This document shows, piece by piece, positions 1 through 64,000 of a stretch of 64,000 bases of DNA. Origin of the DNA: Microbacterium sp. Nx66 (GTDB lineage Bacteria > Actinomycetota > Actinomycetes > Actinomycetales > Microbacteriaceae); assembly GCF_904066215.1 (NCBI RefSeq), contig NZ_LR880474.1:372001-436000 (forward strand). Reading direction: 5' to 3'. Under the pieces are notes generated by a model that did not search any database, was not told where the DNA came from, and worked only from the letters and a program-made list of their open reading frames with translations. Made by a program: the position numbers and the translations under genes. How positions within the stretch are numbered: the stretch's first letter is position 1; each line of letters opens with the position of its first letter.

Positions 1-288
1 ATCAAGCGCGGGCCGATCGGACTCATCGGCTCGACCAAGTCCGACGCCGCACAGACCGTGCAGCATCTCGTCGAGGACCTCGCTGCCACTCCGTCCGCCC
101 GCATCGACCGGGACCCGCCCCTGGACCTCCCCGGCGTGGTGGACTGGGAGGGTTGGTTGCGCATCGACGAGGCCGAGCGCCGCGCCGGAGCCGTCCGCGG
201 CCGGGAGCGCACGAAGCTCGTCGACCGCGCAGCCATGCGCGCCCACGCGACCCCCACCCCCATCCCTCTCGAGGAGAGCACCCGATGA
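1..288 (+). CDS. ferredoxin/adrenodoxin-type NADP+ reductase, C-terminal part (5' end outside window)
   Basis: The frame is open from base 1 to the TGA at 286-288 (95 residues), so only the C-terminus is visible. The segment RGPIGLIGSTKSDAAQTV followed by VVDWEGWLRID and the RERTKLVDRAAM tail is typical of the end of FprA-type FAD/NADP-dependent ferredoxin (adrenodoxin-like) reductases, which pass electrons between NADPH and ferredoxin for P450s and iron-sulfur enzymes. The catalytic FAD and NADP Rossmann motifs lie upstream and cannot be checked. The stop overlaps the next start as ATGA, so the two genes are translationally coupled; a flavin-linked reductase pair is a sensible unit. The family call rests on motif recall, not on alignment. 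Confidence 0.75.
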   Translation: MKRGPIGLIGSTKSDAAQTVQHLVEDLAATPSARIDRDPPLDLPGVVDWEGWLRIDEAERRAGAVRGRERTKLVDRAAMRAHATPTPIPLEESTR

Positions 289-821
289 CCCGCGACCCGC
301 ACACCACCCCGCACCCCGCCGCTCCGGTGCCCACGCCGGTCGGAGAGGGGCTCAAGGCGGCGTTCCGCACCCACCCCGCCGGTGTCGCCATCATCACGGC
401 GCAGGGTCCGGACGGCCCCGTGGGCCTCACCGCGTCGAGCGTGTCGTCGGTCGCCGTCGATCCGGCGGCCATCGTGTTCTCGGTGACCAGGGCGACCGGA
501 AGCGCCGGGGCCATCCTCGGCGCGGAGACCTTCGTCGTGCATCTCATCGACGACGAGCACTCCGCGCTCGCCCAGAGCTTCGCGGTGAGCGGTTCCGAGC
601 GCTTCACGCCCGAGCAGGGCTGGACGACGCTGCCGACCGGGGAGCCGCACCTGGCGGAGGCCAGGGTCGCGTTGCGCTGCCGAGCGATCCAGACCGTGCC
701 CGTCGGCTCGTCGACCGTGGTGATCGCCGAGGTGCTCGAGGTGCTCGCGGGCCGCCCCGCCCGCCCGCTCGTCTACATCGACCGCCGATTCCACGCCCTG
801 TCCCACGACACCGCCCTCTGA
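285..821 (+). CDS. flavin reductase family protein (FMN-binding split barrel)
   Basis: This is a 178-residue protein of the flavin reductase-like FMN-binding split-barrel family, whose members reduce free FMN or FAD with NAD(P)H or serve as the reductase half of two-component monooxygenases. The N-terminal [19 protein letters not shown], then [19 protein letters not shown] and the later [18 protein letters not shown] blocks are the family hallmarks for flavin and nicotinamide contact. Its ATG overlaps the stop of the ferredoxin reductase gene (ATGA at 285-288), so they form one transcription unit. A purine-rich stretch GAGGAGAGC lies 8 bases upstream of the ATG. No partner monooxygenase is visible in the window, so the physiological substrate is unknown. 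Confidence 0.85.
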
Positions 822-843
822 CCCCGTCACGAAAGGAACAACC

Positions 844-1470
844 ATGTCCACTCCGTACACGCTCCCCGAGCTGCCCTACGACTACTCCGCGCTGGAGCCG
901 CACATTTCCGGCAAGATCATGGAGCTGCACCACTCCAAGCACCACCAGGCCTACGTGACCGGCGCGAACACGGCGCTGGAGCAGCTCGCGGCGGCCCGGG
1001 ACAGCGGCGACCTCGGAGCGGTGAACAAGCTCGAGAAGGACCTCGCGTTCAACCTCGGCGGCCACATCAACCACTCCGTGTTCTGGCAGAACCTCTCGCC
1101 CGAGGGCGGCGGGGCTCCGGAGGGCGAGCTCTCGGCGGCGCTCGCGGATTCGTTCGGGTCGATCGACGGTTTCCGCGCGCACTTCACCGCGACGGCCCTC
1201 GGCGTGCAGGGGTCCGGCTGGGCCGTGCTCGCCTGGGACTCGGTGGGCGCTCGCCCGGTGATCTTCCAGCTCTTCGACCAGCAGGGCAACGCGCCGCTCG
1301 GCGTCATCCCGCTGCTGCAGCTCGACGTGTGGGAGCACGCCTACTACCTCGACTACCTCAACGTGCGGGCGGACTACGTCAAGGCGTTCTGGAACCTCGT
1401 GAACTGGCCCGACGTGCAGCGCCGCTTCGAGACGGCGCGCACCGCGACCGCGGGTCTCCTCGTCCCCTGA
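844..1470 (+). CDS. sodA: superoxide dismutase (Mn/Fe)
   Basis: This 208-residue Mn/Fe superoxide dismutase converts superoxide to hydrogen peroxide and oxygen in the cytoplasm. All four metal ligands are visible: His29 in [12 protein letters not shown], His77 in [10 protein letters not shown], and Asp161 and His165 in [12 protein letters not shown]. The GAPLG-region residues and the QQGN segment favour manganese, but metal preference cannot be settled by eye. AAAGGAACA precedes the ATG as ribosome binding site, 22 bases after the flavin reductase stop. The gene therefore probably belongs to the same oxidative-stress unit. A nested palindrome follows the stop and separates it from the convergent cstR gene. 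Confidence 0.97.
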
Positions 1471-1483
1471 CCCCCTCTTCGCC

Positions 1484-1559
1484 GACCCGGCCCCTTGCGT
1501 GCGCCCCGGCCCGTTGCGATCGTCCGCAACGGGCCGGGGTGGCCGCAAGGGGCCGGGTC
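1484..1559. terminator. nested palindrome between convergent sodA and cstR genes
   Basis: An outer 16-bp arm GACCCGGCCCCTTGCG (1484-1499) pairs perfectly with 1544-1559. An inner 15-bp arm (1504-1518) pairs perfectly with 1525-1539. The element lies exactly between two converging stop codons, so it probably acts as a bidirectional terminator. It belongs to a sequence family seen again at 6643-6720 and 9111-9196. Confidence 0.8.
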
Positions 1560-1563
1560 GCGT

Positions 1564-1830
1564 TCAGGCGAGGGTGAGGAAGAGCTTCTCCAGGTCGGGG
1601 AGCGGGACGGCGTCGTCCTGCGCGGGGTCCTCGAGGCAGGTCTTCATGGCGGAGGCGATGATCTGGAACCCCGCCTTGTCCAGGGCGGAGGTCACGGCGG
1701 CGAGCTGCGTGACGACGGCCCGGCAGTCACCGCCGCTCTCGACCGCGGCGATCACGGCGCCGAGCTGTCCCTGTGCGCGCTTGAGGCGGTTGGCGATCTT
1801 GCGCTGCGTGTCGATGTCGACGGTGGTCAT
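1564..1830 (-). CDS. cstR: CsoR/RcnR-family repressor, CstR (persulfide-sensing) type
   Basis: This 88-residue all-helical DUF156 repressor has Cys36 (GGDC) and Cys65 (AMKTC). These are exactly the two thiols conserved in the CsoR family by Mycobacterium CsoR numbering, but the copper-ligand His61 is replaced by Ala. Loss of that His with retention of both Cys is the signature of CstR, which senses persulfides or polysulfide by forming a Cys-Cys (tri/tetrasulfide) bridge. The divergent neighbour is a CoA-disulfide reductase/rhodanese fusion, the classical CstR target. The ATG at 1830 is preceded by GGGAGAGACC. Longer upstream starts exist but would run through the operator palindromes. A copper sensor is the alternative but fits the residues poorly. 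Confidence 0.85.
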   Translation of the reverse strand: MTTVDIDTQRKIANRLKRAQGQLGAVIAAVESGGDCRAVVTQLAAVTSALDKAGFQIIASAMKTCLEDPAQDDAVPLPDLEKLFLTLA

Positions 1831-1860
1831 GGTCTCTCCCTGAAGGCCGGCTGTGCGCTC

Positions 1861-1905
1861 CACTATACCCCCGGGGGTATAGTGTCTGCATACCCACCGG
1901 GGTAT
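1861..1905. promoter_or_regulatory. tandem CstR/CsoR-type operators in the divergent promoter
   Basis: Bases 1861-1884 form a perfect 24-bp palindrome centred on CCCCCGGGGG with TATAC/GTATA flanks. A second copy, ATACCCACCGGGGTAT, lies at 1890-1905. G/C-tract palindromes flanked by AT are the known DNA targets of CsoR/CstR tetramers. They lie between the divergent starts of cstR and the small Cys-rich gene, so both directions are probably repressed together. TATAGT at 1878-1883 is a likely -10 for the plus-strand operon. Confidence 0.85.
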
Positions 1906-1923
1906 CGAGTGAGGAGAGAACAG

Positions 1924-2088
1924 ATGTGTCGAGCAGTCCGTTGCCGTACCTGCGGGAAGACCACCTGGGCGGGGTGTGGTCAGCACGTCGACGCCGTCCG
2001 CCGCACCGTGCCGGCGTCGGACTGGTGCACGGGCCATCCGAAGGACGAGGCCAAGGGCGGTCTCCTGGCCCGGCTGTTCGGCCGATGA
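1924..2088 (+). CDS. small Cys-rich (zinc-ribbon-like) protein
   Basis: This 54-residue protein starts MCRAVRCRTCGKTTWAGCGQ and contains Cys at 2, 7, 10, 18 and 35 plus His at 21 and 38. The CxxCGKxxWxGCGxH motif recurs in a family of short uncharacterised actinobacterial proteins and suggests a small metal-binding or thiol-reactive knuckle. The ATG is preceded by GAGGAGAGAA at good spacing. Its stop overlaps the next ATG (ATGA at 2085-2088), so it is cotranslated with the CoA-disulfide-reductase/rhodanese gene and shares the CstR operators. The context suggests a role in sulfane-sulfur or metal-thiol handling, but no activity is established. Confidence 0.75.
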   Translation: MCRAVRCRTCGKTTWAGCGQHVDAVRRTVPASDWCTGHPKDEAKGGLLARLFGR

Positions 2089-3719
2089 GCGCGCCACTCC
2101 GCGTCGTCATCGTCGGCGGGGTCGCCGGCGGCATGTCGGCGGCGACCCGGCTCCGACGCCTCGACGAGTCCGCGGACATCGTCGTCTTCGAGCGCGGTCC
2201 CGAGGTCTCCTACGCCAACTGCGGTCTGCCCTACTACGTGGGCGGCGTGATCGAGGAGCGCGGCGCCCTCCTGCTGCAGACCCCGGAGTCGCTGCACCGC
2301 CGCTTCCGGCTGGACGTCCGCGTCCGTCACGACGTCGTCGGCATCGACACCGCGCGCAAGACGGTCGAGGTCGTCGATCTCGACAGCGGCCACCGGAGCA
2401 CCCACCCGTACGACCGCCTCGTGCTCGCCACCGGTGCCCGGCCCCGCGGCGACGAGCCGACCGGAGCCCTCCCCGCGCGGAGCCTGCGGACCGTGGCGGA
2501 TGCCGATGCGATCGAGGCCGCCCTCCGCCCCGGACTGCCGGTGGTCGTCGTCGGCGGCGGATACACGGGACTCGAGGCGGTGGAGAACCTCGTCGCCCGG
2601 GGCGCCGCGGTCACCCTGGTGCAACGCGGTGCCCAGCTGCTCGCCCCGCTGGATCCGGAGATGGCCGCCCCCCTCGCGGCCGAGGTCCGGCGCCGCGGGG
2701 TTGACGTGCGACTCGGCGTCGAGGTCGTGGCCACGGCCGCGGATTCCGTGACCCTGAGCGACGGTGCCACCCTCCCTGCGGAGTTCCTCGTCGATGCCTC
2801 CGGGGTCGTGCCCGAGGTCGGACTCGCCCGCGCCGCCAGGATCCGTCTTGGCGAGACCGGCGGCATCGCGGTCGACGAGGCCTGCCGCACCAGTGCCCCG
2901 GACGTCTTCGCGGTCGGCGACGGCGTCGAGAAGGCCGACCTCATCGGCGGTGGTGCGGCACTCGTGACCATGGCCGGTCTCGCCAACCGCCACGGCCGGA
3001 TGGTCGCTGACGTCATCGCGGGGCGGGAGGAGTCAGCGCCCCCCGCGCTCGGCACCGGCATCGTGCAGGTGTTCGGTCTGGCCGCCGCGAAGACCGGATG
3101 GAGCGAGAAGCAGCTCCGTGCCGCGGGCCGCGACTTCTACGCCGTGCATGTGCATCCGGCGTCGCACGCCGGCTACTACCCGGGCGCGGAGACCCTCTCG
3201 ATGAAGCTCCTTGCCGACCCCGCCACCGACCGCATCCTCGGGGCGCAGATCGTGGGTCGTGACGGCGTGGACAAGCGGATCGACGTCATCGCGACGGCGC
3301 TGCACGCGGGCGTCACCGCCTCCGGGCTCGCGCACCTCGAGCTCGCGTATGCCCCGCAGTTCGGCTCCGCGAAGGACGCCGTGAACATCCTCGGATACGT
3401 GGCCGAGAACACCCGCAGCGGCACCACGCCGACCCTCCAGTGGCACGAGCTCGACGACGCCCTGCAGGCGGGCGCAGCCCTCATCGACGTCCGCTCCGCG
3501 GGCGAGTATGCGAACGGCGCCATCCCCGGCGCGCGGAACATCCCGCTCGACGAGCTGCGCGACCGCCTCGACGAGCTGCCGGACGGGCCCCTCGTGGTGC
3601 ACTGCCAGGTCGGTCTCCGGGGGCACATCGCCACCCGGCTGCTGCGGCACCACGGGCGCGAGGTGCGCAATCTCGACGGCGGCTACCGCACCTGGCGGGA
3701 CGCGACCGCAGAGTGCTGA
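2085..3719 (+). CDS. CoA-disulfide reductase-type flavoprotein fused to a rhodanese domain
   Basis: This 544-residue pyridine nucleotide-disulfide oxidoreductase has a C-terminal rhodanese domain. Residues 1-440 carry the FAD site VVIVGGVAGGMSAA, the single redox Cys46 in SYANCGLPYYVGG, the NAD(P)H site VVVVGGGYTGLEA and the AVGDG motif. Residues about 458-544 are rhodanese with the active-site loop HCQVGLRG (Cys507). Such CoADR-RHD proteins reduce CoA persulfide/polysulfide using NAD(P)H and detoxify reactive sulfur in the cytoplasm. The loop differs from the usual CRSGxR, which may tune sulfur acceptor choice. It is cotranscribed with the small Cys-rich gene under the CstR operators. Confidence 0.9.
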   Translation: MSAPLRVVIVGGVAGGMSAATRLRRLDESADIVVFERGPEVSYANCGLPYYVGGVIEERGALLLQTPESLHRRFRLDVRVRHDVVGIDTARKTVEVVDLDSGHRSTHPYDRLVLATGARPRGDEPTGALPARSLRTVADADAIEAALRPGLPVVVVGGGYTGLEAVENLVARGAAVTLVQRGAQLLAPLDPEMAAPLAAEVRRRGVDVRLGVEVVATAADSVTLSDGATLPAEFLVDASGVVPEVGLARAARIRLGETGGIAVDEACRTSAPDVFAVGDGVEKADLIGGGAALVTMAGLANRHGRMVADVIAGREESAPPALGTGIVQVFGLAAAKTGWSEKQLRAAGRDFYAVHVHPASHAGYYPGAETLSMKLLADPATDRILGAQIVGRDGVDKRIDVIATALHAGVTASGLAHLELAYAPQFGSAKDAVNILGYVAENTRSGTTPTLQWHELDDALQAGAALIDVRSAGEYANGAIPGARNIPLDELRDRLDELPDGPLVVHCQVGLRGHIATRLLRHHGREVRNLDGGYRTWRDATAEC

Positions 3720-3728
3720 GCTCGACGC

Positions 3729-3813
3729 GTTCACAACTCAGGAGAACCGGCGCACCTGCGCCCGTCAGGGCCGGAACCGCGGTCTCTGCGCGCCGTACTC
3801 CTGAGTTGTGAAC
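3729..3813. repeat. long palindrome, GTTCACAACTCAGGAG family
   Basis: A 16-bp arm GTTCACAACTCAGGAG (3729-3744) is perfectly complementary to 3798-3813, with a 53-base unlike interior. It lies between the convergent ends of the flavoprotein and the lacI gene, so it probably works as a bidirectional terminator. Near-identical arms occur at 10857-10941 and 34600-34685. Confidence 0.8.
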
Positions 3814-3823
3814 GCCACCCGGC

Positions 3824-4831
3824 TCAGACGAGCCGGGCGGTCGTGCCGCGGACGTTGAGCTCGTACGGCAGGGCGGCGGGCGGGCGCACGGCTTCCGGGT
3901 CGGTGAGCTTCGCGAGGACCGCGTCGGCCGCCCGTTCGCCCTGTCCGAGCGGGAACTGGTCGACCGTGGTGAGGCGAAAGAACTCGCCGAGCTCATGGCC
4001 GTCGATGCCCACGATGGACAGGTCCCCCGGCACCGCGAAGCCGAGGTCGCGCGCGGCGAGGAGCGCCCCGATCGCCATCTCGTCCGACGCGGCGAACACC
4101 GCGGTGGGACGCGGCCCCGGACGCCCGAGGAGCTGCTTCGCGGCGCGGTAGCCGCCCTCCACCGTGAAGTCCGCGGGCTCCAGGAACGCGGGGTTCAGGG
4201 GGATGCCGGCCGTGGCCAGTGCCCGCTCGAACCCGAGTCGTCGGTTCGTGGGGATGTGGAAGTCGATGTCGAACTCGGGGTTCGCGCCGATGTGGGCGAT
4301 CTCGGTGTGGCCGAGGCCGAGCAGGTGCTCCGTCGCGAGCTGCGCCACGGCGACGTCGTCGACCGTGAGCGTGTCGAGCTTCGGATTGGGGCCGCCGATC
4401 GCGATGACGGGCAGACCGAGGTCGAGGAGCTGCTGGGTCTCGTCCTCGTCCAGCTCGATGGACACGGCGATCACGGCGTCGACCCGCTGGCGGCGCAGGA
4501 ACGTGTCGAACACGTGGCGGCGCACGTCCTTGTCGGCGGTGATGTTGTAGAGCGTGATGTCGTAGCCGGCCCGCATCAGGGCCGCGGAGACCCCGGACAG
4601 TACGGTGCTGAAGAACCAGCGGTCGAGGAACGGCACCACGACTCCGATGTTGCGGGTGCGCCCCGACGCGAGGCTCGAGGCGCGGGAGGAGACCACGTAT
4701 CCGAGCGAGGCGGCGGCGGCCTGCACGCGCTCGCGCGCGGACTCCGACACGTGCCCGCGGCCGCTCAGCGCGCGCGAGACCGTCGCGGTGGAGACGCCGG
4801 CGAGCCGGGCGACCTCGTCGATGCTCGCCAT
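3824..4831 (-). CDS. LacI-family transcriptional regulator (alpha-glucoside locus)
   Basis: This is a 335-residue LacI/GalR regulator. The N-terminal helix-turn-helix and hinge run SIDEVARLAGVSTATVSRAL to about residue 60, followed by a periplasmic-binding-protein-like sensor domain with SDEMAIGALLAARDLG and VGIDGHELGEFF. It is the full usual family length. The start is supported by AAGGAACGACG just upstream. It lies 68 bases downstream of the GH13 alpha-glucosidase on the same strand, so the two are probably cotranscribed and the regulator controls the LacI-type site at 6574-6589. The inducer is unknown; a maltose- or isomaltose-type sugar is inferred from the enzyme. Confidence 0.88.
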   Translation of the reverse strand: MASIDEVARLAGVSTATVSRALSGRGHVSESARERVQAAAASLGYVVSSRASSLASGRTRNIGVVVPFLDRWFFSTVLSGVSAALMRAGYDITLYNITADKDVRRHVFDTFLRRQRVDAVIAVSIELDEDETQQLLDLGLPVIAIGGPNPKLDTLTVDDVAVAQLATEHLLGLGHTEIAHIGANPEFDIDFHIPTNRRLGFERALATAGIPLNPAFLEPADFTVEGGYRAAKQLLGRPGPRPTAVFAASDEMAIGALLAARDLGFAVPGDLSIVGIDGHELGEFFRLTTVDQFPLGQGERAADAVLAKLTDPEAVRPPAALPYELNVRGTTARLV

Positions 4832-4899
4832 CGTCGTTCCTTCGGATCGGAGACGCCCGTGCCGCGCCCCGGGTGGAGCGCGCCACGGGCGCCGCGGTG

Positions 4900-6561
4900 T
4901 CAGGCCGTGGTGTACCAGACGGCGGTGTCGACCGGGACCTGGGCGCCGTCGAAAGGCTGGCTGCGGAGCAGGACGACCGCGCCTTCCGGAAGGTCGAGCG
5001 GAGCCGTGCCGAGGTTCGCCAGCACGTGGACCTCACCGCGACGGAAGGCCACGGCGTCGGGGCCGGCGTCCTCCCACACCAGCGACCCGGTGCCGAATCC
5101 GAACTCGCGACGACCGGCGAGCAGGCGCTTGTACAGGGCCAGGGTCGACGCCGGGTCGACCTCCTCGACGTCCCGGGCGTAGGCCGCCCAGTCCGCGGGC
5201 TGCGGGAGCCACGAGAGTCCGGTGTCGTTGAAGCCGAACGCCGGGGCCTCCGCCTCCCACGGCAGCGGCACACGGCAGCCGTCGCGGCCGTAGCGCTCGC
5301 CGTTCGTGCGGAACCAGGTCGGGTCCTGACGGTACTCGTCCGGGATCTCCATGGCCTCGGGCAGTCCGAGCTCTTCACCCTGGTAGAGGTAGGCGGAGCC
5401 GGGGAGCGCGAGCATCAGCGTGGTGGCCGCGCGGGCGCGGGCGAGGCCGATGGCCGTGTCCGGCTTGTCCGGGGTGTTCGGGCCGATCCCCTCGCCCTGC
5501 GGGTTGTCGATCGTGAGCGCCAGGCGCGTGGCGTGCCGCACGACGTCGTGGTTCGACAGCACCCAGGTGCTCGGTGCACCGACCGCGCCGAAGGCGTCCA
5601 GCGACTCCCGGATCACGTCGCCGAGCGCCTTCGCGTCCCACGCCGTCATCAGGTACGGGAAGTTGAAGGTCTGGTGCATCTCGTCCGGACGCACCCAGAG
5701 CGCGGTCTCCTTCAGCGTCGGCATCCAGGCCTCGCCGCAGAGCGCGCGGTCGCCGTCGTACTCCGCGAGCACCTTGTGCCAGTCGCGGTAGATCTCGTGC
5801 ACGCCGTCCTGGCCCCAGTACGGCACGTTCGACTCGCCGCCGCCCATGGAGTCCGCGTCGGTGGGCGGTGTGTAGTCGGGGAGGCCCTCGGTCTTGATCA
5901 TGCCGTGGGCCACATCGACCCGGAAGCCGTCGACACCGCGGTCGAGCCAGAAGCGCAGGATCGAGCGGAACTCCTCCTGCACCTCCTCGTTGTTCCAGTC
6001 GAAGTCGGGCTGCGTGGCGTCGAAGATGTGCAGGTACCACTGACCCGGCGTGCCGTCGGCCTCGGTGACGCGCTGCCACATGCCGCCGCCGAACACCGAC
6101 TCCCAGTTGTTCGGGGGCAGTTCGCCGTTCTCACCGCGGCCGTCGCGGAAGATGTAGCGTGCGCGCTCCGGGCTGCCCGGCGCGGCCTTGAGCGCCTCCT
6201 GGAACCAGGGGTGCTGGTCGGACGAGTGGTTCGGGACGAGATCGACGATCACGCGGATGTCGCGGGCGTGGGCCTCGGCGAGCATGAGGTCGAAGTCGGC
6301 GAGCGTGCCGAACAGCGGGTCGACGTCGCGGTAGTCGGCCACGTCGTAGCCGGCGTCGCGCTGCGGGCTCGTCATGAACGGGCTGAGCCAGATCGCGTCG
6401 ACGCCGAGCTCCTGCAGCGAGTCGAGGCGACTCGTGATGCCGGGGAGATCGCCGATGCCGTCGCCCGACGCGTCCGCGAAGGAGCGGGGGTAGATCTGGT
6501 AGATGACGGCGCTGCGCCACCACTCGGAACCGGGGGCTGCGATCTGTTCGAGCTGTGCCAT
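4900..6561 (-). CDS. GH13 alpha-glucosidase / oligo-1,6-glucosidase
   Basis: This 553-residue cytoplasmic glycoside hydrolase family 13 enzyme has no signal peptide. The (beta/alpha)8 barrel shows region I DLVPNHSS, the nucleophile Asp216 in GFRVDVAHG, the acid/base Glu277 in CGEAW and the transition-state Asp339 in SNHD. The length and the early WWRSAVIYQIYPRSFAD block fit the alpha-glucosidase/oligo-1,6-glucosidase/trehalose-hydrolase subgroup. It should release glucose from the non-reducing end of short alpha-glucosides; exact linkage cannot be read. TAGCCT ends exactly 6 bases before the ATG, implying a leaderless mRNA. A LacI operator abuts this -10, and lacI follows downstream. No transporter is adjacent. 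Confidence 0.92.
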   Translation of the reverse strand: MAQLEQIAAPGSEWWRSAVIYQIYPRSFADASGDGIGDLPGITSRLDSLQELGVDAIWLSPFMTSPQRDAGYDVADYRDVDPLFGTLADFDLMLAEAHARDIRVIVDLVPNHSSDQHPWFQEALKAAPGSPERARYIFRDGRGENGELPPNNWESVFGGGMWQRVTEADGTPGQWYLHIFDATQPDFDWNNEEVQEEFRSILRFWLDRGVDGFRVDVAHGMIKTEGLPDYTPPTDADSMGGGESNVPYWGQDGVHEIYRDWHKVLAEYDGDRALCGEAWMPTLKETALWVRPDEMHQTFNFPYLMTAWDAKALGDVIRESLDAFGAVGAPSTWVLSNHDVVRHATRLALTIDNPQGEGIGPNTPDKPDTAIGLARARAATTLMLALPGSAYLYQGEELGLPEAMEIPDEYRQDPTWFRTNGERYGRDGCRVPLPWEAEAPAFGFNDTGLSWLPQPADWAAYARDVEEVDPASTLALYKRLLAGRREFGFGTGSLVWEDAGPDAVAFRRGEVHVLANLGTAPLDLPEGAVVLLRSQPFDGAQVPVDTAVWYTTA

Positions 6562-6567
6562 GCGATC

Positions 6568-6589
6568 AGGCTACTGCAAACGCTTACAG
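6568..6589 (-). promoter_or_regulatory. leaderless promoter with LacI-type operator for the GH13 gene
   Basis: On the minus strand TAGCCT (6573-6568) is a -10 hexamer followed by six bases and the ATG at 6561. Immediately upstream, 6574-6589 reads CTGCAAACGCTTACAG, a near-palindrome with the central CG and AA/TT arms typical of LacI/GalR operators. It occupies the -35/-10 spacer, so binding should block RNA polymerase. The downstream LacI gene is the likely repressor. Confidence 0.75.
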
Positions 6590-6642
6590 TCCCGCCACCA
6601 CAGGTATCGAAACGGTTCGGTGATCCCTTTCGCCCTCTCCGC

Positions 6643-6720
6643 CGACCCACCCCTTTCCGTCCGACCCACCCCCTTGCGGACGGCCGGAAGGGGCCGGGAG
6701 GAACGGAAGGGGGTGGGTCG
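6643..6720. repeat. long palindrome, CGACCCACCCC family
   Basis: The arm at 6643-6660 (CGACCCACCCCTTTCCGT) matches the reverse complement of 6703-6720 at 17 of 18 positions. A second CGACCC...GGCCGG layer lies inside. It is related to the palindromes at 1484-1559 and 9111-9196. It lies upstream of the leftward GH13 promoter and downstream of the leftward SDR gene, consistent with SDR transcription termination. Confidence 0.7.
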
Positions 6721-6734
6721 ACAGGGGATGAGAG

Positions 6735-7631
6735 TCAGGGCGTGGGCATGCCGCCGTTGACGTTCAGGGTCTCGCCGAGCACGTAGCTCGACTCCGGGGA
6801 GGCGAGGAAGACGTACGCGGGGGCGAGCTCGGCGGGCTGACCCATCCGGCCGAGCGGAGTGTCCTGGCCGAACTGCGCGATCTTCTCCTGCGGCTGCCCG
6901 TCACTCGGCTGCAGCGGGGTCCAGATCGGTCCGGGAGCCACGGCGTTCACGCGGATGCCCTTGGGTGCGAGCTGCTGGGCGAGGCCCTTCGTGAACGCGT
7001 TGATGGTCGACTTGGTCGACGCGTAGTCGACGAGGATGTCCGACGGCGAGTAGGCCTGGATGGAGGTCGTGTTGATGATCGTCGACCCCGCGGGGAGGTG
7101 CGGCAGGGCGGCCTTCGTGATCCAGAACATCGCGTACACGTTGGTCTTGAACGTGTCGTCGAACTGCTCGTCCGTCACGTCGGTGAGGGACTCCTGGAAG
7201 ACCTGCTTACCGCCGTTGTTGACGAGGATGTCGAGTCCGCCGAGCGCCGCGACGGCCTCGGCCACCAGGGTCCGGCAGTACTCCGGGTCGCGCAGGTCGC
7301 CGGGGATGGTGGCCACGGTGGCACCCGCCTCGCGGAGGATCCCGGCGATGCGGCTGGCGTCCTCCTCCTCTTCGGGGAGGTAGGAGATCGCGACGTCGGC
7401 CCCCTCGCGAGCGAACGCGATGGCGGTGGCCGCGCCGATGCCGGAGTCGCCGCCTGTGATGAGCGCCTTGCGTCCGGTCAGTCGTCCGGTGCCGCGGTAC
7501 GACTCCTCGCCGAGGTCGGCCTTCGGGGTGAGGTCCGCGTCGAGACCGGGCTCGCGCATGTGCTGCTTCTGCGGCTGGATGTCGGCGTAGAGCTCGACCG
7601 GGTTGGTGAAGGTGTACTGGTCGCGGGACAT
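6735..7631 (-). CDS. SDR-family dehydrogenase (YhdG/YhxC-like, N-terminally extended)
   Basis: This 298-residue short-chain dehydrogenase/reductase has about 45 extra residues at the N-terminus (FTNPVELYADIQPQKQHMRE). That extension marks the group of stress-associated SDRs often called glucose 1-dehydrogenase-like or general stress protein 39. The nucleotide-binding motif is ALITGGDSGIGAATA, the structural motif LVNNGG, and the catalytic Tyr/Lys lie in VDYASTKSTINAF; INTTS supplies the Ser. The C-terminal NVNGGMPT closes the fold. The start at 7631 has GGAAAGGACACCCC before it. NAD(P)+ dependence is expected but the substrate cannot be inferred. Confidence 0.9.
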   Translation of the reverse strand: MSRDQYTFTNPVELYADIQPQKQHMREPGLDADLTPKADLGEESYRGTGRLTGRKALITGGDSGIGAATAIAFAREGADVAISYLPEEEEDASRIAGILREAGATVATIPGDLRDPEYCRTLVAEAVAALGGLDILVNNGGKQVFQESLTDVTDEQFDDTFKTNVYAMFWITKAALPHLPAGSTIINTTSIQAYSPSDILVDYASTKSTINAFTKGLAQQLAPKGIRVNAVAPGPIWTPLQPSDGQPQEKIAQFGQDTPLGRMGQPAELAPAYVFLASPESSYVLGETLNVNGGMPTP

Positions 7632-7766
7632 GGGGTGTCCTTTCCGGGAGGTCGGGGACGGGAGGACCATCGTGCGCCTCGCGCTCCGGGTCCGGCAAAC
7701 GCCTTGCACGCGTCCGGTCGCTTTGGTACACGCGCATGTGGCCGAAAGACACTTCCCCTCGAGCCT

Positions 7767-7780
7767 CCTGTCATGACAGG
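7767..7780. promoter_or_regulatory. 14-bp perfect palindrome in the SDR/six-hairpin intergenic region
   Basis: CCTGTCATGACAGG is a perfect palindrome in the 216-base gap between the divergent SDR gene and the secreted protein gene. Its size and position suit a dimeric repressor site controlling one or both genes, but no regulator is adjacent. No other structure is evident in the gap. Confidence 0.4.
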
Positions 7781-7847
7781 GTGGCGAACATCCCCCCGTG
7801 TCGCTCGCGGCATGTCCCTGGGGGGGTCCTGCCGTCGAGAGGTCGTG

Positions 7848-9104
7848 ATGTCCGCTTCCGCCCGCCGATCCGCGCCCTGGGCGGTCGTCGCCGCTCTCGT
7901 CGTCGGCGCCGTGCTCGTCGGTGCCGCCCCCGCCGTGTCCGATGCGTTCGGCACGCGCGTGCAGCCCCCGGCCGACCCGGTGAACGACCCCGCCGCTTCG
8001 GTCGCGCTCGCCTACGAGTTCCTCGACGCCCGGGTCGACGAGTTCTGCGACGGCGAAGGCCGGTGCCTGCCGCGCAGCTACGAGGGCGGATTCTTCACCA
8101 CGCCGTCCTGGGACTTCACGCCCTCCTTCGTCTACGACGACGCCCTTGTCGTCATCGCCTACACCGCCCGCGGTCTGCCGGACGACCTGCGCCGCGCGCA
8201 AGCTGTCGCGGACACCCTCCTCTTCGTGCAGGAGAACGACCCCATCGGCGACGGCCGCGTCCGCACCTCGTACGAACCGCACGGCATCCGTCAGGGCCGC
8301 ATGGAGATCACCGGACCCGGCACCTTCACCGGCAACCAGGCCTGGGTGGGTATGGCGCTCGCCCGCCTCTTCCACGCCACCGGCGAGACGCGGTATCTCG
8401 ACGGCGCGGTGCGCATCGCGGAGTGGATCCAGGACAACACCGCCGACATGACCCGCGCGCCCTACGGCTACACCGGTGGGCAGACCGATGCCGGGGTGCC
8501 GCTGGAGTGGAAGTCCACCGAGCACAACAGCGACATCGCCGGGTTCTTCACGCAGCTCGCCCAGCTCACGGGCGACGCGGTGTGGGCGGAGCGGGCGGCG
8601 GTGGCCGCAGGCTTCGTCGCGGCGATGCAGAGCGCCGACGGGCACGTGGACACCGGGACACTGCTGGACGGCAGCACGATCAACACCCGCCCGATCCCGC
8701 TCGACGCGCAGACGTGGAGCCTCCTCGGCACCGGGGACGCCCGGTACGGAGCGGCCGTCGACTGGACGCTCGCGCACCTCGTGGCCCAGGACGGTCCCTA
8801 CCGAGGCCCGTCGATCAGTGACGTGGACGTGTCCAAGGTCTGGTTCGAGGGGAGCGGACACCTCGCCCTCGCGCTGCAGGAACGCGGGGCCCCTGGTGAC
8901 CAGGCGCGCGCGGAGGAGCTGCTGGCCGACATCCGACTGGTGCAGCGCGACGCGGCGAACGGCGACGGCAAGGGCATCGTGGCGACTTCGACCGACGGAC
9001 TCGACTCCGGCTTCGGCGACCTCTACTACGCGAGCCTGCACACCGGCACGACGGCCTGGTACCTGCTCGCGGCCGTGGGCGACAACCCCTTCCGTCTCCC
9101 CTGA
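7848..9104 (+). CDS. exported six-hairpin (alpha/alpha) glycosidase-like protein
   Basis: This is a 418-residue predicted secreted protein. Residues 1-32 form a signal peptide (basic MSASARRSAPW, hydrophobic VVAALVVGAVLVGAAPAVS). The rest consists of repeated amphipathic helices with conserved segments such as GNQAWVGMALARLF, EWKSTEHNSDIAGFF and VWFEGSGHLALAL. These resemble (alpha/alpha)6-barrel six-hairpin glycosidase-like proteins. An acidic catalytic pair cannot be assigned by eye. An ATG at 7812 in the same frame is possible, but 7848 has GAGAGG before it and gives the better signal peptide. No operon partner is apparent. The substrate is unknown, probably a polysaccharide. Confidence 0.65.
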   Translation: MSASARRSAPWAVVAALVVGAVLVGAAPAVSDAFGTRVQPPADPVNDPAASVALAYEFLDARVDEFCDGEGRCLPRSYEGGFFTTPSWDFTPSFVYDDALVVIAYTARGLPDDLRRAQAVADTLLFVQENDPIGDGRVRTSYEPHGIRQGRMEITGPGTFTGNQAWVGMALARLFHATGETRYLDGAVRIAEWIQDNTADMTRAPYGYTGGQTDAGVPLEWKSTEHNSDIAGFFTQLAQLTGDAVWAERAAVAAGFVAAMQSADGHVDTGTLLDGSTINTRPIPLDAQTWSLLGTGDARYGAAVDWTLAHLVAQDGPYRGPSISDVDVSKVWFEGSGHLALALQERGAPGDQARAEELLADIRLVQRDAANGDGKGIVATSTDGLDSGFGDLYYASLHTGTTAWYLLAAVGDNPFRLP

Positions 9105-9110
9105 CCTCGT

Positions 9111-9196
9111 CCGTCGACCCGGCCCCTTGCGGTCGGCCCGGCCTCTTCGGTGCGCCCGCAAGGGGGTGGGACGCACGCAGAGGGGTGGGTCGACGG
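9111..9196. terminator. nested palindrome between convergent six-hairpin gene and purQ
   Basis: CCGTCGACCC (9111-9120) pairs perfectly with 9187-9196. Inside, CCCCTTGCGG and CCGCAAGGGG also pair. The element sits between converging stops and belongs to the family at 1484-1559, so bidirectional termination is likely. Confidence 0.75.
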
Positions 9197-9201
9197 AGGG
9201 G

Positions 9202-9905
<704 letters not shown>

Positions 9906-9909
<4 letters not shown>

Positions 9910-10154
9910 TCCGCCACCTCGACGCCCACGACGTCTTCGATCACGGAGTTCGACAGGACCTCGTCGGCGAGGCGACGGGCCTCGGCGAGGACCTCGTCGG
10001 TGACCTCGCCCTCGACCGTGAGCTCGAAGCGCTTGCCGATGCGGACGTCGGTGAAGCCCTCGACGCCGAGGCGGGCGAAGGCGCCGGAGACGGCCTTGCC
10101 CTGCGGGTCGAGCAGTTCGGGCTTGGGCATGACGTCGACGACGATGGTGGGCAT
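9906..10154 (-). CDS. purS: phosphoribosylformylglycinamidine synthase subunit PurS
   Basis: This 82-residue PurS forms the small bridging dimer of the FGAM synthetase complex between PurQ and PurL. The sequence [20 protein letters not shown], the [13 protein letters not shown] block and the [11 protein letters not shown]-terminal strand are characteristic. The start is preceded by TTGGAGCCGTC, a usable ribosome binding site. It is the first gene of a purSQ pair transcribed leftwards. Confidence 0.95.
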
Positions 10155-10213
10155 GACGGCTCCAAGAGTCGCGGGCGGACGGGCGGTTTCAGTCTACCGG
10201 CTCGCCGATGCTC

Positions 10214-10297
10214 CGCCGAGACCCCGGGCTCCCGTCCAGACCCCGCCCTGCGCCCGCCGCTACATCGGGGTGTCGGCGGGAAACCGGGGTCTCGGCG
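10214..10297. repeat. long palindrome, CGCCGAGACCCCGG family
   Basis: CGCCGAGACCCCGG (10214-10227) is perfectly complementary to 10284-10297, 56 bases apart. The interior holds further AGACCCCG/CGGGGTGTC pieces. It lies between apt and purS, both leftward, where an apt terminator is expected. The same arms recur at 28529-28612. Confidence 0.75.
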
Positions 10298-10307
10298 TCA
10301 GAGGGGG

Positions 10308-10838
10308 TCAGGAGTGGAAGACGGTGTGGAGGTCGCCGATCGCCTCGCGGCCGCCGAGGCCGTCGATCTCGAAGAGCACCGAGATGCCGGCGACGTGGCT
10401 GCCGAGGCGCTCGACGAGCTGGCGACCGGCGGCCAGGGTGCCCCCGGTCGCGAGCACGTCGTCGATGAGGAGCACGCGGGAGCCCGCGGGCAGATCGTCG
10501 TGCATCTCGATGGTCGCGGTGCCGTATTCGAGGGCGTAGTCGACGGACGCCGCGGGCCGGGGGAGCTTGCCGGCCTTGCGGATCGGGATCAGCCCGACGC
10601 CTGCGGCGATGGCGGCCGCCCCGGCGAGGATGAAGCCGCGAGCCTCGATGCCGGCCACCACGTCGAACCGCCCCGCGAAGGGCTCGATGATCGCCTCGGT
10701 CGTCACGCGGAGGGCCTCGGCGTCGGCGAGGAGCGGCGTGATGTCGCGGAAGATGATGCCGGGCTCCGGGTAGTCCGGGATGCTGCGGATCAGGGATTCG
10801 GCGCGGGTGAGGGCGGGGGAGAGGGTGGCTTCGGGCAC
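10308..10838 (-). CDS. apt: adenine phosphoribosyltransferase
   Basis: This 176-residue type I phosphoribosyltransferase salvages adenine with PRPP to give AMP. The PRPP-binding motif VLLIDDVLATGGT and the flexible-loop and substrate blocks DYPEPGIIFRDITPLL and GIEARGFILAGA identify it as Apt. A GTG start at 10838 is chosen because TACCCT (10850-10845 on the minus strand) lies exactly six bases before it, the leaderless arrangement repeated across this window. Longer starts would run through a palindrome. It sits beside purSQ, grouping purine salvage with synthesis. Confidence 0.95.
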   Translation of the reverse strand: MPEATLSPALTRAESLIRSIPDYPEPGIIFRDITPLLADAEALRVTTEAIIEPFAGRFDVVAGIEARGFILAGAAAIAAGVGLIPIRKAGKLPRPAASVDYALEYGTATIEMHDDLPAGSRVLLIDDVLATGGTLAAGRQLVERLGSHVAGISVLFEIDGLGGREAIGDLHTVFHS

Positions 10839-10856
10839 CGGACAAGGGTACGCCGC

Positions 10857-10941
10857 GTTCACAACTCCGGAGAATTCGCGGGCTCCGGGCCGGCGGCGCT
10901 CGAACGGCGGCATCGGATCCCGATTCTCCTGAGTTGTGAAC
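10857..10941. repeat. long palindrome, GTTCACAACTC family
   Basis: The arm 10857-10874 pairs with 10924-10941 at 17 of 18 positions (GTTCACAACTCcGGAGAA against TTCTCCTGAGTTGTGAAC), with a 49-base interior. It lies between the divergent apt and cebE promoters, so here it is not at a gene end, unlike most members. Other copies are at 3729-3813 and 34600-34685. Confidence 0.75.
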
Positions 10942-10966
10942 GGGGACCGGCGGGCACCCGGCACCC

Positions 10967-11024
10967 TTGACATCGTGGGAGCGCTCCCATAGAGTTCACG
11001 GAAGTTCGTGGGAGCGCTCCCACG
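10967..11024 (+). promoter_or_regulatory. cebEFG promoter with two CebR operators
   Basis: TTGACA (10967-10972), a 17-base spacer and TAGAGT (10990-10995) make a good sigma-A promoter. TGGGAGCGCTCCCA occurs twice: 10976-10989, filling the spacer, and 11009-11022 within the perfect 18-bp palindrome 11007-11024 just after the start point. This 14-mer is identical to the CebR/CelR operator known from Streptomyces and Thermobifida, which is released by cellobiose. Confidence 0.92.
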
Positions 11025-11071
11025 ACTCACCCACGCACCACCACCCGCACGAACCCACAAAGGAGTGAACC

Positions 11072-12388
11072 GTGAACTCACGTGCCCGCACCCGGATCCT
11101 GGCGACAGCCGCCGTGGCATCCGTCTCCGCTCTCGCCCTGGCCGGCTGCTCCGGCAGCACCGGCGGCGACGGCGACACCGGCGGCAGCGCCGACGAGAAG
11201 GTCACACTGACCGTCACCACCTTCGGCACCTTCGGCTACGACGACCTCTACGAGGAGTACGAGAAGGCGCACCCGAACGTGACGATCGAGGCCACCAACA
11301 TCGACACCGGCGGCAACGCCCGCACCGACGCCTTCACCAAGATCGCCGCCGGCTCCGGCCTCAGCGACATCGTCGCGATCGAGGAGGGCTGGCTCGGCGC
11401 CATCATGGACGTCTCCGACACCTTCGTCGACCTGCGCGACTACGGCATCGAGGACCGCAAGGACGACTGGGTCGACTGGAAGTACGGTCAGGCCACCGAC
11501 GCCGAGGGCCGCGTCATCGGCTACGGCACCGACATCGGCCCGAGCGGCATCTGCTACAACGGCGCCGCGTTCGAGGCTGCCGGCCTGCCCAGCGACCGCG
11601 AGTCCGTCGCCGAACTGCTCAACGGCGACTGGGAGAACTACTTCCAGGTCGGTGCCGACTACACCGAGAAGACCGGCAAGGCCTGGTACGACCACTCCGG
11701 CTTCGTCTGGAACGCCATGGTCAACCAGCTCGACGAGGGCTACTACACCGCCGACGGTGAGCTGAACGTCGAGGGCAACGACGAGCTCCAGGAGCGCTTC
11801 GAGCTCCTCGGTGCCGCGACCGAGGGCGGTCAGTCCGCAGCGCAGACCGCGTGGGACTGGAACGGCGGCAAGTCGTTCGTCGACGGCACCTTCGCCACCT
11901 TCGTCTGCCCCGGCTGGATGCTCGGCGTCGTGCAGGGTCAGGTCGAGGCCGGCGGCGGCGACGCGTCGACCGGCTGGGACTTCGCGGACGTGTTCCCCGG
12001 CGGCGCGGCCAACTGGGGCGGCGCGTTCCTGTCGATCCCGGAGTCCTCGGAGCACAAGGAGGCCGCGGCCGAGCTCGCCGACTGGCTGACGCAGCCCGAG
12101 CAGCAGGTGAAGCAGTCCGCCGCCGCGGGCAACTTCCCCTCGACCATCAAGGCGCAGGAGTCCCTCGCCGACGAAGCCACGCCCAACGCGTTCTTCAACG
12201 ACGCGCCGACCGGCGCCATCCTCGCCGAGCGTGCCAAGGGCGTCGTCGCGCAGTTCAAGGGCGCCGACGACTCGGTGATCCAGGAGAACGTCTTCGGCCC
12301 GGCGCTGAGCGCACTCGACCGCGGTGAGACCGACACGCAGGGCGCCTGGGACCAGGCGATCGGCCTGCTGGACGACCTCGTCGGCTGA
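11072..12388 (+). CDS. cebE: cellobiose/cello-oligosaccharide ABC transporter, solute-binding lipoprotein
   Basis: This 438-residue extracellular sugar-binding lipoprotein of ABC importer family 1 has a signal peptide ending in ALAGC, with the acylated Cys at residue 26. The mature part carries the cluster B fold, with the VTLTVTTFGTFGY start and the VPxW-like GWDFADVFPGGAANWGG segment. A GTG start at 11072 has AAAGGAG at ideal spacing. It is the first gene of the operon behind two CebR operators and is followed by two permeases and a GH1 beta-glucosidase, so cellobiose and cellotriose are the likely ligands. No ATPase is present; such importers usually share the MsiK/MalK-type ATPase encoded elsewhere. 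Confidence 0.92.
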   Translation: MNSRARTRILATAAVASVSALALAGCSGSTGGDGDTGGSADEKVTLTVTTFGTFGYDDLYEEYEKAHPNVTIEATNIDTGGNARTDAFTKIAAGSGLSDIVAIEEGWLGAIMDVSDTFVDLRDYGIEDRKDDWVDWKYGQATDAEGRVIGYGTDIGPSGICYNGAAFEAAGLPSDRESVAELLNGDWENYFQVGADYTEKTGKAWYDHSGFVWNAMVNQLDEGYYTADGELNVEGNDELQERFELLGAATEGGQSAAQTAWDWNGGKSFVDGTFATFVCPGWMLGVVQGQVEAGGGDASTGWDFADVFPGGAANWGGAFLSIPESSEHKEAAAELADWLTQPEQQVKQSAAAGNFPSTIKAQESLADEATPNAFFNDAPTGAILAERAKGVVAQFKGADDSVIQENVFGPALSALDRGETDTQGAWDQAIGLLDDLVG

Positions 12389-12396
12389 TCATCTCG

Positions 12397-12563
12397 CTTC
12401 GACAGGCTCAGCGACCCAGAGTGGACGCCCAGCGCCCCGAGTGGACGCTCAGCGCCCCGAGTGGACGCTCAGCGCCCCGAGTGGACGCCCAGCGCCCCGA
12501 GTGGACGCCCAGCGCCCCGAGTGGACGCCCAGCGCCCCGAGTGGGTGGCTGAGCCTGTCGAAG
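12397..12563. repeat. REP-like inverted repeat enclosing six 20-bp tandem repeats
   Basis: The outer 21-bp arms are 12397-12417 (starting CTTCGACAGGCTCAG) and 12543-12563, complementary at 20 of 21 positions. Between them the unit GTGGACGCCCAGCGCCCCGA is repeated exactly six times at 20-base period (12421-12540); only a C/T change distinguishes copies 2 and 3. TTCGACAGGCTCAG palindromes are common interspersed elements in Micrococcales. The block sits inside the ceb operon between cebE and cebF, where a folded RNA could stabilise cebE mRNA and lower permease expression. Confidence 0.9.
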
Positions 12564-12582
12564 CCCGGCAAAGGACACGCCC

Positions 12583-13623
12583 ATGACCCTCACCGCCCCG
12601 CCGGCGGAGCCGCAGGCCGCCGCCCCCGTGGCGGCGGACGCTCCGCCGCGACGCTCCTGGCGCACCCGCGTCTCCCGTTTCGACCACCGCGCCTCTCCGT
12701 ACTTCTACATCTCCCCGTTCTTCCTCCTCTTCGGGCTCATCGGCCTCTTCCCGCTGCTGTACACGGTGTGGGTCGCGGTGCACGAGTGGGATCTGTTGAA
12801 GGGCGAGGGGCCGTTCGTCGGCTTCGGCAACTTCGCGGCGATCCTCGGCGACGGCATGTTCTGGAACTCCATCCGGAACACGCTGAGCATCTTCCTGCTC
12901 TCCGCCATCCCGCAGCTCGCCGTCGCGCTGGTGATCGCGTACCTGCTGGACCGCGGACTGCGGACGCCGACGTTCTGGCGGATGAGCGTCCTCATCCCCT
13001 TCGTGGTGACGCCGGTCGCCGTGGCGATCATCTTCTCGAGCATCTTCAACGAGGCGGACGGGCTGGCCAACAACCTCCTCAACCTCGTCGGCATCGCCGA
13101 TCAGCAGTGGAAGCACGACACGTTCCTGTCGCACATCGCGATCGCGGTCATGGTGAACTTCCGCTGGACCGGCTACAACGCCCTCATCCTCCTCGCCGCG
13201 ATGCAGGCCGTGCCGCGCGACCTCTACGAATCGGCCGCCCTGGACGGTGCCGGGGCTGTGCGGCGGTTCTTCGCCATCACGATCCCCACCATCCGTCCGA
13301 CGCTGATCTTCGTCATCATCACGGCGACCATCGGCGGCCTGCAGATCTTCGCCGAACCGCGTCTGTTCGACGTCTCCACCGCGGGCGGCATCGGCGGCAG
13401 CGATCGGCAGTTCCAGACCACGGTGCTGTTCCTCTGGGAGCTGGCGTTCTTCCGCCGGAACCTCGGCGAGGCCTCGGCCGTCGCGATCCTGCTGTTCCTC
13501 CTCATCGTCGCGATCGGCCTCATCAACTTCCTGATCTCCCGGCGCATCGCCACCGGAGACGCCCCGAAGAACCGCGCGGCCCGACGCCGCATCCGCCCGA
13601 CCGGAAAGGAGGAGGCGCGATGA
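12583..13623 (+). CDS. cebF: cellobiose ABC transporter permease (MalF type)
   Basis: This 346-residue inner-membrane permease has a long basic N-terminal tail and six predicted helices, beginning YFYISPFFLLFGLIGLFPLL at about residue 40. The cytoplasmic EAA loop ESAALDGAGAVRRFF contacts the shared ATPase. It matches the MalF/UgpA-like subunit of carbohydrate importers. AAAGGACACGCCC precedes the ATG. It is separated from cebE by the tandem-repeat element and overlaps the cebG start by four bases (ATGA at 13620-13623). Together they form the channel for cello-oligosaccharides. Confidence 0.92.
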   Translation: MTLTAPPAEPQAAAPVAADAPPRRSWRTRVSRFDHRASPYFYISPFFLLFGLIGLFPLLYTVWVAVHEWDLLKGEGPFVGFGNFAAILGDGMFWNSIRNTLSIFLLSAIPQLAVALVIAYLLDRGLRTPTFWRMSVLIPFVVTPVAVAIIFSSIFNEADGLANNLLNLVGIADQQWKHDTFLSHIAIAVMVNFRWTGYNALILLAAMQAVPRDLYESAALDGAGAVRRFFAITIPTIRPTLIFVIITATIGGLQIFAEPRLFDVSTAGGIGGSDRQFQTTVLFLWELAFFRRNLGEASAVAILLFLLIVAIGLINFLISRRIATGDAPKNRAARRRIRPTGKEEAR

Positions 13624-14510
13624 CCGCCACCCAGGCCCTCAGCGTGCCGGAGCGGATCCGCCGCCGGCGCGGCGCCGCGAGCGGGAGCGCCGGCCTCGGC
13701 AGCCGCCCCGGCTTCCTCACCTACGGGCTCCTCGCGGCCTTCGTCATCGGCGGCGCCTACCCGCTGTGGTGGTCGTTCGTCGTGGCGAGCGGGACCAACG
13801 CGACCCGCGGTGAGACCCTGCCCCTCATCCCCGGCGGCAACTTCCTCGCGAACGCGGCGAAGGTGTTCGATGCGATCCCGTTCTGGCTCGCGCTCGGCAA
13901 CTCGTTCCTCATCTCGACGATCATCACGATCTCCGTCGTCACGTTCTCGACCCTCGCCGGCTATGCGTTCGCGAAGCTGCGCTTCCGCGGGCGGGACGGC
14001 CTCATGGTGTTCGTGATCGCGACCATGGCCATCCCCACGCAGCTCGGCATCATCCCGCTGTTCATGCTCATGCGCGAGCTCGGCTGGACGGGGACGATCG
14101 GCGCGGTGATCGTGCCGACCCTCGTGACGGCGTTCGGGGTGTTCTTCATGCGGCAGTACCTCGTGGACGTCATCCCGGACGAGCTCATCGAGGCCGCCAG
14201 GGTCGACGGCGCGAACCAGCTCCGCACGTTCCTCACCGTCGGGGTGCCCGCGGCGCGGCCGGCCATGGCGATCCTCGGACTGTTCACGTTCATGACCGCC
14301 TGGACCGACTACCTCTGGCCCCTGATCGTGCTCTCCCCCCAGAACCCGACGCTGCAGACGGCGCTCAGCCAGCTGCAGTCCGGCTATTACATCGACTACT
14401 CGATCGTGCTCACCGGCGCGGTGCTCGCGACCCTTCCGCTCCTCGTGCTCTTCGTGATCGCGGGGCGGCAGCTGGTCAGTGGCATCATGGCGGGCGCGGT
14501 GAAAGGATGA
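13620..14510 (+). CDS. cebG: cellobiose ABC transporter permease (MalG type)
   Basis: This 296-residue permease has the usual six helices and the EAA motif IEAARVDGANQLRTFL. The C-terminal QLVSGIMAGAVKG is the classic tail of MalG-type subunits. Its ATG overlaps the cebF stop, and GGAAAGGAGG lies just upstream, inside the cebF 3' end. It pairs with CebF as the transmembrane heterodimer. The stop region GAAAGGATGA also serves the next gene as ribosome binding site. Confidence 0.93.
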   Translation: MTATQALSVPERIRRRRGAASGSAGLGSRPGFLTYGLLAAFVIGGAYPLWWSFVVASGTNATRGETLPLIPGGNFLANAAKVFDAIPFWLALGNSFLISTIITISVVTFSTLAGYAFAKLRFRGRDGLMVFVIATMAIPTQLGIIPLFMLMRELGWTGTIGAVIVPTLVTAFGVFFMRQYLVDVIPDELIEAARVDGANQLRTFLTVGVPAARPAMAILGLFTFMTAWTDYLWPLIVLSPQNPTLQTALSQLQSGYYIDYSIVLTGAVLATLPLLVLFVIAGRQLVSGIMAGAVKG

Positions 14511-14515
14511 CCCCT

Positions 14516-15946
14516 ATGACGCGTGCCTTCCCCTCGGACTTCCTCTTCGGTGCGGCGACCGCGGCCTACCAGATCGAGGGTGCCGCCTTCGAGGACGGAC
14601 GGACGGCCTCCATCTGGGACGCCTTCTGCCGGGTGCCCGGGGCCGTGGTCGGCGGCGACGACGGGGATGTGGCGTGCGACCACTACCACCGGTATCCGCA
14701 GGACGTCGCGCTGATGAAGCAGCTCGGGCTGCAGACGTACCGCTTCTCCACCTCGTGGTCGCGGGTGCGCCCGGACGGCGGCGCGGTCAACCAGGCGGGG
14801 GTCGACTTCTACAGCCGTCTGGTCGACGAGCTCCTCGCGGCCGACATCCTGCCCTGGCTCACGCTGTACCACTGGGACATGCCGCAGGCCCTGCAGGAGG
14901 TCGGCGGCTGGACGAACCGCGACACCGTCGACCGCTTCCTGGAGTACGCGGGCACCATGCACGACGCCCTCGGCGACCGCGTGAACGTGTGGACGACCCT
15001 CAACGAGCCGTGGTGCTCGTCCTTCCTCTCCTACACCGGGGGCGAGCACGCCCCGGGGCACACGAGCATCGCCGAGGGACTGCTGGCCTCGCACCACCTG
15101 CTCCTCGCGCACGGTGCGACGGTGCGCGAGCTCCGCGGTCGCGATGCCTCCCTCAACCTCGGCATCACGCTGAACCACACGGTCGCCGATCCCGCCGACC
15201 CGCAGAACCCCGCGGACGTGGACGCCGCCCGGCGGCTGGACGGCCAGTTCAACCGCTGGTTCCTCGACCCCATCTACCGCGGCGCGTATCCCGCCGACAC
15301 CGTGGAGGACATCCGCGCGGTGGACCCCGACGCGGTCGCGCGGTTCGAGGCGGCGGTGCACGAGGGCGACCTCGACACGATCGCGCAGCCCATCGACACG
15401 CAGGGCGTGAACTACTACCACGGCGACCTCGTGTCCGGCACGGGGCCCGACGACGCCCCGGTCTCCAGCGGCCCGGAGACGGCACACGTGACCCGGAGCC
15501 CGTACCCCTCGCACGAGGGCATCCACGCGGTCGAGCGCGGGCTGCCCCGCACCGCCCAGGGCTGGGAGGTCCAGCCGGAGGGACTCACGCGACTGCTGCA
15601 GCGGTTGTGGACCGAGTACGCCGAGCCCGCGGGAGTCGTGCTCTCGGTGACGGAGAACGGCGCGGCCTATGACGACACGGTCGTGGTGGCGGACGGGGAG
15701 ACCCGGGTGCCCGATGCCGACCGCACCGCGTTCCTGCGCGCGCACCTCGACGCCGTGCTGGACGCCAGGGACAGCGGTGTGGACGTGCGCGGCTACTTCT
15801 ACTGGTCCCTGTTCGACAACTTCGAGTGGGCGTGGGGGTACGACAAGCGCTTCGGGATCGTCCGCGTGGACTACGACACCCAGGAGCGGACGGTCAAGGA
15901 TTCCGGCCGCGAGTACGCCCGGATCATCGCCGCGCGCTCCCTCTGA
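14516..15946 (+). CDS. bglC: GH1 beta-glucosidase
   Basis: This 476-residue cytoplasmic family 1 glycosidase hydrolyses imported cellobiose and short cello-oligosaccharides to glucose. The acid/base Glu164 lies in TLNEPW and the nucleophile Glu380 in VTENGAA. The N-terminal FLFGAATAAYQIEGA and the C-terminal FYWSLFDNFEWAWGY sugar-binding block are diagnostic. The ATG at 14516 is chosen because GAAAGG lies nine bases upstream. An in-frame ATG at 14507 overlaps the cebG stop but has no spacing for a ribosome site. It is the last gene of the CebR-controlled operon, as in Streptomyces. Confidence 0.95.
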   Translation: MTRAFPSDFLFGAATAAYQIEGAAFEDGRTASIWDAFCRVPGAVVGGDDGDVACDHYHRYPQDVALMKQLGLQTYRFSTSWSRVRPDGGAVNQAGVDFYSRLVDELLAADILPWLTLYHWDMPQALQEVGGWTNRDTVDRFLEYAGTMHDALGDRVNVWTTLNEPWCSSFLSYTGGEHAPGHTSIAEGLLASHHLLLAHGATVRELRGRDASLNLGITLNHTVADPADPQNPADVDAARRLDGQFNRWFLDPIYRGAYPADTVEDIRAVDPDAVARFEAAVHEGDLDTIAQPIDTQGVNYYHGDLVSGTGPDDAPVSSGPETAHVTRSPYPSHEGIHAVERGLPRTAQGWEVQPEGLTRLLQRLWTEYAEPAGVVLSVTENGAAYDDTVVVADGETRVPDADRTAFLRAHLDAVLDARDSGVDVRGYFYWSLFDNFEWAWGYDKRFGIVRVDYDTQERTVKDSGREYARIIAARSL

Positions 15947-15950
15947 CCCG

Positions 15951-16009
15951 TTCGAATCGCCCGATTGGCTCCATCCGCGGCAGAGATGGGACCAATCGGG
16001 CGATTCGAA
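15951..16009. terminator. 18-bp-arm palindrome after bglC
   Basis: TTCGAATCGCCCGATTGG (15951-15968) is perfectly complementary to 15992-16009, and the interior CCATC/GATGG also pairs. GATTTT follows at 16015. It directly follows the ceb operon and precedes cebR in the same direction, so it is a good operon terminator. Confidence 0.85.
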
Positions 16010-16042
16010 GCGGGGATTTTCACGGGCGGGGTCCGGGTGGAT

Positions 16043-16075
16043 GAGAATGGGGCGATGGAAGAGAGCAAGCGATGA
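16043..16075 (+). promoter_or_regulatory. leaderless minicistron coupled to cebR
   Basis: GAGAAT (16043-16048) resembles a -10 hexamer and is followed by six bases and an ATG at 16055. That ATG opens a six-codon frame (MEESKR) whose TGA (16073-16075) overlaps the cebR ATG at 16072. The minicistron also contains GAAGAGAG, a possible ribosome site for cebR. This looks like a leaderless leader peptide that delivers ribosomes to cebR. No start-site data are available. Confidence 0.45.
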
Positions 16076-17070
16076 TGTCGCCCCGGGCGACCATCGAGGA
16101 GGTCGCGACGGCCGCCGGCGTGTCCCGGTCGACCGTGTCGCGGGTCGTCAACGGGTCGACGGCGGTCAGCCCGGAAGCGCTCGCCGCCGTGCGCGCCGCG
16201 ATCGACGAGCTCAACTACGTGCCGAACCGGGCCGCGCGCTCCCTCGCCTCCCGGCAGACGCACGCGATCGCCCTCATCGTCCCCGAGGACACGTCGCGCT
16301 TCTTCGGCGACCCGTTCTTCGCAGCGATCGTGGCCGGCATCACCGGCGCCCTCCGCAGCTCCGACTACCTCCTGAACCTGCTGATCGCGAGCGACGACCC
16401 CGGCGACAAGATGACCAGCTTCGTGCGCAACGGCGGCGTCGACGGTGCTCTCATCGTGTCGCACCACACGAGTGACGCCTTCGTCGACCGGATCGCCGAC
16501 GCGGTCCCCGTCGTCTACGGCGGCCGCCCGGTGCGCCGCGCCGAGGGGGACTACGTGGTCGACGTCGACAACGTCGCGGGAGCGCGCGAAGCCACGCAGC
16601 GCCTCGTCGACATCGGACGCACCCGCATCGCCACGATCTCCGGCCCGCTCACGATGCCCTCGTCGACCGACCGCGTGCAGGGGTTCCGCGCCGCGCTCGC
16701 CGCCGCCGGTCTCACCCCCTTCGCGGAGGAGGAGGGCGACTACAGCGAGGCGAGCGGAGCCGACGCCGCCCGCCGGCTGCTCGCGGAAGGGCGGCCGGAC
16801 GCGATCTTCGTCGCCAGCGACCTCATGGCCCGAGGGGCGCTGACGGCGCTGCGGGGCGCCGGGGTGCGGGTGCCCGAGGACATCGCGCTCGTCGGCTTCG
16901 ACGACTCGTCGGTGGCGCTGACCACCGATCCGCCGCTGACGACCATGCGCCAGCCCATGTACGCCCAGGGCGAGGCGATGACGCAGGTGCTGCTCTCCCG
17001 GCTCGCGGGAGAGGATCCGCCGCGAACCACGATCCTGCCGACGGAGCTCGTCGTCCGCGGTTCCGCCTGA
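16072..17070 (+). CDS. cebR: LacI-family repressor of cellobiose utilisation
   Basis: This 332-residue LacI/GalR regulator has an N-terminal helix-turn-helix TIEEVATAAGVSRSTVSRVV and hinge to about residue 62. The sensor domain carries SDLMARGALTALRGAGVRVP and the final MRQPMYAQGEAMTQ block. Its place directly after cebEFG-bglC, and the exact CebR operator TGGGAGCGCTCCCA before cebE, support it as CebR, a repressor that leaves DNA on binding cellobiose. It is separated from bglC by a strong palindrome and has its own start signals. No operator copy lies before cebR itself, so autoregulation is not indicated. Confidence 0.88.
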   Translation: MMSPRATIEEVATAAGVSRSTVSRVVNGSTAVSPEALAAVRAAIDELNYVPNRAARSLASRQTHAIALIVPEDTSRFFGDPFFAAIVAGITGALRSSDYLLNLLIASDDPGDKMTSFVRNGGVDGALIVSHHTSDAFVDRIADAVPVVYGGRPVRRAEGDYVVDVDNVAGAREATQRLVDIGRTRIATISGPLTMPSSTDRVQGFRAALAAAGLTPFAEEEGDYSEASGADAARRLLAEGRPDAIFVASDLMARGALTALRGAGVRVPEDIALVGFDDSSVALTTDPPLTTMRQPMYAQGEAMTQVLLSRLAGEDPPRTTILPTELVVRGSA

Positions 17071-17094
17071 GCCGCGTCGACCCCGGACACGGGT

Positions 17095-17122
17095 GAGGCC
17101 CGATCGCGGACGACCGGGCCTC
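17095..17122. terminator. stem-loop between convergent cebR and metalloprotease genes
   Basis: GAGGCCCG (17095-17102) pairs with CGGGCCTC (17115-17122) around a 12-base loop. It is placed between converging stops and probably ends both transcripts. There is no T-tract. Confidence 0.7.
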
Positions 17123-17152
17123 GGTGGTGCCGGAGCGAGTCCGACGAGAGGG

Positions 17153-17962
17153 TCAGTTCCCGTAGAGGGAGACGACCCCGGTGCGGTCGGCGGTGGTCAT
17201 CGAGAGGTCGTCCGAGCTGCCGTTGCACTGCGGGTAGTGCATGATCGACGACGAGTCGTACGGGGTGAGCGGACGCCAGTTGTTGTCCTCGAAGCAGGTG
17301 CCGGCCTCCGGACGGGTGTGCTCGTGGCGGAAGCCGAGCACGTGGCCGAGCTCATGGCCGAGCACGTTCGTCGGCGTCCACGCTCCGGCGCTCCAGATCG
17401 AGTCGTCGATGAGCACGTTCTGCTGCCGGGCCGGCGTGCTGGGGAAGAACGCACGGGCGATGTACTGCGTCGTGGCCACCGGCTCGACGGAGAACACGAC
17501 GGCGTTGTTCCGCGTGGTGCAGTTGGCGTCCGCGCTGCTCACGTACCGGAAGTCGATCTTCGAGGACGCGGACTCCCAGAGCGCGGCGCCGCCCTCCATC
17601 GCCCGGACGACGTCGGCGTGACGGCTGCCGAACTTCGTGCTCACGCAGTAGGTGAGGTTGGCCACCTGCGACGCCGACCACTTGTCGTCGATGTTGTTGA
17701 CCGTGTTGACGATGAGGCCGTCGTTGCGGGTCTCGGGGCCGATCAGCCGGTCGTAGAAGGCGCGCAGCTCCTTCTTTCCGGAGATCACCTCGTCGCCGTT
17801 GACGACGTAGGCGCCGTCCACGTCCCGATAGGTGGACGACGCGAACTCCTGGTACGAGGGCGCGGAGTCGTCGGGCGACGCGGCCGTGGCGGGGATGACC
17901 GCGCTGAGGCTGAGCGCGGCCGCCGCGGTGGCGGCGAGCGCGAGTTTCTTGGTGAATCGCAT
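17153..17962 (-). CDS. secreted zinc metalloprotease (metzincin, M57-like)
   Basis: This is a 269-residue exported protease. A signal peptide covers residues 1-28 (KKLALAATAAAALSLSAV, cleavage near ATA-AS). The zinc site is HELGHVLGFRH (His203, Glu204, His207, His213). The Met-turn SIMHYP (Met241) identifies the metzincin clan, and the sequence around the site resembles family M57. The propeptide lies roughly at residues 30-100. Paired cysteines (106/148 and 223/246) suggest disulfides in the mature enzyme. GAGGATC precedes the ATG. It stands alone, and its substrate is unknown. It may help acquire protein nitrogen or expose glycoproteins, but that is speculation. Confidence 0.85.
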   Translation of the reverse strand: MRFTKKLALAATAAAALSLSAVIPATAASPDDSAPSYQEFASSTYRDVDGAYVVNGDEVISGKKELRAFYDRLIGPETRNDGLIVNTVNNIDDKWSASQVANLTYCVSTKFGSRHADVVRAMEGGAALWESASSKIDFRYVSSADANCTTRNNAVVFSVEPVATTQYIARAFFPSTPARQQNVLIDDSIWSAGAWTPTNVLGHELGHVLGFRHEHTRPEAGTCFEDNNWRPLTPYDSSSIMHYPQCNGSSDDLSMTTADRTGVVSLYGN

Positions 17963-18255
17963 GGAAGATCCTCTTCGATCTGAGCGGTGCCGCGCGTCCG
18001 GTGGGCGAGCGGTCTCCGGTCCGGACGGTGAGCATCGCTGCCACCGAGGGGCCGAAGCCCGCTCACGCTAACCGCGCCGTTTCGACGGGGTCAAGGCGCG
18101 ACACGGCCCGTCGTGCGCTTTCTGTACTCAGGTCAGGAATCCGCCCGATGGGTCACCGCCGAAGGTCCCGTCGGCGCTCGGCCGGACGTCGGCACCGGTG
18201 GTCGACGACCGGGCCTGGTCCTCGGTCCGTCGTCGTATGCCGGAGGTCGAGGAGG

Positions 18256-18308
18256 GCCACGGACGCATCTCCGCCTCCCCCTCCATCGGCTGGAGACGCG
18301 TCCGTGGC
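18256..18308. repeat. 17-bp-arm hairpin in the metalloprotease/tetR gap
   Basis: GCCACGGACGCATCTCC (18256-18272) pairs with 18292-18308 at 16 of 17 positions around a 19-base loop. It lies in the 471-base gap between divergent genes (17963-18433). Apart from this hairpin and the tetR promoter I see no gene or motif in that gap. Confidence 0.55.
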
Positions 18309-18354
18309 TGCTGCGGCGAACCCCCGCGCCGCGAGTGCTCGCACCCTCCATAGG

Positions 18355-18383
18355 TTGAACGAGCATTCAGTGATTAATCTATC
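18355..18383 (+). promoter_or_regulatory. candidate tetR promoter and self-operator
   Basis: TTGAAC (18355-18360) and TCTATC (18378-18383), 17 bases apart, can serve as -35/-10. TGAACGAGCATTCA (18356-18369) is an imperfect dyad overlapping the -35, the usual place for TetR autoregulation. The match is modest. Confidence 0.45.
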
Positions 18384-18433
18384 CCGAGACGGCCCGTGAG
18401 GGAATTCCGCCGGACCCGAAAGGTGGATGCCGT

Positions 18434-19105
18434 ATGGCGCGATCGGATGAGCAGAATCGTCTGGCCCGCGAACGCGCCAGGGAGAACATCCTCCAGGCGG
18501 CGATCGAGGTCTTCAGCGAGCGTGGCGTCGCCGGGGCGGGCATCGCGGAGATCACCCGTCGCGCCGGAGTGGCGCAGGGGCTGGTGAACTATCACTTCGG
18601 CGGCAAGGACCAGCTCGTCGCCGCGGTGATCGACCGCTGGTTCGAGACGGTCCTGGCCTTCGCGCAGGTCGAGGGCACGCCCGACGAGATGCTCGCCGCC
18701 ATCATCGACGGGGCGATCGGTGCGACGGCCTTCGCGATGCCCTTGCAGCGTGCGGTGCTCGCCATGCAGCAGCAGCCGCTGACGCATCGCCTGTTCGCGG
18801 AATCGGAGCAGCGCTATGCCGAAGGCGCGACGGCCGCGGAGGACGCCGTGCGCGCCGTCTTCCGCGCCCGAGGTGCCGAGGACCCGGCCCTGGAGGAGGT
18901 CATGCTCCGCAGCACCCTGGAGGGGGTGTTCGTGAAGTACTGCGTCTTCGGCGACACCTATCCGCTCGAGGATGCGCGGCGCTGGCTGCACCGGCGGTAC
19001 GGGCTCCCGGAGCCGGACGCTGCGCTGCCGGGCGTGCCGGCGTCATACCGGGGCGAGGAGCCTCGACCCCGCGCGACAGCGGCGCTGCGGACCGACGCGA
19101 CCTGA
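18434..19105 (+). CDS. TetR-family transcriptional regulator
   Basis: This is a 223-residue TetR regulator. Residues 12-58 form the helix-turn-helix: ILQAAIEVFSERGVAGAGIA, ITRRAGVAQGLVNYHFGGKD. The all-helical ligand domain follows (residues 65-200) and is not similar enough to any named subfamily for me to assign a ligand. The last 25 residues look disordered. GAAAGG lies upstream of the ATG at a workable distance. Neighbours on both sides point elsewhere, so it may regulate only itself or a distant target. Confidence 0.85.
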   Translation: MARSDEQNRLARERARENILQAAIEVFSERGVAGAGIAEITRRAGVAQGLVNYHFGGKDQLVAAVIDRWFETVLAFAQVEGTPDEMLAAIIDGAIGATAFAMPLQRAVLAMQQQPLTHRLFAESEQRYAEGATAAEDAVRAVFRARGAEDPALEEVMLRSTLEGVFVKYCVFGDTYPLEDARRWLHRRYGLPEPDAALPGVPASYRGEEPRPRATAALRTDAT

Positions 19106-19118
19106 GCCGCGGCGCCGC

Positions 19119-19775
19119 TCAGCCGAGCTGCATCCGCGCGAACGCGCCGAGCACGACCCGCTCCGACTGCACGAGGTACCGCTCCAGCTCCGCCGCTCCG
19201 GCCTCGGCACCGCGGGTCAGGAAGGTGTCGAGCACGGCGCGGTTCTTCCGGACGAACGGCTCGTGCAGGGCGCGGGGGTCGTCGATCTTGAGGAACGCGA
19301 GGCGCAGCTCCGCCGCGACGTTCCGGTAGGTGCGGGCGAGGCGCGGGCTGTCGGCGAGGTCGACCAGCGCGACGTGGAACGCCATGTTGGCACTGCCGAC
19401 CGCGCGCCAGGCGGACGTGTCGTCGGGGGAGACCCCGGCCACGGCGGCCTCGGCCGCGGCGACCGCGTCGGTCATGCGCTGGACGGCGGGATGCTCCGGT
19501 TCGGACTGCCGGAGAGCCGTGCACTCGATGACCCGGCGAGCCCGGTAGATGTCGATGACGTCGGCGATCGAGGGTGAGGCCACGGAGACGCCGCGGTGCG
19601 GGATGTGCTCGACGAGTCCCTGTTCCGCGAGCACCCGGAACGCCTCGCGCAGGGTGTTGCGGGACACGTCGAAGCTCTCCGACAGCGCCGACTCGGACAG
19701 CCGGGAGCCCGGGGCGACGTCGCCGTCGATGATGCGCTGACGGAGCACGTCGGCGAGCGGGCCCTGCTGGTTCAT
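19119..19775 (-). CDS. GntR-family regulator (FCD domain), probable pxp operon repressor
   Basis: This 218-residue regulator has a winged helix (residues 1-68: LADVLRQRIIDGDVAPGSRL, VSRNTLREAFRVLAEQGLVE) and an FCD ligand domain. The metal-binding type residues are visible in NMAFHVALVDLADSPRL and the terminal Arg/His cluster. TACGAT (19787-19782, minus strand) lies six bases before the ATG, implying a leaderless mRNA. It is divergent from the 5-oxoprolinase operon, and the palindrome at 19848-19862 between them is a typical FCD-regulator site. It probably responds to 5-oxoproline or a related organic acid. Confidence 0.87.
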   Translation of the reverse strand: MNQQGPLADVLRQRIIDGDVAPGSRLSESALSESFDVSRNTLREAFRVLAEQGLVEHIPHRGVSVASPSIADVIDIYRARRVIECTALRQSEPEHPAVQRMTDAVAAAEAAVAGVSPDDTSAWRAVGSANMAFHVALVDLADSPRLARTYRNVAAELRLAFLKIDDPRALHEPFVRKNRAVLDTFLTRGAEAGAAELERYLVQSERVVLGAFARMQLG

Positions 19776-19847
19776 GCCTTCATCGTAGGGGCCGTCTCCG
19801 AGCGATGATCACACGAAAGCAACCGCGCTGTAGCACGACGGAAACAT

Positions 19848-19862
19848 GATTGTTGAACAATC
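19848..19862. promoter_or_regulatory. GntR/FCD operator upstream of the pxp operon
   Basis: GATTGTTGAACAATC is a perfect 15-bp palindrome about one central G, closely resembling FadR/FCD operators such as TTGTTGAACAA. It lies 63 bases before the transporter start and 73 bases from the divergent regulator start, so it can control both. Confidence 0.8.
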
Positions 19863-19924
19863 TGGTTCTGTCCGTTCTACACTGGGGGTCACCCGACACC
19901 CACCAACGACGATGGGACCCCCCT

Positions 19925-21202
19925 ATGTCCGAGCAGTCCGCCCCCGCCCTCACCCCCGAGGACGAAGCCCGCGCCGCCCACGCGAAGAAGCGCGCCGGCC
20001 GCAGTGCCGTCATCGGCGCCATCTTCCTCATGGCCACGAGCGCCATCGGTCCGGGGTTCATCACCCAGACCGCGACGTTCACCGCCCAGATGGGAGCCGC
20101 CTTCGCGTTCGCCATCCTCGTGTCGATCCTCGTCGACATCGCGGTGCAGCTGAACATCTGGCGCATGATCACCTCGTCCGGCAAGCGCGCCGGCGAGCTC
20201 GCCAACAGCGCCATCCCCTTCTCCGGCCATGTGATCGCCGTGCTCGTCGTCATCGGCGGGCTCGCGTTCAACATCGGCAACATCGCCGGTGGCGGCCTCG
20301 GCCTCAACGCGCTGCTCGGGATCGACCCGAAGATCGGCGGCGCGCTCACCGCGGCCCTCGCCATCATCATCTTCCTCGTGAAGAAGGCCGGGAAGGTGAT
20401 GGACATCGTGCTCATCGTCCTGGGCATCGCGATGATCGTGATGACGCTCGTCGTCGCGTTCATCGCCCAGCCGCCGGTCGGCGACGCCCTGCGCCAGACC
20501 TTCGTGCCCGACCAGCTCAACTTCGCCACCATCACCACGATCGTCGGCGGCACGGTCGGCGGCTACATCACCTACTCCGGCGCCCACCGCTACCTCGACT
20601 CCGGCCACGTGGGCCCGCAGTACGCGAAGCCCGTCATGCGGGCCGCCGCCAACGGCATCATCGTGACCGGCATCATGCGCTACGTGCTGTTCCTCGCGAT
20701 CCTCGGCGTGGTCGCCTCCGGCGTGGCGCTCGACCTCTCCTCGCAGGCCGCCAACCCGGCCGGCCAGGCGTTCGGCGCGGTGCTCGGCGACGCGGGTCTG
20801 CGGGTCTTCGGCGCGATCTTCTGGGCCGCCGCGATCAGCTCGGTCATCGGGGCCGCCTACACCTCGGCGACCTTCCTCTCGACGTTCACCGCCAAGCTCC
20901 GCGGCGGCTGGCCGCTGCAGCTCGCCACGGTCGCGTTCATCGTCGTCTCCCTCGGCGTCTACCTCGCGATCGGCACGGCCCCGGCCGCGATCCTCGTGTT
21001 CGTCGGCGGCTTCAACGGCCTGATCCTGCCCATCGGCCTGACGGTGTTCATGTACATCGGCTGGTTCCGCCGCGACCTCCTCGGCGACCAGAAGTACCCG
21101 ATGTGGCTGCTCATCGCGGGCACCGTCGTGACCGCGCTCACCTGGTACATGGGCGCCGTCTCGATCGGCCCCATCTTCGCCTTCCTCGGAATCGGAGCAT
21201 GA
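19925..21202 (+). CDS. NRAMP-fold transporter lacking the metal-binding motifs (YcsG-like)
   Basis: This 425-residue membrane protein has about 11 helices and belongs to the NRAMP/SLC11 superfamily by order and helix pattern. The helix 1 metal motif DPGN of true NRAMPs is replaced by GPGF ([11 protein letters not shown]), and the helix 6 MPH motif is replaced in [14 protein letters not shown]. Manganese or iron transport is therefore unlikely. B. subtilis YcsG is encoded beside ycsF (pxpA) in the same way, so a 5-oxoproline or related organic-acid uptake role is the contextual inference. It is first in the operon, one base before pxpA. Confidence 0.85.
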
Positions 21203-21203
21203 C

Positions 21204-21968
21204 ATGGCGACCATCGACCTGAACTCGGACCTCGGCGAGAACGTCCCCGACCGGATCGTCAGCGACGACGCGAGCATGCTCGAGATCGTCACGAGTGCGA
21301 ACGTGTCGTGCGGATTCCACGCCGGGAGCCCGGAGGGCATCCGCGAGACCCTCGCGGCGGCGGTCGCCGGCGGCGTCGTGATCGGTGCGCACCCCGGGTA
21401 CCGCGACTACGAGAACTTCGGGCGCACGAAGGTCGACATCGACTCGGCCACGCTGCAGGCACATGTCGAGTACCAGCTCGGTGCCCTCCTCGGGCTCACC
21501 GCGGCGGTCGGCGGGCGGGTCTCCTACGTCAAGCCGCACGGGGCGCTCTACAACACCATCGCCCGCGACGAGCGGCAGTCGAAGGACGTGGTGGCGGCCA
21601 TCACGGCGATCGACCCCTCGCTCGTGCTGCTCGGTCTCGCCGGCGGCGTCGTGCTCGACGTCGCCGAACGGGCGGGGCTCGCAGTCGCGGCGGAGGCCTT
21701 CGCCGATCGCGCCTATCAGCCGGACGGTCAGCTCGTCTCGCGCACCGAGGAGGGGGCCGTGCTGCACGACCCCACCGCGGTGGCGGAGCGGATGGTGCGC
21801 CTGGCCGCTGAGGGCGTGATCCGGGCGATCGACGGCACCGACGTCGCCGTGTCCGCGCAGTCGATCTGCGTGCACGGCGACAGCCCGGGATCCGTCGCGA
21901 TGGCCGCGGAGACGAAGCGCCTGCTGCAGGCGGAGGGCATCACCATCGCCCCGTTCGCCGGAGTCTGA
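21204..21968 (+). CDS. pxpA: 5-oxoprolinase subunit A (LamB/YcsF family)
   Basis: This 254-residue LamB/YcsF protein is subunit A of ATP-dependent 5-oxoprolinase (PxpABC), which opens 5-oxoproline to glutamate. Family motifs are DLNSDLGE at the N-terminus, SCGFHAGSP, the KPHGALYN block and [14 protein letters not shown]. It is near the usual 250 residues. It starts one base after the transporter stop (TGACATG), implying tight coupling. PxpB and PxpC follow as a single fused gene two cistrons downstream. Confidence 0.93.
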
Positions 21969-21969
21969 C

Positions 21970-22770
21970 ATGGCGGTGCTCGCGACTCCCGCCCAGCTCG
22001 CCGACGCCCGGGCCGCCCGTGCGGCGCACCGCGCCGGTCACTCCGCGCCTACCAGCGGCGTCGCCCCGGGGCTGACCCAGGCGAACCTCATCGCCGTGCC
22101 CGCGGACTGGGCCTTCGAGACCCTCCTCTATGCGCAGCGCAACCCGAAGCCCTGCCCCGTCCTCGAGGTGATCGAGCAGGGCGAGGTGGAGTCGCGGCTC
22201 GCGCCGGGCAGCGACATCCGCACCGACATCGGGCGCTACCGCATCTGGCGGGACGGCGAGCTCGTCGAGGAGGTGTCCGACGCGACGGCGGCGTGGGCCG
22301 AGCATCCCGACCTCGTCGCGTTCCTCATCGGCTGCAGCTTCACGTTCGAGACGGGGCTCGTCGAGGCCGGGATCCCGATCCGTCATCAGGAGCTCGGACG
22401 CAACGTGCCGATGTACCGCACGGCGGTGGACTGCACGCCAGCCGGGCGCCTCCGCGGCGAGATGGTGGTCTCGATGCGTCCGATCCCCGCGGACCGCGTG
22501 GCCGACGCCGTGCAGATCTCCGGGCGCACCCCGGCTGTGCACGGCGCGCCGGTGCACATCGGCGATCCGGCGTCGCTCGGCATCGCCGATGTGATGGCGC
22601 CCGACTTCGGCGACGCCCCCGAGATCCGCCCCGGCGAGATCCCCGTGTTCTGGGCGTGCGGTGTGACCCCGCAGGCGGCGATCATGGCGTCGAAGCCGCC
22701 GTTCGCCGTCACCCACGCCCCGGGGTACATGTTCGTCACCGATGTTCCGGATGCGGAGTACCGGGTCTGA
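21970..22770 (+). CDS. YcsI/DUF1445-family hydro-lyase (possible D-glutamate cyclase)
   Basis: This 266-residue protein of the YcsI family (DUF1445) is often annotated as a putative hydro-lyase. The mitochondrial relative is D-glutamate cyclase, which makes 5-oxo-D-proline from D-glutamate. Conserved blocks include [32 protein letters not shown] and [11 protein letters not shown]. The cysteines in IGCS and WACG are strongly conserved positions in what I recall of the family. Its place between pxpA and the PxpB-PxpC fusion fits a step feeding D-glutamate into 5-oxoproline breakdown. It has one-base spacing from pxpA and overlaps the next start (TGATG). Confidence 0.88.
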
Positions 22771-24323
22771 TGCGCATCCTCACGGCCTCCGACAGCGCGC
22801 TGCTCGTCGAGGCGGACGACCTCGAGCAGGCCATGCGGCTGAATCTGGCGTGGAGCGACATGCCCGGTGTGCTCGAGCGCATCCCCGGCGCCCGCACCGT
22901 GCTCGTGCGGTTCGATCCGCACCGCACCTCGGCCGCCGCGCTCGCGGAGGCGCTCGCCGCGACCGAGGTCGACGCGGCGGCCCTGCCCGATGCGGGGGAG
23001 GTCAGCATCCCGGTCCGCTACGACGGGGAGGATCTCGACGAGGCCGCCGCGCTCCTCGACGTCTCGGCGGAGGAGCTGGTGGCTCGTCACCTTGCCGCGG
23101 ACTGGAGAGTGGCCTTCTCGGGTTTCGCTCCCGGCTTCGGCTACGCCGTGAGCGGCGACCCCCTCTTCGACGTGCCGCGGCGGTCGTCGCCGCGCACCCG
23201 GGTGCCCGCCGGCTCCGTCGCGCTCGCCGGGGCGTTCAGTGGCGTGTATCCGCGGGAGAGCCCGGGCGGCTGGCAGCTCATCGGCCGGACCGCCCTGGAG
23301 ATGTGGGACATCGACCGCGACCCGCCGGCCCTGCTCGCGCCGGGTCGACGCGTGCGCTTCGTGCGTGCGGAGCGGGAGACCGTGGCGGCGTCGCCTATGG
23401 GGGTGGCCGACGCGACGCGTGTCGACCGCCGTGCGGGCGGTCCGGCGGTCGAGGTCGTGCGATCCTCGCTGCAGCTCCTCGTGCAGGACGCGGGTCGCCC
23501 CGGCTTCGCGGCCCTGGGCGTCTCGGCCTCCGGCGTCGCCGATCGTGTCGCGATGCACGCGGCGAACCGGGCGGTGGGCAACACCCCCGCCGCGGCCGTG
23601 CTGGAGAGTGTCGGCGGAGCCGTGCTGCGCTTCCACGGTGCGGGAGTGGCCGCGGTCACCGGCGCCACGGGCCCGCTCACGCTCACCGACGCCGATGGCA
23701 CCGAGCGCACGCTCCTCCCCGGGGTGCCCTTCGCGACCGTCGACGGCGATGAGCTCACGCTGGGCCACCCCGACCGCGGACTCCGGTCCGTGATCGCGGT
23801 CCGCGGAGGGCTCGCTCCGGCCGCGGCGCTCGACAGTCGCGCGACCGACACGCTCGCCGGGCTGGGCCCCGCGCCGCTGTCCGTCGGCGACCTCCTCCCG
23901 ATCGGAGATGCCGCCGTGGCCGCCGTCGAGCCGGATCCGGTGCCGCGCGCGCTTCCCGCGGCCGGGGAGCTGGTCGCGCTCGAGATCACGCTCGGGCCGC
24001 GCGACGACTGGTTCACCGCCGCCGGCGTCGACGCGCTCACCGGGCAGGCGTGGACGGTCACGCCGCGCTCGGACCGCGTGGGCATCCGACTGCAGGGCGA
24101 CGTGCCCCTGGAACGGGCGGTCGGCGGCGAGCTGCCGAGCGAAGGCGCCGTGACCGGGGCCATCCAGGTGCCGCCGGACGGGCAGCCCGTGCTCTTCCTC
24201 CCCGATCATCCGCTCACCGGCGGCTACCCCATCATCGGTGCCCTCACCGATCGCAGCCTCGACCTCGCCGCCCAGCTCCCGCCGGGTGTGCGGGTGCGCT
24301 TCACCGTCAAGGAGACCTCATGA
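22770..24323 (+). CDS. pxpB-pxpC: fused 5-oxoprolinase subunits B and C (KipI-KipA, carboxyltransferase-like)
   Basis: This 517-residue fusion has PxpB (KipI/AHS1 domain) at about residues 1-200 with [10 protein letters not shown] and [16 protein letters not shown]. PxpC (KipA/AHS2) covers about residues 225-517 with [20 protein letters not shown] and [11 protein letters not shown]. The two subunits are separate genes in B. subtilis and E. coli. The fusion mirrors the AHS1-AHS2 order in the C-terminal half of urea amidolyase, where it is the biotin-dependent carboxyltransferase. With PxpA it should form the 5-oxoprolinase. A biotin carboxylase/carrier gene overlaps its stop by four bases (ATGA at 24320-24323). 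Confidence 0.92.
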
Positions 24324-26035
24324 CCACTGTGCTGATCGCCAACCGCGGCGAGATCGCGGTCCGCGTGATCCGCGCGTGCGCCGAGGCCGGCTACACGTCG
24401 GTCGCCGTCTACGCCGACCAGGACGCCGACGCCCTGCACGTGCGGCTCGCGGACGAGGCGATCGGCCTGGGCGGCGACACCGCGGCGACGACGTACCTGT
24501 CGGTCGAGGCGCTGATCGACGCGGCCCGCCGCAGCGGTGCCGATGCCGTGCACCCCGGCTACGGCTTCCTCTCCGAGAGCGCCGCGTTCGCGCGAGCCGT
24601 CGAGGACGCCGGACTCGTCTGGATCGGACCCTCGCCGGAGAGCATCGACGCACTCGGTGACAAGATGACCGCGCGTCGGATCGCCCAGCGTGTGGGGGCC
24701 CCGCTCGCCGCCGGCACGGATCAGCCGTTGTCCGGACCGCAGGAGGCGGTGGCGTTCGCCGAGGAGCACGGCCTCCCGATCGCGATCAAGGCCGCGTTCG
24801 GTGGCGGCGGCCGAGGGCTCAAGGTCGTCCGCGAGCTGTCCGAGGTCGCCGACGCGTTCGACGCGGCCACCCGTGAGGCGACCGCGGCATTCGGCCGCGG
24901 GGAGTGCTTCGTGGAGCGCTTCCTGGAGAGCCCGCGACACATCGAGGTGCAGGTGCTCGGCGACGGGCGCGGCGGCGTCGTCGTCGTGGGCGACCGCGAC
25001 TGCTCCATGCAGCGGCGCAACCAGAAGCTCATCGAAGAGGCTCCCGCGCCCGGCCTGACGGAGGCGCAGCGGGCGGCGTTCCATGACGCGGCGCGGGCGA
25101 TCTGCGCCGAGGTGCAGTACCGCGGCGCCGGCACGGTCGAGTTCCTCCTCGCCGCGGACGGCACGATCTCGTTCCTCGAGGTGAACACCCGGCTGCAGGT
25201 CGAGCACCCCGTGACCGAGGAGGTCACCGGGACCGACCTCGTCCGCGAGCAGTTCCGGATCGCGTTCGGCGAGGGGCCGTCCTTCACCGACACCCCGGCT
25301 CCGACCGGGCATGCGTTCGAGTTCCGCATCAACGCCGAAGACCCCGGCCGCGGATTCCTGCCCAGCCCCGGACGGGTGGATGCCCTGCGCATCCCCGGCG
25401 GACCCGGCGTGCGGTGGGACAGCGGCATCGAGGCCGGCGACACCGTGCAGCCCGCGTTCGACTCGATGATCGCGAAGCTCATCGTGCACGCGGAGACCCG
25501 GGACGCGGCGCTCGTGCGGGCGCGTCGAGCGCTGCGGGAGCTCGCCGTCGAGGGTCCGGCGACCGTGATCCCGTTCGACCTCCGCGCCATCGACGACCCC
25601 GCGTTCGCGACCGCGACCTTCGCCGTGCACACCCAGTGGATCGAGACCGTGCTGCTCCCGGCGCTGGAGTCGCAGCCGCGCCCCGCGGTCGCCCCGGTCT
25701 CCGGACTGCAGCGCTTCCCGGTGGAGATCGACGGCCGCCGCGTGATGCTCGGTCTGCCCGCGGAGCTGCTGGCCGGCATCGGCCGTCCGGCGGGAGAGGC
25801 CGCTGCACCCGTGTCTGCGGCGGACCCCTCCGAGCTCCGGGCTCCCGCGCCGGGCACGCTCGTGCGGTGGCTCGTCGACGACGGGGCCGAGGTGGCCGAG
25901 GGAGACCCGGTGGCCGTGCTCGACGCGATGAAGATGGAGACGACGGTCACCGCGCACCGCGCCGGCACCCTCACTCCTCGCGCCGACACCGGCGCGACCC
26001 TCTCCGCCGACGCCCTCCTCGCCACGATCGCCTGA
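24320..26035 (+). CDS. biotin carboxylase fused to biotin carboxyl carrier domain
   Basis: This is a 571-residue protein. Residues 1-445 are a biotin carboxylase: the start [20 protein letters not shown], the ATP-grasp glycine loop [11 protein letters not shown], catalytic [14 protein letters not shown], and [12 protein letters not shown]. Residues about 500-571 are a biotinyl carrier with the lysine in DAMKMETTV. It resembles the BC-BCCP subunit of acyl-CoA or urea carboxylases, but the only carboxyltransferase-like partner encoded here is the PxpB-PxpC fusion. The operon position (ATGA overlap) strongly links it to that protein, suggesting carboxylation of 5-oxoproline or another small amide. 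An acetyl-CoA carboxylase role is the alternative. Confidence 0.88.
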
Positions 26036-26083
26036 CCCCGGTACCGTCCCGTCCCGTCCCGTCCGGGCTCCACCCCGCAAACC

Positions 26084-26147
26084 GGTGCGAGTGCGAAAAC
26101 GGGCTTTCGAGGGGTGCGGGAGGAACGAAACCCGTCCCGCACGCACC
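26084..26147. terminator. imperfect palindrome between convergent carboxylase and uraA genes
   Basis: GGTGCG-TGCG-CGGG steps at 26084-26103 pair imperfectly with CCCGTCCCGCACGCACC at 26131-26147. It lies between converging stops, so a bidirectional terminator is likely. A short CCCGT tandem run precedes it (about 26044-26063). Confidence 0.5.
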
Positions 26148-26163
26148 CGGGAGCGGGCGGGCG

Positions 26164-27519
26164 TTACGCGGGGTCGCCGCCGAGGGGGCCGACGGGCTCG
26201 AGGGGCTTCGGGTCGTCGGCACCGGTCTTGCGTGCCCGGGCGATGAGGTTGCCCAGGTGGTAGATGAGCAGCGCCGCGACCGTCCCGAGCACGATCCCGC
26301 CGAAGGCGAAGTCACCGAGCTGCATCGTGAACCCGGCGATGCCGATCACGAGGGACACCGCGGCGGTGTACTGGTTGACCGGCCGGGAGAAGTCGACGCG
26401 GCTGTCCACCCAGATCTTGATGCCGATGATGCCGATGAGGCCGTAGAGCGCGGTCGTCGCCCCGCCGAGCACGCCCGCGGGGATCGAGTTGAACACCTCG
26501 CCGACCTTCGGGGAGAAGGCGAGGAGGATCGCGAACAGACCCGCCACCCAGTACACGGCGGTGGAGTACACGCGGGTCGCGGCCATGACGCCGATGTTCT
26601 CGCCATAGGTCGTGGTGCCCGAGCCGCCGAAGCCACCCGCGATGGTCGTGGCGACGCCGTCGGCGATGAGCGCGCGGCCGGTGTGGCGGTTGATGGCGGG
26701 GTCCTCGGTCATGGTCGCGACACCGCGCACGTGGCCGACGTTCTCCGCGATGAGCACGAGCACGACGGGCAGGAACATCGCGATGGTCGACCAGGTGCCC
26801 GGCTCGACGAAGTCCGGGAACTGGAAGTGCGGGAGGCCGATCCAGGGGGCGTCCGCGATGAGCTCGGCGGGGGTCTTGTCGCCGCGGAGCGGGTTGGGCA
26901 CCTCGAACGAGCCGTTGAACGCGGCCCAGATGAAGCCGACGGCGACGCCGAGGAAGATCGAGATCCGTCCGAGGAAGCCCCGGAAGAGCACGGCGAAGAG
27001 GATGATCGCGACGAGGGTGATCGTGGCGGTCACCGGGTCGAGCGCGAAGTTGCTCCAGGCGGTGGGGGCGAGGTTGAAGCCGATGAGCGCGACGATGGCG
27101 CCGGCGACGACCGGGGGCATCAGGGCGTCGACCCAGCGCAGGCCGACGAACTGCACGACGAGGCCCACGACCGCGAGGAGCACGCCCACCGCGACCACGC
27201 CCGCGAGGGCCGAGCCGGTGCCGCCCGCCGCGACGGCCGCGGTGATGGGGGCGATGAAGGCGAACGAGGAGCCGAGGTAGCTGGGCAGCTGGTTCTTCGT
27301 GATGAGGAGGAAGAGCAGCGTGCCGATGCCGCTGAAGAGCAGGGTCGTCGACACCGGGAAGCCGGTGAGCGTCGGCACGAGGAACGTGGCGCCGAACATC
27401 GCGACGACGTGCTGCGCGCCGATGGCGATGGTCGCGGGCCAGGACAGACGTTCCTCGGGGGTGACGACGGCGCCGGGCTCGACGGTGCGGCCGTTTCCGT
27501 GCAGCTTCCACAAAGCCAT
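26164..27519 (-). CDS. uracil-xanthine permease (NCS2 family)
   Basis: This 451-residue NCS2/UraA-type nucleobase:proton symporter has about 14 helices. Diagnostic segments are GAQHVVAMFGATFLVP in helix 1, the helix 8 motif VLIAENVGHVRGV with the proton-coupling Glu, and helix 10 FGGSGTTTYGENIGVM carrying the second conserved Glu. These match uracil permeases more than xanthine or urate transporters, but substrate cannot be proved. GAGGAGCCCGC precedes the ATG. It lies next to purC without overlap, and a nucleobase-uptake role fits the many purine genes nearby. Confidence 0.92.
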   Translation of the reverse strand: MALWKLHGNGRTVEPGAVVTPEERLSWPATIAIGAQHVVAMFGATFLVPTLTGFPVSTTLLFSGIGTLLFLLITKNQLPSYLGSSFAFIAPITAAVAAGGTGSALAGVVAVGVLLAVVGLVVQFVGLRWVDALMPPVVAGAIVALIGFNLAPTAWSNFALDPVTATITLVAIILFAVLFRGFLGRISIFLGVAVGFIWAAFNGSFEVPNPLRGDKTPAELIADAPWIGLPHFQFPDFVEPGTWSTIAMFLPVVLVLIAENVGHVRGVATMTEDPAINRHTGRALIADGVATTIAGGFGGSGTTTYGENIGVMAATRVYSTAVYWVAGLFAILLAFSPKVGEVFNSIPAGVLGGATTALYGLIGIIGIKIWVDSRVDFSRPVNQYTAAVSLVIGIAGFTMQLGDFAFGGIVLGTVAALLIYHLGNLIARARKTGADDPKPLEPVGPLGGDPA

Positions 27520-27619
27520 GCGGGCTCCTCAGGGTTCGGGATCGGGGGCGGAGTGCTGGAGCAACACTACCGATTCCTGAGTTTTCCCTGTGCGCCTCGC
27601 GGTCGCGGGGAGCGCGGTG

Positions 27620-28495
27620 TCAGGCGCCGAGGCGGTCGATGAGCTCGCGGTACCGGGCGGCCGTCCGGGCGACGACCTCGTCGGGCAGCACGGGGGGCTC
27701 GCCCTGCTTGTCCCAGTTCGCCGCGAGCCAGTCGCGCACGATCTGCTTGTCGAAGCTCGCCATCCGCTCGGCAGGCGTCGACCCCGTGCGCCAGGCCTCG
27801 GCGTCCCAGTACCGGGAGGAGTCGCTCGTGAGGACCTCGTCCGCGAGGCGGAGGGTGCCGTCGGCGTCGGTCCCGAACTCGAACTTCGTGTCGGCGAGGA
27901 TGAGGCCCTTCTCCTCGGCGATGGCCGCGGCCCGACGGTAGATCGCGAGCGAGGCGTCGCGGAGCTCGGCCGCCCGGTCCGCCCCGACGAGCTCGACGAC
28001 GCGGTCGAACGTGATGTTCTCGTCGTGCTCACCCATCGGCGCCTTGTAGGCCGGGGTGAACAGCGGCTCGGGCAGACGGTCGCCGTTCTGCAGCCCTGCC
28101 GGCAGGGCGATGCCGCACACGGTGCCGTGCTCCTGGTACTCGGCCCAGCCGGAGCCGGTGATGTACCCGCGCACCACGCACTCGATCGGCAGCATCTCGA
28201 GCGACTGGGCGAGCATGGCACGATCGGCCACCTCCTCCGGCAGGTCGCCGTCCGTGAGGTGATTCGGCACGTCCAGCTGGGCGAACCACCAGCGGCTGAG
28301 GCGCGTCAGCAGGGCGCCCTTGTCGGTGATGCCGGGAGAGAGCACCACGTCGAACGCGCTCACCCGGTCGGACGCGACGACGAGGATGCGGGTGTCTCCC
28401 GGGTCCTCGGAGGCGTAGAGGTCGCGGACCTTTCCGGAGTAGAGGTGTCGCCATCCGGGGATGGCCTGCGCGTTTCCTGCGGACGGTGTGCTCAC
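27620..28495 (-). CDS. purC: SAICAR synthase
   Basis: This 291-residue phosphoribosylaminoimidazole-succinocarboxamide synthase joins aspartate to CAIR with ATP in de novo purine synthesis. Typical blocks are LYSGKVRDLY, ASDRVSAFDVVL, VVRGYITGSGWAEY, ILADTKFEFG and the LTSDSSRYW loop. GATAAT (28507-28502 on the minus strand) ends six bases before the GTG start, so the mRNA is probably leaderless. That spacing also fixes the start codon. It is followed by uraA on the same strand after a 100-base gap. Confidence 0.97.
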   Translation of the reverse strand: MSTPSAGNAQAIPGWRHLYSGKVRDLYASEDPGDTRILVVASDRVSAFDVVLSPGITDKGALLTRLSRWWFAQLDVPNHLTDGDLPEEVADRAMLAQSLEMLPIECVVRGYITGSGWAEYQEHGTVCGIALPAGLQNGDRLPEPLFTPAYKAPMGEHDENITFDRVVELVGADRAAELRDASLAIYRRAAAIAEEKGLILADTKFEFGTDADGTLRLADEVLTSDSSRYWDAEAWRTGSTPAERMASFDKQIVRDWLAANWDKQGEPPVLPDEVVARTAARYRELIDRLGA

Positions 28496-28528
28496 CCGCC
28501 CATTATCCCGGTGATGCGTGCTCTTCCG

Positions 28529-28612
28529 CGCCGAGACCCCGCGTTCGCGTCGAGACCCCGGGGTGAGCGCGCCGGGACCCCGGGGTCTCGCCGGAAAGAC
28601 GGGGTCTCGGCG
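28529..28612. repeat. double-nested palindrome, CGCCGAGACCCCG family
   Basis: The outer arms CGCCGAGACCCCG (28529-28541) and 28600-28612 pair perfectly. Inner CGAGACCCCGGG at about 28551-28562 pairs with 28579-28590. It is the second copy of the family at 10214-10297, here between the divergent purC and padR genes. Confidence 0.75.
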
Positions 28613-28627
28613 GAGGAGGGGCGGGTG

Positions 28628-28646
28628 TATAGTCCATGTGGACTAT
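28628..28646 (+). promoter_or_regulatory. padR promoter with inverted-repeat operator
   Basis: TATAGT (28628-28633) is a good -10. It is embedded in ATAGTCCA-TG-TGGACTAT (28629-28646), an 8-bp-arm inverted repeat with a 2-base centre, a form typical of PadR operators. Repressor binding would cover the -10 and start point, so the padR-MFS operon is probably autoregulated. Confidence 0.75.
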
Positions 28647-28669
28647 TCGTGCGGGGCAGGGGACAGGGC

Positions 28670-29317
28670 ATGAGGGGGAGAGGCGTGGGGAAGAGCAGGG
28701 ATGTGGTGGCGGCGCTCACGCCGCTCGGCGTCATGGTGCTGGCACTGCTCCGCGAGAGCGACATGCACCCGTACGAGATGGTGCGCCTGCTCCGCGCGCG
28801 TCACGACGACCGGCTCATCACCGTCACCAACGGCACGCTCTATCACACCGTCGCCCGACTCCAACGGGCCGGGCTGCTCGACGAGGTCGGCACGGACCGC
28901 GAAGGCAACCGGCCGGAACGCACGACCTACACCCTCACCGACGCCGGACGGGAGGCGGTGGTCGCCTGGGTGCGGCGCTCCCTTCCCCGCATCGACCGCG
29001 AGACCGACGCCCGCGTCGCGCTCGCCGAGTCGCACAACCTCGACCGGGACGACGCCGTCGCGCTGCTGCAGGAACGGCGTGAGGCCCTCGTCGCCTCGTA
29101 CGCTCTCCACCACGACGGCCTCGCCGCCGCCCGCGCCAAGGGCGTCCCGCCGCAGGTCCTCGTCGAGATCGAACGGCAGGAGGCGCTGCTCGACGCCGAG
29201 CTCCGCTGGCTCGACTCCCTCCTCACCCGCCTCGACGGCGACGAGCTCCGCTGGGGCCCCGACGCCTTCGACGACACCGACCGCTACCGCGCCCAGCGAA
29301 AGGCTGCACAGCAATGA
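28670..29317 (+). CDS. PadR-family repressor of a multidrug transporter
   Basis: This 215-residue PadR regulator has a winged helix at residues 15-95 (LGVMVLALLRESDMHPYEMV, TVTNGTLYHTVARLQRAGLL, RTTYTLTDAGREAV) and a C-terminal coiled dimerisation domain of the AphA type (about residues 105-195). CAGGGGACAGGG precedes the ATG at 28670. A GTG at 28685 with GGGGAGAGG is an equally good start and would give 210 residues. The stop overlaps the transporter start as ATGA, so the two are cotranslated. By analogy with LmrR and VceR-like systems, drugs exported by the partner are probable inducers. Confidence 0.88.
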   Translation: MRGRGVGKSRDVVAALTPLGVMVLALLRESDMHPYEMVRLLRARHDDRLITVTNGTLYHTVARLQRAGLLDEVGTDREGNRPERTTYTLTDAGREAVVAWVRRSLPRIDRETDARVALAESHNLDRDDAVALLQERREALVASYALHHDGLAAARAKGVPPQVLVEIERQEALLDAELRWLDSLLTRLDGDELRWGPDAFDDTDRYRAQRKAAQQ

Positions 29318-30846
29318 CCGATTCCCGTCAGACCTCGGGACCCGAGACCGGGCCCTTCGCCGCCGGTCACGCACCGAAGAGTCCGTGGCCGGCGCTCTGG
29401 GCGCTCGTCATCGGGTTCTTCATGATCCTCGTCGACACCACGATCGTCTCCGTCGCGAACCCCGCGATCAAGGCCGCCCTCGACCCCGACACGAACAACC
29501 TCGACAACGTGGTGTGGGTCACCAGCGCCTACCTCCTCGCCTACGCCGTCCCGCTGCTGATCACCGGACGACTCGGCGACCGCTTCGGGCCGAAGAACAT
29601 CTACCTCATCGGGCTCGCGGTCTTCACCCTCGCCTCGCTCTGGTGCGGACTGTCGACGACGCTCGAGGGCCTGATCGCTGCCCGCGCGGTCCAGGGGCTC
29701 GGCGCCGCATTCATGACGCCGCAGACCATGGCCGTGATCACCCGCACGTTCCCGCCCAACCGCCGCGGCGCGGCGATGGGCCTCTGGGGCGCCACGGCCG
29801 GCGTCGCCACTCTCGTCGGCCCCCTCGCCGGCGGTCTGCTCGTCGACGGCTTCGGGTGGCGGTGGATCTTCTTCGTCAACCTCCCCGTCGGCGTCATCGC
29901 CTTCGTGCTCGCCTGGATCCTCGTGCCGAAGCTGAAGACCCACCCGCACCGGTTCGACGTGGTCGGCGTCGTGCTCAGCGCCGTCGCGCTCTTCCTCATC
30001 GTCTTCGGGCTGCAGGAGGGCGAGAAGTACGACTGGGGGACCATCGTGGGGCCGATCTCGGTCTGGGGGCTCATCATCGCGGGCGTCGTGGTGCTCGCGC
30101 TCTTCATCGTGCAGCAGGCGCGCACCCGCAGCGAACCCCTCGTGCCGCTCGCGCTCTTCCGCGACCGGAACTTCTCCGGCGCGAACGTGGCGATCGCCGC
30201 GGTCGGCTTCACCGTCACGAGCATGTCGCTGCCGATGATGTTCTTCCTGCAGACGGCGCGCGGCCTCACCCCGACCGAGGCGGCGATGCTGCTGATCCCG
30301 ATGGCCGTGCTGTCGGGCGTGCTCGCCCCGGTCGCCGGGAAGATCCTGGACCGTGTCGACCCGCGTATCATCCTCGTCCCCGGCCTGATCTGCGTCGCGG
30401 CTGCCCTGGTCTGGTACTCCGCCCTGACCACGATGGACACCCCCATCCTGATGTTCCTGCTGCCGTCCGCCCTGATGGGCATCGGCAACGCGGGCATGTG
30501 GGGGCCGCTGGCGACCACGGCCACGCGCAAGCTGCCGCCGCGGCAGGCCGGTGCCGGCGCGGGCATCTACAACACCACGCGCACCATCGGGTCGGTCATC
30601 GGCTCCGCGTCGATCGCCGCGTTCATGCAGTCGCGGCTGGAGGCGAACCTCCCCGGTCTGGCCGACGCCCCGGCCGGCACGGGCAGCGGCGCACTGCCGC
30701 CGCAGGTCGCCGAGGGCTTCGCTGCGGGCATGTCCCAGACCCTCCTGCTGCCCGCCGGCGTGATCCTCATCGCCCTCGTCGCCTCGCTGTTCCTCCGCGG
30801 ACACGACCGCAAGGACGAGCCCGTCGCCACAACCCCTCCGGCGTGA
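29314..30846 (+). CDS. MFS multidrug efflux transporter, DHA2 (14-helix) family
   Basis: This 510-residue major facilitator of the EmrB/QacA drug:proton antiporter family has 14 predicted helices. Motif D1 is seen in ILVDTTIVSVANPAI, motif A in GRLGDRFGPKNIYL, motif B in LIAARAVQGLGAAFM, and motif C in GVATLVGPLAGGLLVD. The substrate cannot be read. It is coupled to padR by the ATGA overlap at 29314-29317 and probably controlled by it. No terminator with a clear stem follows; the next promoter begins about 90 bases on. Confidence 0.93.
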   Translation: MTDSRQTSGPETGPFAAGHAPKSPWPALWALVIGFFMILVDTTIVSVANPAIKAALDPDTNNLDNVVWVTSAYLLAYAVPLLITGRLGDRFGPKNIYLIGLAVFTLASLWCGLSTTLEGLIAARAVQGLGAAFMTPQTMAVITRTFPPNRRGAAMGLWGATAGVATLVGPLAGGLLVDGFGWRWIFFVNLPVGVIAFVLAWILVPKLKTHPHRFDVVGVVLSAVALFLIVFGLQEGEKYDWGTIVGPISVWGLIIAGVVVLALFIVQQARTRSEPLVPLALFRDRNFSGANVAIAAVGFTVTSMSLPMMFFLQTARGLTPTEAAMLLIPMAVLSGVLAPVAGKILDRVDPRIILVPGLICVAAALVWYSALTTMDTPILMFLLPSALMGIGNAGMWGPLATTATRKLPPRQAGAGAGIYNTTRTIGSVIGSASIAAFMQSRLEANLPGLADAPAGTGSGALPPQVAEGFAAGMSQTLLLPAGVILIALVASLFLRGHDRKDEPVATTPPA

Positions 30847-30994
30847 CCGCGATGACCCCGACACGCCGGTATCCACGCGGCTTCCGGCAGTGTCGGGCGT
30901 CTCTCCGAGATTCCGGTGCGCGGGAGGTGCAGGGTTAGGGTGGATGGTCGGCGGCCGCCGGGCCGCCCTTCCGAACCCCCGAGGAGCACTCGAC

Positions 30995-32475
30995 GTGAGC
31001 CGCCATCCATCCTCTCCGCCGAGCCGTCTGCGGCGGTTCGGCCGCACCGCCGGCGCGACCGCTCTCGCCGCGCTCGTCGCCGCCGGGGCGCTGCTCGCCG
31101 GAGCCGCGCCCGCCACCGCGGCCGACGACGGCGAGACCTACGTCATCGGCACCGACACGACCTTCGCGCCGTTCGAGTTCACGAACGAGTCCGGCGACCT
31201 TGTCGGCATCGACATGGATCTCCTGCGCGCGATCGCGGAGGACCAGGGCTTCGACGTGGAGATCCGCCAGCTCGGTTTCGACGCCGCGGTGCAGGCGCTG
31301 CAGTCGAACCAGGTCGATGCCGTCATGGCCGGGATGTCGATCACCGAGGAGCGCCAGCAGACCTTCGACTTCAGCGACCCGTACTTCACGAGCGGCGTGC
31401 AGCTGGGCGTGCTCGAGTCCAGCGACATCGAGTCCCTCGACGACCTCGACGGCAAGACCGTCGCGGTGAAGACCGGCACCCAGGGGCAGACCTTCGCCGA
31501 GGAGAACGCCGACGAGTACGGCTTCCGCATCACGCCGTACCAGGACACGACCGACATGGTCGACGCGGTCAAGGCGGGTCAGGCCGTCGGCTACTTCGAG
31601 GACTTCCCCGTGCTCGCCTACGGCATCCAGCAGGGCTCGGGCTTCCGTCTCGTCGGCGAGCCCGCGCTCGGCGGCGAGTACGGCTTCGCGGTGAACAAGG
31701 GCGAGAACGCCGAGCTCCTGGAGATGTTCAACGCCGGCCTCGCCAACCTGCAGGACTCCGGCGAGTACGACGAGATCGTCGACACCTACCTCGCGTCGGG
31801 CGACGACGCGCAGGAGGCGCAGCCCACCGACATCATCTCGGTCGCGGTGAAGTACTGGCCGGCCCTCATGCAGGGTCTGTGGCTCACCATCCTCGCCACG
31901 ATCGTCGCGGTGATCGCAGCCTTCATCCTCGGGATCATCTTCGGCTTCGGGCGCCTGTCGAAGTTCGCGCCGTTCCGCTGGATCGCGACCGCCTACGTCT
32001 ACGTCTTCCGCGGGACCCCGATCCTGATCCAGGCGTTCTTCGTGTTCTTCGCCATTCCGCAGCTCATTCCGGACCTCAAGTTCGACCCGTTCGTGGCCGG
32101 TGCGATCACCCTGTCGCTGAACACCGGTGCGTACATGACGGAGATCATCCGCGGCGGCATCCAGGCCGTCGACCCCGGTCAGGCGGAGGCGTCGCGCTCG
32201 CTCGGCCTCAGCCACTGGAAGACGATGCGCAAGGTCGTGCTGCCGCAGGCGTTCCGGATCATGATCCCGTCGTTCGTGAACCAGGGCATCATCACTCTGA
32301 AGGACACCTCGCTCATCAGCGTCATCGGTCTCGCCGAGCTGACGTTCGTCTCGCGACAGATCATCGCCTCGACGTATCTCTCGGCGCAGGTGCTGACGAT
32401 CGTCGCCATCATCTACTTCGTCGTGATCACGCTGCTGACGCTGCTCGCGAACCGCCTGGAGAGGAAGGCCAACGC

Positions 32476-32479
<4 letters not shown>
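30995..32479 (+). CDS. amino-acid ABC transporter, fused solute-binding protein and permease
   Basis: This 494-residue fusion has a signal peptide at residues 1-43 ([21 protein letters not shown]) and a family 3 amino-acid binding domain at about 48-270 ([50 protein letters not shown]). A HisM/GlnP-type permease follows at about 285-490 with the EAA motif [16 protein letters not shown]. The binding domain is thus tethered outside to its own channel, as in GlnP of lactic acid bacteria. Glutamine or another polar amino acid is likely. The GTG at 30995 follows GAGGAG. TAGGGT at 30936-30941 is a probable -10. The ATPase gene overlaps the stop. Confidence 0.92.
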
Positions 32480-33204
<725 letters not shown>

Positions 33205-33224
33205 CCCCGGCTTTCGAGTCGCGT

Positions 33225-33259
33225 GAATGGCTGCATTCCCCGTCGGGATGCAGCCATTC
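33225..33259. terminator. stem-loop between convergent ABC ATPase and purD genes
   Basis: GAATGGCTGCATTCCC (33225-33240) pairs with GGGATGCAGCCATTC (33245-33259), with a single bulged T and a 4-base loop. It sits between converging stops and is the shortest-looped palindrome of its kind here. Confidence 0.8.
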
Positions 33260-33274
33260 GCTACGTGAAGCGGG

Positions 33275-34552
33275 TCAGCGGGCGACGCGGGCAGCGATGT
33301 CGGTGCGGTGGTGGGAGCCCTCGAGGCGGATGCGGCCGATGGCGTCGTAGGCGCGGGCGCGGGCGGTGCCGAAGTCCGGGGCCACAGCGACGACGTTCAG
33401 CACACGGCCGCCCGTCGCGATGAGCGAGCCCCCGGGTGCGTCGGGGCTGGCGGTCGCGGCGTGCACCAGACGGACGCCCTCGACCGCGGCGGCGTCGGTC
33501 AGGCCCTCGATCGGACGCCCGGTCTGCGGCGCCTCGGGATATCCCTCGCTCGCCAGGACCACGGTGATCGCGACCTCATCGCGGAACACGGGCTCCGGCT
33601 GGTCCTCGAGCGTGCCGGAGGCGGCGGCGAAGAGGAGCTGGGACAGCGGGGTCTCCAGCCGCGGCAGCACGACCTGGGTCTCCGGGTCGCCGAAGCGCGC
33701 GTTGAACTCGATCACGCGCACGCCCTGCGGGGTGAGGATGAGGCCGGCGTAGAGGAGCCCGATGAACGGGGTCCCCTCGGCATCGAGCTGTCGGACGACC
33801 GGGAGCGCGACGTCGCGGGTGACCTCCTCGACGAACGCCTGCTCGCTGCCGAACTGCTCCGCGAGCCAGGGCAGCGGGGAGTACGCTCCCATGCCTCCGG
33901 TGTTGGGGCCGGCGTCGCCGTCGAGGGCACGCTTGAAGTCCTGTGCCGGGCTGAGGGCGCGTACCGTGTCGCCGTCGCTGAGGAAGAACAGCGAGACCTC
34001 GGGGCCGGACAGGAACTCCTCGACCAGGACGGGGCCGGCTGGGAGGTACTGCTCCGCGTGGGCCAGGGCCTCGGCGCGGTCGGAGGTGACGATGACCCCC
34101 TTGCCCGCGGCGAGTCCATCGGCCTTGACCACGTGCGGGGCGCCGAGCTCCTCGAACGCGGCTTCGACGTCGGCGACCGTGGCAGCGCGGACCGCGCGGC
34201 CGGTCGGCACACCGGCGGCGTCCATGACGCGCTTGGCGAAGGCCTTGGAGCCCTCGAGCTGCGCGGCGGCCTTGCCGGGGCCGAAGACGGGGATGCCGCG
34301 GCCGCGGAGCTCGTCCGCGACGCCTGCCACGAGCGGAGCCTCCGGGCCGATGACGACGAGGTCGATCGCGTGCTCGTTCGCGAAGGCCGTGACCGCGGCG
34401 CCGTCCAGCGGGTCGAGGGCGACGGGGGTCGCGTCCTGCGCGATGCCGGCGTTGCCGGGGGCGACGAGGATCTCGTGCGCGGTGGACTCGGCGCGCAGCG
34501 CCAGGATGATCGCGTGCTCACGGGCACCGGAACCGAGGACGAGGATCTTCAC
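33275..34552 (-). CDS. purD: phosphoribosylamine-glycine ligase (GARS)
   Basis: This 425-residue GAR synthetase catalyses the ATP-dependent joining of glycine to phosphoribosylamine, step 2 of purine synthesis. The start KILVLGSGAREHAI, the ATP-grasp segments VVKADGLAAGKGVIV and LLYAGLILT, and EFNARFGDPETQV are diagnostic. The GTG start at 34552 is supported by TAGGCT (34564-34559 on the minus strand), exactly six bases away, the same hexamer and spacing as purM. It stands alone as a transcription unit between palindromes. Confidence 0.97.
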   Translation of the reverse strand: MKILVLGSGAREHAIILALRAESTAHEILVAPGNAGIAQDATPVALDPLDGAAVTAFANEHAIDLVVIGPEAPLVAGVADELRGRGIPVFGPGKAAAQLEGSKAFAKRVMDAAGVPTGRAVRAATVADVEAAFEELGAPHVVKADGLAAGKGVIVTSDRAEALAHAEQYLPAGPVLVEEFLSGPEVSLFFLSDGDTVRALSPAQDFKRALDGDAGPNTGGMGAYSPLPWLAEQFGSEQAFVEEVTRDVALPVVRQLDAEGTPFIGLLYAGLILTPQGVRVIEFNARFGDPETQVVLPRLETPLSQLLFAAASGTLEDQPEPVFRDEVAITVVLASEGYPEAPQTGRPIEGLTDAAAVEGVRLVHAATASPDAPGGSLIATGGRVLNVVAVAPDFGTARARAYDAIGRIRLEGSHHRTDIAARVAR

Positions 34553-34599
34553 GCGTCCAGCCTATCGAGGCACGTGCGCGGGGTTTCGGCCGGTCCCGC

Positions 34600-34685
34600 G
34601 TTCACAACTCAGGACGATCGGCGCGGCAGCCGGGATCCGACGGCATATCCGGACCGATCCGCCGCGGTTCTCCTGAGTTGTGCAC
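34600..34685. repeat. long palindrome, GTTCACAACTCAGGA family (third copy)
   Basis: GTTCACAACTCAGGA (34600-34614) pairs with 34671-34685 at 14 of 15 positions, with a 56-base interior. It lies between the leftward Nudix gene and the purD promoter, where a Nudix terminator is expected. Compare 3729-3813 and 10857-10941. Confidence 0.8.
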
Positions 34686-34699
34686 GGAGGTCGGGAGGG

Positions 34700-35374
34700 T
34701 CAGAGCACGATCGGGCGCTCGTCCGCGGTGTCCCAGGGCACGGTCCAGCCGGTCGCGTCGAACAGCGCGTCGAGAACCATGGCGGTGAAGCCCCACACGA
34801 TCGTGCCGTCCACGTCGAAGGCGGGTCCGCGGAACGTGCGGCCGGCACGGGACAGGGTCGAGGTGAAACGGGTCGCCGGGTCGAGGAGCTGGGCGACGGG
34901 GACGCGGAACACCTCGACGGTCTCCGCGTGGTCGACGGCGACGACGCGGGACGGCGACTGCCACCAGGCGAGCACCGGGGTGACGAGGTGGTTGCTGGCA
35001 GCGAGGGGGATGACGGGGAGCGTCGCGAGCACCTCCACGCCGTCGGGGTCGAGGCCGGTCTCCTCCTCGGCCTCCCGCAGCGCCGTGGCGACCGCGTCGG
35101 CGTCGGCCGCTTCAGCGCGTCCGCCGGGGAAGGAGACCTGGCCCGGATGCGAGGAGAGCGTCGGAGCGCGACGCTGCAGCAGGACGTCGAGATCGCGTGC
35201 GACCGCCGCGTCCACGGTCGGTGCGGGGATGTGGTCGAGGACGCCGAAGAGGATGAGCACGGAGGCGTCGTGGGCGCCGCCCGGGTCCGCGAGCGGAGGG
35301 ATCGGCACGCTCCAGGAGTGGTCGGCCGCGGCGGCGAGCAGCTCGGCCCGGGCGCCCTGCGGATGCATGCTCAT
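34700..35374 (-). CDS. Nudix hydrolase, CoA-pyrophosphatase type
   Basis: This 224-residue Nudix protein carries the Nudix core ending REAEEETGL, preceded by LLQRRAPTLSSHPGQVSFPG, the signature of the CoA/acyl-CoA diphosphatase subgroup (NUDT7/YeaB). The first acidic residue of the canonical box (GX5E) is shifted, as in other members of the subgroup. It is expected to cleave CoA to 4'-phosphopantetheine and 3',5'-ADP. TAAGCT lies seven bases before the ATG at 35374, so the transcript may be leaderless. It is divergent from the SCP-like gene. Confidence 0.88.
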   Translation of the reverse strand: MSMHPQGARAELLAAAADHSWSVPIPPLADPGGAHDASVLILFGVLDHIPAPTVDAAVARDLDVLLQRRAPTLSSHPGQVSFPGGRAEAADADAVATALREAEEETGLDPDGVEVLATLPVIPLAASNHLVTPVLAWWQSPSRVVAVDHAETVEVFRVPVAQLLDPATRFTSTLSRAGRTFRGPAFDVDGTIVWGFTAMVLDALFDATGWTVPWDTADERPIVL

Positions 35375-35423
35375 GTCCTCGAGCTTATGACCCGGTCCGG
35401 GGCGGCGGATCTAGGGTGGGGGG

Positions 35424-35792
35424 ATGGCCAGGAAGATCGACATCGTCGACGGGCGCGCGGCGCTCGGTGCCGTTCGCGACGCGGAAGCCGCGGGGACGAA
35501 GCCGGCGCGTGCGGAACTCGCGACCGCGGTGCGCTATCTGCTGCAGCTGCTCGACGAGAAGGCCCCTGGCAACAGCGTCGAGGTGCGGGTCCCGCCGTTC
35601 GGAGCCGTGCAGGTGATCCAGGGGCCGCGGCACACGCGCGGCACGCCGCCGAACGTCGTGGAGATGGACGCGGCCACCTGGATCGCGGTCGCCACCGGCG
35701 CCGAACCGTGGGCGGACGCCGCGACGGCCGGGCGCATCCACGCCTCGGGCACGCGCGCTGACCTCACCGGCGTGCTCCCGTTGCGTCCCTAG
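35424..35792 (+). CDS. sterol-carrier-like (SCP_3-type) small protein
   Basis: This 122-residue actinobacterial protein is usually annotated as a sterol carrier family protein. It has the family pattern of an N-terminal helical part (ATAVRYLLQLLDEKAPG) followed by VEVRVPPFGAVQVIQGPRH and EMDAATWIAVATG. No enzymatic residue is visible, and the true ligand is unknown. TAGGGT (35412-35417) ends six bases before the ATG, giving a leaderless arrangement. The stop shares the palindrome CTAG with the stop of the convergent hmuV gene (35789-35792). Confidence 0.8.
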   Translation: MARKIDIVDGRAALGAVRDAEAAGTKPARAELATAVRYLLQLLDEKAPGNSVEVRVPPFGAVQVIQGPRHTRGTPPNVVEMDAATWIAVATGAEPWADAATAGRIHASGTRADLTGVLPLRP

Positions 35793-36568
35793 CGGCGGGC
35801 CACGACGAGCGGCACCCCGGTGCGCGGGTGCGGGAAGACGTCGACGGGCTGCCCGTAGACCTCCTCGATCCGCGCGGCCGTGAGGACCTCGTCCGGCGTG
35901 CCGGTGGCGGCGACCCGCCCGTCGGCGAGCAGGGTGACGCGGTCGGCATGCGCGAGCGCGGCGTTCAGATCGTGCAGCACGATCGCGACCGCGACCCCGG
36001 CCTCCGCCTGGGTGCGGACCACGCGCATCACGTCTTCGTGATGCTTGAGGTCCAGCGCCGCCGTGGGCTCGTCGAGCAGCAGGATCCCGGTGCTCTGGGC
36101 GAGCACGCGGGCGAGGGCGACCCGTGCGCGCTCGCCGCCGGAGAGCGAGGGGACGGACCGCTCCCGCAGCGCCATGACCTCGGTCGTCGCCATCGCCGTG
36201 GCCACGGCGATGTCGTCCTCCCCGGCGGCCGGGGTCCGCGCCCACGGGGTGCGTCCCATCCGCACGACCTGCTCGACCGTGAAGGGGAAGGTGACGGTGT
36301 TCTCCTGCAGCAGCACGGCCCGGTGCCGGGCGAGGTCGCGGGGGCGGGTCGCCGCCACCGGACGGCCGTCGAGGAGGACGGTGCCCGAGACCGGAGCGAT
36401 GTCGCCGGAGAGCACGCCGAACAGGGTGGACTTGCCCGCGCCGTTCGGCCCGACGAGGGCGTGCACCTCCCCGGCGTGGATGTCGATGGCCGCGTCGTCG
36501 AGGATGGCCCGTCCGTCCCCGACGCGCACCGTGAGCCCGTGGCCGTGCAGCCGGAGGCTCACGCCCAC
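35789..36568 (-). CDS. hmuV: hemin ABC transporter ATP-binding protein
   Basis: This 259-residue ATPase of the FecE/HmuV group has Walker A GPNGAGKST, Q-loop AVLLQENTVTFPFTV, signature PSLSGGERARVALARVL, Walker B ILLLDEPTAALD and the switch His in VLHDLN. RHRAVLLQ and the FPFTVEQVVRMGR stretch are typical of hemin transporters. The start lies inside the end of hmuU (10-base overlap). It is the last gene of a DtxR-controlled heme import operon hmuTUV transcribed leftwards. Confidence 0.92.
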   Translation of the reverse strand: MGVSLRLHGHGLTVRVGDGRAILDDAAIDIHAGEVHALVGPNGAGKSTLFGVLSGDIAPVSGTVLLDGRPVAATRPRDLARHRAVLLQENTVTFPFTVEQVVRMGRTPWARTPAAGEDDIAVATAMATTEVMALRERSVPSLSGGERARVALARVLAQSTGILLLDEPTAALDLKHHEDVMRVVRTQAEAGVAVAIVLHDLNAALAHADRVTLLADGRVAATGTPDEVLTAARIEEVYGQPVDVFPHPRTGVPLVVARR

Positions 36569-37632
36569 CCTCCCGACCGCCGCCGCGTCCGCACGAGGAG
36601 CCAGAGGAAGAACGGGCCGCCCACGAGCGAGGTGATCATGCCGATCGGGAGGTCCGCGAGCGGCACCGCGGTGCGGGCCACGAGGTCGGCGACCGCGATG
36701 AGGAGGGCGCCGCCGAGGGCGGAGGCGATCACGAGCGGCAGGTGCGCCGGGCCGATCAGCATGCGCATGAGGTGGGGGACGACGAGTCCGGCGAAGCCGA
36801 TGATCCCCGCGAAGGCCACCGCCGCGCAGACGAGCAGCGCCACGGTGACGATGACGACCATCCGCAGCAGCTCGACCGGGACGCCGAGATGCCGGGCGGT
36901 GCGCTCGCCGAGGGCGAAGAGGTCCAGACCCGGCGCCACGATCAGGGCGACGACGATCCCGATCGCCACGAGCGGCGCCACGAGCTGGATGTTCGACCAG
37001 AGCGCGCCGTTCAGCGAGCCGAGCTGCCAGAACACGATCTGCTCACGCGTCGAGGTCGTGCCGAGGAAGGTGAGGAAGGCCATGCCGGCGCCGGCGATGG
37101 CGTTGATCGCGATGCCGGTGAGCAGCAGGGTGACCACTTCGGTGCGGCCGCCGGAGCGGCTCAGCAGGTACACCGAGAAGACAGCCACGAGGCCGCCGAG
37201 GAAGGCGAAGGCGGGCGTGGTCCACATGCCGAAGGTGGCCAGGCCGAAGGTGATGCTCGCCGCCGCTCCGAGCGCCGCGCCGGACGAGACGCCGACGACG
37301 CCCGCGTCGGCGAGCGGATTGCCGAAGATGGCCTGCATGAGCACGCCGGAGACCGCGAGCGCGGCGCCGACGAGGAGGCCGAGGACCAGCCGCGGGAGGC
37401 GGAGGTTGAAGATCACGCCGTCGTCGGTCGCCGCAGCCGCAGCCCCCGGGGTGTCGATGCCGAGACCGCGCAGGAGGACGCCGACGAGCGCGGTCGGCGA
37501 CAGGTCGTACTGCCCGCTCGTGATCGACGCGACGCAGGTGACGAGGAGGGCCACGACGAGGGCCACGACGACCGCCGCGAAGCGCAGTCCCCGATGCCGG
37601 GTCGGCGTCGGGGTGACGACCTCGCCGGTCAC
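36559..37632 (-). CDS. hmuU: hemin ABC transporter permease (FecCD family)
   Basis: This is a 357-residue permease of the iron-chelate/heme FecCD (BtuC-like) family with about 10 helices. Family landmarks are LPRLVLGLLVGAALAVSGVL near residue 75, FGNPLADAGVVGVSSGAALG, and VAFAGIIGFAGLVVPHLMR, which forms the ATPase contact. It forms the homodimeric channel with HmuV. Four-base overlap with hmuT and ten-base overlap with hmuV indicate a tight operon. Confidence 0.93.
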   Translation of the reverse strand: MTGEVVTPTPTRHRGLRFAAVVVALVVALLVTCVASITSGQYDLSPTALVGVLLRGLGIDTPGAAAAATDDGVIFNLRLPRLVLGLLVGAALAVSGVLMQAIFGNPLADAGVVGVSSGAALGAAASITFGLATFGMWTTPAFAFLGGLVAVFSVYLLSRSGGRTEVVTLLLTGIAINAIAGAGMAFLTFLGTTSTREQIVFWQLGSLNGALWSNIQLVAPLVAIGIVVALIVAPGLDLFALGERTARHLGVPVELLRMVVIVTVALLVCAAVAFAGIIGFAGLVVPHLMRMLIGPAHLPLVIASALGGALLIAVADLVARTAVPLADLPIGMITSLVGGPFFLWLLVRTRRRSGGWA

Positions 37633-38735
37633 GAGGCGGGTTCCGGCGCGTACAGGGCGCGCGCGAGGGCGCTGATCACGTCGGCCGACCGGGGGCCGAA
37701 GCTGAGGATCTCGGCGTCCGCCATGTCGATCACCCGGCGATGTGCGCCCGCCGGGGTCTCGGCGATGGCGGGGATGCGTTCGATGAGTCCGTCGACGCCG
37801 CCGACCGATTCCAACCCGTCCGTCATCATCACGAGCACGTCGGGCTGCGCGGCGACGAGCGCTTCCGCGGTCATCGGCTTCATGCCCTCCCAGCCGATCT
37901 CCTCGGCGACGTCGACCCCGCCGACCGCGTCGATGAGGGAGTCCGCCCCCGAGTCCTCGCCGAAGATGTAGTACACGTTGGCGCTCCCGCGCACGTACAG
38001 GAACAGCATGCGGGCCCTGTCCGCCTCGGCGGGCGGGGTGACGGCGGCGATCTCCGCGATGGCGGCGTCGAGCTCGGCGTCGAGGCGGGCGATGAGCGCC
38101 GCTCCGCGCGTCGGGACGCCGAGGGCCGTGGCGATCTCCGTCACGAGCGCGTCGGTGGTGTCGATCCGTCGGTCGCTGGAGATGACGACGACCGCGATTC
38201 CGGCGTCCCGCAGCTGCTGGCGGACCTCCTTCGGGCCGATCGTGGTGTCGGTGAGCACGACGGTCGGGGCCAGTTCGAGGATCGCCTCCGGGTTGAGCGT
38301 GTGCCCGGTCTTGGTGACGACCGGAAGGTCCTCGGTGCCGGGGAACTGCGTGGACGCGTCGCGCCCGACGACCTGATCGCCGAGCCCGAGCGCGAACACG
38401 GTGGCGGCGATCGTGCCGGAGATGTCGATCGGGAGGATGCGATCGACGTCCGTGATCTCGACCTCGCGGCCTTCGCTGTCGGTCACGGCCACCGGGAGCG
38501 CCGGGGCGGTGTCGTCATCGACGGGGACGACCGCGTGACTCGCGAGGCACGCGGTCGAGGGACCCGTGGCCGCGCGCACATCGGCGACCAGGTCGAGATC
38601 GGCGAGAGGAGTCGACGCCTGCGGGCACGCCTCGTCGACGGGAGGTGTCGACGCGGGGTCGGAATCCGGTCCGGCACAGGCGGCCAGTCCGAGAGCCAGC
38701 GCGGCGGCGAGGAGCAGGGCAGAGGCGCGTCGCAT
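37629..38735 (-). CDS. hmuT: hemin-binding lipoprotein of the heme ABC transporter
   Basis: This is a 368-residue lipoprotein with a signal peptide ending LAACAG (Cys at residue 20). The helical-backbone (class III) binding domain begins near residue 90 with the REVEITDVDRILPID motif, then LGLGDQVVGRDASTQFP and PEAILELAPTVVL. Tyrosine and histidine residues in this fold usually ligate heme; ADAEILSFGPRS at the end matches the HmuT C-terminus. On the minus strand TAGCCT (38747-38742) lies six bases before the ATG, so the mRNA is probably leaderless. A DtxR box covers both, coupling expression to iron shortage. Confidence 0.92.
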   Translation of the reverse strand: MRRASALLLAAALALGLAACAGPDSDPASTPPVDEACPQASTPLADLDLVADVRAATGPSTACLASHAVVPVDDDTAPALPVAVTDSEGREVEITDVDRILPIDISGTIAATVFALGLGDQVVGRDASTQFPGTEDLPVVTKTGHTLNPEAILELAPTVVLTDTTIGPKEVRQQLRDAGIAVVVISSDRRIDTTDALVTEIATALGVPTRGAALIARLDAELDAAIAEIAAVTPPAEADRARMLFLYVRGSANVYYIFGEDSGADSLIDAVGGVDVAEEIGWEGMKPMTAEALVAAQPDVLVMMTDGLESVGGVDGLIERIPAIAETPAGAHRRVIDMADAEILSFGPRSADVISALARALYAPEPAS

Positions 38736-38822
38736 TAGGCAAGGCTATCCTAAAACTTGACGTCCTCGCCGACGCCCCTCTACGCTCGGGATCGACGGCT
38801 TGCTTAGCCAAGCCTAACCAAA
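38735..38822. promoter_or_regulatory. two DtxR/IdeR iron boxes in the hmuT-htaA divergent promoter
   Basis: TTAGGCAAGGCTATCCTAA (38735-38753) covers the hmuT -10 and start codon. TTAGCCAAGCCTAACCAAA (38804-38822) lies before htaA. Both match the 19-bp DtxR consensus TTAGGTTAGCCTAACCTAA well, especially the core. Iron-loaded DtxR should silence heme uptake in both directions. Confidence 0.92.
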
Positions 38823-38897
38823 GTCCACTTCGCCCGACTGCCGTGCGGTACCGCCGGGAGCGCACGATCGATCGCGCCCCGCGGGCCGCGGAGAACC

Positions 38898-41800
38898 GTG
38901 AACGCCACAGCACATACCCCCTCAGCGAGCACGCGCCTGCGTGTCCTGCTCGCCGCCCTCGTCTCCTTCGTCCTCGTCGCCGCCGGGGCGATGGCCAGCC
39001 CGCCGGCGCACGCTGCCGCGGCGACCGTCGCCGCGACGGTGTCGTCCGCCGACACCACCGGCCTCACCGTGCAGGTGCGGGCCGAGGGGCTGCCGGACGT
39101 GACGGGCGTCTATGCCGCGCTGATCGTGTCGGGCACCGAGAGCGGCGTCTCCGCCGGTGGTGGCTACGCCGCGTTCGCGCTGCCCTTCCCGAGCGTGCAG
39201 CAGGGGGCCGCCTCCTTCACGCTGCAGGCGCCCGTCGCGTCCCTGGACCGCACGAAGACGTACGAGGTGCTCGTCTGGCAGCAGCACTCCGCGCCGACAG
39301 CCGCCACGACCTACGGCCGCGGCGACGTCACGGTGACGCCTGCGCAGTGGGACACGGTCTTCGGAACGACGCCCGTCGAGCCGGGCGAGACGGAGCCGGG
39401 CGAGACGACTCCGGGTGAGACGGAGCCCGGGGAGACGGAGCCCGGGGAGACGGAGCCGGGCGAGACGGAGCCGGGGGAGACGGCCCCGGGCGAGACCGAG
39501 CCGGCGCCCGCCGAAGCCGCCATCGACGTGTTCCTCGCCGACGGCACCACGCCCGCTGCGGGTGCTCGCCTCCAGGCGGGTGACGAGATCGTCGTCAAGG
39601 GCACCGGATACGACCCGACCGCGAACGTCGGCGGGCGCGGCGTCCCGATCCCGTCGAACCTGCCCCAGGGCACCTATGTGGTCTTCGGCAACTTCGCCGC
39701 GACGTGGCAGCCCTCGCACGGGGCGCCGTCCTCGGCGCGTTCGGTCGGTGCACAGGCCTGGGCGCTCGCCGAAGGCGTGCTGACCCAGGTCCCGGCGCAG
39801 TACCAGGGCGCGATCCGCGCACAGTGGGTGGACATCACCCCCGAGGGCTCGTTCCAGGTCACGCTCACGCTGAAGGACACTCCGGCGACGCCCGGCTCCT
39901 ACGGCGTGTACACCTACCCGGCAGGCGGCGTCGTCAACGCCGACCAGGAGCGCCGCGTCGCTCTGGACTACCGCGTCGCCTCGGGGCTCACGACCACCGT
40001 GAAGGCGGCGACGGCCGATGACGGCCTCACGGTCACGGCAGCGGCGACGAAGCTCGGCGCCGTCTCGGGCGCCTACGCGGCACTGATCGAGAAGGGCACG
40101 GAGGCCGAGGTCACGGCCGGAGGCGGCTTCCTCGCGATGCAGTACGTGCGCGGCATCACCGGTGGCGGCTTCAGCGTCGACCTGACCGCTGCGGCGACAG
40201 CGCTGGACCGGTCGAAGGCCTATGAGGTGATCGTCTGGCAGCAGCACACCATGCCGAATGCGAACACGATCTACGCGCGCTCCACCGTCACCGTCACCGA
40301 CGCGCAGTGGAACGCCCTGCTGCCGTCCCCCGGGCCGTCGGTCACCACCGCCGTCACGGGAGCCTCGGCCGCGGACGGGCTCACGGTGAAGGCCACCGCC
40401 GCCGACCTCGGCGCGGTCACCGGCGCCTACGTGGCGCTCATCGAGACGGGGACCGAGGCTGACGTGACGGCCGGCTTCCTCGCCATGCAGTACGTCCGGA
40501 ACATCGGCTTCGGAGCCTTCGCGGTCGACCTGAACGCGGCGGCGAAGGATCTCAACCGGTCGAAGACGTACGAGGTGATCGTGTGGCAGCAGCACACGAT
40601 GCCGACCGCCGACACCATCCACGCGCGGGGCGCGATCACGATCACCGATGCGCAGTGGCGCGCACTGCTCGGCGAGAAGCCGACCGAGCCGAAGCCCCCG
40701 GTCACGCCGAAACCCCCGGTGACGCCGACGAAGCCGGCTGCGACCGTCCCCGGCGGGTCGCTGCGCTGGGCCATCTCGTCTTCGTTCACGAACTACATCA
40801 CCGGCCCGATCGCCCAGGGTGCGATCGCCGTATCCGGTGGCGCCACCCGATCCGGCGGTCAGTTCCAGTTCGGGCAGACCGTCGGCGGCGATTTCGACGC
40901 GACGTCCGGGCGCGGCAGCGTGGTCTACCGCGGCGCGGTGCGCTTCACCGGCCACCACGGGGTGCTCGACGTCACCGTCGCCGATCCGATGATCCGGATC
41001 ACCTCGGCGTCCTCCGCCACGCTGTTCGTGACGAGCGGGGGTGCGCAGGTGCCGTTCGCGACTCTCGACCTCTCCCGCGCGGTCCGCACGGCGGCCGGCG
41101 GCGCCGTCACCTACACGGCGGCACCCGCCGCCCTCACGGACGCCGGGCGCGACCGCGTCCTCTCGGGATACGGCACCACGCTCAACCCCGTCTCGTTCAC
41201 GATCGGCTCCGTCGCCGCCGCGCCCTCGGGCACCACGGGAACGGTCGCGGCGGCAGCGGTCGCGCCGAAGGCCACGCTCCCGGCGACCGCGCCGACGGCC
41301 ACCGGCATCGAGGTCGACGAGAAGAACCTCGCCGCGCTCGCCGCCGGGAAGCCGGCCACGGTCTCCGCCTCCGGGTTCCGTGCGAACGAAAAGGGCATCA
41401 CGGTGGTCGTGTACTCGACCCCGGTGCTGCTCGGCACCGTGACGGCGGATGCGTCGGGTGTCGCGACGTGGTCGGGTTCCCTCCCGGCGACGCTCGCGGA
41501 CGGCGACCACACGCTCACTTTCCAGGGCTCCGTCGATCGCGGCCTCTCGTTCACCCTCGCCAGAGCGACCACGGAACTCGGGGTGTGCACGGTGGAGGGA
41601 GCGACCCTGCACTGGGGCTACAAGGAGTCGTTCCGGACCTACATCGAGGGCATCGCACGGGGTGGCTGGACGCTGACCGACGTGACGTACGAGTACCCCG
41701 CCTTCGTGTGGTCGAACGGCACCGGGTCGCTGGACGACGAGGCGGGCGCGGGGCTGGTCACGTACGGCGGCAGCATCGCCTTCACGGGCCACGACGGGGC

Positions 41801-42293
41801 GCTGAACACGACGCTGGCGAACGCGCGGGTCGAGCTCGCGGGCGACACCGGCTACCTCGTGTTCGACGTGACCGGGACCACCCAGGACGGAGAGGCCGTG
41901 GCGCAGCAGGGGGTGCGTCTCGCGGAGTTCGCCCTCACGGACGCCGCCGTCACCGACGGTGCGCTGACCCTCGACGACGTACCCACGACACTGACCGCGG
42001 CCGGTGCCTCCGCGTTCGGCACGTATCAGGCGGGCGAGGGGCTCGACCCGGTCTCCGCCGTGATCCCGGTCGACGATGCGTGCGGCGCTCCTGCGGAGGA
42101 GGAGTCCGAGCCGGAGGCCGAAGCCGATGCGGCGGTGACCGCGATCAGCGCGCCGGTCGCCTCGGACGAGGCCCCGGTGTGGCCCTGGATCGTGGGCGGT
42201 CTGGTCGTCGTCGCGCTCGCCGCGACGGGCGGGGTGCTGATCGTGCGTCGCACCCGGAGGGGGGAGCCGGCCGAGACGACGACCGAGGTCTGA
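38898..42293 (+). CDS. htaA: cell-surface heme-binding protein with two HtaA domains
   Basis: This 1,131-residue surface protein begins with a signal peptide at residues 1-40 (FVLVAAGAMASPPAHAAA). Three related modules of about 100 residues end in VLVWQQH or VIVWQQH (about 45-155, 355-475, 480-595). A PGET pentapeptide stalk lies at 161-200. Two HtaA domains, each opening with an aromatic L-W-x-SF-x-YI motif, lie at about 618-775 (LRWAISSSFTNYI) and 901-1060 (LHWGYKESFRTYI). A C-terminal helix and RRTRR (about 1093-1120) anchor it in the membrane. HtaA domains take heme from hemoproteins and pass it to HmuT. GTG start; DtxR box upstream; divergent from hmuTUV. Confidence 0.9.
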   Translation: MNATAHTPSASTRLRVLLAALVSFVLVAAGAMASPPAHAAAATVAATVSSADTTGLTVQVRAEGLPDVTGVYAALIVSGTESGVSAGGGYAAFALPFPSVQQGAASFTLQAPVASLDRTKTYEVLVWQQHSAPTAATTYGRGDVTVTPAQWDTVFGTTPVEPGETEPGETTPGETEPGETEPGETEPGETEPGETAPGETEPAPAEAAIDVFLADGTTPAAGARLQAGDEIVVKGTGYDPTANVGGRGVPIPSNLPQGTYVVFGNFAATWQPSHGAPSSARSVGAQAWALAEGVLTQVPAQYQGAIRAQWVDITPEGSFQVTLTLKDTPATPGSYGVYTYPAGGVVNADQERRVALDYRVASGLTTTVKAATADDGLTVTAAATKLGAVSGAYAALIEKGTEAEVTAGGGFLAMQYVRGITGGGFSVDLTAAATALDRSKAYEVIVWQQHTMPNANTIYARSTVTVTDAQWNALLPSPGPSVTTAVTGASAADGLTVKATAADLGAVTGAYVALIETGTEADVTAGFLAMQYVRNIGFGAFAVDLNAAAKDLNRSKTYEVIVWQQHTMPTADTIHARGAITITDAQWRALLGEKPTEPKPPVTPKPPVTPTKPAATVPGGSLRWAISSSFTNYITGPIAQGAIAVSGGATRSGGQFQFGQTVGGDFDATSGRGSVVYRGAVRFTGHHGVLDVTVADPMIRITSASSATLFVTSGGAQVPFATLDLSRAVRTAAGGAVTYTAAPAALTDAGRDRVLSGYGTTLNPVSFTIGSVAAAPSGTTGTVAAAAVAPKATLPATAPTATGIEVDEKNLAALAAGKPATVSASGFRANEKGITVVVYSTPVLLGTVTADASGVATWSGSLPATLADGDHTLTFQGSVDRGLSFTLARATTELGVCTVEGATLHWGYKESFRTYIEGIARGGWTLTDVTYEYPAFVWSNGTGSLDDEAGAGLVTYGGSIAFTGHDGALNTTLANARVELAGDTGYLVFDVTGTTQDGEAVAQQGVRLAEFALTDAAVTDGALTLDDVPTTLTAAGASAFGTYQAGEGLDPVSAVIPVDDACGAPAEEESEPEAEADAAVTAISAPVASDEAPVWPWIVGGLVVVALAATGGVLIVRRTRRGEPAETTTEV
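39378..39497 (+). repeat. eight tandem PGET codon repeats
   Basis: Eight 15-base units encode (E/T/A)PGET in a row, a Pro/Glu-rich rigid stalk within the HtaA protein. High-identity units make this stretch prone to copy-number change. Confidence 0.9.
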
Positions 42294-42310
42294 GACCGGC
42301 GGCTAGCGGA

Positions 42311-42342
42311 ACCGCCCTCCCCGGTCATCCGGGGAGGGCGGT
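42311..42342 (+). terminator. terminator after htaA
   Basis: The 14-bp perfect stem ACCGCCCTCCCCGG (42311-42324) pairs with 42329-42342 around the loop TCAT, 18 bases after the htaA stop. There is no T-tract, as usual in high-GC actinobacteria. Confidence 0.85.
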
Positions 42343-42388
42343 CTCGCATGCGGATGCGCACGGCTGCGGAGGGTGGGACAATGGAGGC

Positions 42389-42718
42389 ATGCCCTCCCAC
42401 GACACCCATCAGACCGTCGAAGCGACCGTGCGCCGCGTGCCGCGGTACGGCGTGCTCATGGGCATCGGGGTCGTGCTGGGCGTCATCGCCGCCGGCATCC
42501 TCACGATGGTCGGCAGCTTCGAGCAGTCGCAGGCGCTCGACGTCGTCTATCCGCCCGGTCAGGTCTTCGGCTTCCTCCTGCTCTGGACCGTGCCGATCGG
42601 TCTCGCGCTCGGCGGCGTGGCCGGTCTGGTGCTCGAGCGTCTCGCCCGCCGCCACGACCGCGTCGTGACCGTCGACCGGGAGACCGTCGTCGACGACGGC
42701 ACCACGGACCGCGACTAG
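42389..42718 (+). CDS. small two-helix membrane protein
   Basis: This 109-residue protein has two hydrophobic helices (about 22-43, VLMGIGVVLGVIAAGILTMV; and about 60-83, FGFLLLWTVPIGLALGGVAG) and a charged C-terminal tail. Similar short proteins in Microbacteriaceae carry uninformative names, and I cannot assign a role. GACAAT (42377-42382) is six bases before the ATG, which suggests a leaderless transcript; GGAGG in between is too close to act as a normal ribosome site. Its TAG shares CTAG with the stop of the convergent gene. Confidence 0.75.
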   Translation: MPSHDTHQTVEATVRRVPRYGVLMGIGVVLGVIAAGILTMVGSFEQSQALDVVYPPGQVFGFLLLWTVPIGLALGGVAGLVLERLARRHDRVVTVDRETVVDDGTTDRD

Positions 42719-43320
42719 GCGAGCTCGGCGATCACGGGGCGGATCGCGGAGTCGAACGCCACGACGTCCCGGCGGAGCCCGTCCGTCACCGCGACCGTGA
42801 GGTCGCCGATCCACCAGATCCCGCGCTGCGACAGAGGCAGCACCTGCACGTTGAGCTCGAAGGAGTGCGCACGGCGCCCGATGTCGCGCTCGAACTCGGC
42901 GATCGCGCTCGCGTACGCCCGGTAGGCGTCCCCGCCGGTGTGGCTCTTCATCGACCCCACGTACCGGTCGTGTGCGGCGGTGGCATAGCGGAGCGCGGTG
43001 CCGGCATGCGGTCGGATCGCCGACGAGAGCGCCTCGGCGCCGGTCGCCGGGAGGGCCACCAGCGTGTCGAAACCGTCGATCAACTCCAGCGGGACGCCCG
43101 AGTGATGAGCCCGCGGCTCCACGGTCATGTCCCAGTAGCCCTGCCACTGCGCCTCGACCTCGGGCGGGGCGTCCACCGCGTCGGGTGCGCGGACCGACAG
43201 GTCGCGGAGGGACGGCAGATCCAGGGGTGCCCGGATGCCCAGCAGCTGGCGCAGGGCGAGCGCGACGAGCACGGGGACGCTCGCGTCTTCGCGGATGAGC
43301 CACTGCGGCTTGTCGGCCAT
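42715..43320 (-). CDS. conserved hypothetical protein
   Basis: This is a 201-residue soluble protein that I do not recognise. It has no signal peptide or membrane helix. Features are the opening MADKPQWLIREDASVPVLVA, a central acidic/aromatic WQGYWDMTVEPRAHHSG stretch and SQRGIWWIGDLTVAVTDG near the end. TACGAT (43332-43327, minus strand) is six bases before the ATG, which fixes the start and suggests a leaderless mRNA. It is the only leftward gene in a rightward block. The stop overlaps its convergent neighbour by the CTAG palindrome. Confidence 0.75.
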   Translation of the reverse strand: MADKPQWLIREDASVPVLVALALRQLLGIRAPLDLPSLRDLSVRAPDAVDAPPEVEAQWQGYWDMTVEPRAHHSGVPLELIDGFDTLVALPATGAEALSSAIRPHAGTALRYATAAHDRYVGSMKSHTGGDAYRAYASAIAEFERDIGRRAHSFELNVQVLPLSQRGIWWIGDLTVAVTDGLRRDVVAFDSAIRPVIAELA

Positions 43321-43471
43321 GGCCCCATCGTAGGCGGGTGCAGCAGCCGTGCGGAGCCCCGGCACGGTAATGCCCGCGGAGAGCCGCGTCAACCCTCGCT
43401 GTGATCGCCGGATCCAGGGGTAGACCTGCTGACACGTCGGCGGCCGTCGGCGGGAGTCGAGAGGAAGAACG

Positions 43472-44350
43472 ATGTCGCAGAGCAATGCAGAAGGTGCCGC
43501 GGGCAGCGGTACGACCGAGTCTCCGGGCACCGTCCGGACCGCCGCGCACGAGGCCGCAGGCGTCGCCGACGAGGCGAAGAGTCAGGCGGCGGGCGTCGTC
43601 GAGACCGCGAAGGCCGAGGCCGGTGCCGTCGCCCATGAGGCCAAGGACCAGGTTCGCGACCTGTACCACCAGACGAAGACCGAGCTGTCGGAGCAGGCGG
43701 CGGTGCAGCAGCGCCGTGTCGCGGACGGGCTCCGGTCCGTGGGCGGGGAGCTCGGCACGATGGCCGAGCGCTCGGACGGCGGTGTCGCCGCCGACCTCGT
43801 GCGCCAGGCGTCCACCCGGATCCAGGGCATCGCGGGCTGGATCGGCGACCGCGACCCCGGTTCGCTGCTCACGGAGGTGAAGTCGTACGCACGGGCGAAG
43901 CCCGGCACGTTCATCGCCGTGGCGGCACTCGCCGGTCTCGTCGCCGGGCGGCTGACCAGAGCGCTCTCCGAGGGCGCTGCCGAGTCGGCCTCCTCGGGGT
44001 CGGGTCCCGCCGGGTCCGGCTCTTCGTCGGCCGCAGGGGCGACGGCAGCCGCCGTTCCGCCGCGTCCCGTCGTCCCCGCGGCGACCACGCCCGGGGCGGT
44101 TCCCGGTGGTGCGGGCGCGGCCGGTGTCGCCGGAGGCGCGGGAGTCGCCGAGAACACCACCCTCGGTCAGCCGCCGTTGCCGACCGATGGCACGGTCCCC
44201 GGAGCGCCGGACGGGATGAGCGGTATCGACGCCGGCACCGCGCCGTGGGGCGTCACACCGCACGGCGAGACGGTGGATGACGGGGACACTCCGCTCTACG
44301 ACCGGACGGATGCCGCCACCCGCGGCTCCGATGAAGAGGGACGACCATGA
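43472..44350 (+). CDS. apolipoprotein-like/Ala-rich membrane-associated protein, first of a three-gene envelope operon
   Basis: This 292-residue protein has a long amphipathic helical region rich in A, E, K and Q (about 20-130, with repeats such as AAHEAAGVADEAKSQAAGVVETAK). One hydrophobic helix (GTFIAVAALAGLVAGRLTR, about 144-163) follows, then a low-complexity Gly/Ala/Pro/Ser tail. The helical part resembles late-embryogenesis or apolipoprotein-like heptad proteins. GAGGAAGAACG precedes the ATG. The stop overlaps the next ATG (44347-44350). With the following DUF1469 and DUF3618 genes it forms a unit common in actinobacteria and probably envelope-associated. The function is unknown. Confidence 0.8.
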   Translation: MSQSNAEGAAGSGTTESPGTVRTAAHEAAGVADEAKSQAAGVVETAKAEAGAVAHEAKDQVRDLYHQTKTELSEQAAVQQRRVADGLRSVGGELGTMAERSDGGVAADLVRQASTRIQGIAGWIGDRDPGSLLTEVKSYARAKPGTFIAVAALAGLVAGRLTRALSEGAAESASSGSGPAGSGSSSAAGATAAAVPPRPVVPAATTPGAVPGGAGAAGVAGGAGVAENTTLGQPPLPTDGTVPGAPDGMSGIDAGTAPWGVTPHGETVDDGDTPLYDRTDAATRGSDEEGRP

Positions 44351-44769
44351 CCGACCCCATCCCCACACCTTCGGAGCAGAAGGCCGAGACCACATCTCTC
44401 GGCGATCTGCTCAGCGAGGTCACCACTGATCTGTCGACCCTGATGCGGCAGGAGCTGGAGTTGGCGAAGGCCGAGCTCAAGCAATCGGCCACACGCGCCG
44501 GCCGGGGGGCGGGCATGCTCGGCGGGGCCGGATACGGCGCGCTCATGGCCGTGTTCTTCCTGTCGGTGGCCCTCTGGTGGGCCCTCGGCGCCTATGTCAC
44601 CGGTCTCGGCTGGTCGGCCGTGATCGTCGCCGTCATCTGGGCGGTGATCGCCCTCGTCCTGTTCGTGATGGGACGCAAGCAGTTGAAGAGCATCGAAGGG
44701 GCTCCGCGCACCGTGGACACCCTCAAGCGCATCCCTGATGCGGTGAAGAGGAATGAGGAGAACAAATGA
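44347..44769 (+). CDS. phage-holin-like DUF1469 membrane protein
   Basis: This 140-residue protein of the Phage_holin_3_6/DUF1469 family has an N-terminal amphipathic helix SLGDLLSEVTTDLSTLMRQE leading into LAKAELKQSATRAGRGAG. Two transmembrane helices follow (about 60-85 and 90-112) and a cytoplasmic basic tail. Despite the name, the family is chromosomal and not tied to prophage here. It overlaps both neighbours by four bases, so it is cotranslated with them. A role in membrane or envelope homeostasis is inferred from context only. Confidence 0.88.
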   Translation: MTDPIPTPSEQKAETTSLGDLLSEVTTDLSTLMRQELELAKAELKQSATRAGRGAGMLGGAGYGALMAVFFLSVALWWALGAYVTGLGWSAVIVAVIWAVIALVLFVMGRKQLKSIEGAPRTVDTLKRIPDAVKRNEENK

Positions 44770-45332
44770 GCGATTCACCCGACGCGATCCGCGCCGACAT
44801 CGAGCGGACCCGAGCAGAGTTCGGCAGGGACGTCGACGCTCTCGCCGACAAGGTCACCCCCTCGAAGGTCGTGCACCGGCAGACGCAGAAGATGAAGGGC
44901 GCGGTGCGCTCGGCCGTCGACCGGGTGATGGGCGCCGCCGATGACGCCGGGGACCGGCTGGGGGACGCCTCCTCCTCGGTCGCCGATGCCGGGCGGCACA
45001 CCGTCGCCAAGGCCCAGGGGAATCCGCTGGCGGTGGGCCTCATGGCTTTCGCCGCCGGCCTCGTCGTGGCCGCCGTCATCCCCGCCTCCTCGAAGGAGAA
45101 GGAACTGGCCGAGGACATCAAGGAGAAGGCCCAGCCTCTCGTCGATGAGGCGACCGACGTCGCCAAGACGATCGGACAGGACCTCAAGGAGCCGGCGCAG
45201 GAGGCCTTCGCCGCCGTCAAGGATGAGGCCGCCGGCGCCGCAGCCCACGTCCGTGACGACGCGACCCACGCCGTCGACGAGGTGAAGGGCAGCGCTCAGG
45301 ACGCTCGCGACAACGTCGCAGGCCAGAGCTGA
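44766..45332 (+). CDS. DUF3618-domain protein
   Basis: This is a 188-residue protein. The N-terminal DUF3618 motif is DAIRADIERTRAEFGRDVDALADKVTP, followed by a helical segment, a single transmembrane helix (NPLAVGLMAFAAGLVVAAVI, about 79-98) and a long A/E/D/K-rich amphipathic tail. It is the last gene of the three-gene set and overlaps the DUF1469 gene by four bases. A strong terminator follows. DUF3618 and DUF1469 proteins almost always occur together, but their activity is unknown. Confidence 0.9.
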   Translation: MSDSPDAIRADIERTRAEFGRDVDALADKVTPSKVVHRQTQKMKGAVRSAVDRVMGAADDAGDRLGDASSSVADAGRHTVAKAQGNPLAVGLMAFAAGLVVAAVIPASSKEKELAEDIKEKAQPLVDEATDVAKTIGQDLKEPAQEAFAAVKDEAAGAAAHVRDDATHAVDEVKGSAQDARDNVAGQS

Positions 45333-45354
45333 CCGCACGGAACCCCGTTGCACG

Positions 45355-45386
45355 AGGGCCCGGTCCGATCCGTCGGACCGGGCCCT
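45355..45386. terminator. bidirectional terminator after the DUF3618 operon
   Basis: AGGGCCCGGTCCGA (45355-45368) pairs perfectly with 45373-45386 around the loop TCCG. It lies 22 bases after one stop and 18 bases before the stop of the convergent adhesin gene. Confidence 0.88.
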
Positions 45387-45404
45387 TCGCGTCGCGGGCG
45401 AGCG

Positions 45405-46961
45405 TCAGTTCTCGATGCCGATGCTTCCGGGTGCGGAGTCCGCGTGGGTGGCGGACCGACGGCTGAGCAGGATCCCCGTTGCGAGAGCCAGCACCGCCCC
45501 GGTGGCGAGTCCGATCAGACCGCCGGGGTCGCCGCCGGTGGCCGCGAGGCCCGTGGTCGGCGGCGAGGGTGGTGCCGGCGGCGTCGAGGGTGACGGCGGT
45601 TCCGTCGTGGTCGGCGGCGTGCTCGGGGACGGCGGGGAGAGCGTGGCCGGGTTGGTCAGCTCGACAGCCACGACCGACCCTGCGCCGATCGTGAGCTGTG
45701 CTCCTTCGTCCGTCGTGGTCACGCCGTCGCCGCGGAACTGCGGAGTTCCCCACACGACGCCGGGGATGGCATCCGCGGTGTGCTCGGACAGCGTCACGAC
45801 CGTGCCGACGGGAATCCGCCCGACGCTTCGGTCGGTGCCGTCCACGGGCAGCGTGAGGGTACCGGTGACGGGGCCGTCTGCTCCGGGGTACGAGTAGTCG
45901 ACGGCGAATGTCGCGCCGGCCGGGACGAGGGGTGCGGCCGCGCCCGTGATCCGCTTCGCGACCGAGAAGCCGCCGAGACCGTCGCCTTCGCCGTCGCCTC
46001 CGGCCAGGCTCGCGGTGACGGACGCCGTGGTGGTCGTGAAACTCGACCCGGAGACGGTGTTGCTGAACACCTGTCCGGTGTGCGCGTCTGCGGGCAGGCG
46101 CGTCTGGTACGAGACGCGATAGAGGCGGTCAGGCTCCGCCGGCGCGGCGAAGACCACTGTGAACGAGGAGCTGTCAGTGTCCGGGGTGAAGGCATAGTCC
46201 GACCCGGCTGTGAGGGTGCGGAAGTCTGCGGCATCGAACAGGCCGCCGTTCCAGGCGTCCACGGCGACCGAACCGATCGCCACGGTGCTCGGCAACACGC
46301 TCAGCCCCGGGGTCGCGGTGTCGGAGAGGGTCGGGCGCTCGCCGCTGAGCAGGCGTCCCGGCACCCAGATGTACCACTCGATCGTCCCGTCGGCGGTCTG
46401 CACGCCCGACTTGGTCGCGTCCGTCGGGGCCGGCTCGGAGCGCTGCGGACCGACGCCGCCACCGGGGATCTCCACGGTGATCGGGCCTCCGTCACCGGTG
46501 GTGAAGGTCACGGTGTCGTCTTCCGTGGTCTCCTCCGCCTTCATCTGGAAGAACAGGGTGCCGCGGACGTTGTCGTGCGTGAGGACGTAGTCGCTCAGCG
46601 TGCACGTGATGGCGGTCGCCGCGACGGTGCACGTGCCGACGGTGGCGCCGTCCGGGGCTCGCAGCGGGAAGGACGAGGTGACACCGACGAAGCGGGGCGT
46701 CGTCGGAAAGCTGAGCGAGAAAGTGTCTCCGGGCTGCGCGCTGTCGGGGACGGCCCACGTGGCCTCGAGGCGGAGGGTGTCGTACAGGTGCACCTCACCT
46801 GTCGGCTCCACCACCGTCGCCGAGGTGATGGCGTCCCACTCCGCGGCGTGCGCCGTCGGCGGCACGGCGAGCCCGACCAGCGCAAGGAGGGCGATGGTGC
46901 TGCTCACGCCGACAACGCTCCTCCCCTGTCGTCGCTGCGTTCTCCTCTTCTGCGCGCGCAC
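45405..46961 (-). CDS. LAXTG-anchored surface adhesin with Ig-like and DUF5979-type domains
   Basis: This 518-residue wall protein has a signal peptide at about residues 1-39 (TIALLALVGLAVPPTAHA) and two N-terminal adhesin-type beta-sandwich domains (about 40-175 and 180-325, ClfA/SdrG-like pattern). A DUF5979-type domain follows at about 330-430 (FSVAKRITG, VTLSEHTADAIPGV), then a Pro/Ser/Thr spacer. The sorting signal is LAATG at 472-476, a hydrophobic helix and a short tail with SRRS. LAXTG is the recognition motif of class E sortases. GTG start with GAGAGGTGG. The ligand is unknown. No sortase gene lies in the window. Confidence 0.82.
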   Translation of the reverse strand: MRAQKRRTQRRQGRSVVGVSSTIALLALVGLAVPPTAHAAEWDAITSATVVEPTGEVHLYDTLRLEATWAVPDSAQPGDTFSLSFPTTPRFVGVTSSFPLRAPDGATVGTCTVAATAITCTLSDYVLTHDNVRGTLFFQMKAEETTEDDTVTFTTGDGGPITVEIPGGGVGPQRSEPAPTDATKSGVQTADGTIEWYIWVPGRLLSGERPTLSDTATPGLSVLPSTVAIGSVAVDAWNGGLFDAADFRTLTAGSDYAFTPDTDSSSFTVVFAAPAEPDRLYRVSYQTRLPADAHTGQVFSNTVSGSSFTTTTASVTASLAGGDGEGDGLGGFSVAKRITGAAAPLVPAGATFAVDYSYPGADGPVTGTLTLPVDGTDRSVGRIPVGTVVTLSEHTADAIPGVVWGTPQFRGDGVTTTDEGAQLTIGAGSVVAVELTNPATLSPPSPSTPPTTTEPPSPSTPPAPPSPPTTGLAATGGDPGGLIGLATGAVLALATGILLSRRSATHADSAPGSIGIEN

Positions 46962-47142
46962 TGTCCACCTCTCCTGTTCTTTCCGGGAACCCCGGACACC
47001 GGACCCGCCTGCTTCGGCGATAGACTCTCACATGCGCAGATGATTACGCCACATATGAGGACTGATATTTGCAGATCGCGGCGGGTGAGCCGGGAAGGAG
47101 GCGGCGAGCCGAGTGGTCGGCCGCGGGCGGTAGGCTGTTCGA

Positions 47143-48255
47143 GTGGCTGCCTCCCCCACCAACCCCTATTCCGAAGCCGGCGTCGACACCGCGGCGGGTG
47201 ACCTCGCCGTCGAACTGATGAAGTCCTCCGTCCGTGCCACGCACGGCCCCGAGGTGCTCGGCGGTGTCGGCGGATTCGCCGGCCTGTTCGACGCCAGCGC
47301 ACTGCGGGACTTCCGTCGTCCGCTGCTCGCGACCAGCACCGACGGCGTCGGCACAAAGGTCGCCATCGCGCAGGCCATCGACAAGCACGACACGATCGGC
47401 CAGGACCTCGTCGGCATGGTCGTCGACGACATCGTGGTCGTGGGCGCGAAGCCGCTCTTCATGACCGACTACATCGCCTGTGGCAAGGTCGTCCCCGAGC
47501 GCATCGCGGACATCGTGCGCGGCATCGCGGAGGCGTGCGCGGCGACGGGCACCGCCCTCGTCGGAGGTGAGACGGCGGAGCATCCCGGCCTCCTCGGTCC
47601 GCGCGACTACGACGTCGCCGGGGCGGCGACGGGCGTGGTCGAGGCCGACGCCATCCTCGGCGCCGAGCGCGTGCAGGACGGCGATGCGGTCATCGCGGTC
47701 GCCTCCAGCGGCCTGCACTCCAACGGCTACTCTCTCGTGCGTCACATCATCACCCGCGCCGGGATCTCCTACGGTGACAACGCCGCGGACTTCGGCTCGA
47801 CCTGGGGCGAGGCCCTCCTCGAGCCGACCCGGCTCTACACGCTTCCGCTGCTGCGCCTGATCGAGGCCTCCGGAGGAGTCCACGCCCTGAGCCACGTCAC
47901 CGGCGGGGGCATCGCCGCCAACCTCGCCCGCGTGCTGCCGCAGGGAAGCTGGGTCGAGGTCGACCGCAGCACGTGGTCGCCGAGCCCGGTCTTCCGTGTG
48001 CTGAGCGACATCGCCGGTTCCACGCTCGAGTCCGCCGAGGGCACCTGGAACCTCGGCATCGGATTCCTCGCCGTGGTGGCGGCGGACAAGAAGGACGCTG
48101 CAATCGCGGCGCTGAACGCCGAGGGCATGCCCTCCTGGCAGGTCGGCACGGTGGGCTTCGGCCCGCGTCCGGCCGGCGAATTCGAACAGGGCGCCAAGGG
48201 CGTCGATGGTGGAGCGGTGCGCCTCGTCGGCGCCTACGCGGACGGAGCGAAGTAA
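47143..48255 (+). CDS. purM: phosphoribosylformylglycinamidine cyclo-ligase (AIR synthetase)
   Basis: This 370-residue AIR synthetase closes the imidazole ring of FGAM with ATP, step 5 of purine synthesis. Diagnostic segments are the early SEAGVDTAAGDLAVE, ATSTDGVGTKVAIA, MVVDDIVVVGAKPLFMTDY, VGGETAEHPG and SSGLHSNGYSLVR. The GTG start is supported by TAGGCT (47131-47136), which ends six bases before it, giving a leaderless transcript; no normal ribosome site is present. purF follows six bases after the stop. The order purM-purF is the reverse of the usual purF-purM. Confidence 0.97.
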   Translation: MAASPTNPYSEAGVDTAAGDLAVELMKSSVRATHGPEVLGGVGGFAGLFDASALRDFRRPLLATSTDGVGTKVAIAQAIDKHDTIGQDLVGMVVDDIVVVGAKPLFMTDYIACGKVVPERIADIVRGIAEACAATGTALVGGETAEHPGLLGPRDYDVAGAATGVVEADAILGAERVQDGDAVIAVASSGLHSNGYSLVRHIITRAGISYGDNAADFGSTWGEALLEPTRLYTLPLLRLIEASGGVHALSHVTGGGIAANLARVLPQGSWVEVDRSTWSPSPVFRVLSDIAGSTLESAEGTWNLGIGFLAVVAADKKDAAIAALNAEGMPSWQVGTVGFGPRPAGEFEQGAKGVDGGAVRLVGAYADGAK

Positions 48256-48261
48256 GAGCCC

Positions 48262-49734
48262 ATGTGCGGCATCGTCGGAATGGTGGGCTCTGCCCCGGTC
48301 AATCAGGACATCTACGACGCCCTCCTGCTGCTGCAGCATCGCGGGCAGGACGCGACGGGCATCGCGACCGCCGAGGCGAACGGCGTCATGCACAACGCCA
48401 AGGCTCAGGGGATGGTGCGCGAGGCGTTCCGCACCCGTGACATGCGCGGCCTGCTGGGCAACGTCGGCCTCGGCCACGTCCGCTACGCCACCAAGGGCAC
48501 CGCGTCCAGCGAAGAGGAGATGCAGCCGTTCTACGTGAACGCGCCCTACGGCATCATCCTCATCCACAACGGCAACCTCACGAACACGCGCGAGCTCGCC
48601 GCCGACATGGCACAGCGCGACCGCCGGCACCTGAACTCGTCGAGCGACACCGAGCTGCTGCTCAACGTGCTCGCCGGTGAGCTGCAGACCACGACCTCCA
48701 CGGTCGACCTCGACCCCGACCGGATCTTCGAGGCCGTCGCCCGCACGCATGACCGCATCGAGGGCGCGTACGCCGTGATCGCCGTGATCGCCAACTACGG
48801 CCTGCTCGCGTTCCGGGATCCGTTCGGCATCCGTCCGCTGATCCTGGGTCGTCGCCCTTCGACCGTCGTCGGCGCTGAGGGCAAGGACGAGTGGGTCGTG
48901 GCGAGCGAGTCGCTCGTGCTCGAGAACGGCGACTACGAGGTCGTGCGCGAGGTCGAGCCCGGAGAGGCCGTCTTCATCACGAACGACGGCGAGCTGTTCT
49001 CCCAGCAGTGCGCCACCGCCGCGACGCTCGCACCCTGTGCGTTCGAGTACGTCTACCTCGCCCGTCCGGACTCGGTCATGAACGGCATCTCGGTGTACGA
49101 GTCGCGCCTGCGGATGGGCGACAAGCTCGCCGACACGATCGCGAAGCACGTGCCGATGGACAAGATCGACGTGGTCATGCCGATCCCCGACTCGTCTCGT
49201 CCCGCGGCCATGGAGGTCGCCCGCAAGCTCGGCATCGAGTACCGCGAGGGCTTCTACAAGAACCGCTACGTCGGCCGCACCTTCATCATGCCGGGGCAGG
49301 CGGTGCGCAAGAAGAGCGTCCGCCAGAAGCTCAACGCCATGTCGACGGAGTTCCAGGGCAAGAACGTGCTCCTGATCGACGACTCCATCGTGCGCGGCAC
49401 CACCTCGAAGGAGATCATCCAGATGGCCCGGGATGCCGGAGCCGCCTCGGTGACGTTCGCCTCCGCCGCCCCGCCGGTCCGGCACCCGCACGTGTACGGC
49501 ATCAACATGCCGTCGCGGCACGAGCTCATCGCCCATGGCCGCACGATCCCGGAGATCGCGGAGGAGCTGGGCTGCGACCACCTCGTGTACCAGGAGGTCG
49601 ACGACCTGAAGGCCGCGATCACCGAGGGCTCCGCGCTGGAAGACCTCGACATGAGCTGCTTCGACGGCCGCTACGTCACCGGCACCGTCACCGACGAGTA
49701 CCTCGCCTGGGTGGAGGGGTCGCAGACCTCTTGA
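48262..49734 (+). CDS. purF: amidophosphoribosyltransferase
   Basis: This 490-residue glutamine PRPP amidotransferase catalyses the committed first step of purine synthesis. The mature catalytic Cys directly follows the initiator (MCGIVGMVG), with no propeptide. The glutaminase block LLLQHRGQDATGIAT and the PRPP motif VLLIDDSIVRGTTSKEI complete the identification. Many propeptide-containing PurF proteins bind an iron-sulfur cluster; the lack of a propeptide suggests this one may not. It follows purM by six bases, and its stop overlaps the MFS gene start (TGATG). Confidence 0.97.
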   Translation: MCGIVGMVGSAPVNQDIYDALLLLQHRGQDATGIATAEANGVMHNAKAQGMVREAFRTRDMRGLLGNVGLGHVRYATKGTASSEEEMQPFYVNAPYGIILIHNGNLTNTRELAADMAQRDRRHLNSSSDTELLLNVLAGELQTTTSTVDLDPDRIFEAVARTHDRIEGAYAVIAVIANYGLLAFRDPFGIRPLILGRRPSTVVGAEGKDEWVVASESLVLENGDYEVVREVEPGEAVFITNDGELFSQQCATAATLAPCAFEYVYLARPDSVMNGISVYESRLRMGDKLADTIAKHVPMDKIDVVMPIPDSSRPAAMEVARKLGIEYREGFYKNRYVGRTFIMPGQAVRKKSVRQKLNAMSTEFQGKNVLLIDDSIVRGTTSKEIIQMARDAGAASVTFASAAPPVRHPHVYGINMPSRHELIAHGRTIPEIAEELGCDHLVYQEVDDLKAAITEGSALEDLDMSCFDGRYVTGTVTDEYLAWVEGSQTS

Positions 49735-51056
49735 TGTCCGGGTCCCTGAGCTCGCCGCAGGGCCGACCCCTCTGGCAGGGGCGCGCCCTCGCGTTGATCG
49801 GGATCGTGCTGGTCGCGTTCTCGCTGCGGTCGGCCGTCGCCTCGCTCTCTCCGGTCCTGGACCACGTCGCCGAGGACTTCCCGGTGGCCCCCGTGATCGT
49901 GGGGTTGATCGGCGCCGCTCCGCCCGTGTGCTTCGCGCTGTTCGGGCTGCTGACCCCGCTGTTCGAGCGCCGGTTCGGGCTGGAGCGGATGGCGGTCGCG
50001 GCGATCGTGCTGATGGCGGCGGGCATGCTGCTGCGCGGCCTCGCCCCCGACTCCTGGAGTCTGCTCGCGGCGACCGCGGTCGTGTTCGCCGGCGTGGGGT
50101 CGGGCAACGTCCTGCTGCCGCCGCTGGTCAAGAAGTACTTCGCCGACCGGCTCGGCGTCATGATGACGGCGTACTCCACGACGCTCGCGGTCTCGACCTT
50201 CCTGCCGCCGCTGGTCGCCGTCCCCGTCGCCGACTCGCTCGGGTGGCGGATCTCGCTGGGTATGTGGGGCGTGGTGGCCGCACTCGCCCTCGTGCCGTGG
50301 GTCACGCTGCTGGTGCGCTCCCGCGGTGACGACCGCCCGGTGCCGACGGAGCTCCTGGTCCCTGACCCCACCGACGGCGTGGACGATGTGCGCGACGCGG
50401 TCGCCGCCTCGACGGGGCCGATCACGACACAGTCGGCGAGTCCCCGTGTCTTCGGCCGGCTCTGGCGGCTGCCGCTGGCGTGGGCGCTCGCCCTCGTGTT
50501 CGGCACGTCGTCGACCATGGCCTATGTCGCCTTCGCCTGGCTGCCGACCATCCTCGTGGACCTCGGCGGCGTGACCCCGGCGACGGCCGGCTTCCTGCTC
50601 TCGCTGTTCGCGCTGGTCGGCCTGCCGTGCTCCATGCTCGTGCCGGTGCTGGTCGTGCGGTTCCAGGCGACCCGCCCGCTGTTCTTCGTTGCCGTGGTCG
50701 CCGGCCTCGTCGGGCTCGCCGGCCTGCTGCTCTTCCCGACCGTCGCGCTGCCGCTGTGGGTGGCGATCTTCGGGCTCACCGCGATCATGTTCCCGCTGAG
50801 CCTCGTGCTCCTGAGCATCCGCGCGCGTACGCCGGAGAGCGCCGTCGCCCTCAGCGGCTTCGTGCAGAGCATCGGCTACGCGATCGCGGCGGTGTTCCCG
50901 CTCCTCGTCGGCCTTCTCCACGACACCAGCGGCGGGTGGCAGGTGCCGCTTCTCGTGGTGGCGGGGGTGCTGGTCGTCTCGGTGCCCGCGGGGATCATCG
51001 CCGGTCGCCGCCGCACGATCGAGGACGAGTGGGAGCGGCGTCACGGCCGCTGGTGA
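49734..51056 (+). CDS. MFS transporter, CynX/NimT family
   Basis: This is a 440-residue major facilitator with 12 predicted helices. Landmarks are LVAFSLRSAVASLSPVLDHV in helix 1, SGNVLLPPLVKKYF after helix 4, and RTPESAVALSGFVQSIGYAI in the C-terminal half, all matching the CynX/NimT (cyanate/2-nitroimidazole transporter) group. Its ATG overlaps the purF stop, so it is cotranscribed with purMF. Purine or analogue efflux is therefore conceivable, but no substrate can be deduced. Confidence 0.88.
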   Translation: MSGSLSSPQGRPLWQGRALALIGIVLVAFSLRSAVASLSPVLDHVAEDFPVAPVIVGLIGAAPPVCFALFGLLTPLFERRFGLERMAVAAIVLMAAGMLLRGLAPDSWSLLAATAVVFAGVGSGNVLLPPLVKKYFADRLGVMMTAYSTTLAVSTFLPPLVAVPVADSLGWRISLGMWGVVAALALVPWVTLLVRSRGDDRPVPTELLVPDPTDGVDDVRDAVAASTGPITTQSASPRVFGRLWRLPLAWALALVFGTSSTMAYVAFAWLPTILVDLGGVTPATAGFLLSLFALVGLPCSMLVPVLVVRFQATRPLFFVAVVAGLVGLAGLLLFPTVALPLWVAIFGLTAIMFPLSLVLLSIRARTPESAVALSGFVQSIGYAIAAVFPLLVGLLHDTSGGWQVPLLVVAGVLVVSVPAGIIAGRRRTIEDEWERRHGRW

Positions 51057-51202
51057 CGATCGCTGTCAGAGCGCTCGTCGGTGCGGCGCGGCTGCGCCAG
51101 TACGATCGGATGCGCTGTCCTCCGAAAAGCGGGCAGCCTGGCGTTCCTCTGCGCTGTATGGTGACATGTGAAATGTCAGTCGTTAGTGACGACGGAGGAC
51201 TC

Positions 51203-51505
51203 ATGACGCAATCGGTTCTCTCAACGCGTGAAGATGTGGGAGTCGCGCCAGCGAGGGTGCGGAGATGGGCGATGCTCGTGCTCGCACTGGCTTACATCGC
51301 GTTCGCAACGTACTACTATCTCGGACCGGCAAAACCGACAAACGACGTCGTCGTCGTGGGGCTCTCTGTCTTGTGGAGTGCATGGCTCGGCATGCTGTTG
51401 GTGACGCTGATCGCTCGGCCGCGGACACGTGCCGACCGACTGGCAGGCACTGCGGCACCGATGTTCATCGTTGTCGCAGGGGCTTTGAGCTTTCTGGCGT
51501 CGTGA
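51203..51505 (+). CDS. small three-helix membrane protein
   Basis: This is a 100-residue protein with hydrophobic helices at about 24-41 (MLVLALAYIAFATYYYL), 47-68 (VVVGLSVLWSAWLGMLLVTL) and 84-99. I do not recognise the family. GACGGAGGACTC gives a strong ribosome site for the ATG at 51203, against weaker upstream ATGs. Base composition is visibly less GC-rich than the neighbours. The last 41 bases overlap the end of the convergent lacI gene, which is unusual here. The function is unknown. Confidence 0.65.
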   Translation: MTQSVLSTREDVGVAPARVRRWAMLVLALAYIAFATYYYLGPAKPTNDVVVVGLSVLWSAWLGMLLVTLIARPRTRADRLAGTAAPMFIVVAGALSFLAS

Positions 51506-52529
51506 CGCGAGGTGGGGCGGTCGAGGAGCGCACGATGAGCTGCGGGTCGGTGGAGGGCATCTCGCCGACCGGGTCGTGGCCCTCGATCTGGGTGATGAGC
51601 CGCAGGGCGGCAGCGCGGCCCATGGCCTCGAACGGCTGACGGACGGTCGTCAGGGCGGGGGAGGCGTACGCGGCGAGGGCGATGTCGTCGACGCTCACGA
51701 CGGAGATGTCCTCCGGCACGCTGCGCCCGGCCTCGTGCAGGGCGCGGATGAGGCCGAACGCCATCTCGTCGCTGCTGACGAAGACCGCGGTCGCCTCAGG
51801 GATCGCGGCGATGGTGCGCCCGGCCCGGTACCCGGACTCCGGGGTCCAGTCCGCCGGGATCACCGGCGGCGGGACGATGCCGCGCTCGCGGAGCGTCTGC
51901 TCCCAGGCCTCGCTGCGCTGCTGCGTCTCCGTCCAGTAGTCGTCGCCCGAGACGTGCCACACGGTCTCGTGGCCGAGGTCGAGGAGGTGCTCCACGGCGA
52001 GCCGGGCGATCGCGCGCTGGTCGACCGCGAGCGGGGCGTCCTCCTCCAGGGAGGTGCGCTCGCTGCGGGTGGCGGGCGTCCGTTCGGTGCGCGCCCGCAT
52101 CGCCGGTGTGTCCAGGGCGATGGGCACGCCGAGGATGATGCCCTCCGCACCCTGCCGCTCCAGGCGGTCGAAGGCCTCGAGGAAGGCGTCGTCCGAGGCG
52201 TGGTCTGCCACCGCGGCGGTGGTCACGGTGTAGCCGTTCGCCGCCGCGGCCTGTTGGATGCCGACGCCGAGCGCGGCGGAGGAGTAGCGGTCCGTCGAGA
52301 CGACGATCACGCCGAGCACGCGCGTGCGTCCCGATGCGAGCGACGCGGCTGCGGCGTGCACCCGGTAACCGAGTTCCTCGACGGCGGCCAGCACCCGTCG
52401 CGCGGTGTCGGGGCGGACGTTGTCCTGCCCGGACATGACGCGCGAGACGGTCTGCGTGGAGACGCCGGCGAGGCGGGCGACGTCGACCTGGCTGGGGGCG
52501 CGGTCGTCTTTCGGGCGGCGAGGGGACAT
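51465..52529 (-). CDS. LacI-family repressor of the O-glycan locus
   Basis: This 354-residue LacI/GalR regulator has the helix-turn-helix SQVDVARLAGVSTQTVSRVM, the hinge to about residue 70, and a sensor domain with VFVSSDEMAFGLIRALHEAG and VVSVDDIALAAYASPALTTV. The ATG at 52529 is chosen because TACCAT (52541-52536, minus strand) lies exactly six bases upstream, implying a leaderless mRNA; two in-frame ATGs farther upstream would lie in or before that promoter. It is divergent from the GH35 gene. The operator TGTnnGCGCAAACA (four copies in the locus) is its probable target. A galactose- or GalNAc-containing disaccharide is the likely inducer. Confidence 0.88.
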   Translation of the reverse strand: MSPRRPKDDRAPSQVDVARLAGVSTQTVSRVMSGQDNVRPDTARRVLAAVEELGYRVHAAAASLASGRTRVLGVIVVSTDRYSSAALGVGIQQAAAANGYTVTTAAVADHASDDAFLEAFDRLERQGAEGIILGVPIALDTPAMRARTERTPATRSERTSLEEDAPLAVDQRAIARLAVEHLLDLGHETVWHVSGDDYWTETQQRSEAWEQTLRERGIVPPPVIPADWTPESGYRAGRTIAAIPEATAVFVSSDEMAFGLIRALHEAGRSVPEDISVVSVDDIALAAYASPALTTVRQPFEAMGRAAALRLITQIEGHDPVGEMPSTDPQLIVRSSTAPPRVTTPESSKPLRQR

Positions 52530-52586
52530 GCCCCAATGGTAGCGATCCATCGGCGGAAAACCAGGGAGCACGGACCTCGGCGATGC

Positions 52587-52605
52587 GATAATGTGAACGC
52601 AAACA
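52587..52605 (+). promoter_or_regulatory. GH35 promoter -10 with LacI operator
   Basis: GATAAT (52587-52592) is a -10 hexamer. TGTGAACGCAAACA (52592-52605) starts on its last base and covers the start point, an ideal repression site. The same 14-mer pattern recurs before the GH101 gene and the ABC transporter. Confidence 0.82.
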
Positions 52606-52622
52606 ATTCAGCTGGGAGTGCA

Positions 52623-54440
52623 ATGTCCGACCTTCTCGCCGCGGCTTCCGACGGCTCGACCACCGCCGTCGCCGCGCCGGCAGACGCCGCTGCCTCCGGC
52701 GCTCCCGCCCTGTCCTGGCGCGAGGGGGAGATCCTCCGCGACGGTGTGCCCCACCGCATCCTGTCGGGCTCGATCCACTACTTCCGCGTCCACCCCGACC
52801 AGTGGGAGGACCGCCTGCGCCGGCTCGCCGCGATGGGCGCGAACACGGTCGACACCTACGTCGCCTGGAACTTCCACGAGCGGGTCGAGGGGGACATCCG
52901 CTTCGACGGCTGGCGCGACGTCGAGCGCTTCGTGCGGCTGGCCGGCGAGGTCGGCCTCGACGTCTTCCTCCGACCGAGCCCCTACATCTGCGCGGAGTGG
53001 TCCAACGGCGGGCTGCCCTTCTGGCTCACCGGCAGGGTCTCGGCGCTGCGGACGAGCGATCCCGCGTTCCTCGCCGCCGTCGACGCCTGGTACGACGCGC
53101 TGCTCCCGCGGCTCGTGCCCCTGCAGGCGGCCTACGGCGGGCCGATCGTGGCGATCCAGATCGAGAACGAGTACGGATCGTTCGGCAGCGACGCCGCCTA
53201 CCTCGCCCACCTGCGTGACGGGCTCCGGCGACGGGGCATGGTGGAGATGCTGACGACCGCGGACGGGATCACTCCGGACATGATCGCGCACGGGAGCGTG
53301 CCGGGTGCGATGACGACGTTCACGTTCGGCACCGGGGTGCCGGTGGCGGCCTCCCTGCGTCGGCACGGGGAGGCGCTCATGTGCAGCGAGCTCTGGGGCG
53401 GCTGGTTCGACCACTGGGGCGAGCGGCACCACGTGCGTTCGGCGGAGAGCATGGGCGGGACGATCCGGGAGCTCCTCGACGAGGGCGGCTCGGTCAGCCT
53501 CTACATGGCGCACGGGGGCACCAACTTCGGCCTGTGGAACGGTGCGAACCACGACCTCGTGCTGCAGCCCACGGTGACCAGCTACGACTCCGATGCCCCG
53601 ATCGGCGAGGACGGCACGCTCGGGGAGAAGTTCCATGCGCTTCGCGCGCTCTTCGCCCCCTTCCACGCCGACGGACTGCCGCCCGTGCCCGACCAGCCGC
53701 GGCGGCAGTCCGCGACCTCCGCGCCTCTGGAGCGGCGAGCGAGCCTGCTCGACGTGGTCCGGGCGACCCCTGCCGCGGGCGGGCTCTCGCCGCGCCCGCT
53801 GACCTTCGAGCAGCTCGGAGCGGAGGACGGCCTCGTGGCCTACGAGGCCGACGTGTCGTTCCCGGACGAGGCGACACTGACCGTCGACGGCCTGCACGAT
53901 CGTGCGGTCGTCTTCCTCGACGACCGCCGCCTCGGTGTGCTCGAGCGGGACGGCGAGACGTCCCTCGCTCTCCCGGTGGACGGCGGTTCCGGTCGGCTGG
54001 CGCTCGTCGTCGAGAGCCTCGGGCGCATCAACTACGGGCCGTACACCGGCGAGGGCAAGGGCATCATGCGCGGCGTGATGATCGGCCGCCGTCTCGTGAA
54101 CGGCTGGACGCATCGCCTCCTGCCGCAGACGGCACCGGCGGTGGACGCCGCTGCCGTGGGCGGGGTGGACGGCCTCGCCGTCGCCGCGCTGGACGTCGCC
54201 GAACCCCTGGACGCGTGGCTCGCCTTCCCCGGTGGCGGCAAGGGCCTGGTGTGGCTGAACGGATTCCTGCTCGGACGCTACTGGAGCGTGGGCCCGCAGG
54301 AGACGCTCTACGCCCCCGCGCCGTTGTGGCGTACCGGGCGCAACGAGATCGTGGTGCTCGACACCGACGGCCTCGGTGCGACCGTGGAGATCCGGGAGGC
54401 GCCGTCCTTCGGGGAGACCGAGGAGTTCATCGGCTCCTGA
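52623..54440 (+). CDS. GH35 beta-galactosidase (intracellular, BgaC-like)
   Basis: This 605-residue family 35 glycosidase has no signal peptide. The TIM barrel covers about residues 30-350, with the acid/base Glu183 in IQIENEYG and the nucleophile Glu256 in CSELWGGWFDHWG. SGSIHYFRVHPDQWEDRL and the AHGGTNFGLWNG loop are diagnostic. Galactose-binding-like beta domains follow to the C-terminus (LVWLNGFLLGRYWSVGPQ). The sequence resembles pneumococcal BgaC, which prefers terminal Gal-beta-1,3 linkages, so it can plausibly split imported Gal-beta-1,3-GalNAc. GGGAG before the ATG. The promoter carries the locus operator. Confidence 0.93.
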   Translation: MSDLLAAASDGSTTAVAAPADAAASGAPALSWREGEILRDGVPHRILSGSIHYFRVHPDQWEDRLRRLAAMGANTVDTYVAWNFHERVEGDIRFDGWRDVERFVRLAGEVGLDVFLRPSPYICAEWSNGGLPFWLTGRVSALRTSDPAFLAAVDAWYDALLPRLVPLQAAYGGPIVAIQIENEYGSFGSDAAYLAHLRDGLRRRGMVEMLTTADGITPDMIAHGSVPGAMTTFTFGTGVPVAASLRRHGEALMCSELWGGWFDHWGERHHVRSAESMGGTIRELLDEGGSVSLYMAHGGTNFGLWNGANHDLVLQPTVTSYDSDAPIGEDGTLGEKFHALRALFAPFHADGLPPVPDQPRRQSATSAPLERRASLLDVVRATPAAGGLSPRPLTFEQLGAEDGLVAYEADVSFPDEATLTVDGLHDRAVVFLDDRRLGVLERDGETSLALPVDGGSGRLALVVESLGRINYGPYTGEGKGIMRGVMIGRRLVNGWTHRLLPQTAPAVDAAAVGGVDGLAVAALDVAEPLDAWLAFPGGGKGLVWLNGFLLGRYWSVGPQETLYAPAPLWRTGRNEIVVLDTDGLGATVEIREAPSFGETEEFIGS

Positions 54441-54476
54441 GCCGCACTCGGGCCTCGGGTGGTGACCTTCGGCCAA

Positions 54477-54546
54477 TGTTTGCGCATACTTGACGTTCGA
54501 CTCTTGTCTTAAGCTACAAGCTCGCTCTACGGTGATAGCGCAAACA
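54477..54546 (+). promoter_or_regulatory. GH101 promoter flanked by two LacI operators
   Basis: TGTTTGCGCATACT (54477-54490) and TGATAGCGCAAACA (54533-54546) are opposite-facing versions of the locus operator, 56 bases apart centre to centre. TTGACG at 54490-54495 is a good -35; the -10 is less clear (CTACAA near 54514). Such paired sites allow looping repression. Confidence 0.75.
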
Positions 54547-54625
54547 TCGGTTTCGATCGATGATCCATCTGCGACGCACCGGGGCGTCCCTTCCTCCGGC
54601 CGTCGCACCGTTCGAGAGGCAAGAC

Positions 54626-57600
54626 GTGTCGACACCTTCCCGACCGCCGCGCACCGCCGTCGCTGTCAGTTCCCTGCTGGCGACGGCTCTCGCGCTCGGC
54701 GGAGCGCTCCTCCCTGCGACCGCGGCGCAGGCCGCCGATCTCGTCCCCGTCCCGCACGCGGACTACCGGCTGCACGCGGTGTCCAGCGAAGCCGATCCGT
54801 ATCCGGCGCCGCCTTCGCTCGACGGCACGGCTCTCGGCGCCTTCGACGGCGACTACTCGACCCAGTGGACGTCGCGGTACTCGGCCAACGCCCCCTTCCC
54901 GCACTGGATCGCGCTCGATCTGCAGCGGCCCCTCTCGGTGAAGGCGCTGGACTATTCGGTCAAGCGCGGGCAGAGCGTCGCGGCGAAGACCGTCGAGGTG
55001 TACGTCACGGATGACGCCGACGCCGCGCGCACCTCGCCCGCCGACGGGGGATGGGGCGCCGCCGCCGCGGCCGCGACGCTGCACGCGCCCACCGCGAACG
55101 ACGAGAAGCAGCGCATCACGCTGGAGACCGCGAAGGACGGCCGGTACGTCGCCCTCCTCATCATCGACGCGCAGGGCACCACGGGCGGCGGCGCCGGCGA
55201 GATCCAGGTGCTCTCCGACGAGGAGCTCCCGCCGATCGTGACCGAGCCGGAGACGCCGGAGCAGCCGGAGCCCGGGGACACCGTCGAGATCGCCGCGGGC
55301 GGCACCACGGCCACCGTCTCCTCCGCGTTCCCGCAGATCCTCGGCTACCGCGTGGGCGATGAGCGCCTCGGCGGCCAGAAGGGCTCCCCGCGCACCTGGG
55401 CGGTCAACGGCACCGCCTATGCGTCGACCACCACGTCCACGGCGACGGCGACCGGCGTCGACTACGTCTCGGCCCTGACCGGCATCGACGTCACGGTGCG
55501 CAGCAGCATCCGCGTCGCGGCGAATGGCACGGTCGAGTTCGCCGTGACCGGAGTCGACGGCTCCGCTGCGGTGAACACCCTGGCGCTCCCCGACAACGCC
55601 TTCCTCTCCGCGACGGCCGCGGACGGCGCCGTCCTCGACCGCACCGTGATCAGCCCGAACAGCACGACCAACGCCGATGAGCACATCGCTGTGGGGCCCG
55701 CGACCGCCACCGGGACGAAGGGCGCGGCCTTCGCCTTCCTCGGCGACGGGACCCTCGCCGGCAGCGTGATCACTAACGCGACGACGCAGGCCTCCGGCGG
55801 CACCGCCTCATGGAACACCCGGCTCACGACGCGGGTGACCGCGGCCGACGGCCGGACCGCGGAGATCGGCTCGAACACCTGGCTCATCCATCCGACTACC
55901 GCCGTCGACAGCCGGGTGACGACCTACGCCCTTCCTAAGGTCACGGTGCTCCTCACCGCCGATCGCAACGGCGACGAGACCGTGGACTGGCAGGACGCCG
56001 CGATCCGCTACCGGGAGGTCGACGCCCCGCGCCTCGGTGCCGACCGGGTCGCCGACCGCGTGATCAGCCGCATCCCGTTCAACTTCGCCTCGAGCGCCAC
56101 GAACTACTTCGACCTCGTGCTCGACAACACCAAGCGCATCGCGAACCAGACCGACGGCCTCGGACAGTGGGTGCTCAACAAGGGCTTCGGCAGCGAAGGA
56201 CACGACTCCGCGAACACCGACTACGGCGGGAACTACAACGAGCGCGCGGGCGGCCTCGCCGACCTCAACCGTCTCGTCGACGAGGGGGCGAAGCTCAACG
56301 CCGACATGAGCGTGCACGTCAACGCCACCGAGATCTATCCGCAGGCGGACGCGTTCGACGCGGCGATCCTCGACGGCACACCGCCGTACAAGCCCGGCTG
56401 GAACTGGCTCGACCAGTCGTACTACATCGATCAGCAGACCGATCTCGGCACCGGACGCGTGCTCGACCGCTTCCAGCAGCTGCGGGACGAGGTGCCGGGG
56501 CTCAGCGGCGTCTACATCGACGTGTACTACTCCAACGGCTGGGTGGCCGAGGAGCTCGCGGACGAGCTGAACGCCATGGACCTCGAGGTCGCGACCGAGT
56601 GGGGCGACAAGTTCGTCGACAGCACGGTCTGGTCGCACTGGCCGAACGACCTCGCCTACGGCGGCAAGGACAACAAGGGCATCAACTCCACCATGGTGCG
56701 GTTCATCCAGAACGCGCAGGCGGACGTCTGGAACGACGACGCCCTGCTGGGCCAGCAGCGTCTCGTCGATGCCGAGGGCTGGGTGGGCAACCGCAACTGG
56801 GACGGCTTCATCGGCAACATCTGGTCGCAGAGCCTGCCGACGAAGTTCCTGCAGCACTTCGACCTGCAGACGTACGCGGCGGGGGCCGAGGCGACCTTCA
56901 CCGACGACGTGACGGTCCGGATCGACGGTGGTACCCGCGTCATCACGATGGACGGCGCGACCGTCCTGCGGGGCGACTCCTACCTGCTGCCGTGGCAGTC
57001 ACTGGAGTCGAGCGCCGAGTCGGGTTCGCCCGTCGACGCGGACAAGATGTACTTCTTCACGGCCTCCGGCGGTGAGAAGACATTCGGGCTCACGGATGCC
57101 TTCCGCGGCAACACGACCTTCGACGTGTTCGCACTCGGCGACCAGGGGCGCGAGAAGGTGGACACCGTCACCGCGGTCGACGGGAAGCTGACGCTCTCCG
57201 GCGAGAAGGGGGCGGCTTACGTCGTCGTGCCCCAGGGTGGGGCGCAGCGGGCGGCGATCGAGTACCGCGACGCGGGCCTGGCCGATCCCGGGTTCAACTC
57301 GGGGTCGCTGGACGGCTGGAACCCGCGGGGCGACGTGACCATCGAGCGCACGGACCTCGGCGCGGCGAAGAACGCCTCACGGGGCGACAACATCGCGGTG
57401 TTCGGCTCATCCGCGTCCGCGATCTCGCAGACCGTCACCGGCCTCACCCCCGGGAAGCGCTACGCGTTCTCCGCGCAGGTGCAGATCGATCCGACGGCCA
57501 CGCGCGACGTGAGCGTCGCGGTCGACACCGGCGCCGGCGTCGTCAGCCGCACCTGGAACCTCTCGCCGACATACAACTACATGCGCGCCGACTCCAAGGC

Positions 57601-59809
57601 CGGGCAGTACTACCAGCGCGGATCGGTGTCGTTCCTCGCCCCGGCCTCCGGCGAAGTGATCGTCTCGGTCTCGGCGGTCGCCGGTGACGCGGCGGTGCGA
57701 GTCGACAACGCCAGGGTGATGGCGGACACGACGGCGCCGACCGCCGCGGGCACCGTGTACTCGAACGACTTCGAGGGCAACCAGCCCGGGTGGGGCCCGT
57801 TCGTGAAGGGTGACGCCAACGGCATCGACGACCCGCGTACGAGCATCTCGCGTCGGCACGACCCGTACACGAGCAGCGACTGGCGCAACACGGCCAAGCC
57901 GTTCGACACCGGAGCCACCGCGGGCCTCGCGGTGGACTCCACCCTCACCGGTGAGCACTCGCTGATGTCGCACTCCGAGAACTCCGGCGTCGTCTACCGG
58001 ACCGACCCCACGCTCGTCCCGCTGCAGGCCGGGCACACCTATCGCATCGGGTTCGACTACCAGGCCGGAGCGAGCGGAGCGTACCGCTGGCTGACCGGTA
58101 CGGACGCCGTGATCGACGGGGAGATCTCCTCGACGACCCTGCGTCGCACCCCTGTCGTGCAGGCGCTGGAGACCACCGCGTTCCGCGAGGACGTGATCGT
58201 GGGCTGCGGCGACTACACCTGGGTCGGTCTGGAGCGCGTCGGCGGGCCCGACGTCGACTTCGTCCTCGACGATTTCACGGTGACGGACCTCGGCCCGACG
58301 GACGGAGGCACCCCGTGCGCCACCGTCGCCGGCGAGGCCGTGACCCTGAGCCCCGGGGCGCAGACACCCTTCACCACGACCTTCACCAACAGCGAGGACA
58401 TCCTGGCGGAGAACGTCGGCGTGCAGCTCGACCTCCCGGAGGGCTACACCGTCGAGGTCGCGGACGGCTCCTCGAACCTGTTCACGAAGGTCGCCCCCGG
58501 CGAGAGCGTGACGACGGACTGGCTGCTGACGGCACCGGCGTCGGCCGCGGGCTCGCCGGTGAGCATCGGCATCGCGGCCACCTACCTCGTCGACTGCGAC
58601 GTGCGGACCGTGCAGACCGCGCAGGAGGCCGCTGTCGCGTCCCGCGCCCGCATCCCGAACGCGCAGATCACCGCGACCGCGAGCTCCGAGGAGACCGCGG
58701 GTGAGGACGGCACGGCGGCGAACATGCTCGACGGTAACGCCGGGACGTTCTGGCACAGCCGCTGGAGCACTGACGCCGCCGCGTATCCGCACGTGCTGAC
58801 GTTCGACCTCGGTTCCGAGGAGACGGTCGACGGCATCTCCTATCTGCGTCGCGGCGCGAACCAGAACGGCCCCATCAAGGGCTTCCAGGTCGCGGTCTCC
58901 ACCGACGGGCAGACCTTCACCGACGTGGCCGCGGGGGAGTGGAAGAACGTCGCGGAGTGGCAGGACGTCGACTTCGCGGCGACGACCGCGCGATACGTTC
59001 GGGTGACGGCGACCTCGTCGATCTCGGGCACGCCGTTCGCGGCCGTGGCGGAGATGGCGGTGTACGGCACCACCGCCCCGCAGGCGGGGCACGCACCGGA
59101 GGCGCGACCCGAGGACGACCTCGGGGTCTGCGCTCCGGAGACCGATCCTGCGGTGACGCTCGGCGCGGATTCCGTGCGGGCAGGGGAGACGGTCGAGGCC
59201 GTGCTCTCGGGCTTCGCGCCCGACGCCGCCGTCTCGTTCTGGCTGGACGGCGTGCGGCTCGCGGACGCGACGGTCGATGCGCACGGCGCGCTGACCACCC
59301 GGGTCCTCATCCCCGCGGATGCGACGGTCGGGAAGCACCGCTTCCTCGTCAAGGACGCCTCCGGTGCGGAGGTGGCCGGTGCGGCCCTCAAGGTCAAGAA
59401 GGCGAAGCCGGCGAAGGTGCCGGTCCTCACCCCGTCGGTCGGCACCGCGGCGGCCGGAGACTCCCTCCGCGTGCAGCTCCGCGGCTTCGACTCCGAGTCC
59501 GTCGTGCAGCTCTGGCTCCACTCGGAACCGGTCAGGGTGGGCGAGGTGACGATCGCCGCCGACGGCAGTGCGGTCGCGACCGTCACCATCCCGGCGGCCA
59601 CACCCGCGGGCGCCCATGCGCTCGTGGCGACGGACACCGAGGGCGCCGAGCTCGCTCGTGCGGATCTCGCGGTCACCGCCGCGGCGACGGCCGGTGGCGG
59701 GGCGCTGGCCACGACGGGTGCGGAGGGGATGACGTGGCTGGCGGTCACCGTCGGTGCGCTCGCCCTGAGCGCCCTCGGTGCGGGGCTCTGGCGACGGCGA
59801 CGCAGCTGA
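54626..59809 (+). CDS. cell-wall-anchored endo-alpha-N-acetylgalactosaminidase (GH101)
   Basis: This 1,727-residue secreted enzyme has a signal peptide (about 1-35) and an F5/8C-like domain (about 45-175). The GH101 catalytic module (about 220-870) has DWQDAAIRYR, NKGFGSEGHDS, nucleophile Asp632 in YIDVYY and acid/base Glu658 in ATEWG, matching D764/E796 of pneumococcal GH101. Galactose-binding modules, a NEW3-like domain (about 1235-1330), a second F5/8C/CBM32 domain (about 1342-1478) and Ig-like repeats follow. LATTG (1694-1698), a helix and RRRR form a class E sortase signal. It releases Gal-beta-1,3-GalNAc from mucin-type O-glycans. The GTG at 54626 has GAGAGG; an ATG at 54560 would add an atypical 22-residue leader. 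Confidence 0.93.
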   Translation: MSTPSRPPRTAVAVSSLLATALALGGALLPATAAQAADLVPVPHADYRLHAVSSEADPYPAPPSLDGTALGAFDGDYSTQWTSRYSANAPFPHWIALDLQRPLSVKALDYSVKRGQSVAAKTVEVYVTDDADAARTSPADGGWGAAAAAATLHAPTANDEKQRITLETAKDGRYVALLIIDAQGTTGGGAGEIQVLSDEELPPIVTEPETPEQPEPGDTVEIAAGGTTATVSSAFPQILGYRVGDERLGGQKGSPRTWAVNGTAYASTTTSTATATGVDYVSALTGIDVTVRSSIRVAANGTVEFAVTGVDGSAAVNTLALPDNAFLSATAADGAVLDRTVISPNSTTNADEHIAVGPATATGTKGAAFAFLGDGTLAGSVITNATTQASGGTASWNTRLTTRVTAADGRTAEIGSNTWLIHPTTAVDSRVTTYALPKVTVLLTADRNGDETVDWQDAAIRYREVDAPRLGADRVADRVISRIPFNFASSATNYFDLVLDNTKRIANQTDGLGQWVLNKGFGSEGHDSANTDYGGNYNERAGGLADLNRLVDEGAKLNADMSVHVNATEIYPQADAFDAAILDGTPPYKPGWNWLDQSYYIDQQTDLGTGRVLDRFQQLRDEVPGLSGVYIDVYYSNGWVAEELADELNAMDLEVATEWGDKFVDSTVWSHWPNDLAYGGKDNKGINSTMVRFIQNAQADVWNDDALLGQQRLVDAEGWVGNRNWDGFIGNIWSQSLPTKFLQHFDLQTYAAGAEATFTDDVTVRIDGGTRVITMDGATVLRGDSYLLPWQSLESSAESGSPVDADKMYFFTASGGEKTFGLTDAFRGNTTFDVFALGDQGREKVDTVTAVDGKLTLSGEKGAAYVVVPQGGAQRAAIEYRDAGLADPGFNSGSLDGWNPRGDVTIERTDLGAAKNASRGDNIAVFGSSASAISQTVTGLTPGKRYAFSAQVQIDPTATRDVSVAVDTGAGVVSRTWNLSPTYNYMRADSKAGQYYQRGSVSFLAPASGEVIVSVSAVAGDAAVRVDNARVMADTTAPTAAGTVYSNDFEGNQPGWGPFVKGDANGIDDPRTSISRRHDPYTSSDWRNTAKPFDTGATAGLAVDSTLTGEHSLMSHSENSGVVYRTDPTLVPLQAGHTYRIGFDYQAGASGAYRWLTGTDAVIDGEISSTTLRRTPVVQALETTAFREDVIVGCGDYTWVGLERVGGPDVDFVLDDFTVTDLGPTDGGTPCATVAGEAVTLSPGAQTPFTTTFTNSEDILAENVGVQLDLPEGYTVEVADGSSNLFTKVAPGESVTTDWLLTAPASAAGSPVSIGIAATYLVDCDVRTVQTAQEAAVASRARIPNAQITATASSEETAGEDGTAANMLDGNAGTFWHSRWSTDAAAYPHVLTFDLGSEETVDGISYLRRGANQNGPIKGFQVAVSTDGQTFTDVAAGEWKNVAEWQDVDFAATTARYVRVTATSSISGTPFAAVAEMAVYGTTAPQAGHAPEARPEDDLGVCAPETDPAVTLGADSVRAGETVEAVLSGFAPDAAVSFWLDGVRLADATVDAHGALTTRVLIPADATVGKHRFLVKDASGAEVAGAALKVKKAKPAKVPVLTPSVGTAAAGDSLRVQLRGFDSESVVQLWLHSEPVRVGEVTIAADGSAVATVTIPAATPAGAHALVATDTEGAELARADLAVTAAATAGGGALATTGAEGMTWLAVTVGALALSALGAGLWRRRRS

Positions 59810-59827
59810 GTACCTCTGCTGCACACG

Positions 59828-59855
59828 AGAGGCCCGGGGTTCGCCCCGGGCCTCT
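59828..59855 (+). terminator. strong terminator after the GH101 gene
   Basis: AGAGGCCCGGGG (59828-59839) pairs perfectly with 59844-59855 around a TTCG tetraloop, followed by TCT. It lies 18 bases after the stop. Confidence 0.92.
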
Positions 59856-59964
59856 TCTGCACGCGGCGGGGAGTTTGCCGGTTCTCCACGGGTTGCGGTT
59901 CCGAGGCCGGAGAGCGTGCCTCCGGTCCCCGATACTCGAGGGGTAGCCACGAAAGGAGCCGCAC

Positions 59965-60095
59965 ATGCCGAACGTACTCATCCGCGATCTCGACCCCGGC
60001 GTGCATTCCGTGCTCACCGCGCGAGCGCAGGAGCGAGGACGCTCACCCCGGAGAGCATCGTCGCCGCGGTGCACGAGGGGTGCGCCGGGCGGTGA
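59965..60095 (+). pseudogene. VapB-type (FitA-like) antitoxin remnant
   Basis: An intact start with GAAAGGAGCC encodes MPNVLIRDLDPGVHSVLTAR..ERGRS, the ribbon-helix-helix N-terminus of FitA/VapB antitoxins. The frame then loses sense, but the +1-shifted frame resumes as LTPESIVAAVHEGCAGR and stops at 60093-60095. So the middle of the gene has been lost with a frameshift. The stop still overlaps the GTG of the toxin remnant (60092), as in intact vapBC operons. Confidence 0.8.
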
Positions 60096-60263
60096 TCGTC
60101 GTCGACACCGCGATCGTCGTCGACCTGGTCTGCACCGGAATGTCGACCCGAGTCCTGCAGGCGCGGATGGAGGACGAGTTCCTGCTGCCCCCTCCTCACG
60201 CACGACCGGAGGCTCGCGCGGGCGGCCTCCGGTCTGTGCGCGGTCGAGGTGCCTAGCCCTTGA
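60092..60263 (+). pseudogene. VapC-type PIN-domain toxin remnant
   Basis: A GTG at 60092 begins VIVVDTAIVVDLVC, the first strand of a PIN ribonuclease domain with its catalytic Asp. From 60195, in another frame, LTHDRRLARAASGLCAVEVPSP matches the PIN C-terminus and ends at TGA 60261-60263. About two thirds of the domain, including the central acidic residues, is missing. The toxin cannot be active. Its end overlaps the stop of the convergent permease gene. Confidence 0.82.
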
Positions 60264-61173
60264 CGGCGCCGGCGGCGAGACCGGAGCGCCAGTACTTCTG
60301 CAGCGTGAAGAACAGGGCGATGAGCGGGATCACGCCGAGCAGCGCCCCGAGCATGACGGCGCCCTTGTCGGGGGAGAAGTAGCTCATCATGCCGTAGAGG
60401 CCGAGCGTGACCGGCTTGAGGTCGGGGCTGGAGATCATCATGAGCGGGAGGAGGAAGTTGTTCCACGTGGCCACGAAGATGAACAGGAAGATCGTCACCA
60501 TCGCGGGGCCGAGCAGCCGCAGCACGATCGTGAAGAAGATCCGGGCCTCACCGGCGCCGTCGATGCGGGCGGCCTCCAGCAGCTCCGTCGGCACCGACGA
60601 CTGCGCGTAGACCATGCCGAGGAAGACGCCGAACGGCGAGACCGCCGAGGGGATGATGATCGCCCACACGGTGTTCGTGAGGCCGAGCGCCTGGAACTCG
60701 ATGTACAGCGGCACCGTGAGTAGGGCGACGGGCAGGAGGAGCCCCGCCATGATGATGCCGACCGCGAGCTTCTTCCCGGGGAAGGCGAACTTGGCGATCG
60801 CGTAGCCGGCCATCACGGCGAACAGCGTGCCGATGATCCCGGCGCTGAGCGAGTAGAACAGGGAGTTGCCGACCCAGCGCCAGAACAGCCCCTGGGTCCA
60901 GCCCATGAGGCTGTCGTAGTTGGCGGCGAGGTTCGGCTCGGCGAACCAGAATCCGAACGTCGAGGTGAGGTCGGTGTTGTTCTTCGTCGAGGCCACTACG
61001 AGCCAGAACACCGGCACGAGGAAGTACAGCGTCGCGACGACGAGGGCGATGATGCCGAACGTGCGGGCCGCGGGACCCGGGGCGATGGACGGAGGAGGGG
61101 CGTCCGCCGCCTGCGGCCTACGAGAGCGCCGCTTCGTCGGCGGGGTCACGGTGACGAGTCGTGTGGTGGTCAT
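60253..61173 (-). CDS. sugar ABC transporter permease (MalG type), O-glycan locus
   Basis: This 306-residue inner-membrane permease has a 40-residue basic N-terminal tail and six helices. The EAA loop is LLEAARIDGAGEARIFF, and the GLAAGAVKG C-terminus is typical of MalG-type subunits. It overlaps the other permease by four bases (61170-61173). It forms the channel for the disaccharide released by the GH101 enzyme. No ATPase gene is present; a shared MsiK-type ATPase is expected. The VapC remnant abuts its 3' end. Confidence 0.92.
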   Translation of the reverse strand: MTTTRLVTVTPPTKRRSRRPQAADAPPPSIAPGPAARTFGIIALVVATLYFLVPVFWLVVASTKNNTDLTSTFGFWFAEPNLAANYDSLMGWTQGLFWRWVGNSLFYSLSAGIIGTLFAVMAGYAIAKFAFPGKKLAVGIIMAGLLLPVALLTVPLYIEFQALGLTNTVWAIIIPSAVSPFGVFLGMVYAQSSVPTELLEAARIDGAGEARIFFTIVLRLLGPAMVTIFLFIFVATWNNFLLPLMMISSPDLKPVTLGLYGMMSYFSPDKGAVMLGALLGVIPLIALFFTLQKYWRSGLAAGAVKG

Positions 61174-62144
61174 GCGTCGCCCTTCCGCCGCTGGAGCAGT
61201 GCGTACACGATCGCGAGCACGCCCGCGATCCCGGCCATGAGCAGCGAGTACGCCGACGCCGGACCGCTGCCCGACGGCGACAGCTCGCCCATCATCGTGT
61301 TGTAGGTGAGCATCATCGGCGTGAAGTCCTTGCCCATCCAGGAGTTCGCGGCCTCCAGGATGACCGGCTCGTTGAACAGCTGGATGGTGCCGATGATCGA
61401 CAGCAGCACCGCCAGCAGCGCGGCACCGCGCACGAGCGGCACCTTGATGCGGGTCGCGATCTGGAATCCCGTCGCACCGTCCAGACGGGCGGCCTCGTAG
61501 AGGTCGCGGGGGATGGCCTGCAGGGCGCTGAGGAAGATGAGCATGTTGTAGCCCGTGTAGGTCCACGTCGTCATGTTCGCCATCGAGAAGAGGATCGTCT
61601 GCGGCGACATGAGGTCGGTCCCCTCCGGCAGATACGGCAGGAAGGGCGACACCTCGGGCGTGTAGAGGTAGAGCCACATCATCGCCGCGATGATGCCGGG
61701 GATCGCGTACGGGAGGAAGAAGGCGAGGCGGAACAGGGCGGGGCGGCGCACGATGAACGAGTCCAGCAGCAGAGCCAGGGCGAGGGCCGCGATGATCATC
61801 ACCGGGATCTGGAACGCCGCGTAGAGCACGACCCGTCCCATGCCGGCCCAGAAGGCGCCGTCGGTCGCCGCCGCCGCGAAGTTGTCGAGGCCGACGAAGG
61901 TGTCGACGAGCTCGCCCCCGCCGTACAGGCCGCCGCCGGCGGGCACCTGCGCGAAGAACGCCGACCGGACCGACACGATGATGGGGATGAGGAAGACGAC
62001 GGCGAACAGCAGCGCGAACGGCGCCATGAACAGCCACCCGGTCAGTCCCTCTCTTCGGATCCGCGATCGACGGGTCGACGGGGCGACGGGACGGCGCGCG
62101 GGAGGGAGCGGCGCCGCTGCCCTCGTCTCGGTCACTGTGGCCAT
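61170..62144 (-). CDS. sugar ABC transporter permease (MalF type), O-glycan locus
   Basis: This 324-residue permease starts with a basic tail (PSTRRSRIRREGLTGWLFM), then six helices and an EAA loop DLYEAARLDGATGFQ. The large first outer loop (VPAGGGLYGGGELVDTFVGL) is usual for the MalF-like subunit. It is separated from the solute-binding gene by an 89-base gap with an 18-bp hairpin, and it overlaps the second permease gene. Together with the lipoprotein it forms a carbohydrate importer of the CUT1 class. Confidence 0.92.
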   Translation of the reverse strand: MATVTETRAAAPLPPARRPVAPSTRRSRIRREGLTGWLFMAPFALLFAVVFLIPIIVSVRSAFFAQVPAGGGLYGGGELVDTFVGLDNFAAAATDGAFWAGMGRVVLYAAFQIPVMIIAALALALLLDSFIVRRPALFRLAFFLPYAIPGIIAAMMWLYLYTPEVSPFLPYLPEGTDLMSPQTILFSMANMTTWTYTGYNMLIFLSALQAIPRDLYEAARLDGATGFQIATRIKVPLVRGAALLAVLLSIIGTIQLFNEPVILEAANSWMGKDFTPMMLTYNTMMGELSPSGSGPASAYSLLMAGIAGVLAIVYALLQRRKGDA

Positions 62145-62165
62145 GATGTGCCTCTCGCTCTCACG

Positions 62166-62207
62166 ACGACGGCGGAGTGCACGATCGCCCGTGCACTCCG
62201 CCGTCGT
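62166..62207. terminator. 18-bp perfect hairpin between binding-protein and permease genes
   Basis: ACGACGGCGGAGTGCACG (62166-62183) pairs perfectly with 62190-62207 around a 6-base loop. Inside an operon it would act as an attenuator or mRNA 3'-end protector, giving more binding protein than permease. Confidence 0.8.
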
Positions 62208-62233
62208 TCATCCGATGATGCCGTCCGGTCCGG

Positions 62234-63547
62234 TCATTCCGCGACCGGGAGGCCGAGGTCCTTCAGCGACGCCACGGCCGTGTCCTGCGCCGTCGTGAAG
62301 ATGTCCGCGACCGTGGCGGTGCCGGCGGCAGCCGCGGCGGCCGTCTCGTTCATGTTCGCCAGGGTCGAAAAGCCGGGGGCGTACGGGAAGTCGGGGTTGA
62401 GGTTCTCGGTGGCCGTGCCGAGCTCGGCCAGCACGTCCTGGCCGCCGAACTGACGCAGCATCTTCTCCGGCGTCTCCACCTCGCCCTTCGCCGCGACGAC
62501 GAGGCCCTGGGAAGCGAGGTCGTCGACCTGCGTGTTGAACCAGTCGTTGAACTCCATGGCGGCCGCGGGGTTCTCGCAGCCCTTCATGACCGAGACGCCG
62601 GACCCGCCGTCGGGGCCGCTCATCGCCCCGGCGCCGAAGTCGGGGAGCTGGGCGACGCGCCACTGCCCCTCGGCCGGAGTGCCGTCCAGGGAGTCGAGGA
62701 GGAAGCCGGCCTCCCAGGCCGCGCCGACGTGGCCGATGAGGCTGCCGTTGTTCAGCGCCGCCGTGAACCCTTCACCCCAGCGCTCGGTCGCGAGTGTCTG
62801 CTTGCCGTCGAGCAGGCCCTGCCAGAAGGCGGCGACCCGCTCGGAGCCCGCACCCTCGGCATCCACCTTCCACTCCTCGCCCTCCGTGGAGAACCAGGTG
62901 TCACCGGCGGCGGCAGCCTGTCCGGAGAGCCAGTTCTGCGCCTCGTCCGGTGTGAACGCCGTGACGAACTTGCCGGCGGCGGCGGCCGTGGCGGAGGCGG
63001 CGGTCAGGTCGTCGAGCGTCGCCGGGGCGTCGAGGCCGAGCGCCTCGAACTCGGCGGTGTTGTAGAAGTAGACGAGGGGTCCGGTGTCCTGCGGGAGGCC
63101 CACGATGGCGTCGCCGACCCGCATGCCGCTGAACGCTCCGGCCGAGTAGTGGTCCTCGTACTTCTCGGCCTCCGTGGCGACGTCCTCCAGCAGACCCTTC
63201 ACGTAGAGCTGGGGCACCTCGGAGTATCCGGTCTGCGCGAGGCACGGGCCGTTCCCGGCCTTGATGTCGGTCTCGAGCTTGAGGATCATGTCGCTGGCCT
63301 TGCCGTCGAACTTCGTGGCCTTGACCTGGATGTCGGGGTGCTCCTCGTTCCAGCGGTCGACGATCTCGGCGACCGTGGTCATGCCCTCGCCGTCGGGGAG
63401 GCGGTGCATGTACTCGATGGTGACGGGCTCTCCGCCGGCGTCGCCGCCCCCGGAGGCGGCCGGGGCGCAGGCCGCGAGTCCGAACGCCGACACCGCGCCG
63501 AGGGCGACGACCGCGGCGACGCGGGGGGTGCGTGAGGTGGGTGCCAT
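62234..63547 (-). CDS. sugar-binding lipoprotein of the O-glycan ABC transporter
   Basis: This 437-residue extracellular solute-binding protein has a signal peptide ending LAACAP (Cys27). The type 1 sugar-binding fold starts VTIEYMHRLPDGEGMTTVAEI, with aromatic residues that usually stack on sugars in GDTWFSTEGEEW and VGAAWEAGFLLD. It is first in the leftward operon; GAGGAGAACAGC precedes the ATG. The locus operator lies 97 bases upstream. Context with GH101 and GH35 suggests Gal-beta-1,3-GalNAc as ligand, but the fold alone does not show this. Confidence 0.9.
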   Translation of the reverse strand: MAPTSRTPRVAAVVALGAVSAFGLAACAPAASGGGDAGGEPVTIEYMHRLPDGEGMTTVAEIVDRWNEEHPDIQVKATKFDGKASDMILKLETDIKAGNGPCLAQTGYSEVPQLYVKGLLEDVATEAEKYEDHYSAGAFSGMRVGDAIVGLPQDTGPLVYFYNTAEFEALGLDAPATLDDLTAASATAAAAGKFVTAFTPDEAQNWLSGQAAAAGDTWFSTEGEEWKVDAEGAGSERVAAFWQGLLDGKQTLATERWGEGFTAALNNGSLIGHVGAAWEAGFLLDSLDGTPAEGQWRVAQLPDFGAGAMSGPDGGSGVSVMKGCENPAAAMEFNDWFNTQVDDLASQGLVVAAKGEVETPEKMLRQFGGQDVLAELGTATENLNPDFPYAPGFSTLANMNETAAAAAAGTATVADIFTTAQDTAVASLKDLGLPVAE

Positions 63548-63643
63548 GCTGTTCTCCTCTTTGAGGTCATGTTCCTGCGAATCGCCCGAAGCCGGGACGC
63601 GGCGAGGGTGCGCCGTCGATCACATGCACATCAAATCAGAAAA

Positions 63644-63657
63644 TGTTTGCGCTCACA
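63644..63657 (-). promoter_or_regulatory. LacI operator before the ABC transporter operon
   Basis: TGTTTGCGCTCACA, in reverse TGTGAGCGCAAACA, is the most symmetrical of the four locus operators. It lies 97 bases upstream of the binding-protein start. In the 290-base gap 63548-63837 I see only this site and the stem-loop at 63795-63827. Confidence 0.78.
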
Positions 63658-63794
63658 AGACGCGGATCAGCGGAATTGCGTCGGATTATCCTGCCCTTGA
63701 GGGAGCGCTGACATCGCGGGGGCCTCCTCTTTCCGGCGGCAGGCCGCGCGGTCGGGACGAGCGACCGGGGCGTCGCATCGCCGCCCGGGAACGA

Positions 63795-63827
63795 CGAAAC
63801 ACCCGCACGAGCCGTGCGGGTGTTTCG
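63795..63827 (-). terminator. terminator after the DUF3073 gene
   Basis: CGAAACACCCGCACG (63795-63809) pairs perfectly with 63813-63827 around a 3-base loop. It is 10 bases past the DUF3073 stop on the minus strand; the arm ends in TTTCG. Confidence 0.9.
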
Positions 63828-63837
63828 AACCGAGGGG

Positions 63838-64000
63838 CTATGCCTTCTCTAGTTCGTCTTCGTCCTCGTCCGCGTACTCGTCGGCCCACTTGTCGACGTA
63901 GGCGTCTTCGTCGGAGTCGCTCGAGTGCGCGAGCTCGCGCTCCAGCGCCGAGTAGTTCACCGACGGACTGTACGCCTTGAGTTCGCGGGCGATCTTTGTG
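63838..64000 (-). CDS. DUF3073 protein, C-terminal part (start outside window)
   Basis: On the minus strand 53 codons are readable from base 63999 to the TAG at 63838-63840. The peptide begins TKIARELKAYSPSVNYSALE and ends in an acidic tail DEDEDELEKA. This is the conserved core and tail of the short actinobacterial DUF3073 proteins, which normally start MGRGRQKAKQ. It is a small, highly charged cytoplasmic protein of unknown function. The N-terminus is beyond the window. Confidence 0.88.
   Translation of the reverse strand, partial: TKIARELKAYSPSVNYSALERELAHSSDSDEDAYVDKWADEYADEDEDELEKA

Follow-up and report, generated by a model that had tools for sequence, protein, structure and literature searches.

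The bifidobacterial lacto-N-biose/galacto-N-biose pathway, as outlined in the literature found, combines the GH101 enzyme EngBF, an ABC importer (GL-BP/LnbABC), the GH112 phosphorylase and NahK, and handles GalNAc by a 1-phosphate route. Hydrolytic use of galacto-N-biose is already known in combination with PTS import, according to the sections available of two descriptions (PMC6109692, PMC5018945). In the gnb operon of Lactobacillus casei (PTS-Gnb, GnbG, GnbE/GnbF), the account given in PMC6109692 has the disaccharide imported and phosphorylated by the PTS and split by intracellular GH35 hydrolysis, GnbG having low activity on unphosphorylated forms; a GalNAc-6-P deacetylase and a galactosamine-6-P deaminase act after the GH35 step. 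The pneumococcal aga operon (bgaC, gadVWEF PTS, agaS, galM) likewise joins a GH35 enzyme, BgaC, with importer and isomerase genes; the part of PMC5018945 describing it lists seven genes, with a PTS importer, a GntR-family AgaR and no GL-BP-type ABC importer among them.

We analyzed a window of 64,000 nucleotides from Microbacterium sp. Nx66 containing a six-gene locus that shares GH101 and a GL-BP-like ABC importer with the bifidobacterial pathway but has a GH35 hydrolase in place of GH112, which was not detected. As a sequence-only reading of the window had reported, ORFs and Pfam matches confirmed that LacI, GH35, GH101 and a CUT1 importer (two permeases and a lipoprotein solute-binding protein, SBP) lie together, and the gene order is kept across dozens of species. 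We consider it highly likely that the locus serves a LacI-controlled utilization of core-1 O-glycans, in which GH101 would release the disaccharide, the ABC system import it and GH35 hydrolyze it, with GalNAc entering a tagatose route. The features of the locus are as follows (positions in the window):

51465..52529, minus strand: LacI-family repressor belonging to the locus (Pfam LacI and Peripla_BP_3)
52592..52605, minus strand: predicted operator for LacI, TGTTTGCGTTCACA, in the lacI-GH35 intergenic region
52623..54440, plus strand: GH35 beta-galactosidase, BgaC-like, predicted intracellular and beta-1,3-specific (Pfam, PDB 4mad)
54477..54490, plus strand: degenerate operator-like site 5' of the GH101 gene, 3 mismatches
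54533..54546, minus strand: operator-like site 5' of the GH101 gene, 2 mismatches
54560..59809, plus strand: GH101 endo-alpha-N-acetylgalactosaminidase, predicted secreted and wall-anchored (Pfam, PDB 3ecq/2zxq)
60253..61173, minus strand: CUT1 ABC permease 2 (Pfam BPD_transp_1)
61170..62144, minus strand: CUT1 ABC permease 1 (Pfam BPD_transp_1)
62234..63547, minus strand: lipoprotein SBP, GL-BP-type (match to PDB 2z8d)
63644..63657, plus strand: predicted LacI operator TGTTTGCGCTCACA, 5' of the importer operon

The lacI ORF spans 51465-52571, with a likely ATG start near 52529 picked by inspection. The locus end given earlier, 63657, is the last base of an operator-like site.

The GH101 protein (1749 aa) has its catalytic, mutarotase-like and beta-sandwich domains all above the curated cut-offs (PF12905, at 354 bits, PF18080 and PF17451), and an F5/8C domain at residues 1372-1499. 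Its best PDB matches are 3ecq (395 bits) and EngBF, 2zxq (376 bits). Both catalytic residues, already claimed from the sequence, were found in the alignment to 3ecq as D654 and E680; the 3ecq residues aligned to them are, we assume, D764 and E796 of SpGH101. The C-terminus, with LATTG, a hydrophobic stretch and RRRRS, fits the wall anchoring also proposed earlier. Such a secreted, wall-anchored enzyme would free Gal-beta-1,3-GalNAc (galacto-N-biose) from glycoproteins.

The GH35 protein (605 aa; Pfam 345 bits) is nearest among solved structures to 4mad (485 bits), which we take to be BgaC, and this match suggests beta-1,3 specificity. It carries both catalytic glutamates, E183 and E256, the roles of which we presume, and simple hydropathy revealed no hydrophobic stretch or signal peptide at its N-terminus. 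The enzyme would thus be cytoplasmic and split galacto-N-biose into galactose and GalNAc. None of the 43 importer-bearing Microbacterium genomes, Nx66 included, yielded a GH112 match, with a positive control scoring 559 bits; 41 of these genomes are at least 90% complete, and two (G153 and G236) fall below. A search of 396 phylum genomes also gave no GH112 match, but its positive control was likewise lacking and it was hence excluded as evidence. The GH35 features and the search of the 43 genomes support the proposal that a BgaC-like GH35 without a signal peptide replaces GH112. On a contig of a Propionibacterium metagenome-assembled genome, homologues of the importer and GH101 are adjacent, as in Microbacterium, whereas GH112 (561 bits) stands where Microbacterium has GH35, and no GH35 was found on the 15.5 kb of it that were available.

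The SBP matched GL-BP (2z8d) with 446 bits over residues 37-437, the next other SBP scoring 96 bits. The arginine of its MHRLPD motif is conserved in the alignment and appears to correspond to GL-BP Arg49, which PMC8106489, in the part available, links to a HexNAc at position 2. A galacto-N-biose-type importer is therefore the supported, predicted specificity. Galacto-N-biose would enter through this lipoprotein and the two permeases, energized by an ATPase presumably encoded elsewhere; none for the importer is present among the locus genes. The importer is a CUT1 ABC system and not a PTS like that of the gnb and aga operons. Because the sugar should still be unphosphorylated after uptake by an ABC system, a separate kinase would be needed.

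One operator motif, TGTTTGCGYTCACA, precedes the transcription units of the locus. The window holds four matches, a number that is not unusual by itself. An orthologue of the LacI regulator occurs in 50 of the 63 loci examined. In whole-locus scans, for which a recount agreed, all 50 had the operator between lacI and the GH35 gene, and the operator stood 5' of the SBP gene with at most one mismatch in 40 of 43 SBP loci; in 11 loci without the LacI orthologue, no site with up to two mismatches was found. Co-regulation of the units through a common operator is supported by this pattern, LacI being the predicted binding protein. At the other Nx66 genome sites with at most two mismatches (57813, 591651, 2421319 and 2672237), inspection by eye revealed no hexosamine gene. 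Site 2421319 lies upstream of a different transporter gene, adjoining another LacI.

The genes presumed to act on GalNAc (SIS, ROK, PfkB, aldolase and an AgaR-like DeoR regulator) lie about 300 kb from the locus, at C1:120-124 kb of the Nx66 genome. Galactose would enter metabolism through GalK, the gene for which scores above its cut-off. GalNAc would be phosphorylated by the ROK kinase and deacetylated by NagA, and the SIS-domain enzyme would carry out deamination/isomerization to tagatose-6-phosphate, the putative substrate of the PfkB kinase and then the class II aldolase of the cluster. GalNAc would thus apparently pass through 6-phosphate and tagatose steps, unlike in the bifidobacterial route. 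All aga-type families are present in the genome, and none of the GalNAc-specific models reaches its cut-off. The DeoR regulator has AgaR as its best NCBIfam model (180 bits, cut-off 260); the SIS enzyme is closer to GlmS/GlmD models than to AgaS; PfkB scored 235 bits with a generic 1-PFK model, above cut-off, versus 120 with tagatose-6-P kinase, below it; the aldolase scored 219 bits as fructose-bisphosphate aldolase versus 206 as GatY, both below cut-off; and model comparison assigned the ROK kinase to no specific family. The cluster carries its own regulator and ABC transporter, and no operator of the LacI locus with up to two mismatches was found in it. In line with the statement that the window lacks a deacetylase gene, both TIGR00221 (nagA) matches of the genome lie outside it, nagA scoring 216 bits against a cut-off of 225.65. 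The suggested search beyond the window yielded this putative nagA and the presumed ROK kinase. The description of the locus as self-contained is wrong for Nx66, because the presumed GalNAc genes are so distant, with nagA and galK further away still, and the importer ATPase is not among the locus genes.

We surveyed 366 Microbacterium genomes, 43 with and 323 without a GL-BP-type SBP. GH101 occurs in 46 of them, and a published survey, in the part available, places it in Actinomyces and variably in Streptomyces, and names Microbacterium once among Actinobacteria having mucin-related hydrolases (PMC9120202). With GH35 hydrolysis of the disaccharide also known alongside PTS import, calling such a pathway unexpected in an environmental actinobacterium was too strong. 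A search mostly outside subscription papers found no literature joining Microbacterium with galacto-N-biose. The SIS gene was found in 42/43 SBP-positive versus 103/323 SBP-negative genomes, in 45/46 genomes with GH101 versus 100/320 without, and in 73/75 with the GH35 orthologue versus 72/291 without, the Fisher p-values for co-occurrence ignoring shared ancestry. One genome (G122, 94% complete) has SBP and GH101, and no SIS match was found in it. As 13 of the 43 importer-bearing genomes show no GH101 match, the core of importer and GH35 may act on lacto-N-biose or further beta-1,3-galactosides in addition.

It is unlikely, in our estimate, that the importer and GH35 serve chiefly a different beta-1,3-galactoside (lacto-N-biose, for instance, or Gal-beta-1,3-Gal of the plant type), with GH101 a local add-on. 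In favor of this reading are the 13 importer-bearing genomes with no GH101 match and one locus (L064) that keeps importer and GH35 with GH101 missing; GL-BP also binds lacto-N-biose, 8.5-fold less tightly than galacto-N-biose, according to the available part of PMC12345172. However, GH101 occurs in 30/43 SBP-positive versus 16/323 SBP-negative genomes, and among 20 SBP-negative loci that were fetched, 8 have a divergent GH101 adjoining LacI-GH35. Seven of the 42 loci fetched (L094-L100), from related species, have SIS, ROK, PfkB and aldolase genes next to the importer, the regulator of the Nx66 cluster is nearest to AgaR, and tagatose steps would be unneeded for GlcNAc out of lacto-N-biose. 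That an unrecognized phosphorylase splits the disaccharide, GH35 having another role, is very improbable: linkage specificity varies among GH35 enzymes, and 8 of the 20 SBP-negative loci have the GH35 orthologue without LacI, operator, GH101 or GL-BP-type importer, but the invariant lacI-GH35 operator, the 43 importer genomes in which GH112 was not found and the Propionibacterium contig argue against it.

The hydrolytic galacto-N-biose reading probably describes a third route for the core-1 disaccharide, in which it would be imported unphosphorylated by a GL-BP-type ABC system, hydrolyzed by GH35 and its GalNAc passed through an ATP-dependent ROK kinase to tagatose, with one cluster in some species and two divergent GH101s tied to LacI-GH35. 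This variant would combine GL-BP-type ABC import, GH35 and a putative ATP-dependent GalNAc kinase. The literature found, as far as available, discusses this importer type for bifidobacteria with the phosphorylase, while the Microbacterium locus pairs it with a hydrolase; such a swap, with the importer retained, lends itself well to studies of pathway mosaicism and its energy cost. The locus also offers a complete testable gene set, with an operator, for the use of animal glycoproteins by Microbacterium. In three of the loci where the importer adjoins the SIS-ROK-PfkB-aldolase genes (L095-L097), nagA is joined to them as well.

The putative core-1 O-glycan locus of Microbacterium sp. Nx66 (genome of 3.46 Mb in two contigs, the window spanning C1:372001-436000) is organized as follows.

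Window 51465-63657: lacI; GH35 and GH101 genes, divergent from lacI; then two CUT1 permease genes and a lipoprotein solute-binding protein (SBP) gene, on the strand opposite to GH35/GH101

Against the PDB, the SBP matched bifidobacterial GL-BP (2z8d, 446 bits), and the next other solute-binding protein scored only 96 bits. A search of named genomes with the SBP gave 14 loci, 10 of them in Microbacterium, the top match being 98% identical. Arg49 of GL-BP is linked to the HexNAc at the second sugar (review, PMC8106489), and the affinity of GL-BP for galacto-N-biose (Gal-β-1,3-GalNAc) is 8.5-fold tighter than for lacto-N-biose (PMC12345172). A presumed counterpart of Arg49 is kept in the alignment of the window SBP. 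We infer the exact sugar taken up by the locus, as we do the ATPase of the importer.

The GH101 protein matched PDB entries 3ecq, which we take to be SpGH101 (395 bits), and 2zxq, EngBF (376 bits). Both catalytic residues and a WNW motif are retained in the alignment, and the C-terminus carries LATTG followed by a hydrophobic stretch and basic residues. The top PDB match of GH35 was 4mad (485 bits), a beta-galactosidase in the entry text and presumably Bacillus circulans β-1,3-galactosidase BgaC; both catalytic Glu residues are in place in the alignment. The sequence-only reading had GH35, lacking a signal peptide, stand in for the GH112 phosphorylase. The hydropathy profile of GH35 shows no signal peptide, and the GH112 model (PF09508) had no match in the Nx66 genome or in any of the 43 SBP-bearing genomes of the genus, Nx66 included, with 559 bits in the positive-control genome. 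The control was a Propionibacterium MAG with GH112, the same importer type and GH101 on one contig, where they adjoin as a phosphorolytic counterpart of the window locus.

The disaccharide is hydrolyzed by the GH35 enzyme GnbG after PTS import in L. casei, GnbG having low activity on unphosphorylated sugars (PMC6109692; PMC5583593); the pneumococcal bgaC operon likewise pairs GH35 hydrolysis with PTS import (PMC5018945), whereas GL-BP-type ABC importers are known alongside GH112 (PMC5583593; PMC8106489; PMC12345172). In contrast to both arrangements, Microbacterium combines an ABC importer with GH35, and therefore a separate GalNAc kinase would be required.

The SBP was found in 43 of 366 genus genomes (E ≤ 1e-60). 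LacI, GH35 (at least 64% identity) and the importer occur together in 37 of the 42 fetched relatives; the other five are L073 and L078, which are cut off, and L098-L100, where this LacI is missing and GH35 is more distant (43-48% identity). Among the 37 loci, GH101 lies between GH35 and the permeases in 22 (a partial match only in L072), a divergent GH101 lies beyond the SBP in one (L091), and 14 have no GH101 there. Twenty SBP-negative regions were picked from those carrying a GH35 orthologue: a divergent GH101 (39-41%) adjoins LacI-GH35 in eight, a close GH101 is present in two, two have LacI-GH35 only, and eight have GH35 without LacI. Near LacI-GH35, relatives with the divergent GH101 carry a GH95 enzyme and F5/8C-domain α-L-fucosidases (L110 1062-4394 and 11546-15166; L116 2904-6635), with a two-mismatch operator ~100 bases upstream of the fucosidase in L116. 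The GH35 orthologue is used in another setting in some congeners: in L118-L121 and L124-L127 (70-75% identity), no LacI, operator, GH101 or GL-BP-type importer lies within the fetched stretch. A weakly similar CUT1 transporter adjoins GH35 in L118.

Sites resembling TGTTTGCGYTCACA precede GH35/lacI (one mismatch), GH101 (two and three) and the SBP gene (none). Their number in the window is by itself unremarkable (four at ≤3 mismatches vs 2.4 expected; 25 of 100 shuffles reach four); the evidence for an operator is placement and conservation. At ≤2 mismatches the Nx66 genome has seven sites vs one for the reversed control, and its only two sites with 0-1 mismatch are both in this locus. The survey comprised 63 loci (1.21 Mb), made up of the window part, 42 loci with the SBP and 20 without it. 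A site with ≤1 mismatch lies between lacI and GH35 in all 50 loci with the LacI orthologue, and 11 of the 13 loci without LacI in view have no site at ≤2 mismatches; L073 and L078, cut by the contig or fetched stretch, retain the SBP site alone. Such ≤1-mismatch sites precede 40 of 43 SBP genes, the three exceptions being L098-L100, all without LacI. A few other sites (≤2 mismatches) fall inside lacI in L080, L081 and L092, close to the SBP site in L090, and in L069 and L116. The additional L069 operator (17416) is perfect and lies beyond the importer, in the gap where two genes converge; one of these genes encodes a xylose-isomerase-like TIM barrel.

The Nx66 genome holds candidate genes for use of the released sugars. 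A cluster at C1:120.0-124.6 kb (C1, the contig carrying the window) encodes a SIS enzyme, ROK and PfkB kinases and a class II aldolase, together with a DeoR regulator (top NCBIfam model AgaR, 180 bits, below the cut-off of 260), and two further genes lie elsewhere on C1.

C1:974757: nagA, adjoining a GH20 gene
C1:3009542: galK (291.6 bits, above cut-off)

The cluster adjoins a separate, divergent CUT1 transporter (C1:116580-119945; 2580-5945 in L105, the fetched Nx66 locus), which may import free amino sugar. The nagA and ROK kinase genes are candidates for the deacetylase and GalNAc kinase that the sequence-only reading did not see in the window. No GalNAc-specific model exceeded its own cut-off in the genome. 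For that reason the GalNAc roles rest on gene combination and context, and we infer what the ROK, SIS, PfkB and aldolase enzymes act on. The context in relatives is strong. Homologues of all four adjoin the importer in seven of the 42 fetched loci (L094-L100), with nagA also in L095-L097; L097 reads nagA-SBP-perm1-perm2-GH35-LacI-SIS-ROK-PfkB-aldolase. The nagA match in L100 (NCBIfam, 198 bits) is below the cut-off of 225.65. Across the 366 genomes (E ≤ 1e-50), the SIS gene is present in 42 of 43 SBP-positive vs 103 of 323 SBP-negative genomes, in 45 of 46 with vs 100 of 320 without GH101, and in 73 of 75 with a GH35 orthologue (at least 800 bits; scores fall from 806 to 601 at this threshold) vs 72 of 291 others (Fisher p 6e-18 to 3.4e-33, shared ancestry ignored). 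The exceptions are genome G122 and, for the GH35 set, also G235.

Between GH101 and the permease, window 59965-60250 holds what is left of a FitA-like antitoxin/PIN-toxin pair (FitA-like RHH, 25.4 bits, below the cut-off of 27). Longer frames at the same place in L059 are above cut-off for FitA-like RHH and PIN, and similar frames occur in L061 and L064. A further surface protein is encoded elsewhere in the window.

Window 45408-46961, minus strand: secreted surface protein containing Big_8 and DUF5979 domains; on visual inspection it also carries a sorting signal resembling LAATGG
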